From Alphaproteobacteria bacterium (GTDB taxonomy: Bacteria > Pseudomonadota > Alphaproteobacteria > UBA2966 > CAIVPW01), in the NCBI GenBank assembly GCA_947481575.1, contig CANKGV010000021.1, positions 1 to 42,078 of the forward strand: a stretch of 42,078 nucleotides of DNA, given 5' to 3'. Each line of letters begins with the position of its first letter. Position 1 is the stretch's first letter. Below the pieces are notes generated by a model. The model had not been told where the DNA came from and searched no databases. It saw nothing but the letters and a program-made list of their open reading frames with translations. A program made the translations under genes and the position numbers. Of the stretch, positions 1 through 42,078 are shown piece after piece.

Positions 1-151
1 GGAAGGCACGGAAATGGTGATGCCGGGCGACAACATCTCGGTCGAGGTGACGCTGATCAACCCGATCGCGATGGACGAAGGTCTGCGCTTCGCAATCCGC
101 GAAGGCGGCCGCACCGTCGGCGCCGGCGTCGTCGCCAAGATCATCGAGTAG
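1..151 (+). CDS. tuf: Elongation factor Tu, C-terminal end (partial)
   Basis: This is the last 49 codons of EF-Tu, the GTPase that delivers aminoacyl-tRNA to the ribosome. The gene runs off the left edge, and the reading frame starts at base 2. The visible peptide is the end of beta-barrel domain 3, with the family's terminal motif [12 protein letters not shown] followed by AKIIE and a TAG stop. The GTPase domain is outside the window. Placement 29 bp before rpsJ is the usual str-to-S10 junction in proteobacteria, so co-transcription with the ribosomal genes is likely. Identification is secure; whether it is tufA or tufB cannot be told here. Confidence 0.95.
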
Positions 152-180
152 AGACGCCAGGCGGGCGCGGAGAACACTCC

Positions 181-489
181 ATGGACAATCAGAACATCCG
201 AATCCGCCTCAAGGCGTTCGATCATCGTATTCTCGATCAGTCGACGGCGGAGATCGTGACCACCGCAAAGCGCACTGGCGCTGCCGTGCGGGGGCCGATC
301 CCACTGCCGACCAAGATCGAGAAATTCACCGTGCTGCGTTCGCCGCACATCGACAAGAAGTCGCGCGAGCAATTCGAGATTCGCACGCACCGCCGCCTGC
401 TGGACATCGTCGATCCGACCCAGCAGACCGTCGATGCGCTGATGCGTCTCGATCTTGCTGCCGGCGTCGACGTCGAGATCAAGCTTTAG
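181..489 (+). CDS. rpsJ: 30S ribosomal protein S10
   Basis: S10 (102 aa, the usual length) sits in the head of the small subunit and, as NusE, also joins NusB in transcription antitermination. The sequence shows the family core, including the loop [19 protein letters not shown] and the segment [16 protein letters not shown]. The ATG is preceded by GGAGA at 169-173, 7 nt upstream, which fixes the start. It is the first gene of the S10 block and is followed 10 bp later by rplC. Nothing is unusual in it. Confidence 0.98.
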
Positions 490-499
490 GGTTCGATTG

Positions 500-1201
500 A
501 TGCGTACCGGTCTTATTGCCCGGAAGATGGGCTTTTCGCGGTTGTTCCGCGATGACGGCACCCAGGTGCCGGTTACCTTGCTGCGCCTTGAGGACGTCCA
601 GGTGGTCGCCCACAAGACACGCGAGAAACACGGCTATGACGCTCTGCAACTCGGCACGGGCGTCAAGAAGGTGAGCCGCGTGACGAAGCCGATGCGCGGC
701 CACTTCGCCCAGGCGGGTGTCGAGCCGAAGAGCAAGCTGACCGAGTTCCGGATCAGCGCCGACGCCTTCGTGCCGGTTGGCGCGCAGTTGACCGCAGCGC
801 ACTTTGTGGTGGGCCAGCGCGTCGACGTGTGCGGCACCAGCATCGGCAAGGGCTTTGCCGGTGCGATGAAGCGCCACAACTTCGGCGGTCTTCGCGCCAG
901 CCACGGCGTGTCGGTTTCGCATCGTTCGCACGGCTCGACGGGTAACCGTCAGGACCCGGGTCGCGTGTTCAAGGGCAAGAAAATGGCCGGTCACATGGGC
1001 GACCGCCGCGTCACCACCCAAAGCATCGAAGTGGTGGAAGTGGATGTCGAGCGTGGCCTGATTATCGTGAAGGGCTCGGTGCCCGGCGCCGACAATTCGT
1101 GGGTCCGCATTTCGGACGCCGTTAAGCGCAAGTCGCCGAAGGATCTGCCGTTCCCGGCAGGGGTTGCCGGCGGTGCGCAGGCCGAGGAGGCCTCGAAGTG
1201 A
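500..1201 (+). CDS. rplC: 50S ribosomal protein L3
   Basis: L3 (233 aa) is an early 23S rRNA-binding protein whose long loop reaches towards the peptidyl-transferase centre. The start at 500 gives [16 protein letters not shown], the normal L3 N-terminus. An in-frame upstream start at 455 would overlap rpsJ and adds 15 residues with no family character. The central [21 protein letters not shown] block is the diagnostic loop, and [11 protein letters not shown] follows. The TGA stop overlaps the rplD ATG (TGATG), indicating translational coupling. The C-terminal tail after residue about 215 is slightly long and alanine-rich. Confidence 0.97.
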
Positions 1202-1821
1202 TGAAGGCCCCGGTGGTAACCCTCCAGAACAAGAGCGCGGGCAGCGTTGATCTGAACGAGGCCGTGTTTGGTCTCCCCTCGCGCCCCGACATTCTGCACC
1301 AGGTAGTGCGCTGGCAGTTGGCGAAGCGCCAAGCCGGCACGCACGACACCAAGGAAATCGCGGAAGTGTCGGGCACTGGCAAGAAGCCGTACAAGCAGAA
1401 GGGCACGGGCCGCGCTCGTCAGGGTTCGCTTCGTTCGCCGCAGTTCCGCGGCGGCGCGGTGATTTTCGGCCCGACCCCGCGGAGCCACGCGTTCATGCTG
1501 AACAAGAAGGTCCGCAAGCTCGGCTTGAAGACCGTGCTGTCCGATAAGCAGCGCGAAGGCAAGTTGGTGGTGATCGATCAGGCGTCGTTGCCTGAGGCGA
1601 AGACCAGTGCGCTCGCGGCGATTGTGAAGTCGTTGGGCTGGAGTTCGGTACTCGTGATCGACGGCGCCGCGGTCGACGTCAACTTCGCCCGCGCGGCGGC
1701 GAACATCCATGGCGTGGATGTGCTGCCGGCACAGGGCGCGAATGTTTACGACATCATGCGCCGCGACGTGTTGGTGCTGACCAAAGCCGCCATCGAACAG
1801 TTGCAGGCACGGTTGTCATGA
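1201..1821 (+). CDS. rplD: 50S ribosomal protein L4 (uL4)
   Basis: L4 (206 aa) lines the peptide exit tunnel through an extended basic loop, seen here as [19 protein letters not shown] near residues 58-76. In E. coli L4 also represses its own operon; nothing in this window tests that. The ATG at 1201 overlaps the rplC stop. A GTG one codon earlier (1198) is an equally close alternative. The TGA stop overlaps the rplW ATG (ATGA), so rplC, rplD and rplW form a tightly coupled trio. Confidence 0.97.
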
Positions 1822-2126
1822 AGATCGGCAAGGTAGCCAAAGACCGGATGTACCAGATCATCATCGCGCCGGTGGTGACCGAAAAGTCGACGCTGGGCTC
1901 TGAGCACAGCCAAGTGACGTTCGAAGTGGCGCGCGACGCGACCAAGCACGAGATCGCTGCGGCGGTGCAGGGCTTGTTCGATGTGAAGGTCGTGAAGGTC
2001 AACACGCTGCGTCAGGTGGGGAAGCTGAAGCGCTTCAAGGGTCACCTGGGCCGCCGTGCGGAGACCAAGAAGGCAATGGTGACCCTCGCCAAGGGTCAGT
2101 CGATCGACGTGACCGCTGGGATCTAA
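1818..2126 (+). CDS. rplW: 50S ribosomal protein L23 (uL23)
   Basis: L23 (102 aa) sits at the mouth of the exit tunnel and is the docking site for trigger factor and SRP. The family core begins with [14 protein letters not shown], and the basic loop [19 protein letters not shown] is present. The ATG at 1818 overlaps the rplD stop by 4 nt and was chosen for that coupling. An internal ATG at 1848 would give the more canonical N-terminus and cannot be excluded. rplB follows after 4 bp. Confidence 0.96.
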
Positions 2127-2130
2127 CGTT

Positions 2131-2964
2131 ATGGCCCTAAAAACATTCCGACCGACTTCAGCCGGCCGCCGGCACTTGGTGCTCATCGACCGTTCGTCCT
2201 TGTACAAGGGCCGTCCGGTGAAGGAGTTGACCGAAGGTCTCCGCAAGAGCGGTGGCCGCAACGTCAACGGCCGTATCACGACACGCCACATCGGCGGCGG
2301 TCACAAGCAGCTCTACCGTGTGGTCGACTTCAAGCGGCGTAAGTTCGACATGCCCGCCAAGGTCGAGCGCCTTGAGTATGATCCGAACCGTTCCGCGTTC
2401 ATCGCCTTGGTCCAGTACCCGGACGGCGAACAGGCCTACATCCTTGCTCCGCAGCGCCTCAAGGTTGGCGACAGCGTGGTGTCGGGTGAGAAGGTGGATA
2501 TCCAACCCGGCAACGCAATGCCGATGCGGAACATCCCGGTTGGGACGATCATCCACAACATCGAGATGAAGCTTGGTAAGGGCGGGCAGATTGCGCGTTC
2601 GGCCGGAACCTACGCGCAGCTGATCGGCAAAGACGCCGGCTACGCGCTGATCAAGCTTGCCTCTGGCGAGCAACGCATGGTCCGTGGCGAGTGCATGGCG
2701 ACGATCGGCGCCGTGTCCAACCCGGACGCCAAGAACACGAAGATCGGCAAGGCAGGCCGCTCGCGCTGGTTGGGCATCCGCCCGACGGTGCGCGGCACCG
2801 CGATGAACCCGATTGACCATCCGCATGGCGGCGGTGAAGGCCGTACCAAGGGCGGCCGTCACCCGGTTTCGCCGTGGGGCAAGCTCACCAAGGGCAAGCC
2901 CACCCGGCAGAACAAGCGGACTGAGTCCTTGATCCTTAAGCACCGTCGTAAGAGGAAGCGGTAA
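2131..2964 (+). CDS. rplB: 50S ribosomal protein L2 (uL2)
   Basis: L2 (277 aa) is a large, highly conserved 23S-binding protein needed for subunit association and peptidyl-transferase activity. The hallmark [18 protein letters not shown] motif, carrying the conserved functional histidine, lies at about residues 225-242. The N-terminal [18 protein letters not shown] segment is also typical. The C-terminus is strongly basic, as usual. No good Shine-Dalgarno is visible before the ATG, so translation probably depends on coupling to rplW 4 bp upstream. Confidence 0.98.
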
Positions 2965-2966
2965 CC

Positions 2967-3245
2967 ATGGCACGTTCTGTTTGGAAGGGCCCGTTTGTGG
3001 ACGGGCACGTGCTCCGGAAGGCCGAGAAGGCCCAGGGGTCCGGCCGCAACGACGTCATCAAGACGTGGTCGCGCCGCTCGACGATCCTGCCGCAATTCGT
3101 GGGTTTGAACTTCGGCGTCTACAACGGCCGCAAGTTCGTCCCGGTGCTGGTGAACGAGAGCATGGTCGGCCACAAGTTCGGCGAATTCTCGCCGACCCGT
3201 ACGTTCACCGGCCACGCGGCCGACAAGAAGGCGAAGAAGTCCTAG
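2967..3245 (+). CDS. rpsS: 30S ribosomal protein S19
   Basis: S19 (92 aa) binds the 16S head next to S13 and contacts the A-site region and the central protuberance. The family motifs [33 protein letters not shown] and [11 protein letters not shown] are all present. The start lies 2 bp after the rplB stop, and the purine stretch AAGAGGAAG inside the end of rplB serves as the ribosome site. The gene is of normal length with no oddities. Confidence 0.98.
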
Positions 3246-3249
3246 AACC

Positions 3250-3627
3250 ATGGGTAAGCCATCCCGTCCCCGCTCGCTCGGCGAGCACGAGGCGATCGCA
3301 ACGGCGATCCGCCTCCGTACCGGCCACCGCAAGCTCAACTTGCTGGCGCAACAGATTCGTGGCCTCGACGTGAACAAGGCGCTGGCCGACCTCACGTTCT
3401 CGAAGAAGCGCATCGCGAAGGACGTTAAGAAGGCGCTCCAGTCCGCGATCGCGAACGCCGAGAACAATCATCAGCTCGACGTCGACCGCCTGTTCGTCGC
3501 CGAGGCGACGGTCGGCAAGTCGATGATGTTGAAGCGCATGCACGCCCGCGCGCGCGGTCGTGGCGCACGGGTCAACAAGTACTTTAGCCGGCTACGCGTC
3601 GTCGTGGCCGAGCGGCAGGAAGCGTAA
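3250..3627 (+). CDS. rplV: 50S ribosomal protein L22 (uL22)
   Basis: L22 (125 aa) contacts all 23S domains, and its hairpin forms the tunnel constriction together with L4. Recognisable segments are [19 protein letters not shown], the [23 protein letters not shown] helix region and the C-terminal loop [19 protein letters not shown]. The start is 4 bp after rpsS. The N-terminus ([17 protein letters not shown]) is typical of alphaproteobacterial L22. Codon use matches the neighbours. Confidence 0.97.
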
Positions 3628-3637
3628 GGACAGTCGC

Positions 3638-4318
3638 ATGGGCCATAAGGTCAACCCGATCGGATTGCGGCTCGGTATCAACCGCACGTGGGATTCACGG
3701 TGGTTCGCCGAGGGCGAGCAGTACGCAAACCTCCTGCACCAGGATCTCGCGATCCGCGGCTATCTGGAGAAGCGTCTGAACCAGGCAGGGATCTCGCGCA
3801 TCGTGATCGAGCGGCCAGCGAAGAAGGCGCGCATCACCATTCACACCGCGCGCCCCGGCGTCGTGATCGGCAAGAAGGGCGCGGACATTGAGAAGCTCCG
3901 CACCGATCTGTCGAAGATGACGGGTTCGGACGTCCACCTGAACATCGTCGAGATTCGCAAGCCGGAAATCGACGCGAAGCTGGTTGCCGAGGGTGTTGCG
4001 CAGCAGCTGGAGCGCCGCGTGGCGTTCCGCCGTGCGATGAAGCGCGCCGTGCAGTCGGCTATGCGCCTCGGCGCTGAAGGCATCCGCATTACTTGCGGCG
4101 GCCGCTTGGGCGGCGCGGAAATCGCGCGCGTGGAATGGTACCGCGAGGGCCGCGTGCCGTTGCACACCCTGCGCGCCGACATGGATTACGGCACCGCCAC
4201 TGCGCACACCGCCTATGGCGCGTGTGGCGTGAAGGTGTGGGTATTCCGCGGCGAAATTCTATCGCACGACCCCATGGCGCAGGATAAGCGTCGCGCCGAG
4301 CAGCAGGTCCAGCGCTAG
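3638..4318 (+). CDS. rpsC: 30S ribosomal protein S3
   Basis: S3 (226 aa) forms part of the mRNA entry channel and its helicase activity. The start at 3638 gives the universal N-terminus [20 protein letters not shown] and has AAGGA 8-9 nt upstream; a longer in-frame opening at 3560 lies inside rplV and is rejected. The type-2 KH domain GXXG loop appears as [13 protein letters not shown] near residue 72. The C-terminal domain motif [31 protein letters not shown] is complete. A 23-bp gap follows before rplP. Confidence 0.97.
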
Positions 4319-4341
4319 GCACTGGCTAACAGAGTAGTTCT

Positions 4342-4761
4342 ATGCAGCAACCCAAGCGCACCAAGTACCGCAAGGCCCACAAGGGCCGCATTCACGGCCT
4401 CGCCAAGGGCGGTTACATGCTCAACTTCGGCGCCTATGGCCTGAAGGCGCAGACCGCCGGCCGCGTCACCGCACGCGAGATCGAGGCTGCCCGCCGCGCC
4501 ATCACGCGCCACATCAAGCGCGCGGGCCGTATGTGGATCCGCGTATTCCCCGATATTCCGGTGTCGAAGAAGCCGACCGAAGTACGCATGGGTAAGGGTA
4601 AGGGCGCGCCTGAGTATTGGGTGGTCCGTATCGAGCCCGGCAAGATCATGTTTGAGCTCGACGGGGTTCCGGGTCCGCTCGCCAACGAGGCGTTCACGCT
4701 CGGCGCGGCCAAGTTGTCGGTGCGTACCAAGATCGTGGTTCGTCCGGGCATGTCGCTGTAG
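4342..4761 (+). CDS. rplP: 50S ribosomal protein L16 (uL16)
   Basis: L16 (139 aa) helps position A-site tRNA and is a late-assembly protein. Family motifs are [16 protein letters not shown] at the start, [19 protein letters not shown], and [22 protein letters not shown], the basic loop that reaches the tRNA elbow. The [11 protein letters not shown] segment ends the fold. The length is normal and the ATG follows a weak ribosome site (AGAGTAG). The gene lies 9 bp before rpmC. Confidence 0.97.
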
Positions 4762-4770
4762 GAGCCGGAA

Positions 4771-4971
4771 ATGAAGTCGCAGGACCTAAAGGGCAAGAGC
4801 AAGGACGAGCTGGTGAGCGATATGCTCCAGTTGCGTAAGGAAGCATTCAATCTGCGCTTCCAAAAGGCTTCGGGCCAATTGCAGAACACGGCGCGCCAGC
4901 GCCAGGTGCGCCGCGATATCGCGCGCATCCAGACGACTCTGACCGCCGCCGCGAGCGGCGCAAAGAAGTAG
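4771..4971 (+). CDS. rpmC: 50S ribosomal protein L29 (uL29)
   Basis: L29 (66 aa) is a small two-helix protein at the tunnel exit beside L23. The sequence shows the LRKEAFNLRFQKASGQLQNTARQRQVRRDIARIQT signature. An AGGAG sits 5 nt before the ATG and partly overlaps the rplP stop, fixing the start. It lies between rplP and rpsQ in the standard order, with a 9-bp gap to rpsQ. Confidence 0.96.
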   Translation: MKSQDLKGKSKDELVSDMLQLRKEAFNLRFQKASGQLQNTARQRQVRRDIARIQTTLTAAASGAKK

Positions 4972-4980
4972 GAGAGCGAA

Positions 4981-5217
4981 GTGCCCGGACGCGTAATGGT
5001 CGGTCGCGTAGTCAGCGACAAGCCGAACAAGACGGTCGTGGTCGAGGTTGAGCGCCGCGTGCGCCACCCGAAGTACGAGAAGATCGTGCGGCGCCGGAAC
5101 AAGTTCCACGCCCACGATGAGAACAACGAGTACAAGGTCGGCGACGTCGTGCGGATCCGTGAGTGCCGGCCCATGTCCAAGCTGAAGACCTGGACCGTTG
5201 TCGAACGCGCTGAGTAG
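4981..5217 (+). CDS. rpsQ: 30S ribosomal protein S17
   Basis: S17 (78 aa) is an OB-fold primary 16S-binding protein. It begins with GTG, supported by AGGAG at 4971-4975 just upstream. The motifs [50 protein letters not shown] and TWTVVE are standard for the bacterial protein. The length is normal for alphaproteobacteria. rplN follows after 9 bp. Confidence 0.97.
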
Positions 5218-5226
5218 GGCAGGACA

Positions 5227-5595
5227 ATGATCAGGACTCAATCGCAGCTGGAAGTTGCGGACAACTCGGGCGCTCGCCGTGTCGAGTGCATCAAGGTGTT
5301 GGGCGGTTCCAAGCGCAAGACGGCAACGGTTGGCGACACCATCGTCGTCGCCATCAAGGAAGCCATTCCGCGCGGCCGTGTGAAGAAGGGCGAGACTTCG
5401 CGCGCTGTGATCGTGCGCACGCGCAAGGAAGTGCACCGTCCGGACGGTAGCTCGATCCGCTTCGACCGCAATGCGGCCGTGCTGGTGAATGCCGCCGGTG
5501 AGCCGATCGGAACCCGTATCTTTGGGCCGGTCACCCGTGAATTGCGCGCCAAGCAGCACATGAAGATCGTGTCGCTGGCGCCGGAAGTGCTCTAG
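5227..5595 (+). CDS. rplN: 50S ribosomal protein L14 (uL14)
   Basis: L14 (122 aa, the invariant length) lies at the subunit interface, forms inter-subunit bridges and is the target of the silencing factor RsfS. The sequence [27 protein letters not shown] and the segment [29 protein letters not shown] are diagnostic. CAGGA precedes the ATG by 4 nt. Nothing unusual is seen. Confidence 0.98.
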
Positions 5596-5618
5596 GCCAC
5601 AGGCCCGGGAGAACGGTC

Positions 5619-5960
5619 ATGCAAGAAAAAGACACGATGAACCGTAAGTTCCGCATCCGTAAGGGCGACAACGTTGTCGTTCTGAGCGGGCGTGAACGCG
5701 GCAAGCGCGGTGCGGTCCTGCGCGTCATCCGCAAGGATGAGCGCGTGCTCGTGCAGGGCGTGAATATGGTGAAGCGCCACACGCGTCCGACGGCTCAGAA
5801 CGCCGGCGGGATCGTGGAAAAGGAAGCTCCGCTGCACATTTCGAATGTTGCGCTGGTCGACCCGAAGCTGGGCAAGGCCACGCGCATCGGTTTCAAGTTC
5901 CTGGAGGACGGTCGCAAGGTCCGTGTCGCCAAGAATTCTGGCGAAGTGATCGACCTCTAG
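5619..5960 (+). CDS. rplX: 50S ribosomal protein L24 (uL24)
   Basis: L24 (113 aa) is one of two assembly initiators of the large subunit. It has the N-terminal KOW motif ([23 protein letters not shown]) and the [31 protein letters not shown] segment. Two ATGs are possible. The one at 5619 was chosen because GGGAGA at 5607-5612 sits 6 nt upstream; the ATG at 5637 (starting [10 protein letters not shown]) has no ribosome site but gives the more usual length. A six-residue extension (MQEKDT) is therefore probable rather than certain. Confidence 0.96.
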
Positions 5961-5985
5961 GCTTTGGGAGTTACGGGTTAAGACA

Positions 5986-6528
5986 ATGGCATCCAGGCTG
6001 CGCGAGCGTTACGACGCTGACATCCGGGGCAAGTTGGCCGCGAAGTTCGGACTTAAGAACTCGATGGCTGTGCCTCGCGTGAGGAAGATCGTCATCAACA
6101 TGGGCGTCGGCGAAGCCGTCAACGACCGCAAGTACATCGAGGCTGCGGTCAACGACATGACGGCCATCGCCGGCCAGAAGCCGATCGTCGTGCGGTCGCG
6201 CAAGTCGATTGCGACGTTCAAGCTGCGTGAGGGCATGGCGATTGGCGTGAAGGTTACGTTGCGCAAGGAACGGATGTACGAGTTCCTTGACCGCCTGATC
6301 ACGATCGCGCTGCCGCGCGTGCGCGACTTCCGCGGCGTGTCGGCGAAGAGCTTCGACGGCCGCGGCAATTTCGCGATGGGCCTAAAGGAACAACTCGTGT
6401 TTCCCGAGATCGACTACGACAAGATCGATCAGGTCCGGGGTATGGATATCGTTATCGTTACTACGGCGGGCAGCGACGAGCAGGCCAAGGAATTGCTGGC
6501 CAGCTTCGGCATGCCGTTCCGGAACTAG
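5986..6528 (+). CDS. rplE: 50S ribosomal protein L5 (uL5)
   Basis: L5 (180 aa) binds 5S rRNA in the central protuberance and contacts P-site tRNA. Family blocks are [74 protein letters not shown] and the terminal FGMPFRN. The length is normal. The upstream gap of 25 bp contains GGGAG rather far from the ATG, so a weaker purine run (AAGACA) next to the start may be used. Confidence 0.98.
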
Positions 6529-6543
6529 GACCAGGATCAGAAG

Positions 6544-6849
6544 ATGGCAAAGACCAGCTCAGTTCAACGTAACAACAAGCGCAAACGGATGGTGGCGAAG
6601 TACGCCGTCAAGCGCGCAACGCTGAAGGCCTTGGCGAACGATCCGAAAGCGACCCAAGAGGATCGCTTCACCGCCCAGATGAAGCTGGCGGAGTTGCCGC
6701 GCAATTCTTCGAAGACGCGCATCCGCAATCGCTGCGAACTGACCGGACGTCCGCGCGGCTACGAGAGCGCCTTTAGGCTTTCGCGCATTGCATTGCGCGA
6801 GTTGGCGTCGCGCGGGCAGATTCCCGGCATGACCAAGTCGAGCTGGTAG
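6544..6849 (+). CDS. rpsN: 30S ribosomal protein S14, zinc-independent type
   Basis: S14 (101 aa) assembles late into the 30S head. This is the long form without the CXXC-X-CXXC zinc site; only a single cysteine, in [13 protein letters not shown], is present. The C-terminus [11 protein letters not shown] is typical. The ribosome site AGGA lies upstream within a 15-bp gap. It keeps the standard rplE-rpsN-rpsH order. Confidence 0.97.
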
Positions 6850-6885
6850 GACCATGAAGGCAAACGCAATTCAGGAGTTCGTCGC

Positions 6886-7281
6886 ATGTCGATGACCGAC
6901 CCGTTGGGCGACATGCTGACCCGGATTCGTAACGGACAGCGCGCCGGCCTCGGCGCGGTCATGAGTCCGGCGTCGAAGTTCCGCATCAGCGTGCTCGAAG
7001 TGTTGCAGCGCGAGGGTTACATCCGCGGCTACGACACCATGGACGAAAACGGCAAGCTGCACTTGCGCATCGAGCTGAAGTATCACGAGGGCGAGCCGGT
7101 GATCCGCACGATTCAGCGGGTTTCAAAGCCGGGCCGCCGCGTGTATTCGGCGATCGGTGATCTCAGCACCGTTTCGAATGGTCTTGGTATTTCGATTCTG
7201 TCTACGCCGCGTGGCGTTCTGTCGGACGCCGAAGCGCGTGCCCAGAACGTGGGCGGCGAAGTTCTCTGCAACGTGCTCTAG
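6886..7281 (+). CDS. rpsH: 30S ribosomal protein S8
   Basis: S8 (131 aa) nucleates the central domain of 16S rRNA; in E. coli it also represses the spc operon. The motifs [38 protein letters not shown] and the C-terminal [16 protein letters not shown] followed by GGEVLCNV are standard. AGGAG at 6873-6877 lies 8 nt before the ATG. A 13-codon open frame at 6853 overlaps the start and is treated as chance. Confidence 0.98.
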
Positions 7282-7292
7282 CTGGTCGAACA

Positions 7293-7826
7293 ATGTCCCG
7301 CATCGGTCTAAAACCAGTCGCCGTTCCCAAGGGCGTCACCGTCGAGGTGGCCGGCCAGAAGGTCACGGCCAAGGGCAAAATCGGCACCCTGAGCATGACG
7401 CTCGTGCGCGAAGTCACGGCCAAGCAGGACGGCGAAACCATCGTCGTCGCGCCGACCGGAGATTCGATCCGCGAGCGCTCGATGTGGGGCATGCAGCGGA
7501 CTTTGGTCGCCAACATGCTGAAGGGCGTTGCCGAAGGCTTCACGCGCGATCTCGAGATCAACGGCGTCGGCTTCCGCGCGGCGATGCAGGGTAAGAACTT
7601 GCAGCTGCAGTTGGGGTTCAGCCACGAAGTGCTGTACCCGATTCCGGAAGGCATCAAGATCACCACCGAGAAGCCGACCAGCATCAAGATTTTCGGTGCT
7701 GACCGGCAGAAGGTTGGTCAGGTCGCCGCTGAGATCCGCGCGTACCGCAAGCCAGAGCCCTACAAGGGCAAGGGCATCAAGTACTCGGACGAGCATGTGC
7801 ACCGCAAAGAAGGCAAGAAGAAGTAG
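7293..7826 (+). CDS. rplF: 50S ribosomal protein L6 (uL6)
   Basis: L6 (177 aa) consists of two similar domains and lies near the factor-binding stalk base and sarcin-ricin loop. The start [15 protein letters not shown], the mid segment [27 protein letters not shown] and the C-terminal motif [23 protein letters not shown] are all diagnostic. The start is 11 bp after rpsH with only a weak ribosome site, consistent with coupling. Confidence 0.98.
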
Positions 7827-7834
7827 GTCCAGCG

Positions 7835-8197
7835 ATGGCGAACGATTACGAACGTTTCGAGCGGCGTCAGCGCCGGGTGCGGTTCACCGTACGCAAGGTG
7901 GGCCAAGGCCGTCCGCGGTTGTCCGTATTTCGCTCGGGCAAGAACATCTATGCCCAGGTGATCGACGACGCCAATGGCGTGACCGTCGCTGCCGCGTCCA
8001 CATTGGACAAGGATCTGCGCGGCTCGCTCAAGACCGGCGCCACCAAGGAAGCGGCTGCCAAGGTCGGTGCGCTGATTGCGGCGCGCGCCAAGGAAAAGGG
8101 CGTTACCGAGGTCGTGTTCGACCGCGGCGGGTATCTGTTTCATGGCCGCGTCAAAGCGCTGGCCGATAGCGCCCGGGAAGCCGGGCTGAAGTTCTAG
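7835..8197 (+). CDS. rplR: 50S ribosomal protein L18 (uL18)
   Basis: L18 (120 aa) binds 5S rRNA with L5 and joins it to the large subunit. Segments [32 protein letters not shown] and [29 protein letters not shown] identify the family. The basic N-terminus is normal. The gaps are 8 bp on each side, and AGG lies upstream of the ATG. Confidence 0.97.
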
Positions 8198-8205
8198 GAG
8201 CAGTA

Positions 8206-8832
8206 ATGGCGCAGGCGGAGAAGTTCGAAGGCGGCGGCGGCGAGCAGGGCGACCGTCGTGGTCGCGGTCGCGACCGCGAACGGAACGACCGTGATCGTGA
8301 GCGCGGCGATGGCGAGATCATCGACAAGCTGGTCGCGGTCAACCGCGTTGCCAAGGTGGTGAAGGGCGGTCGGCGCTTCGGGTTTGCCGCGCTCGTCGTT
8401 GCGGGCGACCAAAAGGGTCGGGTTGGCTACGGCCACGGCAAGGCGCGTGAAGTTCCGGAGGCGATCCGCAAGGCGACGGAAGCCGCGAAGCGCAACATGA
8501 CGCGCGTGCCGCTACGCGAAGGCCGCACGCTGCATCACGACGTGCGCGGGGACTTCGGCGCCGGCAAGGTCGTGGTTCGTGCAGCTCCGCCGGGGACCGG
8601 CATCATCGCCGGCGGTCCGATGCGCGCCGTGTTCGAGACCCTCGGCATCCAGGACGTGGTCGCCAAGTCCGTCGGTTCGTCGAACCCGTACAACATGATT
8701 AAGGCGACGTTTGCGGCCCTGAAGCAGGTTTCGTCGCCGCGGTCCGTGGCCGCGCGGCGTGGCCGCAGCGTTGCAGAGATTCTGGGCCGCGGTAAGCACT
8801 CCGCAGCCGACGTCGCTACCGAGGAGGCGTAA
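8206..8832 (+). CDS. rpsE: 30S ribosomal protein S5 with charged N-terminal extension
   Basis: S5 (208 aa) affects decoding accuracy and lines the mRNA entry tunnel. The N-terminal double-stranded RNA-binding domain starts near residue 40 ([27 protein letters not shown]) and is followed by the [39 protein letters not shown] block. It is longer than E. coli S5 because the first 35 or so residues form a low-complexity tract rich in Gly, Arg, Asp and Glu. Such tails occur in several alphaproteobacteria. AGGAG sits 5 nt before the ATG. Confidence 0.97.
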
Positions 8833-8835
8833 CCC

Positions 8836-9027
8836 ATGGCCGTGAAGAAACGCATCCGTGTCACGCAGATTCGCAGCGCGAACTCGCGTCCGGGCAACCA
8901 GGAGCTGATTCTGATCGGTCTTGGGCTGAACAAGATGCACCGCTCGCGGGAGTTGGAGGACACTCCATCGATCCGCGGCATGGCCAACAAGATTAAGCAC
9001 CTGGTTCGGCTCGAAGAAATCGACTAG
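8836..9027 (+). CDS. rpmD: 50S ribosomal protein L30 (uL30)
   Basis: L30 (63 aa) is a small large-subunit protein that is absent from some bacterial lineages. The motifs [38 protein letters not shown] and [11 protein letters not shown] identify it. GAGGAGG overlapping the rpsE stop is a strong ribosome site. An unusually long gap for this operon (107 bp, with a GC-rich palindrome) follows before rplO. Confidence 0.96.
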
Positions 9028-9029
9028 CG

Positions 9030-9043
9030 CCCGGCGCGCCGGG
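9030..9043. repeat. 14-bp perfect GC palindrome in the rpmD-rplO gap
   Basis: The sequence CCCGGCGCGCCGGG starts 3 bp after the rpmD stop and is perfectly self-complementary. As RNA it could form a short hairpin or a dimer contact. No T-run follows, so it is not a classical terminator. It may be an RNA processing or stability element, or simply a product of high GC content. Confidence 0.4.
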
Positions 9044-9134
9044 CAGATTGCCTGGCGGTTTGCCTGGCCGCGCCCGGATTGGGCGCGTACGTGGAACGGC
9101 CCCGGGAACGCGGGCACAAATCAAGGATTTCGCT

Positions 9135-9755
9135 ATGCGTCTCAATGAGTTGGCCGGTAAGTACGGCGCGTGGAAGAAACACACCCGCGTCGGCCGTGGT
9201 ATCGGCTCCGGGTTGGGCAAGACCTCCGGCAAGGGCGGCAAGGGTCAGACCGCCCGCAGCGGTGTGGCGCTCAACGGCTTCGAAGGCGGCCAGATGCCGC
9301 TGCACATGCGCGTCCCGAAGCGCGGCTTCAACAAGCCGTTCCGTGCGCGCTACCAGGAAGTGAACACTGGTCGCATTCAGGCCGCTGTTGATTCCGGCAA
9401 ACTCGACCCCAAATCTCCCGTCGACACCAAGGCGCTGATTGCCGCCGGCTTGATCCGCAAGCCGCGTGATGGCGTGCGCCTGCTGGGGTCCGGTGAATTG
9501 AAGGCGAAGTTGACGCTGCACGTCGCATCGGCGACCAAGGCGGCGGCCGCCGCCGTTGAGAAGGTTGGTGGTTCGCTGGTGTTGCCGCCGCCGCCTAAGG
9601 AGCCTGCGCGCAAGATTGGCCGGAAGCACACCCGGGTCGCAAAGGGCGCCAAGCCGAAGGCTGGCGCCGCAGACGCGGCTCCGGCCGCCGCAGCGAAGCC
9701 GGCCAAGGCGCCACGCGCGCCGAAGGCTTCGGCCGCAGGGGCGGAAAAGGCCTAA
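9135..9755 (+). CDS. rplO: 50S ribosomal protein L15 (uL15) with long C-terminal tail
   Basis: L15 (206 aa) is a 23S-binding protein needed for later steps of 50S assembly. The start at 9135 ([22 protein letters not shown]) has AAGGA 9-10 nt upstream; an upstream in-frame opening at 9048 lies in the intergenic spacer and is rejected. The N-terminal [21 protein letters not shown] motif and the fold ending in [12 protein letters not shown] are normal. After about residue 151 there is an extra tail of roughly 55 residues rich in Ala, Pro and Lys, so the protein is well above the usual 145-160 aa. Confidence 0.96.
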
Positions 9756-9797
9756 CGCGTAGCCACCCGGCTTCGCGAGACCAGATCGGGAGTCCGA

Positions 9798-11147
9798 ATG
9801 GCATCGGCCGCAGAACAACTCGTCGCTAACATCAATCTGGGCGCCTTCGGCAAGGCGACGGAGCTGAAGCAGCGTCTGTGGTTCACCCTGTTGGCGCTGA
9901 TCGTCTATCGGCTCGGCACCTATATCCCGTTGCCCGGGCTCGATCCGAACGCGATCGAGGCGATCTTCCAGCAGAACTCGGGCGGCATTCTTGGCATGTT
10001 CGACATGTTCGCCGGCGGTGCGTTGAGCCGCATGACGATCTTTGCGCTGAACATCATGCCGTACATCTCTGCGTCGATCATTGTTCAGTTGATGACGACC
10101 GTATCGAAGCGCCTCGAAGCCATGAAGAAAGAGGGCGAGGCCGGCCGCAAGAAGATGAACCAGTACACGCGCTACGGCACCGTCGTCCTGGCCGTGTTGC
10201 AGGCCTACGGCATTGCAGTCGGCCTGGAGAACACCCAGGCGGGTGTGGGCGCTAGCGCGGTGCTCGAACCTGGCTGGTACTTCCGCTTTACGACGGTCAT
10301 CACGCTCACCGGCGGCACCATCTTCTTGATGTGGCTGGGCGAGCAGATCACCGCCCGCGGCGTAGGCAACGGAATTTCGCTGATCATTCTGTCGGGCATC
10401 GTCGCGCGCCTGCCCGCGGCAATCGCCGCAACTCTCGATCTTGGTCGTACCGGCGCATTGTCGGTCGCGTTCATCTTGGCCTTGCTGGTTGCCGGCGTGG
10501 CGGTCATCACGTTCATTGTGTTTATGGAGCGCGCCCAGCGCCGGATCATCGTTCAGTATCCGAAGCGCCAAATGGGCAGCCGCATGTTCGGCGGGGAGGC
10601 GTCGCACCTTCCGCTTAAGCTCAACACCTCGGGCGTAATTCCGCCGATCTTCGCGTCGTCGCTCCTGCTCCTGCCGATCACCGTTGCGAATTTCAGCGCC
10701 GGCGCAGGGACCACGGGCTGGCTTTCCAACATTACGGCGATGCTTGGCCGTGGCCAACCGCTGTACCTGTTGCTGTACGGCGGCCTCATTGTGTTCTTCG
10801 CGTACTTCTATACGGCCGTGGTGTTCAACCCGGTCGATACGGCCGACAACCTCAAGAAGTACGGCGGCTTCATCCCCGGAATTCGGCCGGGGAAGAACAC
10901 GTCCGATTACCTCGATACCGTGCTTACCCGTTTGACGACCCTTGGCGCGCTCTACCTTGTCGCTGTGTGTCTGTTGCCTGAGATTCTCGTGTCCCGGTTT
11001 TCCGTGCCGTTCTATTTCGGCGGTACGTCGCTGCTAATCGTGGTTACGGTGACCATGGATACGGTCGCGCAGATCCAGTCGCATTTGTTGGCACACCAGT
11101 ACGAGGGCCTGATTCGCAAGTCGAAGCTGCGCGGGCGTGGCCGGTGA
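9798..11147 (+). CDS. secY: Protein translocase subunit SecY
   Basis: SecY (449 aa) is the channel subunit of the Sec translocon in the inner membrane and works with SecE, SecG and SecA. Ten membrane spans are expected. Clear signatures are LGTYIPLPGLDP in TM1, FDMFAGGALSRMTIFALNIMPYISASIIVQL around the plug and TM2, GNGISLIILSGI, and the cytoplasmic loop AQRRIIVQYPKR used by SecA and ribosomes. GGGAG lies upstream of the ATG. The stop overlaps the adk start (GTGA). The order rplO-secY-adk is standard. Confidence 0.98.
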   Translation: MASAAEQLVANINLGAFGKATELKQRLWFTLLALIVYRLGTYIPLPGLDPNAIEAIFQQNSGGILGMFDMFAGGALSRMTIFALNIMPYISASIIVQLMTTVSKRLEAMKKEGEAGRKKMNQYTRYGTVVLAVLQAYGIAVGLENTQAGVGASAVLEPGWYFRFTTVITLTGGTIFLMWLGEQITARGVGNGISLIILSGIVARLPAAIAATLDLGRTGALSVAFILALLVAGVAVITFIVFMERAQRRIIVQYPKRQMGSRMFGGEASHLPLKLNTSGVIPPIFASSLLLLPITVANFSAGAGTTGWLSNITAMLGRGQPLYLLLYGGLIVFFAYFYTAVVFNPVDTADNLKKYGGFIPGIRPGKNTSDYLDTVLTRLTTLGALYLVAVCLLPEILVSRFSVPFYFGGTSLLIVVTVTMDTVAQIQSHLLAHQYEGLIRKSKLRGRGR

Positions 11148-11794
11148 ACGTCATCTTGCTGGGTCCCCCGGGAGCGGGGAAGGGAACGCAGGCGCAACGG
11201 TTGGAGGAGCGAAGGGGCCTGAAGCACCTTTCGACCGGCGACATGTTGCGCGCGGCCGCCGCTTCGGGAAGCGCGATCGGCAGGGAGATCAAAGGGATCA
11301 TGGATCGCGGCGCGTTGGTGCCCGACGAGGTGATCGTGCGGATGATTGCCGACCGGATCGGCGAGCCGGACTGCGCTCAGGGCGTGCTGCTCGATGGCTT
11401 TCCACGCACGGTCGGACAGGCCGAAGCGCTGGACGGCATATTGTCCCAGCGCGGGCTGAAGTTGGATCGCGTGATTCAGTTGACGGTCGATAATGACGCG
11501 GTTGTGGACCGCATCGGTGGCCGGTTTTCGTGCAAGGCCTGCGGCACCGGGTACCACGATCGCTACCGCCCGACCGCCAAGGCTGGGATCTGCGACAAGT
11601 GCGGCGGGACCGAGTTTTTGCGCCGTTCCGACGACCAGCCGGAGACCGTACGGGCTCGGCTAGAGGCTTATGAGCGGCAGACTGCACCGCTGCTGCCCTA
11701 CTACCAGGCGCGCGGCGTTCTGCGGGAAGTGGACGGAATGGCTTCGATTGACGACGTGACCAAACAGATGGACCGCCTGTTGAGTGCGGCCTGA
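11144..11794 (+). CDS. adk: Adenylate kinase, zinc-lid type
   Basis: Adenylate kinase (216 aa) interconverts ATP + AMP and 2 ADP in the cytosol. The P-loop GPPGAGKGT is at residues 7-15 and DGFPRTVGQAEAL at about 84-96. The LID is the long form with four cysteines (C130, C133, C150, C153) in a CxxC...CxxC pattern, which in this family binds zinc. It begins with GTG overlapping the secY TGA by 4 nt, so it is translationally coupled. The next gene is 125 bp away behind its own promoter. Confidence 0.98.
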   Translation: MNVILLGPPGAGKGTQAQRLEERRGLKHLSTGDMLRAAAASGSAIGREIKGIMDRGALVPDEVIVRMIADRIGEPDCAQGVLLDGFPRTVGQAEALDGILSQRGLKLDRVIQLTVDNDAVVDRIGGRFSCKACGTGYHDRYRPTAKAGICDKCGGTEFLRRSDDQPETVRARLEAYERQTAPLLPYYQARGVLREVDGMASIDDVTKQMDRLLSAA

Positions 11795-11816
11795 GCAATT
11801 TGATTCCCCTGATGGC

Positions 11817-11846
11817 TTGACCTACATGGCTCAAATCCAACATAAT
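11817..11846 (+). promoter_or_regulatory. Sigma70-like promoter for rpsM-rpsK-rpoA-rplQ
   Basis: TTGACC (11817-11822), an 18-nt spacer and CATAAT (11841-11846) form a near-consensus vegetative promoter in the adk-rpsM gap. Transcription would start near 11853, leaving a leader of about 67 nt. It would let the alpha block, including RNA polymerase alpha, be transcribed independently of the long upstream operon. This is a sequence match, not a measured start. Confidence 0.65.
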
Positions 11847-11859
11847 GCTGGGCTTTTGG

Positions 11860-11878
11860 GGCGCGATAGGGGCGCGCC
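11860..11878 (+). promoter_or_regulatory. Hairpin in the rpsM leader
   Basis: GGCGCG (11860-11865) and CGCGCC (11873-11878) form a 6-bp all-GC stem with a 7-nt loop in the predicted leader of the alpha block. No T-run follows, so it is not a simple terminator. It could be a target for ribosomal-protein feedback or an RNA stability element; function is unproven. Confidence 0.35.
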
Positions 11879-11919
11879 TCGAGGGATTCTGGTAAATATG
11901 GCTAAAGAAGGGACCTGCG

Positions 11920-12294
11920 GTGGCGCGGATCGCTGGCGTTAACATTCCTACCAACAAGCGCGTTGAAATTGCGCTGCGCTACATCTACGGGATTGGTCCT
12001 ACCAACTCGAAGGTGATCTGCGACCAAATGGGCATTCCCCCGGAGCGCCGGGTGAATCAGCTCACGGACGCCGAGGTCAGCCAGATTCGCGAGATCATCT
12101 CGCGCGACTACACGGTTGAGGGTGACCTCCGCCGTGAAGTGGCGATGAACATCAAACGTTTGATGGACCTTGGTTGCTATCGCGGCCTGCGGCATCGCCG
12201 CAAGCTCCCGGTCCGTGGCCAGCGTACGCACACGAATGCGCGTACGCGTAAAGGCCCGGCTCGTGCGATTGCCGGCAAGAAAAAGGCTCCGTAA
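11920..12294 (+). CDS. rpsM: 30S ribosomal protein S13
   Basis: S13 (124 aa) lies in the 30S head, bridges to the 50S subunit and contacts P-site tRNA. It starts with GTG and has AAGGGA at 11907-11912, 7 nt upstream. [26 protein letters not shown], the helix-two-turn-helix region and the basic C-terminus [26 protein letters not shown] are diagnostic. It is the first gene of the alpha block, and a 14-codon open frame at 11898 overlaps its start in another frame. Confidence 0.97.
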
Positions 12295-12328
12295 GCCCCC
12301 TTTAACCGACCTGATTGGCTGGTGACGA

Positions 12329-12718
12329 ATGGCTGCTGAACAAGCGCGGGTTAAGCGCCGCGAACGCAAGAACATTACTTCCGGGGTGGCGCACGTGAAC
12401 GCCTCCTTCAACAACACCGTCGTGACGATCACGGATGCGCAGGGTAATGCGATTTCCTGGTCGTCGTCGGGGCAGCAGGGCTTCAAAGGCTCGCGCAAGT
12501 CGACGCCCTATGCGGCGCAGTTGTGCGCCGAGGACGCCGGCCGCAAAGCGATGGAACACGGCATGAAGACCCTGGAAGTCCGCGTGCGCGGTCCTGGGTC
12601 TGGCCGCGAGTCCGCTCTGCGTGCGCTGCAGACCGTTGGGTTCACGATCACGTCGATCAAAGACGTGTCGGCGATCCCCCACAACGGCTGCCGTCCGCCG
12701 AAGCGCCGCCGCGTGTAA
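12329..12718 (+). CDS. rpsK: 30S ribosomal protein S11
   Basis: S11 (129 aa) forms the platform of the small subunit near the E site. The signatures [43 protein letters not shown] and the C-terminal [21 protein letters not shown] are complete. The 34-bp upstream gap carries GGCTGGTGA as a weak ribosome site. rpsD is absent from its enteric position after this gene, as usual in alphaproteobacteria. Confidence 0.98.
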
Positions 12719-12734
12719 CGCTCCTTCGGGAGCG
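12719..12734 (+). promoter_or_regulatory. UUCG-loop hairpin after rpsK
   Basis: CGCTCC-TTCG-GGAGCG forms a perfect 6-bp stem closed by the very stable UUCG tetraloop directly after the rpsK stop. A second weak stem (GGGCG at 12742-12746 with CGCCC at 12759-12763) follows. There is no T-tract, so full termination is unlikely. A 3'-end stabiliser, processing site or partial attenuator before rpoA is more plausible. Confidence 0.5.
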
Positions 12735-12819
12735 TACGTTGGGGCGTGGTCGGGACTGCGCCCATTGTTGATTCAAGACGCACTCGCGGGTTTGCCGCGA
12801 TAGACGAGGTCGAACACAC

Positions 12820-13839
12820 GTGATCATCCAGCGCAATTGGAAAGAACTCATCAAACCGGGCAAGCTCCAAGTTGAGCCGGGCCATGACCCCTCGCGACTG
12901 GCCACTGTGGTGGCAGAGCCGCTGGAGCGCGGTTTCGGTCTGACGCTGGGCAACGCGCTGCGACGCGTTCTGTTGTCGTCGCTCCAGGGCGCGGCGGTGA
13001 CGGCAATCCAGATCGAGGGCGTGCTACACGAGTTCTCGACGGTTCCCGGCGTTCGGGAAGATGTCACCGACATCGTACTCAACGTGAAGCAGCTCGCGGT
13101 GCGGATGCACGGGGATGGCCCGAAGCGCATGACGCTGACGGCCACGGGGCCGGGCGAAGTGACAGCGGGCAAGATCGAGACCGGCCACGACATCGAGATC
13201 ATGAACCCCGATACGGTGATCTGCACCCTCGATGAGGGAGCGCGCCTTTCGATGGAACTGATGGTTGGGTCGGGCAACGGCTATGTGCCTGCCGCGGCCA
13301 ATCGTGAAGAGGACAAGCCGATCGGACTGATCCCGGTCGACTCGGTGTACAGCCCGGTTCGCAAGGTCGCGTACAAGGTTGAGAACACCCGCGCCGGCCA
13401 GTACCTCGACTACGACAAGCTCACGATGGATGTCGAAACCAACGGCACCGTTACGCCCGAGGACGCGGTGGCGTTTGCCGCCCGCATTCTGCAGGACCAG
13501 CTCCAGTTGTTCATCAACTTCGAAGAGCCGGTCCAGGAGACGAAGCACGAAGCCCGTCCGGAACCCGAGTTCAACCGCAACTTGCTGCGCAAGGTCGATG
13601 AGCTCGAATTGTCGGTCCGGTCGGCCAACTGCCTGAAGAACGACAACATCGTCTACATCGGCGACCTCATTCAGAAGACTGAAGCCGAGATGCTCCGCAC
13701 CCCGAACTTCGGCCGTAAGTCTTTGAATGAAATCAAGGAAGTATTGGCCCAGTTGGGTCTGCACCTTGGTATGGAAGTGCCGAATTGGCCCCCCGAGAAC
13801 ATCGAGGACATGGCCAAGAAGCTCGAAGACCAGTATTAA
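12820..13839 (+). CDS. rpoA: DNA-directed RNA polymerase subunit alpha
   Basis: The alpha subunit (339 aa) dimerises to nucleate RNA polymerase and contacts UP elements and activators. The N-terminal domain shows [42 protein letters not shown] flexible linker near residues 235-250 leads to the C-terminal domain with [22 protein letters not shown] and [17 protein letters not shown], which includes the DNA-contacting helix region. The start is GTG at 12820 with GAGGT about 9 nt upstream. The 101-bp gap before it holds the UUCG hairpin. Confidence 0.98.
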
Positions 13840-13875
13840 GTCGCCAGTTCAGCATCGAAGCACGCAGGGTTCACC

Positions 13876-14301
13876 ATGAGACACGGAAATCGCGGTCGCC
13901 GGCTTAGCCGGAGCAGTTCCCACCGCAAAGCGCTGCTGGAGAACCTCGCCGCTTCGCTGTTTAAGCACGAGCAGATCCAGACGACGCTGCCCAAGGCCAA
14001 GGAACTGCGTCCGGTTGCGGAAAAGCTGATCACGCTCGGCAAGCGAGGTGGGTTGCACGCCCGCCGCCAGGCGTTGGCCGTCCTTGGCGATGCCAAGATT
14101 GTCGACAAGTTGTTCACAACGCTGTCGACGCGGTATGCGGACCGCGCTGGCGGCTACGCCCGCATCATTCACGCCGGCTTCCGCTACGGTGACGCGGCCC
14201 CGATGGCGGTCATCGAACTGATGGACCGCGATCCGGAAGCCAAGGGCAAGGACTCCGGTCCGGCTCAAGGCGCCGGCGAGGAGTCCGCCGCCGCGGGCTG
14301 A
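13876..14301 (+). CDS. rplQ: 50S ribosomal protein L17
   Basis: L17 (141 aa) binds near the tunnel exit of the large subunit. The sequence [46 protein letters not shown] and the C-terminal [27 protein letters not shown] are characteristic. A short polar tail after residue about 120 is common in alphaproteobacteria. It ends the ribosomal superoperon, and rarA starts 10 bp later with no terminator visible between them. Confidence 0.97.
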
Positions 14302-14311
14302 TGCCCGCTCG

Positions 14312-15616
14312 GTGACTTCGCTTTTCGAAGCCGCAAAGCTAGGCGAGGGGGCTGCACGCCCCCTGGCCGAGCGGCTTCGCCCCCAACGCCTCAGTGACGT
14401 CGTAGGCCAAGAGCACCTGCTTGGGCCATCGGGTCCAATGGGCCGCATGGTTGCGGCCAAGCGCATCGTCTCGATGATCCTGTGGGGTCCTGCCGGCATC
14501 GGCAAGACTACAGTCGCGCGGCTGATCGCCGAGCACACCGGGCTTCGGTTCGAGCAACTTTCGGCGGTCTTCTCCGGCGTCGCCGACCTTCGCAAAGTAT
14601 TCGAGGAGGCAAAGGCCCGCCGCCGCGACGGAATGGGAACAGTGCTCTTCGTGGACGAAATTCACCGGTTCAACCGTTCGCAGCAGGATGCGTTTCTGCC
14701 CTACGTGGAAGACGGCACCATCGTGCTAATTGGGGCTACCACTGAGAACCCGTCGTTCGAGCTAAACCCGCCGCTGCTCAGTCGCGCCCAGGTGATGGTG
14801 TTCCGGCGGCTGGACGACGCAGCGCTGGAACTCTTGCTCATTCGCGGCGAGGCGGCCGAGGGCCGGAAGCTGCCCCTCGACGATGACGCGCGGGGAGCTT
14901 TGCGCGCTATGGCGGATGGCGATGGGCGCTATCTGCTGAATTTGGCGGAAGAAGTATTCATGCTGCCGGCGAACAAGGTTCTGGACACCCAGGCGCTTGC
15001 CGAAGCGGTGCAGAAGCGCGCGCCGATCTACGATAAGTCTCGTGACGGTCACTATGACCTGATCAGCGCCCTGCACAAGTCGGTGCGCGGGTCCGATCCT
15101 GACGCGGCTCTGTACTGGCTGGCCCGCATGCTGGCGGGAGGCGAGGACCCGCTCTACATCGCGCGCCGCCTAGTGCGCATGGCGGTCGAAGACATTGGTC
15201 TCGCAGACCCCCAGGCGCTGGTGCAGACTCTGGCGGCGAGGGAAGCTTTCGATTTCATGGGAACGCCGGAAGGCGAATTGGCCATCGCGCAGGCGGTGCT
15301 CTATGTCGCGACCGCACCCAAATCCAATGCGGCTTATTCAGCATTCGGCGAGGCGTCTCGCCGCGCCCGCGAGACCGGATCGCTGGCACCGCCGCGTAAG
15401 GCGGTAAACGCGCCTACCAAGCTCATGAAGTCGCTCGGATACGGCAAGGACTACCGCTACGACCACGACGCGCCCGATGGCTTTGCGGGGGATAGCTACT
15501 TCCCGGACGACATGCCGCGTGAGACCTACTACCTGCCCACCGGCCGGGGTCTTGAAGGCGAGATCGCCGCGCGGATTGAACGCTGGAACAAGGTGCGCCG
15601 TGACAAGAATGACTGA
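14312..15616 (+). CDS. rarA: Replication-associated recombination protein A (RarA/MgsA AAA+ ATPase)
   Basis: RarA (434 aa) is a clamp-loader-like AAA+ ATPase acting at stalled replication forks. Walker A is GPAGIGKTT at residues 59-67, Walker B with the family-specific extension is VLFVDEIHRFNRSQQDAFLP at about 111-130, and sensor 1 is GATTENPSFELNPPLLSRAQV. The C-terminal region (ALYWLARMLAGGEDPLYIARRLVRMAVEDIGLADP and the YGKDYRYDHDAPDGF end) matches the tetramerisation domain. The start is a GTG without a strong ribosome site, 10 bp after rplQ. The stop overlaps the next gene's ATG region by 8 bp. Confidence 0.95.
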   Translation: MTSLFEAAKLGEGAARPLAERLRPQRLSDVVGQEHLLGPSGPMGRMVAAKRIVSMILWGPAGIGKTTVARLIAEHTGLRFEQLSAVFSGVADLRKVFEEAKARRRDGMGTVLFVDEIHRFNRSQQDAFLPYVEDGTIVLIGATTENPSFELNPPLLSRAQVMVFRRLDDAALELLLIRGEAAEGRKLPLDDDARGALRAMADGDGRYLLNLAEEVFMLPANKVLDTQALAEAVQKRAPIYDKSRDGHYDLISALHKSVRGSDPDAALYWLARMLAGGEDPLYIARRLVRMAVEDIGLADPQALVQTLAAREAFDFMGTPEGELAIAQAVLYVATAPKSNAAYSAFGEASRRARETGSLAPPRKAVNAPTKLMKSLGYGKDYRYDHDAPDGFAGDSYFPDDMPRETYYLPTGRGLEGEIAARIERWNKVRRDKND

Positions 15617-16607
15617 GGCCGGCCAACCGGTGCAGACCCAAACCCTTTCGGTTGCCGCGGCGGATGCGGGGTCGCGCCTCGACCGCTGGGTGAAGCGGCA
15701 GATCCCCGGGCTGGGACAGGCTCACCTTGAGAAGATGTTGCGTACCGGAGTTGTGCAGGTTGACGGCGGCCGCGCCAAGTCCAGCCTAAGATTGGCGGAG
15801 GGCCAAACGGTGCTGTTACCAGTCGGTGCTGAGCGAGCAGTCCCGGAGGCCGTGGTTAAGCGGGCGGCGCAGGCCTCCGAGTATGAGATCGCCGATCTTT
15901 TGCGCCGCGTCCTGTACCGCGATGCCGACGTGATCGCGATCAACAAGGCGCCGGGGTTGGCCGTCCAAGGCGGGACCGGGACGGACCACCATCTCGACGG
16001 CATGTTGGACTCGTTGCGCTTCGATGCCGGCGAGAGGCCGAAGTTGGTGCATCGACTAGATCGTGACACCAGCGGCGTGATGCTGTTGGCGCGCTCTTCG
16101 GCGGCCGCGGCGAAACTCACTGCGGCATTTCGTGCGCGCCAAGCGGAGAAGACCTATTGGGCGCTCACCGTCGGCGTACCGAAGCCGGAAAGCGGGACGA
16201 TCGACGTGCCGCTTGCCAAGGGCGGTGGCAGGGGCCGCGAGCGGATGTTCCCAGACGAAGAGGGTGACGCAGCGGTCACGGACTACCGCGTGGTCGAACG
16301 CCTGGGCCGCAATGCGGCATGGGTGGAACTGCTACCGCGTACTGGCCGAACCCATCAGATCCGTGCCCACCTCGCTTCAATTGGTACGCCGATTGTCGGC
16401 GACGGCAAGTACGGCGGGGCTGCCGCACGCCTCGCGGGCGTCGACCCAGGCCTGCACTTGCATGCCCGCCGCATCGTATTGCGCGGGCCGTCTGGCCGTA
16501 TGTTGGACGTCACGGCGCCGCTCCCGCCACACATGGCGGAAACGTGGTCCTACTTCGGTCTGGATTTGGAAACCGGGGCGACGGATCGTAGTCCGTGGCG
16601 GCCCTAG
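15609..16607 (+). CDS. rluC: Ribosomal large-subunit pseudouridine synthase, RluC/RluD family
   Basis: This protein (332 aa) isomerises uridines in 23S rRNA to pseudouridine. An S4-like RNA-binding domain covers about residues 18-72 (SRLDRWVKRQIPGLGQAHLEKMLRTG). The catalytic domain carries HRLDRDTSGVMLLARS with the catalytic aspartate at D151, and the RTGRTHQIRAHLASIGTPIVGD motif follows. The ATG at 15609 was chosen; a GTG at 15600 is possible. It overlaps the rarA stop by 8 bp. In alphaproteobacteria the member after rarA is usually called RluC, but RluC and RluD cannot be separated from sequence alone. Confidence 0.88.
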   Translation: MTEAGQPVQTQTLSVAAADAGSRLDRWVKRQIPGLGQAHLEKMLRTGVVQVDGGRAKSSLRLAEGQTVLLPVGAERAVPEAVVKRAAQASEYEIADLLRRVLYRDADVIAINKAPGLAVQGGTGTDHHLDGMLDSLRFDAGERPKLVHRLDRDTSGVMLLARSSAAAAKLTAAFRARQAEKTYWALTVGVPKPESGTIDVPLAKGGGRGRERMFPDEEGDAAVTDYRVVERLGRNAAWVELLPRTGRTHQIRAHLASIGTPIVGDGKYGGAAARLAGVDPGLHLHARRIVLRGPSGRMLDVTAPLPPHMAETWSYFGLDLETGATDRSPWRP

Positions 16608-16614
16608 AAACGGG

Positions 16615-16647
16615 CAGGGGCGCCGCGGATGAACCGTGGCGCCCCTG
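16615..16647 (+). terminator. Strong hairpin after the RluC-type gene
   Basis: A 14-bp stem (16615-16628 with 16634-16647, one G-U pair) closes a 5-nt ATGAA loop 7 bp after the stop codon. The following bases (TCTGAG) contain only a poor T-run. It is therefore a likely 3' end, perhaps Rho-assisted, rather than a textbook terminator. The rest of the gap up to 16836 (about 190 bp) has a TTGACG at 16806-16811 without a convincing -10, and nothing else I can support. Confidence 0.6.
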
Positions 16648-16836
16648 TCTGAGCCTGCGCCGCCCGAGTGGTTGGGGGAGGAGCGGCAGCTAGCTTGGAT
16701 GCGTGATACGGGTGCGACCGTGTCGTGTGGGGAGGATCACCAGTCGCGCCGCCCGCGTTCCTGAGTGCATCCTAGCCGCGCACTTGCGCCGGTCGACGTG
16801 CCAAATTGACGCAGATTCATCTGGTTGAGATCGCGA

Positions 16837-17565
16837 ATGGAATCGAATGCTGACCGCGTAAGAGCAGCCGGGACCGTTGATCCGCAAATCGTCGCGACTC
16901 CCGAAGGCTTCGAAGTGCGCATGGGGGCCCGCGCTTTTGGTGGCGGCGATGGCAAGCCAGTCCGCGCCACCACCCGCGCGCTGGCCCACGCGATCGCTGC
17001 GGATATTCATCGCGTCGGCCTGACCGCGACGCTTCGGCAGGTTCCCCTCGCTCAACTGTGTCTTTTGGCAACGGACGTCGGGGCCCACCGCGACGCCATG
17101 GTAGACAACCTTGCGAGTTACGCCGATACCGACCTCATCAGCTACCGCGTCGAAGTGCCGGAAACCCTTAGGGCACTTCAGCACACCGGTTGGCAGCCGT
17201 TGGCCGAGTGGGCTGAGCGTCGATTTGGCGCACGCTTGCGCGTGACCACCGGCGTGATGCCGGTACCCCAAACGGAAGAGGCCACCGCACCGCTGCGCGC
17301 CGCGGTTGCTAGGCGCACCGACACTGAATTGGTCGCGTTGCAGGCCGCCGTGGGTGCAACAGGGTCCCTGGTCGTGGCGCTCGCTTGGCTCGAACAGGAG
17401 ATCGATTCACAGCGCGCCTGGGAACTCGGGAACCTCGACGAGCGCTACCAGATCGAGCGCTGGGGCGCCGATCCGGAGGCCGTGGCGGCGCTAGAAACCC
17501 GGCGCCTGGAACTGCTCAATGCGGAACGGTTCCTGGAGCTATCGCGGTTGGAGGGTTCGACGTGA
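16837..17565 (+). CDS. ATP12-family F1-ATPase assembly chaperone
   Basis: The protein (242 aa) belongs to the ATP12 family, whose mitochondrial member binds the F1 alpha subunit during ATP synthase assembly; the bacterial form is found in alphaproteobacteria. Recognisable blocks are DTDLISYRVEVPETLRALQ, WQPLAEWAERRFGARLRVTTGVMPVPQ and the C-terminal LVALQAAVGATGSLVVALAWLE followed by LDERYQIERWGADPEA. The ATG at 16837 was chosen over an upstream TTG at 16825. It shares a GTGA overlap with the acylphosphatase gene. No atp genes lie in the window. This gene is a strong taxonomic clue. Confidence 0.92.
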   Translation: MESNADRVRAAGTVDPQIVATPEGFEVRMGARAFGGGDGKPVRATTRALAHAIAADIHRVGLTATLRQVPLAQLCLLATDVGAHRDAMVDNLASYADTDLISYRVEVPETLRALQHTGWQPLAEWAERRFGARLRVTTGVMPVPQTEEATAPLRAAVARRTDTELVALQAAVGATGSLVVALAWLEQEIDSQRAWELGNLDERYQIERWGADPEAVAALETRRLELLNAERFLELSRLEGST

Positions 17566-17855
17566 CGCTCCGGACCGCGCGGGTGCGCGTCCGCGGCAAC
17601 GTTCAAGGGGTCTGGTTTCGTGGCTGGACCGAGGAGCGCGCTCGTGAGTTGGGTCTCGATGGCTGGGTGCGCAACCGGACCGATGGCAGCGTTGAGGCCG
17701 TTGTCTGCGGGGACGAGGCTGCCGTCGAGGAATTCCTGGACGACTGCTGGCAGGGGCCGCCTGCCGCGCGTGTGACATCCGTCGAGGTGGAGGACGCCGA
17801 CGCTGAAGCTCCGTCCCCGCGCGGGAACGGCTTCCGAACCCGCGAGACGGCCTAG
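17562..17855 (+). CDS. acyP: Acylphosphatase
   Basis: A small enzyme (97 aa) that hydrolyses carboxyl-phosphate bonds such as acetyl phosphate or 1,3-bisphosphoglycerate. The conserved loop [11 protein letters not shown] contains the phosphate-binding arginine R20, and [13 protein letters not shown] contains the catalytic asparagine N38. The start is GTG at 17562, overlapping the ATP12 TGA by 4 nt; longer in-frame openings lie inside the ATP12 gene. Its stop lies in a CTAG that also forms the lipB stop on the other strand. Its metabolic role is unclear, and coupling to ATP12 may reflect only shared expression. Confidence 0.93.
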
Positions 17856-18478
17856 CGGTTCTCGAACACGTCGTGAAAGCTGCGGCGCAGCGCGCGGTCG
17901 AACTCTGGCAGGGTCGCCGGCACACCCATGTCGGCCAGCGATGTCACTCCAAACCCGCGAATTCCGCACGGCACGATGCCCGCGAAATGGTTCAGGTTCG
18001 GGTGAACATTTACGGCAACGCCGTGAAACGTCACCCATCGGCGCACCCGTACGCCGATCGCGGCAATCTTGTCCTCGCGGCCCCCTCGCTGCACCCAGAT
18101 CCCGACACGCCCCTCGCGGCGCTCGCCGGTGATGCCAAATTCGGAAAGGGCGCGGATCACCCACTCCTCGAGCTGGTGCACGAAGGCGCGCACGTCCCGG
18201 CCGCGGGTCGAGAGGTCGAGCATGGTGTACGCCACGCGCTGGCCCGGCCCATGATAGGTGGTGCGGCCGCCGCGGCCGGTGGCGAACACCGGTAGGGCCC
18301 CTGGAGTAACGATTTCTCCGTCATCGGCGCTGGTACCTGTGGTGTAGAGGGGCGGGTGTTGGACTAGCCAAACCAGTTCCCGGGCCGTTCCGGCGCGAAT
18401 CGCCTCTACCCGGCGTTCCATGGCCGCCACGGCTTCGGGATATGGGGTTAGGCCGTCAGCGGCTAACCACTCGACCAT
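17852..18478 (-). CDS. lipB: Octanoyl-[acyl-carrier-protein]:protein N-octanoyltransferase LipB
   Basis: LipB (208 aa) transfers octanoyl groups from acyl carrier protein to lipoyl domains, the first step of lipoate synthesis. Motifs are [34 protein letters not shown], the catalytic lysine in [19 protein letters not shown] and the catalytic cysteine in [14 protein letters not shown]. The ATG at 18478 was chosen; a TTG at 18505 would add nine residues, and neither has a clear ribosome site. The gene converges on acylphosphatase with a 4-bp stop overlap and diverges from fliN. lipA is not in the window. Confidence 0.95.
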
Positions 18479-18536
18479 GCCAGAAGGTGTATCGTGCTTA
18501 ACCAATTGCTAAGCCGTGTTTGCCAAATTAGGCACT

Positions 18537-18550
18537 GCCCCGAATGGGGC
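18537..18550 (+). promoter_or_regulatory. Small hairpin in the lipB-fliN divergent region
   Basis: GCCCC-GAAT-GGGGC is a perfect 5-bp stem located 23 nt before the chosen fliN start. The alternative fliN ATG (18544) lies in its loop. Its role is unknown. The divergent region (18479-18573) must hold promoters for both genes, but I see no convincing -35/-10 pair or sigma54 site. Confidence 0.3.
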
Positions 18551-18573
18551 TTGGCGATGCGCCGGAGAACATC

Positions 18574-18987
18574 ATGGCTGACGACACACCTGCAAGCCCA
18601 TCCGACACCACCACCGCGCCCGACGACGCCGCGGCCCTGCCTCCGGGACTGGATACGGATCTGGGAACGCCGATGGACATGATGGGCGACCAGGTCCCAC
18701 CCCCCATGCCCACCGCACGGCCGGCCAAGTCGCGCCGCAACCGTACGGCAGCCCCGGCGTTTAACGAGGTTTCCGTTGAGCTTTCCGTGGTTCTTGGGCG
18801 GGCCAGCATGCCGATCCACCAACTCCTGAAGATGGGCCGCGGCGCCGTGATTGAGCTTGGCGCCCATGTCGACGACGACGCCTTGATCTATGCCAACAAT
18901 CGCCTGATTGCCCGCGGTCAGGTGGTCGTTGTGGGCGAGAACATTGCGGTTTCCATCACCGAAACGGTGCCGATTACCGAGACGTAG
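18574..18987 (+). CDS. fliN: Flagellar motor switch protein FliN
   Basis: FliN (137 aa) forms, with FliM and FliG, the C-ring that switches flagellar rotation and docks export cargo. The last 75 residues are a SpoA/FliN domain: SVELSVVLGRASMPIHQLLKMGRGAVIELGAHVDDDALIYANNRLIARGQVVVVGENIAVSITE. The first 60 residues are disordered, rich in Asp, Pro and Ala. The ATG at 18574 has GGAGA 5-6 nt upstream and is preferred to an ATG at 18544. No other flagellar genes lie nearby, and the gene has its own terminator. Confidence 0.92.
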   Translation: MADDTPASPSDTTTAPDDAAALPPGLDTDLGTPMDMMGDQVPPPMPTARPAKSRRNRTAAPAFNEVSVELSVVLGRASMPIHQLLKMGRGAVIELGAHVDDDALIYANNRLIARGQVVVVGENIAVSITETVPITET

Positions 18988-18997
18988 GTCGCAATCT

Positions 18998-19020
18998 GCA
19001 GTTTGGCAAACTGCTTTCCT
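18998..19020 (+). terminator. Intrinsic terminator after fliN
   Basis: GCAGTTT (18998-19004) pairs with AAACTGC (19008-19014) around a GGC loop and is followed by TTTCCTTG. The stem lies 10 bp after the fliN stop and has the normal layout of a Rho-independent terminator, though with a short T-run. Its tail abuts the predicted tRNA-Leu promoter. Confidence 0.7.
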
Positions 19021-19048
19021 TGAACCAACAGCCCGGATTTGGTATCCG
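19020..19048 (+). promoter_or_regulatory. Candidate promoter of tRNA-Leu
   Basis: TTGAAC (19020-19025), a 17-nt spacer and TATCCG (19043-19048) lie just upstream of the tRNA gene. Transcription would start about 5 nt before the mature tRNA. The -10 is a poor match, so this is only a candidate. Confidence 0.4.
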
Positions 19049-19059
19049 GAGCAGCCTCT

Positions 19060-19146
19060 GCGGTCGTGGCGGAATTGGTAGACGCGCAGCGTTGAGGTCG
19101 CTGTGGGCGCAAGCTCGTGGAAGTTCGAGTCTTCTCGACCGCACCA
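19060..19146 (+). tRNA. tRNA-Leu, anticodon GAG
   Basis: The 87-nt gene folds as a class II tRNA. The acceptor stem GCGGTCG/CGACCGC (19060-19066 with 19136-19142) is perfect. The D-loop contains the TGGTAGAC type sequence. The anticodon stem CAGCG/CGCTG flanks the loop TTGAGGT with anticodon GAG at 19094-19096. A long variable arm follows (TGGGCGCAAGCTCGT), as expected for leucine, and the T-loop is TTCGAGT. The CCA end is encoded (19144-19146) after discriminator A, which leucine tRNAs require. It reads CUC and CUU codons. Confidence 0.97.
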
Positions 19147-19179
19147 GGCTCGTTGTTGTTGAGCGTTTCTGACTAGGCG

Positions 19180-19205
19180 CGCGCCCCCGTGGGGGGAGGG
19201 GCGCG
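19180..19205 (+). promoter_or_regulatory. GC-only hairpin between tRNA-Leu and mgtE
   Basis: CGCGCCCC (19180-19187) pairs perfectly with GGGGCGCG (19198-19205) around a 10-nt loop, ending 16 nt before the mgtE ATG. It could mark the end of the tRNA transcript or lie in the mgtE leader and hide its ribosome site. No M-box or ykoK consensus is recognisable, so a magnesium riboswitch is not claimed. Confidence 0.4.
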
Positions 19206-19221
19206 GTGGGGGTTACCGCCC

Positions 19222-20601
19222 ATGACGCAGGATCACACCCCCGTCCCCAGCGCTAAGCAGGACGCCGGCCTAACCGCCGACAAAGTCCGCGACGTTGCCG
19301 CTCTGATTGCGGGCGGTGACCTCGACGGCGCGGTCCGCCTCGTCGGTCCGCTGTACGCGGTCGACGTCGCTGCGCTCCTGAATCAACTCGACGACACCCA
19401 GCGCTCGGTGCTGGTGGAGAAGCTCCGCGGCCGCCTCGATGCCGAGGTGCTGGCCGACCTCGACGACAGCGTGCGCGAAAAGGTGGTCGAGCAGCTCGGG
19501 CCCGCTGCGGTTGCGACTGCCGTAACCGAACTTGAAACCGATGACGCGGTCGAGGTGCTGGCGAACCTCGACGACCAGGTCCGCACGAGCGTGCTGGACG
19601 CGGTCCCGCACGCCGAGCGCGAGCAGATTGAAGAGTCGCTTGCCTATCCCGAGGAGTCCGCTGGCCGTCTGATGCAGCGCGACTTTGTGGCGGTGCCAGA
19701 GGAATGGAGCGTCGGCCAAGCCCTCGACTACCTGCACGATACAGAGGGGCTCCCCGACCGATTCTACGAAGTGTTCGTGATCGACCGTGGTCGCCACCCG
19801 GTGGGAACGCTGCCGTTGGACCGGTTCCTGCGGTCGCGCCGCACGAAACTCGTGGGCGCCATTATGGACCGCGACCCGACGCTCATACCGATCGGTCTCG
19901 ACCAGGAGCAGGTTGCGATCCAGTTCCAGAAATACGATTTGCTTTCGGCCGGAGTCGTAGATGGCTCGGGGCGCCTCGCCGGCGTGATCATGATCGACGA
20001 CGTCGTCGATGTGATCCGCGAAGAGGTGGAAGAGGACATGGCGCACCTGGGCGGCGTCGGCGACGTAAGTCTCGCCCGCTCGGTTGCCGACACTGCGCGC
20101 AGCCGCTTCTCGTGGCTGCTGGTGAATTTGCTCACGGCGATCGTCGCGCCGATCGTGATTTCCACTTTCGAGGGTGCAATCCAGCAGATGGTGGCCCTGG
20201 CGGTACTGATGCCGGTAGTTGCATCAATGGGCGGCAATTCCGGCACACAGACGCTGACCGTCGCGGTGCGGGCCTTGGCGACCCAGTCGCTGACCCGGGC
20301 CAATGCCGGTCGCGTCGTGCTGAAGGAAGTGTTGGTCGGCGCCGCGAATGGGTTAGCATTTGCCGTGATCGTCGGCGTTGTCGGCGGCTACTGGTTCGGG
20401 TTGCCGCAGCTCGGAATCGCCTTCGGCGGGGCGATGTTGATCAATATGACTGCTGCGGCGCTGGCGGGCATTCTGGTGCCACTCGGCCTAGTGAAGCTGC
20501 GGGTGGACCCGGCGGTCGCTTCCTCCGTGTTTGTGACCACCGTTACCGATGCGATCGGGTACCTAAGCTTCCTCGGCCTGTCGGCGTGGTTGGTGCTCTA
20601 G
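19222..20601 (+). CDS. mgtE: MgtE-family magnesium transporter
   Basis: MgtE (459 aa) is a Mg2+-gated magnesium channel of the inner membrane. The cytoplasmic N domain covers about residues 20-130, with repeats such as LADLDDSVREKVVEQL and LANLDDQVRTSVLDAV. The signature PEESAGRLMQRDFVAVPEEW opens a CBS pair that runs to about residue 260 and acts as the Mg2+ sensor. The last 165 residues form five membrane spans including the pore motif MPVVASMGGNSGTQTLT. The start at 19222 (MTQDHTPV) was chosen over an upstream GTG. The gene ends 1 nt before the converging mipA stop. Confidence 0.95.
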   Translation: MTQDHTPVPSAKQDAGLTADKVRDVAALIAGGDLDGAVRLVGPLYAVDVAALLNQLDDTQRSVLVEKLRGRLDAEVLADLDDSVREKVVEQLGPAAVATAVTELETDDAVEVLANLDDQVRTSVLDAVPHAEREQIEESLAYPEESAGRLMQRDFVAVPEEWSVGQALDYLHDTEGLPDRFYEVFVIDRGRHPVGTLPLDRFLRSRRTKLVGAIMDRDPTLIPIGLDQEQVAIQFQKYDLLSAGVVDGSGRLAGVIMIDDVVDVIREEVEEDMAHLGGVGDVSLARSVADTARSRFSWLLVNLLTAIVAPIVISTFEGAIQQMVALAVLMPVVASMGGNSGTQTLTVAVRALATQSLTRANAGRVVLKEVLVGAANGLAFAVIVGVVGGYWFGLPQLGIAFGGAMLINMTAAALAGILVPLGLVKLRVDPAVASSVFVTTVTDAIGYLSFLGLSAWLVL

Positions 20602-20602
20602 C

Positions 20603-21364
20603 TTAGAACCGGTGCCCGGTGGTGATGCCGGCGAAGTACAGGGTGTTGCGCGTGAGGGGGTTCTTGCTGGCGGGCCCGAGCAGGCGCCCGACCTGCCCGT
20701 CGAAGCCCAGGTAGGTCCCACCGCCCAGTTCGCGCACCACGGCCATGTACGTGATCACATTCGTGATGCCGGCACCGGCGTCGAGGTAATACGCCTCGTT
20801 GTACTTGGATCCGTCGTACTCGACGCGTCCGCCAAAGAACAAGTTTGCATTGGCCGCGATTGGGCCACCGATCGTAGCCCCTAGTGTCGCGCGTACGGCC
20901 TTTGGGCCGGATGTGACCCGCTGGCGAATATCGCTGTCAAACCGCCACGGGCCGCTGAAGTGAACGAAGAATAGCCCCGCCTCGTAGCCGCTCTTGATGT
21001 CGCCAGTGCCGGCCAGGGATGCGTCGAGGCTTTCCTTGCGGCCTGCGTCGTAGGTGATGCGAGGCCCGAACAGGGTGTCGCTGGTGTGTACCCAGTTGAT
21101 GCCGACGCCGCGCACCGTGCTGATGAACACTCGGCCGCGCCATTCCGTGTCGATAACCGGGAGCACGAACCCGGTCGCGCTACGCGCGCCGCGGTATTTT
21201 GGCGCCGAGCCGTAGCCGAGTCCGAGGTTCACTTTCCAGTTGCCGGGAGTCTGATCCCGTACGGCTAACGGCGCTTGCAGCCAAGTCTCGTAGTCCGCTG
21301 CCTGAACGGCGGGTACGTACCAAGCGGCGGCAGCAGCGATCAGGAGCAAACAAATGCGGCGCAT
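20603..21364 (-). CDS. MipA/OmpV-like outer-membrane protein
   Basis: This is a 253-residue secreted protein. A signal peptide is clear (MRRICLLLIAAAAAWYVPAVQA, cleavage near residue 22). The mature part begins with WKVNLGLGYGSAPKYRGARS, the MipA/OmpV opening, and contains alternating beta-strand patterns and short turns. It ends in phenylalanine (GITTGHRF), as outer-membrane barrels do. Homologues act as MltA-interacting scaffold or outer-membrane proteins; the ligand here is unknown. It starts 6 bp after the flavoprotein gene on the same strand and is probably co-transcribed with it. Confidence 0.85.
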   Translation of the reverse strand: MRRICLLLIAAAAAWYVPAVQAADYETWLQAPLAVRDQTPGNWKVNLGLGYGSAPKYRGARSATGFVLPVIDTEWRGRVFISTVRGVGINWVHTSDTLFGPRITYDAGRKESLDASLAGTGDIKSGYEAGLFFVHFSGPWRFDSDIRQRVTSGPKAVRATLGATIGGPIAANANLFFGGRVEYDGSKYNEAYYLDAGAGITNVITYMAVVRELGGGTYLGFDGQVGRLLGPASKNPLTRNTLYFAGITTGHRF

Positions 21365-21370
21365 CCGACC

Positions 21371-22474
21371 CTACTTTGCGAGTACGAGAACCTCACCGGC
21401 TAATGCCAGTGCGGAGGTGAGGCCCGGCGAGTCGATCCCGAACAGGTTCACTAGGCCACGGATGCCGTGCTTGGCGTAGTCCTGAATGACGAAATCAGCT
21501 TGCGGCGCGCCCGGTCCCTGCAAGCTGGGACGGATTCCAGCGTATCCCGGTTGCAGGGCCCCGTCTTCTAAATCGGGGTAATAGCGCCGGACCGCCGTCT
21601 GAAATACCGCGACCTTATCGGGCCGCACGGTGTACTCGGCATCCTGAACCCATTCCTGGTCAGGGCCAAATCGGCCGCGCCCCTGGATGTCCATTGTGTA
21701 GTGGATGCCGAGCCCGGCCGCGTCGGGAACGGGATAGATCAGCCGGCTGAACGGGGCTTTTCCGGCGAAGGTGAAGTATGACCCCTTGCTCAAGTACCGC
21801 TTCGGAATCAGTGCCTCTTGCATGCGGGAGACTCGAGAGGCTACCGATTGCGCGTTCAGCCCCGCCGCATTGATTAGGAAGCGTGACTTGAACCGCGTCA
21901 CGTCGGTGCCGACGCCGGCCTCAATGTCGAACCCGGAGGCCGCGTGGGCCAAGCGGAACGGGGTCCGCATCACAAACGTGGCGCCCGCCGCCTCAGCGTC
22001 GGCCTGCAAGGTACGCATCAGCGCTTGGGTATCAACGATTCCCGTTACCTGGACGTGCAGGGCGGCGACGCACCGCAAGGCCGGCTCCATACGGACCGCC
22101 TCAGGGCCCGAGAGGAATTGCACCGTGCCGACGCCGTTAGCCACCGCCCGGGCGTGCAGGTCGTGCAAGACCGGCACCTCGGCCTCGGTGGTAGCAACGA
22201 TGAGCTTGCCGGTCACCTTGTGCGGGATGTTGCGCTCAGCACAGTACACGTAGAGGAGGCGCCGGCCGCGCACGCACTGGATCGCCTTGGCGCTGTTCTT
22301 CGCGTAGTACAGGCCGGCGTGGACAACTTCGCTGTTACGCGAACTGATGCCGGTGCCGACGGCACTGTCGGCCTCCAGAACCAATACCTCACGCTTGGCG
22401 CTGGCGAGAGCGCGGGCAATGGCAAGCCCAACCACGCCCGCACCGACAACCACACACTCAACTTGCTGAACCAT
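21371..22474 (-). CDS. FAD-dependent oxidoreductase, L-2-hydroxyglutarate oxidase/dehydrogenase-like
   Basis: The protein (367 aa) belongs to the DAO flavoprotein fold. The N-terminal Rossmann motif VVVGAGVVGLAIARALA binds FAD, with the acidic strand end VLVLEAD at about residues 30-36. TGISSRNSEVVHAGLYY is typical of the L-2-hydroxyglutarate oxidase (LhgO/L2HGDH) group. Close paralogues oxidise other 2-hydroxyacids or amino acids, so the substrate is not certain. AGGAG lies 4-5 nt before the ATG. It is the first gene of a two-gene unit with the MipA-like gene. Confidence 0.85.
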   Translation of the reverse strand: MVQQVECVVVGAGVVGLAIARALASAKREVLVLEADSAVGTGISSRNSEVVHAGLYYAKNSAKAIQCVRGRRLLYVYCAERNIPHKVTGKLIVATTEAEVPVLHDLHARAVANGVGTVQFLSGPEAVRMEPALRCVAALHVQVTGIVDTQALMRTLQADAEAAGATFVMRTPFRLAHAASGFDIEAGVGTDVTRFKSRFLINAAGLNAQSVASRVSRMQEALIPKRYLSKGSYFTFAGKAPFSRLIYPVPDAAGLGIHYTMDIQGRGRFGPDQEWVQDAEYTVRPDKVAVFQTAVRRYYPDLEDGALQPGYAGIRPSLQGPGAPQADFVIQDYAKHGIRGLVNLFGIDSPGLTSALALAGEVLVLAK

Positions 22475-22591
22475 GGTGCTCCTGAAGCCGGAAGGTCGCG
22501 CAGTGTTGGGCGGCGTTGCGCGACGGTCAAGAACCTGCCCAATTTGCGCGGAAGGCCGCTAGCACGGACGCGTTGCAATCCCCACTTGGAC

Positions 22592-22597
22592 TACAAT
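22592..22597 (+). promoter_or_regulatory. Isolated -10-like TACAAT before the VWA gene
   Basis: TACAAT at 22592-22597 matches the -10 consensus at 5 of 6 bases and lies 24 bp before the next gene. The only -35-like hexamer (TTGCAA at 22573-22578) is 13 nt away, too close for sigma70. It is kept as a weak candidate in the 146-bp divergent region 22475-22620. Confidence 0.25.
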
Positions 22598-22620
22598 CGC
22601 GCCGGGGAGGGGCAGTAGGC

Positions 22621-23340
22621 ATGGTCGTGGGAAGGGACAAGACGCCTGTCGGGCGCGCGTCGGGCGAGATTGGCCGCTCGCCGGTAGAGGCTTTCCTGCA
22701 AAAGCTTTCAGTTGCGCCTGTTCCCGCACACTTGGGGCGGGGGCGACTATTGTTTGCACTCGACGCTACGGCGAGCCGCGAGGCGACCTGGGACCAGGCG
22801 TGCCACGTCCAGGCCGAGATGTTTAGCGCGGCCGCCGAGGTTGGCGGGCTGGAGATTCAACTGGCGTACTACCGCGGATACCTCGACTTTCGCGCGACGC
22901 CGTGGCTCGGCGATGCCGCCGCCCTAGTGCGCGAAATGACCGTCGTGGATTGTCAGGCAGGGCACACCCAGATTGCTCGCGTGCTGGACCATGCGCTGGC
23001 GGAATCGCGCAAAGGCCGGGTCAGTGCCGTGGTGTTTGTCGGCGACTGCGTCGAGGAAGACGTTGCCGAGCTATGCCGCAAGGCGGGCGAACTGGGGGTG
23101 CGCGGTACCCGTGTGTTCATGTTCCAAGAGGGTGATGACCCTGCAGCACAGGTTGCCTTCCAGCAGATCGCGACGCTCAGCGGCGGGGCGTGGTGCCGAT
23201 TCGACCTGGGCAGCGCCGGTCAGCTACGCGACCTGCTTAAGGCGGTCGCCGTGTACGCGGCAGGCGGTAAGAAGGCACTGCTGGCCCATAGCGACAAAGT
23301 CCGGGGCGATGTACTGCACATCACCCGCCAGCTTGGCTAG
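22621..23340 (+). CDS. VWA-like domain protein of unknown function
   Basis: The protein (239 aa) resembles a von Willebrand A domain. RLLFALDATASREATWDQACHVQAEMF gives a hydrophobic strand ending in DATAS, a variant of the metal-binding DxSxS motif with Thr in place of the first Ser. VSAVVFVGDCVEEDVAEL and RGTRVFMFQEGDD are the later strands. No signal peptide or membrane span is seen, so it is probably cytoplasmic. A GGGGAGGGG tract lies about 8 nt before the ATG at 22621; longer openings to 22516 lack support. The next gene, 9 bp on, is a membrane J-protein. Function is unknown. Confidence 0.75.
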   Translation: MVVGRDKTPVGRASGEIGRSPVEAFLQKLSVAPVPAHLGRGRLLFALDATASREATWDQACHVQAEMFSAAAEVGGLEIQLAYYRGYLDFRATPWLGDAAALVREMTVVDCQAGHTQIARVLDHALAESRKGRVSAVVFVGDCVEEDVAELCRKAGELGVRGTRVFMFQEGDDPAAQVAFQQIATLSGGAWCRFDLGSAGQLRDLLKAVAVYAAGGKKALLAHSDKVRGDVLHITRQLG

Positions 23341-23349
23341 CGCTGCGCC

Positions 23350-24042
23350 ATGACTTGGCTTCTGCTTGGCGTCTTGGTCTTGGCGGTGCTGGTCCTGGCC
23401 CGCAATTGGCTGGCTGCGGTCAACCCGGTGTCCGCCGCTCGCGCCCTGCGGTGGACGGGCGTCGCGGCGCTGGTCGCCGTTGCTGCGTATCTTGCGGCGA
23501 CCGGCCGGATTGCTCTCGATGCGCCCATGCTGCTGTTTCTGGTGCCCCAAGTGCGCCGGTGGCTTTCCGCGCAGACCCAGCGGGTCGCCGGATCGAGTGC
23601 GCCGCCGCCGGGGGGTACGTCTGACGTTCGCACCGCAACACTTCACATGACGTTGGACCATGGATCGGGCGTCGTGACTGGGCGCGTTGTGGCCGGAAGG
23701 TTCGCCGGGCGGACCCTCAGCGACCTCGATGTCCCTCAAGTGCTGGACCTGCTGACCGAGTGCCGTGGCACCGATGAGGAGTCGGTCCCGCTGGTGGAAG
23801 CATATCTGGACCGGATCAATCCGGAGTGGCGTGACGAGGCCCGCACCTCCGCGAAACCCTCGGCCGACGGGCCGATGACCAGGGAGGAGGCGTATCAAAT
23901 CCTGGAACTGAATGCCGGCGCCTCAGCCGACGACGTCCGGGCAGCCCACCATCGCCTCATGAAGAAGCTCCACCCGGACCAGGGCGGGTCGACCTATTTG
24001 GCCAGCAAGGTCAACCAGGCGAAGGACCTACTCCTCGGGTAG
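23350..24042 (+). CDS. Membrane-anchored J-domain protein resembling mitochondrial Pam18/Tim14
   Basis: The protein (230 aa) has two N-terminal hydrophobic segments (about residues 2-18 and 35-65), a middle region of about 90 residues (TLHMTLDHGSGVVTGRV onward) and a C-terminal J-domain. The J-domain is the short Pam18 kind: MTREEAYQILELNAGASADDV then HHRLMKKLHPDQGGSTYLA and KVNQAKDLLLG, with the HPD triad that stimulates Hsp70 ATPase. It presumably recruits DnaK to the membrane. It is paired with the VWA-like gene. Pam18 similarity is by motif; whether it helps export or protein quality control is unknown. Confidence 0.85.
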   Translation: MTWLLLGVLVLAVLVLARNWLAAVNPVSAARALRWTGVAALVAVAAYLAATGRIALDAPMLLFLVPQVRRWLSAQTQRVAGSSAPPPGGTSDVRTATLHMTLDHGSGVVTGRVVAGRFAGRTLSDLDVPQVLDLLTECRGTDEESVPLVEAYLDRINPEWRDEARTSAKPSADGPMTREEAYQILELNAGASADDVRAAHHRLMKKLHPDQGGSTYLASKVNQAKDLLLG

Positions 24043-24102
24043 GGGCGGGGCGCAAGGCGCAAGCTTGCCTCCCATCGGTCACTCTGGCATGACTTCGGCC
24101 AA

Positions 24103-24987
24103 ATGGCCCACACACAGAAAAAGGTCCGCAAGGCGGTCTTTCCCGTCGGCGGGCTGGGCACGCGATTCCTGCCCGCTACCAAGGCGCAGCCCAAAGAAAT
24201 GCTGCCGGTGGTCGACAAGCCGCTCATTCAGTACGCGGTGGAAGAAGCCCAGGCGGCGGGGATCGAGGAATTCATCTTCGTCACCGGGCGCGGCAAGACC
24301 GCGATCGAAGACCACTTCGACATTTCGTTCGAGCTGAAAGATCAGCTGGCGAGCCGCGGCAAGGATGAAGCCAACGCGGCCATGGAAACGTGGCTTCCCG
24401 GCCCGGGGCAGGTATCGTTTACACGCCAGCAGAGGCCCCTGGGTCTCGGACACGCGGTTTGGTGCGCGCGGGCGCTGGTGGGTAACGAGCCGTTCGCGGT
24501 CGTCCTGGCGGACGATTTGATGCTTTCCGACGTAGCTCCATTGAAGCAAATGGTCGAGGCATACGAGCATACTGGCGGCAACCTATTGGCCGTCGAACGG
24601 GTTCCGCGTGCCCTTTCGTCCCGATACGGCATCCTGGACGTGGCCGAGCAGCACGGAAACTTGGTCCGTGCGCGAGGCATTGTTGAGAAGCCGAAGCCGG
24701 AAGCAGCGCCCTCGGACCTTGCCGTGATCGGTCGCTATATTCTGGTTCCCGAGGTGTTTGACGTACTCTCTCACCAAGGCCAGGGCGCTGGCGGGGAGAT
24801 CCAACTTACCGATGCCCTGCAGGCGATGATGAGGAACCATCCGCTGCACGGGATTCTGTGCGATGGAACCCGGTACGATTGCGGCGACAAAGCGGGGTTT
24901 GTCCTCGCCAACGTCGCGTTTGCTCTGCGGCGGAACGACATCCATGACGATCTCAGGGCGCGGTTGCGCCACATCGTCGACAACTAA
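24103..24987 (+). CDS. galU: UTP-glucose-1-phosphate uridylyltransferase
   Basis: GalU (294 aa) makes UDP-glucose from UTP and glucose-1-phosphate. The nucleotide-binding motif VFPVGGLGTRFLPATKAQPKEMLPVVDKPLIQY starts at residue 13; later blocks are GLGHAVWCARALVG, VVLADDLML and RYILVPEVFDVL followed by GAGGEIQLTDAL. The start ATG has no clear ribosome site. It is followed by ugd after 11 bp and pgm after that, so the three form one operon for UDP-sugar supply. Confidence 0.97.
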   Translation: MAHTQKKVRKAVFPVGGLGTRFLPATKAQPKEMLPVVDKPLIQYAVEEAQAAGIEEFIFVTGRGKTAIEDHFDISFELKDQLASRGKDEANAAMETWLPGPGQVSFTRQQRPLGLGHAVWCARALVGNEPFAVVLADDLMLSDVAPLKQMVEAYEHTGGNLLAVERVPRALSSRYGILDVAEQHGNLVRARGIVEKPKPEAAPSDLAVIGRYILVPEVFDVLSHQGQGAGGEIQLTDALQAMMRNHPLHGILCDGTRYDCGDKAGFVLANVAFALRRNDIHDDLRARLRHIVDN

Positions 24988-24998
24988 CACGGGTCAAT

Positions 24999-26351
24999 AT
25001 GCGCATCGCGATGATCGGTACGGGGTATGTGGGTCTGGTTTCCGGGGCATGCTTCTCGGAGTTTGGGCACCACGTCACCTGCATTGACAAGGACGCGAGC
25101 AAGATCGCCGCCTTGCGCAAGGGCATCATGCCCATCTTCGAGCCTCGCCTGGACGATTTGGTGACCACCAATGCCCGCGCGGGCCGGCTGGAGTTTTCGA
25201 CCGAACTGCCGGGCCCCGTGGCGGAAGCCGATTTGGTCTTCATCGCCGTGGGCACGCCCAGCCGCCGCGGCGACGGCTATGCCGACCTTTCTTACGTGTT
25301 CGCGGCGGCCGAGGAACTCGCTCCCGCTCTGCGCGACTACACGGTGGTCGTCACCAAATCGACGGTCCCGGTGGGAACTGGCCGAAAGGTGCAGGCGATC
25401 ATTGTGGGCAAGGCGCCGCGCGCCGATTTCGACATCGCATCCAACCCGGAATTCCTGCGCGAGGGATCGGCCATCGATGATTTCATGCGTCCTGACCGCG
25501 TTGTCGTGGGCGCGGAAACCGAGCGCGCGCGTACCGTATTGCGCGAGGTCTACCGGCCCCTGTTCCTCAACGAAACGCCGGTCGTGACGACAACGCTGGA
25601 GTCTGCCGAACTGGCGAAGTACGCCGCAAATGCATTCCTCGCCGCCAAGGTGATGTTCATCAACGAGATCGCCGATATTTGCGAGCAGACCGGGGCGGAT
25701 GTGCAGGATGTCGCCAAGGCTATGGGCCTCGACCGCCGAATCGGGTCCAAGTTCCTGCACGCGGGTCCCGGATACGGCGGAAGCTGTTTCCCTAAGGACA
25801 CCCGCGCATTGCAGCACCAGGCGCGCGATGCGGGGGCTCCGTCCAGCCTCGTCGAGGCCGTTGTCGAGGCCAATGAGCGGCGCAAAGTGAAGATGGTGCA
25901 GAAGGTCATCCAGGCCTGCGGCGGCACCGTCGAGGGCAAGACCGTGGGCGTCCTCGGTCTGACCTTCAAGCCTAACACCGACGATATGCGCGAAGCGCCG
26001 AGCTTGGTTATCGTTCCGGAACTGCAAAAGGCCGGCGCCAAGATTCGCGCGTACGATCCGGAGGGCATGAAGGAAGGCAAGTCCCTGCTGCCCGGGGTCA
26101 CGTGGTGCTCAGACGCATACGATGCCATGGACGGGGCGGATGCAGCGTTGCTCCTCACGGAATGGAACCAATTTCGGGGGCTCGACTTGGTCCGCGTGAA
26201 GGCCTTGCTGCGTAGTCCGGTGTTCGTTGATCTGCGCAACGTCTACCGGTCCGACGAGATGGCGGCAGCGGGATTCATCTACGCCTCCATTGGCAGAGCA
26301 ACAACGATGGCCCCCAAGCGCCCAGTGAGCGCCGTAGCGGGGCGCGGGTAG
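24999..26351 (+). CDS. ugd: UDP-glucose 6-dehydrogenase
   Basis: The enzyme (450 aa) oxidises UDP-glucose twice with NAD+ to UDP-glucuronate. The N-terminal NAD motif is MIGTGYVGLVSGACFSEFGHHV. The catalytic cysteine is C263 in GYGGSCFPKDTRAL. KSTVPVGTG and NPEFLREGSAIDDFMRPDRVV are family signatures, and the C-terminal domain (VGVLGLTFKPNTDDMREAPS) binds UDP. The last 15 residues after residue 435 are a variable basic tail. It lies between galU and pgm with very short gaps. Confidence 0.97.
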   Translation: MRIAMIGTGYVGLVSGACFSEFGHHVTCIDKDASKIAALRKGIMPIFEPRLDDLVTTNARAGRLEFSTELPGPVAEADLVFIAVGTPSRRGDGYADLSYVFAAAEELAPALRDYTVVVTKSTVPVGTGRKVQAIIVGKAPRADFDIASNPEFLREGSAIDDFMRPDRVVVGAETERARTVLREVYRPLFLNETPVVTTTLESAELAKYAANAFLAAKVMFINEIADICEQTGADVQDVAKAMGLDRRIGSKFLHAGPGYGGSCFPKDTRALQHQARDAGAPSSLVEAVVEANERRKVKMVQKVIQACGGTVEGKTVGVLGLTFKPNTDDMREAPSLVIVPELQKAGAKIRAYDPEGMKEGKSLLPGVTWCSDAYDAMDGADAALLLTEWNQFRGLDLVRVKALLRSPVFVDLRNVYRSDEMAAAGFIYASIGRATTMAPKRPVSAVAGRG

Positions 26352-26356
26352 GATCA

Positions 26357-27742
26357 ATGGCCGGGCACAAATTCCATCACACGGTTCTGCGCGAATACGA
26401 CATCCGCGGGACCGTTGGGCAAACCCTCAGCGCGTTAGACGCCCACGCGATCGGCCGGGCGTTTGGCACACTGGTGGTGCGCGAAGGCAAGGGGCCGAAA
26501 GTCGTATGCGTCGGCTACGATGGCCGGCTGTCTTCGCCTGAACTGGAAGCGGGCTTGGTCCGCGGATTGACCGAGTCGGGTGTCGATGTCGTTCGGATCG
26601 GCCTCGGTCCTACGCCCATGCTGTACTTCTCGGTGTTCCACCTGAAGGCCGGTGGCGGAATCATGGTGACCGGATCACACAACCCGAAGGATCAAAACGG
26701 GTTCAAGTTCATGTTTGGAACCCATTCGTTCTTCGGCGAAGACATCACGCGCCTAGGCAAGCTTGCGAGCGCCGGCGACTATGTCAGCGGTGCGGGTACG
26801 GCAAAGGAAGTACGAGTCAACGAAGCCTACGTGGATACGCTGGCGGCGGCGCTGCCGAAGGGCATCAGTCTCGGGACCGTGGCCTGGGACCCGGGCAATG
26901 GCGCGGCGGGCGAGGTGCTGCAAGCCCTAGTGCGCAAGCTGCCTGGGAAGCACGTACTGATCAACGAGAAGATCGACGGGCACTTTCCAGCTCATCATCC
27001 AGACCCCACGGTCGCGGAAAACCTGGTCCAGTTGCAGGATCTGGTGAAGGCCAACAAAGCAGTCGTTGGGATCGGCTTGGATGGCGACGGCGACCGCATC
27101 GGTGTTGTCGATGACCAGACCGGCATTCTGTGGGCGGACATGCTACTGGCGTTGCTGGCTCGGGAAGTCCTAGCCGCGCGCCCCGGCGCCCAAGTGATCG
27201 CGGACGTGAAATCCAGCAGCGTGCTGTTCGACGAAATCACGCGTCTCGGCGGCAAGCCGCTGATGTGGAAGACGGGTCATGCCCTGATCAAATCTAAGAT
27301 GGCCGAGCTAAACGCGCCGCTAGCGGGCGAGCTCTCGGGACACATCTTTTTTGCTGACAGGTACTTCGGGTACGACGATGCACTCTATGCAGCAATTCGC
27401 TTGTTGTCGTTGCTCGGGACGGCCGGGAAACCGCTCTCGCGCATCCGCAGCGAGTTGCCGGGCCTGGTCAACACCCCCGAGCTGCGCTTCTTCTGCGCCG
27501 AGGAACGCAAGTTTGCCGTGGTGGACGAAGTGCGCGACCGCCTCAAGGCCAAGGGTGCCAAGGTCTCCGACATCGATGGTGTGCGCGTGACCACGGCGGA
27601 CGGCTGGTGGCTATTGCGGGCGTCAAACACCCAAGCAGCGCTCATCGCCCGGGCCGAGGCGAAGGATCAACCGGCGCTCGTCCGCCTGCGGATGGAAGTG
27701 AGCCGTGAACTGGGGCTGAGCGGGGTCAAACTCCCCGACTAG
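26357..27742 (+). CDS. pgmG: Phosphoglucomutase/phosphomannomutase (PgmG/AlgC type)
   Basis: The protein (461 aa) belongs to the alpha-D-phosphohexomutases. The phosphoserine loop GGIMVTGSHNPKDQNGFK places the catalytic serine at S107; GIGLDGDGDRIGVVDD is the metal-binding loop; GELSGHIFFADRYFGYDDA is the sugar-binding loop; and the C-terminal RASNTQAALIARAEA binds phosphate. Members convert glucose-6-P to glucose-1-P and mannose-6-P to mannose-1-P. GTAGGA precedes the ATG. Its product glucose-1-P feeds galU two genes upstream. The gene ends one base before the converging dacC stop. Confidence 0.92.
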   Translation: MAGHKFHHTVLREYDIRGTVGQTLSALDAHAIGRAFGTLVVREGKGPKVVCVGYDGRLSSPELEAGLVRGLTESGVDVVRIGLGPTPMLYFSVFHLKAGGGIMVTGSHNPKDQNGFKFMFGTHSFFGEDITRLGKLASAGDYVSGAGTAKEVRVNEAYVDTLAAALPKGISLGTVAWDPGNGAAGEVLQALVRKLPGKHVLINEKIDGHFPAHHPDPTVAENLVQLQDLVKANKAVVGIGLDGDGDRIGVVDDQTGILWADMLLALLAREVLAARPGAQVIADVKSSSVLFDEITRLGGKPLMWKTGHALIKSKMAELNAPLAGELSGHIFFADRYFGYDDALYAAIRLLSLLGTAGKPLSRIRSELPGLVNTPELRFFCAEERKFAVVDEVRDRLKAKGAKVSDIDGVRVTTADGWWLLRASNTQAALIARAEAKDQPALVRLRMEVSRELGLSGVKLPD

Positions 27743-27743
27743 T

Positions 27744-29075
27744 TCAGCGCGGGAGCAGAAGCTTCCTAACTTCAGTGATTGGATCGAATGCGCCAGGCGG
27801 TAGAGCGGCCGCAGTGGTGATGTCGCCGTCGGTGCCGACCTCGGCTAACTCCGCCGTCTGGGTGTCCGGCGCGACAGTCACGCAGGAGATGCCCCTGGTA
27901 CCCAGGACACGGCACGCATCGCGGGCGTCGGCCTCGTTGAATCCTCCCAGTCGAGCGCGGTAGATCGGGTCCTTGGTCGATGTGCCGGGCAGGATCACCG
28001 GCGCATGCTGAGCGCCGTTGGGTAGCGCTCGCGTGGCCTGCAGCAACTGATCCTCAGCTCCGGTGTAGTCGCGGTAGGCGCCCACCTGGACTGCCCAGCC
28101 GCCGCGCGTTGGGGGGGGAGGGGCAGCATTGGCCATGATCGTCCCGGGCTTGGCCGGAGCGCTCGGTGCTGCCGCGGGAACCGGGGCTTTTGCTGCCGTC
28201 GTCGTCGGCATCTTTGCGGCCGGTGCCTGCGCGGTCGTTGTGTTCGGCTTTGTCCCCGGCTTCTCGTTCAGCGCCAGCTTCTGAAACGCTTGGTCGAACA
28301 ATTGCGTCATGCTTTGGTCGCGCGCCCGCGGGGAATTCTCCCCCAGCACTACACCGACCAATCGGACTCTTCCCCGCACCGCCGATGCCGTCAGGTTGTA
28401 GCCGCTAGCGGCGACGTACCCCGTCTTCAGCCCATCCGCGCCGGGGTAGTTGCCCAGCATACCATTGTGATTGTTGTAGGTGGTCCCCCTGTAGGTGAAC
28501 TTCGGCACCGAGAAGTAGGGGTAATACTGGGGAAAGTCGCGGATGAGGGACTGACCAAGCCGCGCCAGATCATAGGCCGTTGAGACCTGTTCCTTGTCGT
28601 TAAGGCCCGAGGCGTTCTTGAAGGTCGTGTGCGCCATGCCGATTTGGCGGGCGCGTTTGGTCATCGAAGCCGCGAAGGCGCTTTCGGTACCGCCCTGGGC
28701 CTCGGCAAGCACCACGGCGGCATCATTGGCTGACTGCGTTACCAGCGCCATGATCGCGTCTTTCACCGTGATTGTTTCACCAGCCCGCAGGCCTAGTTTC
28801 GTCGGCACTTGCGCCGCTGCGTGGCGCGATACCGGCAACTGCTGCTCAGGTTTAAGTTTGCCGAATTTCATCGACTCGAACGTCATGTACAGCGTCATCA
28901 TCTTCGCCAAGGAAGCAGGTGGACGCCGTAGGTCGATGTTGTCGGAGTACAGGATTGCGCCGGTGTCGGCGCGGATCACGATTGCGGCCGCCGGACCATC
29001 GGCGAGGGCCGGCGTTACCGCCGCCATCGTCGCCACGACCAGCGCGCCAGCTAACCAGCGAACGAGATTCGTCAC
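27744..29075 (-). CDS. dacC: D-alanyl-D-alanine carboxypeptidase (PBP5/6 type) with C-terminal SPOR domain
   Basis: A periplasmic low-molecular-weight penicillin-binding protein that trims the terminal D-alanine from peptidoglycan stems. It has an N-terminal signal peptide (RWLAGALVVATMAAVTPALA), the SxxK motif ASLAKMM, the SxN motif QSANDAAVVLAE and the KTG motif DGLKTGYVAASGYN. A Thr/Ala/Pro-rich linker leads to a SPOR domain (GWAVQVGAYRDYTGAEDQL onward), which binds denuded glycan at division sites. The start GTG at 29075 has GGGGGA upstream; a GTG at 29093 would add six residues. The SPOR fusion is common in alphaproteobacteria. Confidence 0.92.
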   Translation of the reverse strand: MTNLVRWLAGALVVATMAAVTPALADGPAAAIVIRADTGAILYSDNIDLRRPPASLAKMMTLYMTFESMKFGKLKPEQQLPVSRHAAAQVPTKLGLRAGETITVKDAIMALVTQSANDAAVVLAEAQGGTESAFAASMTKRARQIGMAHTTFKNASGLNDKEQVSTAYDLARLGQSLIRDFPQYYPYFSVPKFTYRGTTYNNHNGMLGNYPGADGLKTGYVAASGYNLTASAVRGRVRLVGVVLGENSPRARDQSMTQLFDQAFQKLALNEKPGTKPNTTTAQAPAAKMPTTTAAKAPVPAAAPSAPAKPGTIMANAAPPPPTRGGWAVQVGAYRDYTGAEDQLLQATRALPNGAQHAPVILPGTSTKDPIYRARLGGFNEADARDACRVLGTRGISCVTVAPDTQTAELAEVGTDGDITTAAALPPGAFDPITEVRKLLLPR

Positions 29076-29274
29076 GCGCGTCCCCCATGGCACGGCCGCA
29101 CAACGCAGACGAGCGGAGAATCCTTATACGGTGCAACGCAGCGGATAGGAATCCCCCTTGTGCGATCTACTAGGGGTCGAGTGTGCCGTGCCGGCGTGAA
29201 CGAACCGTAAAGGCCGAAACTGGCACAATCCCGCCGTCTGGGTTGCTTGTCCCGCCGCGAGAGTTCAGCGTAGT

Positions 29275-29303
29275 GTTGAAGAACCGGTGTAGAGCCCTAG
29301 TTA
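29275..29303 (+). promoter_or_regulatory. Candidate heat-shock (sigma32) promoter of clpS-clpA
   Basis: GTTGAA (29275-29280), a 14-nt spacer and CCCTAGTTA (29295-29303) match the sigma32 pattern CTTGAA-N13-15-CCCCATTTA at 5 of 6 and 7 of 9 positions. It lies about 85 bp before the clpS start. The rest of the 312-bp gap 29076-29387 should also hold the dacC promoter; I see only a TATAAG on the minus strand near 29122-29128 with no good -35, and no other feature. Confidence 0.5.
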
Positions 29304-29387
29304 CATGGCTTGGCCTGGATTGCAGGCGGAGCCGCGCGCGGGCAGTGAAGACGACCGATGAATCAGTTCCGAGTTTCCGGAGCGCGA

Positions 29388-29720
29388 ATGAGCCGTAGAC
29401 CGGAGAAGCCGGGGGAACCGATTGGCCCTTCGGTTGGGATCGCGACCCGGACGCGACCCAAGACGAAGAAGCCGGACATGTACAAGGTCCTGCTTCTGAA
29501 CGACGATTACACGCCCATGGAATTCGTCGTCCAAATTATCCAGGACGTCTTCCACCGGGACCGCGATGCGGCAACGCGGATCATGTTGCACGTGCATCAA
29601 AAGGGGGTCGGAGTCTGCGGCGTCTATACGTACGAGGTTGCTGAAACAAAAGTGGCGCGGGTCGTCGAACTCGCCCGCCAAAACCAGCATCCACTGCAGT
29701 GCACAATGGAGAGAGAGTAA
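29388..29720 (+). CDS. clpS: ATP-dependent Clp protease adaptor ClpS
   Basis: ClpS (110 aa) binds the N-terminal domain of ClpA and delivers N-degron substrates. After a disordered N-terminus the core [59 protein letters not shown] contains the [10 protein letters not shown] segment that forms the N-degron pocket and the HVHQKG signature. The ATG at 29388 has GGAG 5 nt upstream; an ATG at 29358 would add ten residues. The stop directly abuts the clpA GTG. Confidence 0.95.
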
Positions 29721-32054
29721 GTGCCCGGATTTTCCAGTCAGCTCGAACGGAGTCTCCATCGCGCCCTGACGCTCGCTAACGAGCGTCACCACGAGTATGC
29801 GACCTTGGAGCACTTGTTGCTGGCCCTCACCGAGGACTCGGATGCGGTGGCGGTACTCAACGCATGCAACGTGGAACTCGATACCCTGCGAAAGGAACTT
29901 TCCGGCTACCTGGACGACCAACTGCCCAATCTGGTGGTCGATAGCGTTGAAGATGCGCGCCCCACTGCGGGCTTCCAGCGCGTGATTCAGCGCGCCCTGA
30001 TTCACGTGCAGTCGTCCGGGCGCGAGGAAGTCACTGGCGCCAACGTGCTCGTCGCGATGTTCTCGGAACGGGAGTCCCATGCGGTCTATTTCCTGCAACA
30101 GCAGGACATGACCCGCCTGGACGCGGTCAGCTACATCTCCCATGGCATTGCCAAGGCGCCCGGAGCAACGGCCGAGCGGCCGGTGCGCGGTGCGGCCGAA
30201 GAGGACGCGGGCGAAGAGGAGTCGCGCGGCCGGCGCGGCGCCGAAGCCCTTAGCACCTATTGCGTCGACCTCAACCGCAAGGCTGCTGCGGGCAAGATCG
30301 ATCCGTTGATCGGCCGTGAGAACGAGGTGGATCGCACCATCCAGATCCTCTGCCGCCGCCACAAGAACAACCCGTTATTTGTCGGCGATCCGGGCGTTGG
30401 CAAGACCGCCATCGCCGAAGGACTGGCGCTGCGCATCACCAAGGGCGAAGTACCGGAAGTGCTGCGCGATGCCCGCATCTACAGCCTCGACATGGGGTCG
30501 CTCCTTGCCGGTACCCGTTACCGTGGCGATTTCGAGGAACGAGTGAAGGCCGTCCTCACTGAACTGGAGAACGACGAAGACGCGATCCTGTTCATCGACG
30601 AGATCCACACCATCATCGGCGCGGGCGCGACGTCTGGTGGAGCGATGGATGCGTCGAACCTGCTGAAGCCGGCGCTCGCGAACGGCGGGCTGCGGTGCAT
30701 CGGATCGACCACCTATAAGGAATACCGCACGGTGTTCGAGAAGGACCGCGCCCTTGCGCGTCGGTTCCAGAAGATCGACGTTGCGGAGCCGTCCATTGAG
30801 GACGCCATCAAGATTCTCAAAGGCCTGAAGCCGTACTTCGAGGAATACCACCACGTCCGCTACACCGGCGACGCGATCCGCACCGCGGTGGAGCTTTCGG
30901 CGCGCTACATCAACGACCGCAAGCTGCCGGACAAGGCGATCGATGTGATCGACGAAGTCGGCGCAGCGGAGATGCTCAAGCCAGAGAACAAGCGCCGCAA
31001 GACCATCGGTCAGAAGGAAGTGGAGGCGGTCATCGCCAAGATGGCGCGCATTCCGCCGAAATCGGTCAGCCGTGACGATAAGGAAGTGCTGAAGACGCTG
31101 GAGCGCGATCTTAAGGCGGTGGTGTTCGGTCAGGACAAGGCCATCGAGGCGCTGTCGAGTTCTATTAAGCTCGCGCGTGCGGGTCTGCGCGAGCCCGAGA
31201 AGCCGATTGGCTGCTACTTGTTTTCCGGCCCTACGGGCGTTGGCAAGACCGAGGTCGCGCGCCAGTTGGCGAATACGCTCGGAGTCGAGTTGATCCGGTT
31301 CGACATGTCCGAGTACATGGAGCGCCACTCGGTATCGCGCCTGATTGGCGCGCCGCCGGGCTATGTCGGATTCGACCAAGGTGGCCTGATGACCGATCAG
31401 GTGGATCAGCACCCCCATGCCGTATTGCTGCTCGATGAAATCGAGAAGGCCCACCCGGATGTGTTCAACCTGCTCCTGCAGGTCATGGACCATGGCAAGC
31501 TGACCGACAACAACGGCAAGAGCGTCGACTTCCGCAGCATCATTCTGGTGATGACGACCAATGCTGGTGCCAGCGAACTGCACAAGCAGGCAATTGGGTT
31601 CGAGCGAGGCCTAAAGTCCGACGAGGACACCGAGGCGATCAATCGTATGTTCACGCCGGAGTTCCGCAACCGCCTGGACTCGATTATCGGCTTCTCCCAC
31701 TTGCCGATCGAAGTGGTGGCTCGTGTGGTCGAGAAGTTCATTCTTCAACTCGAAGCGCAACTCCACGATCGCAACGTCAGCATCGAGATGTCGGATGCTG
31801 CTCGTGCCTGGATCGCCGAAAAGGGCTTCGACAAGCTATATGGCGCCCGCCCCATGGGCCGGTTCATTCAGGAGCACGTGAAGAAGCCGCTCGCCGAGGA
31901 ACTCCTGTTCGGCAAGCTGGAAAAGGGCGGCCACGTCGTTATCGACCTGAAGGACGGCAAGCTCGACTTCGGCCTCACCGCCGATGGCGCCGCCAAGAAG
32001 CCGGGCGCGGAAGACGAGGCCGATACGGGCAAGGTCCCCGTGTTCGCTGATTAG
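29721..32054 (+). CDS. clpA: ATP-dependent Clp protease ATP-binding subunit ClpA
   Basis: ClpA (777 aa) is the AAA+ unfoldase that feeds proteins to ClpP. The N domain (residues 1-145) carries the ClpS-binding surface. The first AAA+ module has Walker [10 protein letters not shown] at 222-230 and [12 protein letters not shown]; the second has GPTGVGKTE at 503-511 and [16 protein letters not shown]. The IGF tripeptide at 625-627 is the ClpP-docking loop. An acidic linker ([16 protein letters not shown]) separates the N domain from module 1. The GTG start immediately follows the clpS stop, and GGAGAGAG in clpS is the ribosome site. clpP is not in the window. Confidence 0.98.
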
Positions 32055-32084
32055 GCTTCCGTTCCCGATTCGGGATCAGTTTGG

Positions 32085-32118
32085 GGGCCCGCCGGTGCAT
32101 GCCGGCGGGCCCTTCTGT
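32085..32118 (+). terminator. Strong intrinsic terminator after clpA
   Basis: GGGCCCGCCGG (32085-32095) pairs perfectly with CCGGCGGGCCC (32102-32112) around a 6-nt loop and is followed by TTCTGTT. It lies 30 bp after the clpA stop. The T-run is interrupted, but the 11-bp GC stem is strong. A smaller stem (CCCGA/TCGGG near 32064-32074) precedes it. Confidence 0.8.
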
Positions 32119-32134
32119 TGGTTAGAAGCCGGTA

Positions 32135-32356
32135 CTACCGGTCCGCGGTCTGGCAGGGGAAGGCGGCGCCAGCCTTGAGACCGAGTTTGGCGAACACGAT
32201 GGCCGCCGGGCAGAAGCCCGTGAGGGCGGCCTGCATCATGTTGAGCCCGGCAAAGGCGGCGAGGAACAGCCAGTACGGACTGGCGAGCCATGCGAGCGCG
32301 AGGCTGAGCAGGACCATGGTTCCGGCAAAGGCGAACACTGCGCGATCGACGTTCAC
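32135..32356 (-). CDS. DUF2892 small membrane protein
   Basis: A 73-residue protein with two hydrophobic segments (about residues 7-25 and 28-48) and the family motif ALTGFCPAAIVFAKLGLK. DUF2892 segments are also found as the membrane part of the rhodanese YgaP. Two cysteines are present, one in the GFCP motif and one near the C-terminus. It starts with GTG and has AGGAG 8 nt upstream. It diverges from an ArsR-family regulator whose cysteine layout points to sulfur sensing, and YgaP/YgaV give the same pairing, which suggests a link to persulfide or sulfide handling. Confidence 0.8.
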   Translation of the reverse strand: MNVDRAVFAFAGTMVLLSLALAWLASPYWLFLAAFAGLNMMQAALTGFCPAAIVFAKLGLKAGAAFPCQTADR

Positions 32357-32413
32357 TGGGGATACTCCTGGTGAAGCTGGGTTGCTGCTGGCGGCACTGC
32401 GCCGCCCTGATGT

Positions 32414-32442
32414 TGACTATATGTTAGTGAGTACGTATATAC
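32414..32442 (+). promoter_or_regulatory. Sigma70 promoter of the arsR-RND operon
   Basis: TTGACT (32414-32419), a 17-nt spacer and TATATA (32437-32442) form a near-consensus promoter in a locally AT-rich stretch that contrasts with the GC-rich surroundings. Transcription is predicted near 32449, on or beside the first possible arsR ATG. Confidence 0.75.
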
Positions 32443-32444
32443 GC
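32435..32444. promoter_or_regulatory. Candidate ArsR operator over the -10 box
   Basis: CGTATATACG is a perfect 10-bp palindrome covering the -10 hexamer. It lies between outer inverted arms CTATAT (32418-32423) and ATATAG (32454-32459). ArsR-family repressors bind such AT-rich dyads, so binding here would block the promoter and could also affect the divergent DUF2892 gene. Confidence 0.5.
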
Positions 32445-32469
32445 AACTATGAATATAGATATTGCTAAG

Positions 32470-32793
32470 ATGACGCAGGCTTCCGACGCCGCGAGCGATC
32501 TGCTCAAGGCGTTGGCGAACCGGAACCGCCTGTTGATCATCTGCCAGTTGAGTGAGCGCGAACGGTCGGTGGGTGAAATCGCCGGGCTGCTTCAGGTTCG
32601 GGATTCAACCGTCTCCCAGCACCTGGCGCTGTTGCGCAAGGACGGCTTGGTGCGTAGCCGCCGCGACGGGCAGACCGTGTGGTACTCGATCGCCAGCGCC
32701 GCGGCCCGCGAACTGGTTCTGACGCTGTACCGGGTCTATTGCCAAGGCACGGGGCGCGGCGAAACCCTTGGCGAGCAGGGGAGCAGGGCATGA
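32470..32793 (+). CDS. ArsR-family repressor with BigR/SqrR-like cysteine pair
   Basis: A winged-helix dimeric repressor, 107 aa from the ATG at 32470 or 114 aa from an ATG at 32449. The DNA-binding part is RSVGEIAGLLQVRDSTVSQHLALLRKDGLVRSRRDGQTVWYSI. The ELCVCDL metal site of arsenic sensors is absent. Instead there is one cysteine in RLLIICQL and one in YRVYCQG, 66 residues apart (C32 and C98 in 114-aa numbering), the layout of the persulfide sensors BigR, SqrR and YgaV. The stop overlaps the adaptor ATG (ATGA). Start choice is open, because 32449 coincides with the predicted transcription start and neither has a ribosome site. Confidence 0.9.
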   Translation: MTQASDAASDLLKALANRNRLLIICQLSERERSVGEIAGLLQVRDSTVSQHLALLRKDGLVRSRRDGQTVWYSIASAAARELVLTLYRVYCQGTGRGETLGEQGSRA

Positions 32794-33782
32794 AGCGCAA
32801 GGCTTGGTTCGTCGTCGCGGCTCTCGCATTGCTGAGCGGCGGTGCGATCGCCGACGATACATTCACTGTGGCGCCGACGGTGATCGCCGACGAGAAGGCT
32901 GTGTTTGCCACGGTCCAGAGCGTCAACGTGGCCGAGGCGCGTGCCCGTATCGGCGGGACGGTCGCGCGGCTCACGGTCCGCGAAGGGGACCGGGTGACCC
33001 AGGGCCAAGTGCTGGCCAGCGTCGGCGATGAAAAGATCGCACTGCAGATCCGTTCTTTGGACGCGCAAATCGCGGGCCTCGACGCGGCCTTGGCCCAGGC
33101 CCAGACGGATCTGGCCCTCGCGGAGAAGCTATTCGCCGGCGGCACGGTGCCGCGCGCGCGCCTCGACGAGGCCCGTACGGCCGTTACGGTCGCCACCAAC
33201 GCACAACGCTCCCGCGTCGCAGAGCGCTCGGTCGTCGCCCAGCAGCTGGTTGAGGGCAACGTATTGGCCCCGGCAGCGGGCCGCGTGCTGAAGGTTCCGG
33301 TCCGGGCAGGGGCCGTGGTCATGGCCGGTGAGCCTATCGCGTTGATCGCCGAACAGGACTTTGTCGTGCGGCTTGAGGTGCCGGAGCGCCACGCGCGCTT
33401 CCTCAAGGCGGGGGATCCTGTGCGCATCGACGGTGAGGAACTTGGAGAAGCCGATCCACGCTTCGGCACCATTCGTCTCGTGTATCCGCAGATCGAGGAC
33501 GGCCGCGTCACTGTCGATGCGGTCGTCGCCGGGCTCGGCGACTACTTCGTCGGCGCGCGCATCCGGGTCTGGGTGTCGGCAGGCGAGCACTCGGCGTTCG
33601 TGGTTCCCGTGCGCTTCGTCGCCACCCGCTTTGGGGTCGACTATGTGCGCCTGCAACAGCAGGGCGGCGCCGTGGCCGACGTGCCGGTGCTGCGTGGGCG
33701 TGAACTGGCGGGCGCGGATGCGGCCGGCGGCGTCGAGATCCTTTCCGGGGTAAAGCCTGCCGATCGCTTGGTCGCACCATGA
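32790..33782 (+). CDS. RND efflux periplasmic adaptor (membrane fusion protein)
   Basis: The 330-residue protein bridges an RND pump to an outer-membrane channel. A signal peptide (KAWFVVAALALLSGGAIA) is followed by a biotinyl-lipoyl half (VARLTVREGDRVTQGQVLASVGD), a short helical hairpin (IRSLDAQIAGLDAALAQAQTDLALAEKLFAGG), the second lipoyl half (LVEGNVLAPAAGRVLKVPVRAGAVVMAGE) and beta-barrel domains. No lipobox cysteine is visible. It begins inside the arsR stop and ends inside the pump ATG (ATGA at both ends), so arsR, adaptor and pump are one translationally coupled unit. Confidence 0.92.
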   Translation: MKRKAWFVVAALALLSGGAIADDTFTVAPTVIADEKAVFATVQSVNVAEARARIGGTVARLTVREGDRVTQGQVLASVGDEKIALQIRSLDAQIAGLDAALAQAQTDLALAEKLFAGGTVPRARLDEARTAVTVATNAQRSRVAERSVVAQQLVEGNVLAPAAGRVLKVPVRAGAVVMAGEPIALIAEQDFVVRLEVPERHARFLKAGDPVRIDGEELGEADPRFGTIRLVYPQIEDGRVTVDAVVAGLGDYFVGARIRVWVSAGEHSAFVVPVRFVATRFGVDYVRLQQQGGAVADVPVLRGRELAGADAAGGVEILSGVKPADRLVAP

Positions 33783-36700
33783 AGTTGGGGCTCTCGGGGC
33801 GGATGACGCGGGCGGGCATCCGCTCGCCGTTGACGCCACTGTTTCTGCTGGCAGCGCTGGCGCTGGGCATCGTCGCCCTGCTGGTCATTCCGCGCGAGGA
33901 AGAGCCGCAAATCAGCGTGCCGATGGTCGATATCCGGATCGTCGCCGACGGCCTCAAGGCCGACGACGCGGTCGAGCTCGTGACCAAGCCGCTCGAAGCC
34001 ATCGTCAAGGGCATCGACGGCGTCGAACACGTCTACAGCCAGACCGAGGACGACCGGGTGCTGGTGACCGCGCGGTTCGTCGTAGGCACCCGCGCCGACG
34101 ATGCGATTCTGCGTATCCACGAAAAAGTCCGCGCCAATCTGGACCGGATTCCGATCGGCATCCCGGAACCGTTGATCGTCGGCCGCGGCATCGACGATGT
34201 GGCGGTGGTGGTGTTGACGCTGTCGCCCGCACCGGACGTCGCGGATCGGTGGACCGATACCGACCTATATCGTGTCGCCGACGAGCTCCGCGCCGAACTC
34301 GTCAAGGTCGCCGACGTAGGGCTCAGCTACGTGACCGGCGGCGGGCCGCCCCAAATCCGCGTTGAGCCGGACCCCGAGCGCCTCGCCCTGTTCGGAGTCA
34401 CGCTGCAGCAGCTGGTCGCCAAAGTGCACGATGCGAACCGGTCGTTCCTGGCGGGCAAGGTGCGCGAGGGCGGCGCGATGCAGACCGTGGTCGCCGGCGG
34501 AACCCTCTCCGGCCCATCGGATATCGGCCTGCTACTGATCACCACGCGCGACGGCCACCCGGTCTACGTGCGTGACGTCGCCGCGGTGGTCGTTGGTGGC
34601 GCGCCCGAGGAACATCGCGTGTGGATGGACGCCCCAGCGCCCGGCGGGGCATGGAACCGATCGCCGGCGGTGACCGTGGCATTCGCGAAGCGGTCCGGCG
34701 CCAACGCCGTCGCCGTCAGCGAACATCTGCTGCAGCGCCTCGAGAGCGTGAAGGGCCGGTTGGTCCCCGCCGGTGTCAACGTGACCGTCACGCGGGACTA
34801 TGGCGCGACCGCGAATGAAAAGGCGGACGAGCTGCTGTTCCACCTTGGCCTGGCGACGCTCTCGATCGTCGCGCTGATCGCCGTTGCGATCGGCTGGCGC
34901 GAGGCCGTGGTCACCCTTGTGGTGATCCCCACCACGATCTTGCTGACACTGTTTGCCGCGAATCTGATGGGCTACACCATCAATCGGGTCAGTCTGTTCG
35001 CGCTCATTTTCGCCATCGGGATCCTCGTCGACGACGCGATCGTGGTGGTAGAGAACATCGCCCGCCATTGGGCCAGGGACGACGGACGCTCGCGCCTGCA
35101 GGCCGCGGTCGAGGCCGTGGCGGAGGTCGGCAATCCCACCATTGTCGCGACCGCCACCGTGGTTGCGGCGTTGCTGCCGATGTTGTTCGTGTCCGGCCTC
35201 ATGGGGCCGTATATGGCGCCGATTCCCGCGATTGCGTCGGCCGCCATGCTGTTCTCGTTCTTCGTCGCCGTGGTGGTCGCCCCATGGCTTATGCTCCGGC
35301 TCTCCCGCACTGGCCGGTCGAATGCCTCCGCCGCCCATGGCCACCATGGGGAGGGCCTATTGGGGCACCTCTACCGGCGTGTTGCGACGCCGATCACCAG
35401 TTCGCGCGCGTCGGCGTGGGCGTTCCTGCTGGTCGTCGGCGGTGCCACGCTCGCGTCCACACTGCTGTTCGTCACCAAGGACGTGACCGTTAAGCTGTTG
35501 CCGTTCGACAACAAATCTGAGCTCGCGCTGTTGGTCGACCTGCCGGCGGGCGCCAGTCTCGAGGACACCGAACGCACCCTGTTCGCGCTGTCCGATGTCG
35601 CGCGCCGGCTTCCTGAGGTGCGTTCGGTACAGGCGTTTGCCGGGGTGCCGGCGCCGTTCAACTTCAACGGCCTGGTCCGCCATTACTACCTGCGCGAGTC
35701 ACCGGAACTCGGTGAGTTGCAGCTCAACCTTGCGCCGCGCGGCGAACGCGCGCGCGCCAGCCACGCCATCGCGCTCGACCTGCGTGAACGCATCAAGGCC
35801 GTGCCACTGCCCGCGGGCGCAATTGCCAAAGTGGTCGAAGTGCCACCCGGCCCGCCTGTCCTCGCGACCTTGCTGGCCGAGGTGTATGGCCCGGATGCCG
35901 CCACCCGCCACGCCGTTGTCGCCGAACTGCGCAAGATCTTCGCGGCAGTCCCATTCATCGTCGACGTCGACGACTCCGTCGGCGAGCCGATTGAGCGGTT
36001 GCGGATCGCGATCGACCAGGACCGCCTGGAATTCTTCGGCGTTGAGCAGCTGGATGTCTACGACACCCTGCAGGCGCTGCTGGGCGGCACATCGGTGGGC
36101 TACTCGCATCGGGGCGAGGGCCGCGATCCGATCGAAATCGCCGTACGCCTGCCCAAAGGCGCCCTCGCCTGGAGCGAACGTCTCGCCGCCACGCCCGTGC
36201 CCGCCAACGCGCAGCCGGGGAACCGTGCAGTGGTCGAACTCGGCGACGTGGTCCATGTGACCCACGAGGCGGGATCGCCGTCGATCTTCCGGCGCGACGG
36301 GCGCTTTGCCGACATGGTGATGGCAGAACTTGCCGGTGCGTTCGAAGCGCCGGTCTACGGCATGCTCGATGTCGCCGCCCTCATCGACAGGCATGACTGG
36401 GGCGCGCTGCCCATGCCCACGATTAGCCTGCACGGCCAGCCGGATGACGAGTCCACGCCCAGCCTGTTGTGGGACGGCGAGTGGGAGGTCACCTACGTGA
36501 CATTCCGCGATATGGGCATAGCCTTCGCAGCCGCCCTGGTCGGGATCTACGTCCTAGTTGTCGCTCAGTTCCGCAGCTTCCGACTGCCGCTAGTCATCCT
36601 GACGCCGGTCCCACTTACGCTGATTGGCATCTTGCTGGGGCACTGGCTGTTCCGTGCGCCGTTCACCGCCACCTCTATGATCGGTTTCATCGCGCTGGCG

Positions 36701-37015
36701 GGGATCATCGTCCGTAATTCGATTCTACTGGTCGATTTCATCCGCAACGATGCGCGGCCGGGCGCCACGTTACGCGAGGTCGTGCTGGAGGCCGGCGCCG
36801 TCCGGTTCAAGCCGATTCTGCTGACCGCGCTGGCCGCCATGATCGGCGCCGCCACGATCCTCTCGGACCCGATCTTTCAGGGCCTCGCGATCTCGTTGCT
36901 GTTCGGCCTGGCGTCGTCTTCGGTGCTGACGGTGCTGGTAATCCCGGCGATTTACGTGGTTCTGCGCGAGCCCGACCGCGTCGCCAACCCCGCGGGCGCT
37001 AGCGCGTCCCTGTGA
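33779..37015 (+). CDS. RND-family efflux pump (inner-membrane permease)
   Basis: A 1078-residue proton-driven exporter with two six-helix halves and two large periplasmic domains. TM1 runs into VIPREEEPQISVPMVDI. TM4 carries FAIGILVDDAIVVVENIARH, whose adjacent aspartates are the proton relay of AcrB-type pumps. The second half repeats the plan and ends IALAGIIVRNSILLVDFI and SSSVLTVLVIPAIYVVL. The substrate cannot be read from sequence; the regulator suggests control by sulfur stress. No outer-membrane channel gene lies in the cluster, so a TolC-like partner must be encoded elsewhere. Its 3' end overlaps the convergent TPR gene by 17 bp. Confidence 0.93.
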   Translation: MKLGLSGRMTRAGIRSPLTPLFLLAALALGIVALLVIPREEEPQISVPMVDIRIVADGLKADDAVELVTKPLEAIVKGIDGVEHVYSQTEDDRVLVTARFVVGTRADDAILRIHEKVRANLDRIPIGIPEPLIVGRGIDDVAVVVLTLSPAPDVADRWTDTDLYRVADELRAELVKVADVGLSYVTGGGPPQIRVEPDPERLALFGVTLQQLVAKVHDANRSFLAGKVREGGAMQTVVAGGTLSGPSDIGLLLITTRDGHPVYVRDVAAVVVGGAPEEHRVWMDAPAPGGAWNRSPAVTVAFAKRSGANAVAVSEHLLQRLESVKGRLVPAGVNVTVTRDYGATANEKADELLFHLGLATLSIVALIAVAIGWREAVVTLVVIPTTILLTLFAANLMGYTINRVSLFALIFAIGILVDDAIVVVENIARHWARDDGRSRLQAAVEAVAEVGNPTIVATATVVAALLPMLFVSGLMGPYMAPIPAIASAAMLFSFFVAVVVAPWLMLRLSRTGRSNASAAHGHHGEGLLGHLYRRVATPITSSRASAWAFLLVVGGATLASTLLFVTKDVTVKLLPFDNKSELALLVDLPAGASLEDTERTLFALSDVARRLPEVRSVQAFAGVPAPFNFNGLVRHYYLRESPELGELQLNLAPRGERARASHAIALDLRERIKAVPLPAGAIAKVVEVPPGPPVLATLLAEVYGPDAATRHAVVAELRKIFAAVPFIVDVDDSVGEPIERLRIAIDQDRLEFFGVEQLDVYDTLQALLGGTSVGYSHRGEGRDPIEIAVRLPKGALAWSERLAATPVPANAQPGNRAVVELGDVVHVTHEAGSPSIFRRDGRFADMVMAELAGAFEAPVYGMLDVAALIDRHDWGALPMPTISLHGQPDDESTPSLLWDGEWEVTYVTFRDMGIAFAAALVGIYVLVVAQFRSFRLPLVILTPVPLTLIGILLGHWLFRAPFTATSMIGFIALAGIIVRNSILLVDFIRNDARPGATLREVVLEAGAVRFKPILLTALAAMIGAATILSDPIFQGLAISLLFGLASSSVLTVLVIPAIYVVLREPDRVANPAGASASL

Positions 37016-38648
37016 ACCGGGCCTTGGACACGTCCGACAACTGCCGCAAGCCCAGACCGTCGAAGGTACTGGCGGAGATCAGGAACTCGATCTTTGCGTC
37101 GGTCGGGCGTTTACCGACGATGGCATCACCGATGGCGTAGTGGGCGAAGCCCTCACCCACGACATAGTGCTTCTGTTCGAATAGCGCCAGCGCTTGGCGG
37201 GCCTTGGCTTCTTGCCCGGTGCGGTCCTCAGTATCGCGGGCGATATCGGCGAGCACAAGCAGTGCCTGGCCCTGACCATGCCAGTCGCCGAGCGCAAGGA
37301 ACTCCGCGTACGCTTTGGCGCAGCCTTCACGGGCCGCGTCCAAGTTCGCCGCGCTTTGGTCCAGGCTGCATAGGGCGAGCACAGTATAGGCCACGCCCTG
37401 CCGGTCTCCGACCCCGGTGAGGGCGGCGGCGGACTCGGCGATCATCTGGCGGCTGTGCGGATCCTGCCAGTTGGCGAGTTGTCCCAACACCGTTTGAACC
37501 CGAGCTGAGCCCACCTTGTCGCCCGCACTCTTGAACAGAGCCGCCGCGCGGTCATACTCGCCCTTGGCTTCGCCCAAGGTCCGCGTTGCCCGGAGCATGT
37601 CGCCGCGCGCCATCATCACCTGAGCGGCGCCGGATTCGTTGCGCTTGTCTTCATAGAGCGCTTGGGCGTTGTTATAGCCGGCGCGGGCCAAGTCGAGACG
37701 GCCACGGTCGCGATCGAAGTTGGCCATCTCGAGCGTGATCCCGCCCTTCACGTTGCCGTCGTCGAGCTGGATCGCTTCGTTCAAGCGGTCCATAAGCTCG
37801 GCCCGTGGGCCGTCATCTTGGTCGCCAATTTTGGCCATGTCGGCCAAGTTGCGGCGGGCCGATGCCGCACCGGCGGTGTCGCCCAACACCTGCGCGATGG
37901 CCCCGGCGCGGGTCGCGGCGCGGCGCGCCTCAATGATGTGCTCGAGCTTCCATTCGGCGTCCATCAACCCGACCTCGGCAGTGGCTTCATCAGCAAGGTG
38001 GTTCGTGCCGGCCAGCAGCGTCAGGGCTTGCAAATACAGGTCGCGGGCGCTCTCCGCCTTGAACTGCTGCCATTCGACCTCGGCACGCGCGATCAGCACG
38101 CGCCCCAGGTCACCCTTGTCGCCCGCGGCGACAAACAGGGCTTCCGCCTGGGAGTAGAAGTCGCGGGCCTGCTGGCCCTGGCCGTTGCGCTGCTCCAGAC
38201 GCCCACGGCCCAGCAGTGCGCGGCCTTCACCCGCTTTGTCGCCCGCGGCCCGGAATAGATCGGCGGCGCGCTTGAAGGCATCCCGCGCCTGCAACCCCTG
38301 CCCGGTGTTGGCCACGCGCTCCGCCTCGGTCAGCGCCTCCTCTGCACGCTGCAGCGCCGCCGCGTTGGCCTGTGTCTGCGCCGGAGTGGGGGCCTTCGGC
38401 TGCCCCGATGTGGGGGTGGGGGTGCTCGCCGCGAGCGCCGCCTGCTGGGTCCGGCCGCCACCCGCGCTGGCGCCGGACAGGCTCAACCCGCCCAACACCA
38501 CAAACACCGCCAGGAGCGCCAAGGACACACCGAACCGCACCACCACCGCCGACCGCCGCAGCAACACCGCGGCCGCCGCGGCGCCGGCAAGACACACTAG
38601 AGCGACTACCCCGAGGGGGCTCGCCGCCGCACTCAACACTGCGTTCAT
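36999..38648 (-). CDS. Membrane-anchored TPR protein A, function unknown
   Basis: A 549-residue protein. Two membrane helices (about residues 11-29 and 37-56) are joined by a short basic loop (LLRRSAVVVR). An Ala/Thr/Pro-rich linker (about 60-95) leads to roughly ten helical repeats of about 40 residues with TPR-like pattern, such as QARDAFKRAADLFRAAGDKAG and QARDFYSQAEALFVAAGDKGD. By the positive-inside rule the basic loop is cytoplasmic and the TPR array periplasmic. No enzymatic domain is visible. It lies 30 bp after a gene of the same architecture, probably in one operon, and its end overlaps the RND pump gene by 17 bp. Confidence 0.8.
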   Translation of the reverse strand: MNAVLSAAASPLGVVALVCLAGAAAAAVLLRRSAVVVRFGVSLALLAVFVVLGGLSLSGASAGGGRTQQAALAASTPTPTSGQPKAPTPAQTQANAAALQRAEEALTEAERVANTGQGLQARDAFKRAADLFRAAGDKAGEGRALLGRGRLEQRNGQGQQARDFYSQAEALFVAAGDKGDLGRVLIARAEVEWQQFKAESARDLYLQALTLLAGTNHLADEATAEVGLMDAEWKLEHIIEARRAATRAGAIAQVLGDTAGAASARRNLADMAKIGDQDDGPRAELMDRLNEAIQLDDGNVKGGITLEMANFDRDRGRLDLARAGYNNAQALYEDKRNESGAAQVMMARGDMLRATRTLGEAKGEYDRAAALFKSAGDKVGSARVQTVLGQLANWQDPHSRQMIAESAAALTGVGDRQGVAYTVLALCSLDQSAANLDAAREGCAKAYAEFLALGDWHGQGQALLVLADIARDTEDRTGQEAKARQALALFEQKHYVVGEGFAHYAIGDAIVGKRPTDAKIEFLISASTFDGLGLRQLSDVSKARFTGTR

Positions 38649-38678
38649 CGATCTGCCGCCCGCCGGGCGACCCCTGCG

Positions 38679-40478
38679 TTAGAGGGCGTCCACAAACTTC
38701 TTGGCTTCTTCCAGCCTGCGGTCCAATTCCGCCAACAGGGCACGAGCCTCCGCGTTTTGCGCCGGGAACTCCGCTAGGTTGGCCGCGACCTTCAGCGGAT
38801 CCGCCACCACGGGGGCGCCGACCCGTTCGGTCTCCGTGTACATGTCGGCACCTTGGGCGGCGCGCACGGTGATCTGTTCGAGCGCCGGCAGTCCCAGAAT
38901 GCGGTTGGCCTCCGGTACCCGGCCGCCTGGGATGGCGCCTGCCACCGTTGCGGCCTGCTTGTAGGCGTTCACTGCGCCTTCGCGATTGCCGTTGGCGCGC
39001 TCCGCGTCGCCCATGCCTAGGAGAGCCACGGCCTGACCCAGGGTGGACTTGGCCGCCTCATACTCTGCTGCTGCATCGCGGGCGTAGATCCGGCCCTGCT
39101 CCGTGCGCTTGGCCGCGACTTCAGCCGTGCTGAGCGCCACAATGGCGCGTGCGTGACCAATGGAATCCTTAAGTTGTTCAAATAGTTGCGCGGCAGAGTT
39201 AAGGTCCGACTTCGCGGGTTCAACATTGCCCGCTTTCAGGCTAATGAGCCCGCTGGTCAGCCACGTGGACGCTTCGCCGGTCTTGTTGTTGGCGCGCCGG
39301 AAGATCGTCGCCGCTGAGGTCACAGCAGCCTTCGCCGCCTCGGTATCGTTATTGAACAGGGCGACCTGGGCGAGCTTCACTTCGGCTTCCGCCTCGGCCA
39401 GCGTCGAGACGGTCTTCAGCCCAGTTGCGCCGGCCAGGTACGCGGCTTGGGCGGCCTTCATATTGCCCTGCATGCGTTCCAAGTCGCCGATTGAGACGTT
39501 GGTGCGCGCGGTACCGGCTTCGTCGGTGACCGCCTTGAACGCAGCCTGGGCCAGGGTCAGCAGGTCCCGGGTGTCCCGGTTCAGGCCCTGACGCAGGGTG
39601 AGGGCAGCAATTTGCAGCAGCGCCTCGCCTTCGCGGCGTTGGTCGCGCGCCGCAGCAAACAGCACCCGCGCGTCGTTGAACCGCCCGATCGCCACCTCGG
39701 GTCGGTTCAAGTTCAGCTCCAGCGTTCCGCTCAGCATCGCCACCTCACCCACGCCAAGCCTGTCGCCGATCTGGTCGTAGATCTTGCGCGCTTGGTCCAG
39801 GGTCGCACGTGCCTTGGCCTCGCCGTTCGGCATACCAGGGGCGCGGTCGATGTTCAGCAGCACGTGGGGGTCGCTCTTCGGCTCTGGCGTGCGCGACCAC
39901 ACCTCCCGCGCCTGGCGGTAGAACTCGGCCGCTGCCGGCCCGTGGAACGTGTCCTTTTCCAGATCGCCCAGCGCCGCAAGGGTCCGAGCCTGGTTGACGG
40001 CGCTGCCGCCCTGCTTGAACAGGGCTACTGCCTCGCTGTAGTTCGCCCGCGCCTTCTCGCTTTGGCCGGAAAGATGCTCCATCTGGCCCAAGCCAAGGGC
40101 CACATTCGCCTCGCCCAAGATGTCCTTTTCCGCGCGATACAATGCCCGGGCTCGCTCGTAGGAGGCCTGGGCCGCACGGGTGTCGCCGCGGGTGGTTTCT
40201 TGCTGAGCGCGCGTAGTAAGAGCCTGCGCTAACTCACGGTTACTAGTTGGAATTTTGCTCTTGCTCTGCACGCCAGCAAGCATCTCGGCAGGGGTTGTAG
40301 TCGGGGGCGGGGCGTTGACCTTGAAGGCCACCACCGCGAGCCCGATGCCCACGACGCCCGCCAAACTGGCGACGAACGAGCGCACCTGACCTTCCATGCG
40401 CCACGCTGCCAATCCCGCTCCGCCAAGCAGGACGAGACTCGCGAGCGCCCAAGGCAAAGCGCCTCCCAACTGGCCCAT
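38679..40478 (-). CDS. Membrane-anchored TPR protein B, function unknown
   Basis: A 599-residue protein with the same plan as its downstream neighbour: two N-terminal membrane helices (about residues 6-26 and 34-52) with a basic connecting loop (RMEGQVR), a Pro/Thr linker (VNAPPPTTTPAEM) and about a dozen TPR-like repeats such as AQASYERARALYRAEKDILGEAN and KARANYSEAVALFKQGG. A distinct C-terminal segment of about 90 residues (from PGGRVPEANRILGLP on) ends in a charged helix. The ATG at 40478 was chosen because GGGAGG lies 9 nt upstream; ATG 40484 and TTG 40487 are alternatives. The TPR part is predicted periplasmic. No known function. Confidence 0.8.
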   Translation of the reverse strand: MGQLGGALPWALASLVLLGGAGLAAWRMEGQVRSFVASLAGVVGIGLAVVAFKVNAPPPTTTPAEMLAGVQSKSKIPTSNRELAQALTTRAQQETTRGDTRAAQASYERARALYRAEKDILGEANVALGLGQMEHLSGQSEKARANYSEAVALFKQGGSAVNQARTLAALGDLEKDTFHGPAAAEFYRQAREVWSRTPEPKSDPHVLLNIDRAPGMPNGEAKARATLDQARKIYDQIGDRLGVGEVAMLSGTLELNLNRPEVAIGRFNDARVLFAAARDQRREGEALLQIAALTLRQGLNRDTRDLLTLAQAAFKAVTDEAGTARTNVSIGDLERMQGNMKAAQAAYLAGATGLKTVSTLAEAEAEVKLAQVALFNNDTEAAKAAVTSAATIFRRANNKTGEASTWLTSGLISLKAGNVEPAKSDLNSAAQLFEQLKDSIGHARAIVALSTAEVAAKRTEQGRIYARDAAAEYEAAKSTLGQAVALLGMGDAERANGNREGAVNAYKQAATVAGAIPGGRVPEANRILGLPALEQITVRAAQGADMYTETERVGAPVVADPLKVAANLAEFPAQNAEARALLAELDRRLEEAKKFVDAL

Positions 40479-40564
40479 AAACATCAACCTCCCAATCGAC
40501 GAATTCTGGACACCACTCTAACAAAGCACGCGGCGGGCCGGAAACGTTGTCTCCGGTGACAGCG

Positions 40565-41749
40565 CTATTCTGCTTCCATGTCGCCCGGGTCGTGCCGGAA
40601 CGGCGCGAACTCCGCCAGCGCCGCGATGTCCTCCTCGATGCGCTGGCGCTCTTGCACGAGATGCGCCGCGATGCGCCGCCGGAACACTGGATCGGCGATC
40701 CAGTGCGCGGAATAGGTCCGCACCGGCAGATACCCGCGCGCCAGCTTGTGGGGGCCCTGGGCGCCTGCCTCCACCCGCGCCAGCCCGTGGTCGATCGCGT
40801 AGGCGATTGCCTGGTAGTAGCAGACCTCGAAATGCAGAGCGGGCTGGTACTCGGTGCATCCCCAGTAGCGCCCGAACAACGCGTCCGGCCCGCGTAGATT
40901 GAGCGCCCCGGCGATCGGCGTGCCGTCGCGGTAGGCCATCACCAACACCACGGCATCGGCCATACGCTGGCCCAGTAGCGCAAAGAATTTGCGGTTGAGG
41001 TACGGCCGGCCCCACTTGCGGTTGCCGGTGTCCGTGTAGAACGCAAAGAATGCGTCCCAGTCGCTATCGGTCACTTCGCCGCCTTCCAGCACCCGCACTG
41101 AGATGGCGCCGCCTGCCAGGGCCTGCTCGCGTTCTTTTCGCACGCCCTTGCGCTTGCGCGACGCCAACTCCCCCAGGAAGTCGTCAAATGTCACGTAGCC
41201 GTTGTTGCTCCAGTGAAACTGCTCGCCGGTACGCTGCAGCCAGCCCTCGGCCGCCAAGGCCCGCCACTCCTCCTCGGTGCAGAACGTCGCGTGGACCGAC
41301 GACACCCCGAGCCGCTCGCCCTCGGCCGTCAACGCCCGCGCCAGGGCACCGCGGGTCCGGGCGGGGTCTACCCCCGGCGCGATCAAGAGTCGCGGTCCCG
41401 GCACCGGTGTGAACGGTACGGCGACTTGGAGCTTTGGATAGTACTTACCGCCGGTCTGCTCGTAGGCTTCCGCCCACCCTTGGTCGAACACGTACTCGCC
41501 CATCGAGTGGGCCTTCATGTACGCCGGCGCCGCTGCAGCCAGCGCGCCGGACTCATCCTCAAGCACCAGGTGCCACGGTGCCCATCCCGTGCGTGGACTG
41601 GCACAGCCGCTGTCCTCCAGCGCCGTCAGGAATCGATGCGAGACGAACGGGTTGGCGTTGCCGGTGGCCCGGTCCCAATGCGCCGCCGGAACGGCAGCAA
41701 TTTCCCGCACCACCCGCGAACGCAGCCGCACCGGTTCAATGTCGCCCAT
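40565..41749 (-). CDS. GNAT/FemAB-like protein (DUF482 type, peptidoglycan biosynthesis/recognition annotation)
   Basis: A 394-residue cytoplasmic protein of the family often labelled DUF482, with a GNAT-type acyltransferase fold related to FemAB. Signatures are NPFVSHRFLTALEDSGCASPRTGWAPWHLVL, AYMKAHSMGEYVFDQGWAEAYEQTGGKYYPKLQVAVPFTPVPGPRLL, SNNGYVTFDDFLGELASRKRKGVRKER and GALNLRGPDALFGRYWGCTEYQPALHFEVCYYQAI, with KLARGYLPVRTYSAHWI near the end. The ATG at 41749 was chosen; an upstream TTG at 41821 lies within the preceding terminator. The biochemical role is not settled for the family. The stop is followed by 86 bp to the TPR B start. Confidence 0.85.
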   Translation of the reverse strand: MGDIEPVRLRSRVVREIAAVPAAHWDRATGNANPFVSHRFLTALEDSGCASPRTGWAPWHLVLEDESGALAAAAPAYMKAHSMGEYVFDQGWAEAYEQTGGKYYPKLQVAVPFTPVPGPRLLIAPGVDPARTRGALARALTAEGERLGVSSVHATFCTEEEWRALAAEGWLQRTGEQFHWSNNGYVTFDDFLGELASRKRKGVRKEREQALAGGAISVRVLEGGEVTDSDWDAFFAFYTDTGNRKWGRPYLNRKFFALLGQRMADAVVLVMAYRDGTPIAGALNLRGPDALFGRYWGCTEYQPALHFEVCYYQAIAYAIDHGLARVEAGAQGPHKLARGYLPVRTYSAHWIADPVFRRRIAAHLVQERQRIEEDIAALAEFAPFRHDPGDMEAE

Positions 41750-41781
41750 GGGGCATTCTAGCCGGAACCGGGCGCACCAAT

Positions 41782-41811
41782 GAAAAGGGGGAGGACCGAA
41801 GTCCTCCCCCT
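41782..41811 (-). terminator. Intrinsic terminator of the PQQ-dehydrogenase gene
   Basis: On the minus strand AGGGGGAGGAC pairs with GTCCTCCCCCT around a TTCG loop (11 bp), followed by TTTTCA. It lies 25 bp after the dehydrogenase stop and has the complete features of a Rho-independent terminator. The plus strand lacks a T-run, so it works in one direction only. Confidence 0.85.
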
Positions 41812-41835
41812 CCCGAAGCAACGAAGCTGCGCGGC

Positions 41836-42078
41836 TTAGGGCAGCTTGAACACGTACAGCGTGGTGCCCGAACGAGCATACCGGGCCGCTGCGTTGGCGC
41901 CGGCGTTAGCGGCTACCGCAGTGTTGGTGGCGGCCGAGCTGGCGATCACGGCAATGAATTGCTTGCCGCCGTAGCTATACGATATCGGCGACTGGTTGAA
42001 CTTCGAGCCCGTGCGGAACTGCCACACGATCTTGCCGTTCGTCGCGTCCATGGCGCGGAGCACGCCTTCGTCGTTACC
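41836..42078 (-). CDS. PQQ-dependent dehydrogenase, C-terminal end (partial)
   Basis: The last 80 residues of a PQQ-dependent alcohol or sugar dehydrogenase, open at the right edge of the window. The segment GVLRAMDATNGKIVWQFRTGSKFNQSPISYSYGGKQFIAVI is the typical final blade of the eight-bladed propeller (tryptophan-docking motif and a GKQ-I/V-AV strand). The extreme C-terminus is Ala/Asn-rich and ends in TTLYVFKLP. No cytochrome c domain follows, so this would be a type I or membrane-associated quinoprotein; the substrate cannot be inferred. The protein is periplasmic in all known members. Confidence 0.85.
   Translation of the reverse strand, partial: GNDEGVLRAMDATNGKIVWQFRTGSKFNQSPISYSYGGKQFIAVIASSAATNTAVAANAGANAAARYARSGTTLYVFKLP

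Follow-up and report, generated by a model that had tools for sequence, protein, structure and literature searches.

A VWA-like protein gene inherited together with a Pam18/Tim14-type membrane J-protein gene in Alphaproteobacteria: a candidate co-chaperone pair

Mitochondrial Pam18 (Tim14), the J-protein of the protein import motor, has one membrane helix and forms a heterodimer with Pam16. Relatives of Pam18 have previously been recognized in Alphaproteobacteria, and TimA and TimB of Caulobacter are reportedly (Clements et al. 2009) inner-membrane relatives of import-motor parts. According to PMC3174187, an HPDxGGS linker motif in a C-terminal J-domain is a feature of Pam18/Tim14; for Trichomonas Pam18, the paper reports a J-domain swap into yeast Pam18, assayed by complementation of a pam18 deletion. 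PMC13428257 counts metamonad Pam18 among five ancestral groups of proteins with a specific relationship to Alphaproteobacteria. At the level of titles and abstracts, no description of a gene pair for a VWA protein and a J-protein was found in the open-access literature. Next to the known alphaproteobacterial Pam18-like proteins, the VWA-linked long form described here and its partner-linked middle domain are apparently new.

The window, i.e. the whole stretch of 42,078 nucleotides that was analyzed, lies on contig C21, which is part of a 2.45-Mb draft genome; the related genomes of its class and the named relatives of its genes are alphaproteobacterial. The initial annotation had described a VWA-like protein encoded 9 bp ahead of a membrane J-protein, and both reading frames are indeed present on the same strand with a spacing of 9 bases from the VWA gene to the J gene; the VWA fold is borne out by a structural model and by structure matches. 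The features are as follows:

22621..23340, plus strand: VWA-like protein, 239 aa (ATG at 22621, stop at 23338-23340; translation, AlphaFold2 model, orthologs)
22762..22776, plus strand: first MIDAS-like motif D48-A-T-A-S52 (D-x-T-x-S; read from the sequence, invariant in alignments)
22966-22968, plus strand: T116, invariant (alignment)
23044-23046, plus strand: D142, invariant (alignment)
23350..24042, plus strand: membrane J-protein of the Pam18/Tim14 type, long form, 230 aa (ATG at 23350, stop at 24040-24042)
23350..23589, plus strand: N-terminal membrane region, residues 1-80, with predicted helices 2-23, 26-51 and 54-80 (model)
23617..23853, plus strand: middle domain, residues 90-168, about 75 residues, modeled as three strands followed by helices
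23875..24036, plus strand: J-domain, residues 176-229, with modeled helices I-III, the protein ending after helix III
23971-23991, plus strand: HPDQGGS, within the J-domain (sequence)
24103..24987, plus strand: galU, first gene of galU-ugd-pgmG, downstream of the J gene (NCBIfam TIGR01099)
20603-22474, minus strand: genes for an FAD oxidoreductase and for MipA, located upstream of the pair and pointing away from it

The best NCBIfam match of the FAD oxidoreductase is L-2-hydroxyglutarate oxidase, below the cut-off of that family. Further genes in the window are ordinary and encode SecY (9798-11147, ahead of rpoA and about 11 kb from the pair), RpoA (12820-13839), a FliN-like protein (18544-18987) and a ClpA-type AAA+ protein (29721-32054).

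The AlphaFold2 model of the VWA-like protein is confident (pLDDT 88.8, pTM 0.83) and has the VWA alpha/beta fold, as solved VWA structures match it with Z values of up to 18.5 (rmsd 2.5 over 170 residues, VIA-align) and Foldseek returns 199 hits with E values of 0.001 or lower. No Pfam model scores above its cut-off with the window sequence; weak matches among 64 relatives are to VWA_2 (16 relatives) and VWA_CoxE (4 relatives). Because VIA-align ranks a TFIIH subunit first, with Rpn10 and ArnAB close behind (Z 16-18.5, rows within 1 Z being tied), whereas extracellular VWA domains, e.g. those of anthrax toxin receptors, come out on top in Foldseek, the protein was not assigned to a nearest kind of VWA. 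Inspection of the sequence reveals no evident signal or membrane segment, and the protein is taken as probably cytosolic.

A MIDAS metal site consists of a D-x-S-x-S motif plus further T and D residues. In the initial annotation the motif DATAS had been called a variant of this site, which is a fair description as far as the D-x-T-x-S sequence is concerned, a threonine taking the place of the first serine. The other expected residues are invariant, D48, T50, S52, T116 and D142 each being identical in 64/64 and in 23/23 aligned relatives; since the exchange of serine for threonine is conservative, the putative metal site may be intact.

Several other identities were considered for the VWA-like protein. 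An amidohydrolase assignment was dismissed, as it goes back to a single weak Pfam match below the cut-off in one of the 64 relatives. CoxE/MoxR-VWA systems are recognized by a VWA_CoxE profile match plus a neighboring gene for a MoxR AAA+ protein. Membership of the CoxE type was rejected on a profile score of 18 bits against a cut-off of 26.4 (E 0.002) and no MoxR-type neighbor in the window. No PADLOC model matches either protein and no PHROG matches the VWA-like protein, while the J-protein matches five unnamed PHROGs via its J-domain; a defense or phage origin of the pair was rejected on these results.

The model of the J-protein has a pLDDT of 89.7 and a pTM of 0.49, so that the placement of its domains relative to each other is unsure. 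The N-terminal helical anchor proposed in the initial annotation is retained as a prediction, with helices at residues 2-23, 26-51 and 54-80 in the model. In the hydropathy profile of the window protein, helices 1 and 2 are clear and helix 3 is weak, and because of this weakness two membrane crossings are also possible. Over 72 aligned J-proteins, the mean number of lysine and arginine residues is 3.89 in positions 18-36, 0.81 in 52-56 and 4.67 in 69-90, a distribution that, by the positive-inside rule, predicts an N-terminus outside and a cytosolic J-domain. The only Pfam families matched by more than one of the 72 members are DnaJ and Pam16, both matches lying C-terminally in the window protein, and the middle domain bears no Pfam name. 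The Pfam DnaJ profile matches the window protein with 29.7 bits (cut-off 27.8). Within the 72 rows, the HPDxGGS motif is highly conserved (H in 71, P in 68, D in 71, G212 in 66, G213 in 71 and S in 65). The best NCBIfam match is DjlA, with 23 bits far under its cut-off of 162. An identity with Pam16, a degenerate J-domain protein without HPD, was rejected since HPD is present and the Pam16 profile reaches 27.1 bits against a cut-off of 30.3.

The J-domain of the window protein belongs to the Pam18/Tim14 type. Yeast Tim14 is the first match in the PDB both in a single-sequence search (3.5e-8, the next at 0.006) and in a search with the J-protein profile (E 3.5e-17, the next chain at 1.6e-7). 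By structure, Foldseek finds nothing with an E of 0.001 or below for the J-protein model, its alignments covering almost only the J-domain, and places Tim14 (2guz_A) best with an rmsd of 1.3 over 56 columns (E 1.1e-3, the next at 0.044); VIA-align also ranks Tim14 first (Z 10.2, rmsd 3.1 over 65, the next at Z 8.7). Together with the presence of HPDQGGS, these results agree with the Pam18-like character first read from the sequence. In a J-domain tree of 83 rows (80 of them different, G027 being entered twice), computed from 59 columns with one mitochondrial sequence and with a bootstrap that had not settled, Tim14 groups with 75 bacterial Pam18-like rows apart from seven other J-domains on a branch with 98/88 support. 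Of the seven DnaJ-domain matches in the window's genome, it is the J-protein of the pair that groups with Tim14. The pairing of Tim14 with row L029 (97/88) was set aside, because it rests on a long branch. The relevance for the origin of the import motor that the initial annotation had seen in the pair is supported in part only, as the tree does not decide between kinship to the long and to the short form: both are intermixed, so that mitochondrial Pam18 is placed nearer to neither, and it is the short form that is nearer in architecture.

The VWA and J genes are inherited together. In the genome of the window and 40 related genomes, the VWA gene is present in 23 of the 41, and a comparison of positions places the J gene next to it in 23/23; in G002 the J gene is cut by the contig end, and in G005 the VWA gene is split over two contigs. 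The 18 genomes without VWA contain a full-length J-protein in no case, J-domain-only matches in 9 and no match in 9. In a sample of 387 alphaproteobacterial genomes, a VWA was found in 152 and a strong J match (E below 1e-40) in 156, both occurring in 151, VWA alone in 1, strong J alone in 5 and neither in 230, these counts being uncorrected for relatedness. The VWA carriers span 98 of 263 genera. A phylum-wide sample contained VWA in 26/299 genomes, 23 of which belong to the class (the window's own included) and 3 to another group. For both samples, genomes below 90% completeness were excluded and, in many genomes, the best 7 or 9 candidates were scored.

The linkage expected from the initial annotation is likewise conserved. 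Among the matches listed, which comprise 150 VWA rows from 147 of the 152 carrier genomes, the J gene lies directly downstream of VWA on the same strand in 137/150 rows, with a median gap of 31 nt and at most 326 nt between the profile matches; for 4 rows there is no J row among the matches listed. In the remaining 9/150 rows, 8 of them from two genera (g78, g67), the pair is not adjacent and both genes are kept. In three of these (G183, G388, G075) they lie on one contig, 0.7-1.05 Mb apart; in the remaining six the two genes are found on separate contigs, for which a break in the assembly may account, as is likely for G182. A replication with the 19 further VWA-positive genomes that the phylum-wide sample contributed, in which positions were compared by eye, gave a full-length J match on the same strand in 19/19, with 21-152 nt between the matches.

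A third set consisted of 80 named loci, which are the best 80 of at least 528 relatives and hence a biased set, as they were drawn as the best-scoring ones; some of their titles read Gammaproteobacteria or Methyloversatilis. A J-protein was found in 76 of them at E 1e-20, in 75 at a distance of about -4 to 84 nt and in one at 1946 nt. The other four comprise three loci near a contig end (L063, L126, L134) and one with a weaker match (L114), which was included in the analysis of downstream genes. Relatives of the divergent FAD oxidoreductase are encoded in 13 of the 80 loci. Named carriers of the VWA gene include strains of Azospirillum, Sneathiella and Microvirga, and the pair is present on large plasmids of Azospirillum brasilense (NZ_CP032348.1, L174) and Microvirga sp. 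(NZ_CP069359.1, L175), the two genes overlapping by 1 nt in the latter. The products are annotated in these two records just as "VWA domain-containing" and "DnaJ domain-containing" proteins.

The presence of VWA is reflected in the architecture of the J-protein. The 235 VWA-less genomes of the class fall into 172 that lack a J match at 1e-12, 51 in which the best match is limited to roughly the J-domain, and 12 with a match that extends into the middle region. The form of the J-protein was re-searched in 64 genomes, i.e. the 63 VWA-less ones with a J match and G103, a genome with VWA and only a short J-protein, the assembly of which is 10% contaminated. Of the 52 matches confined to the J-domain, 45 fall within open frames of 149-190 aa. 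The short J-proteins that were inspected resemble the long form in the N-terminal membrane region and the J-domain but lack the middle domain.

In the VWA-less long forms the middle domain is mostly decayed. With a profile built from VWA-linked relatives of the window, the middle-domain score averages 1.12 in 10 VWA-less long forms and 1.97 in 20 VWA-positive controls (Mann-Whitney p 1.4e-4), compared with J-domain scores of 2.43 and 2.71 (p 0.03), and the difference between middle and J score also separates the two sets (p 6.5e-4); these p-values are optimistic, because related genomes, among them three each of families f32 and f65, were counted separately. As controls, distant VWA-positive genomes were picked by hand among rows that scored low for J or in additional families. 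Two of the 12 genomes were left unscored, namely G081, with a match to 26-155 only, and G168, where the locus is cut by the contig end and the VWA may be missing from the assembly alone. G239, the genus of which includes VWA carriers, has an intact middle domain without an adjoining VWA, as would be expected after a recent loss. The middle domain and VWA are thus not inseparable, since middle-region sequence is kept in 12 VWA-less genomes.

Some VWA-less loci differ further. In G181 (L164, 1492-2160), the long J-protein is encoded beside a galU-like gene and, contrary to the general pattern, its J-domain is decayed as well, with HPD lost; this is a degenerate J-domain reminiscent of Pam16 in a bacterium. 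In G078 and G177 (family f65; L146, L147), a gene for a protein of 144-145 aa lies directly upstream of the J gene at the place of VWA (L146 1039-1473, L147 952-1383), and these similar proteins are presumably DUF1489-like. The 1.4-Mb genomes G234, G045 and G302 (family f32; L149-L151) encode a long J-protein with a diverged middle domain and the motif HPDKDGN, flanked by genes that by appearance are peptide methionine sulfoxide reductase-like and translation GTPase-like. Outside the class, all three genomes of family f187 (G458, G512, G534) encode a VWA-linked long J-protein and, separately, a short one (frames of 168-181 aa), and this coexistence suggests that the two forms may differ in their job.

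The reading that we prefer, with a probability of about one half, is that the pair forms one membrane co-chaperone module which recruits DnaK, the middle domain working with the VWA-like protein as a client adaptor. The J-domain would be held at the inner membrane, on its cytosolic side, and would stimulate DnaK locally; by established J-protein biochemistry, an intact HPD motif together with the predicted membrane anchor leads us to infer that DnaK is recruited to the membrane. As the middle domain hardly occurs in genomes without VWA and has decayed in most of those that do keep it, the simplest reading is that it acts together with VWA, be it by direct docking or via a shared client. Intracellular VWA proteins are often adaptors, and this habit, combined with a joint action of VWA and the middle domain, is the reason for proposing the VWA-like protein as the specificity subunit at a membrane site of DnaK. 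It would select or present a particular client, probably a protein or complex of the membrane or envelope, the insertion, assembly or remodeling of which would then be driven by DnaK. The J-protein would in this way act like Pam18 by activating Hsp70 at a membrane site, with the VWA-like protein as a bacterial specificity subunit.

The relation could also run the other way, with the VWA-like protein as a dedicated client that the membrane J-protein and DnaK fold, assemble or release, and with the VWA's own task as the output; CoxE-type VWA proteins, for example, serve in the maturation of a membrane enzyme. The gene order from VWA to J and the tight spacing suit a client-chaperone pair, and the weak similarity to VWA_CoxE (E 0.002 and below the cut-off in the window protein, with matches in 4/64 relatives) would fit such a task. 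The presence of VWA is, however, tracked by the middle domain more than by the J-domain, and none of the window genes beside the pair (galU, ugd, pgmG and those for the FAD oxidoreductase and MipA) encodes a MoxR-type AAA+ protein. A client role is unlikely.

It is quite unlikely that the pair belongs to an export or insertion motor, in which the J-protein would be located at SecYEG or YidC, DnaK would be used as mtHsp70 is by Pam18, and the VWA-like protein would dock. The Pam18-type J-domain with its predicted membrane anchor is consistent with a motor, as is the one Tim44-like protein of the genome, but the latter is encoded on a different contig and secY, although in the window, is about 11 kb away. 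In addition, a search of the genome at E 0.001 yielded no separate match to the Pam16 profile, the sole match being the J-protein itself, below the cut-off.

The genes downstream of the pair raise the question of a service to envelope polysaccharides, in which the pair, as part of a galU-ugd-pgmG operon, would support a complex for glycan synthesis or export. In 71 named loci, the J gene is followed by 1000 nt or more of sequence; galU is found downstream in 42 of these (in 40 within 1500 nt), and ugd and pgmG without galU in 3 more; galU also follows the pair in the Azospirillum record, and a galU-like gene, judged by sequence appearance, follows J even without an adjoining VWA in G239, G162 and G181. 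On the other hand, all three genes are missing from the available downstream stretch in 26/71 loci and from the Microvirga copy of the pair, and synteny can persist without functional need. While galU is a frequent, not general, neighbor for which membership in the module is not asserted, its neighborhood may point to a task outside a co-chaperone module; a polysaccharide service as such is improbable. That two unrelated neighbors merely stay together is very improbable, because, although adjacent genes can be co-inherited in kin genomes and the samples are phylogenetically non-independent, separated genes are both retained and VWA occurs in just 1/231 genomes without a strong J match, and a chance neighborhood was rejected on the co-inheritance together with the separated but kept pairs.

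The preferred reading of a DnaK-recruiting module can be extended, tentatively and with more doubt than belief, to a widespread alphaproteobacterial membrane Hsp70 machine in which the middle domain would dock a dedicated VWA specificity subunit and from which mitochondria would have inherited the J lineage but neither VWA nor the middle domain; what the import-motor J-protein did ancestrally might then be readable from the pair. The bacterial role of Pam18-like proteins bears directly on the origin of the mitochondrial import motor, and a conserved partner gene with a partner-linked domain offers a handle on this question. VWA is present in roughly 40% of the alphaproteobacterial genomes in the sample (152/387), 151 of which also have the full-length J-protein. 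If the co-chaperone reading is true, a VWA-dependent co-chaperone would join the known kinds of Hsp70 specialization.

Compared with known systems, the VWA-like protein shares its fold with intracellular VWA proteins such as the TFIIH subunit, Rpn10 and archaeal ArnAB, but at 9-17% identity, and its sequence similarity to CoxE-type VWA proteins is weak and below the family cut-off. To our knowledge, no VWA partner of Caulobacter TimA/TimB has been described. The J-protein resembles mitochondrial Pam18/Tim14 (yeast, PDB 2guz chain A) in its C-terminal J-domain, the HPDxGGS motif and the closely similar segment after it, as well as in the predicted membrane anchor ahead of the J-domain and the end of the protein soon after helix III. 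It differs from Pam18/Tim14 by about three predicted membrane helices, the added middle domain and the VWA partner gene, and its genome contains no separate match to Pam16, the mitochondrial partner. In the short alphaproteobacterial Pam18-like J-proteins that were inspected, the membrane region and the J-domain are similar while the middle domain is lacking; in the sample, all short forms but that of G103 occur without VWA, and in architecture this short form is nearer to Pam18 than the VWA-linked long form.
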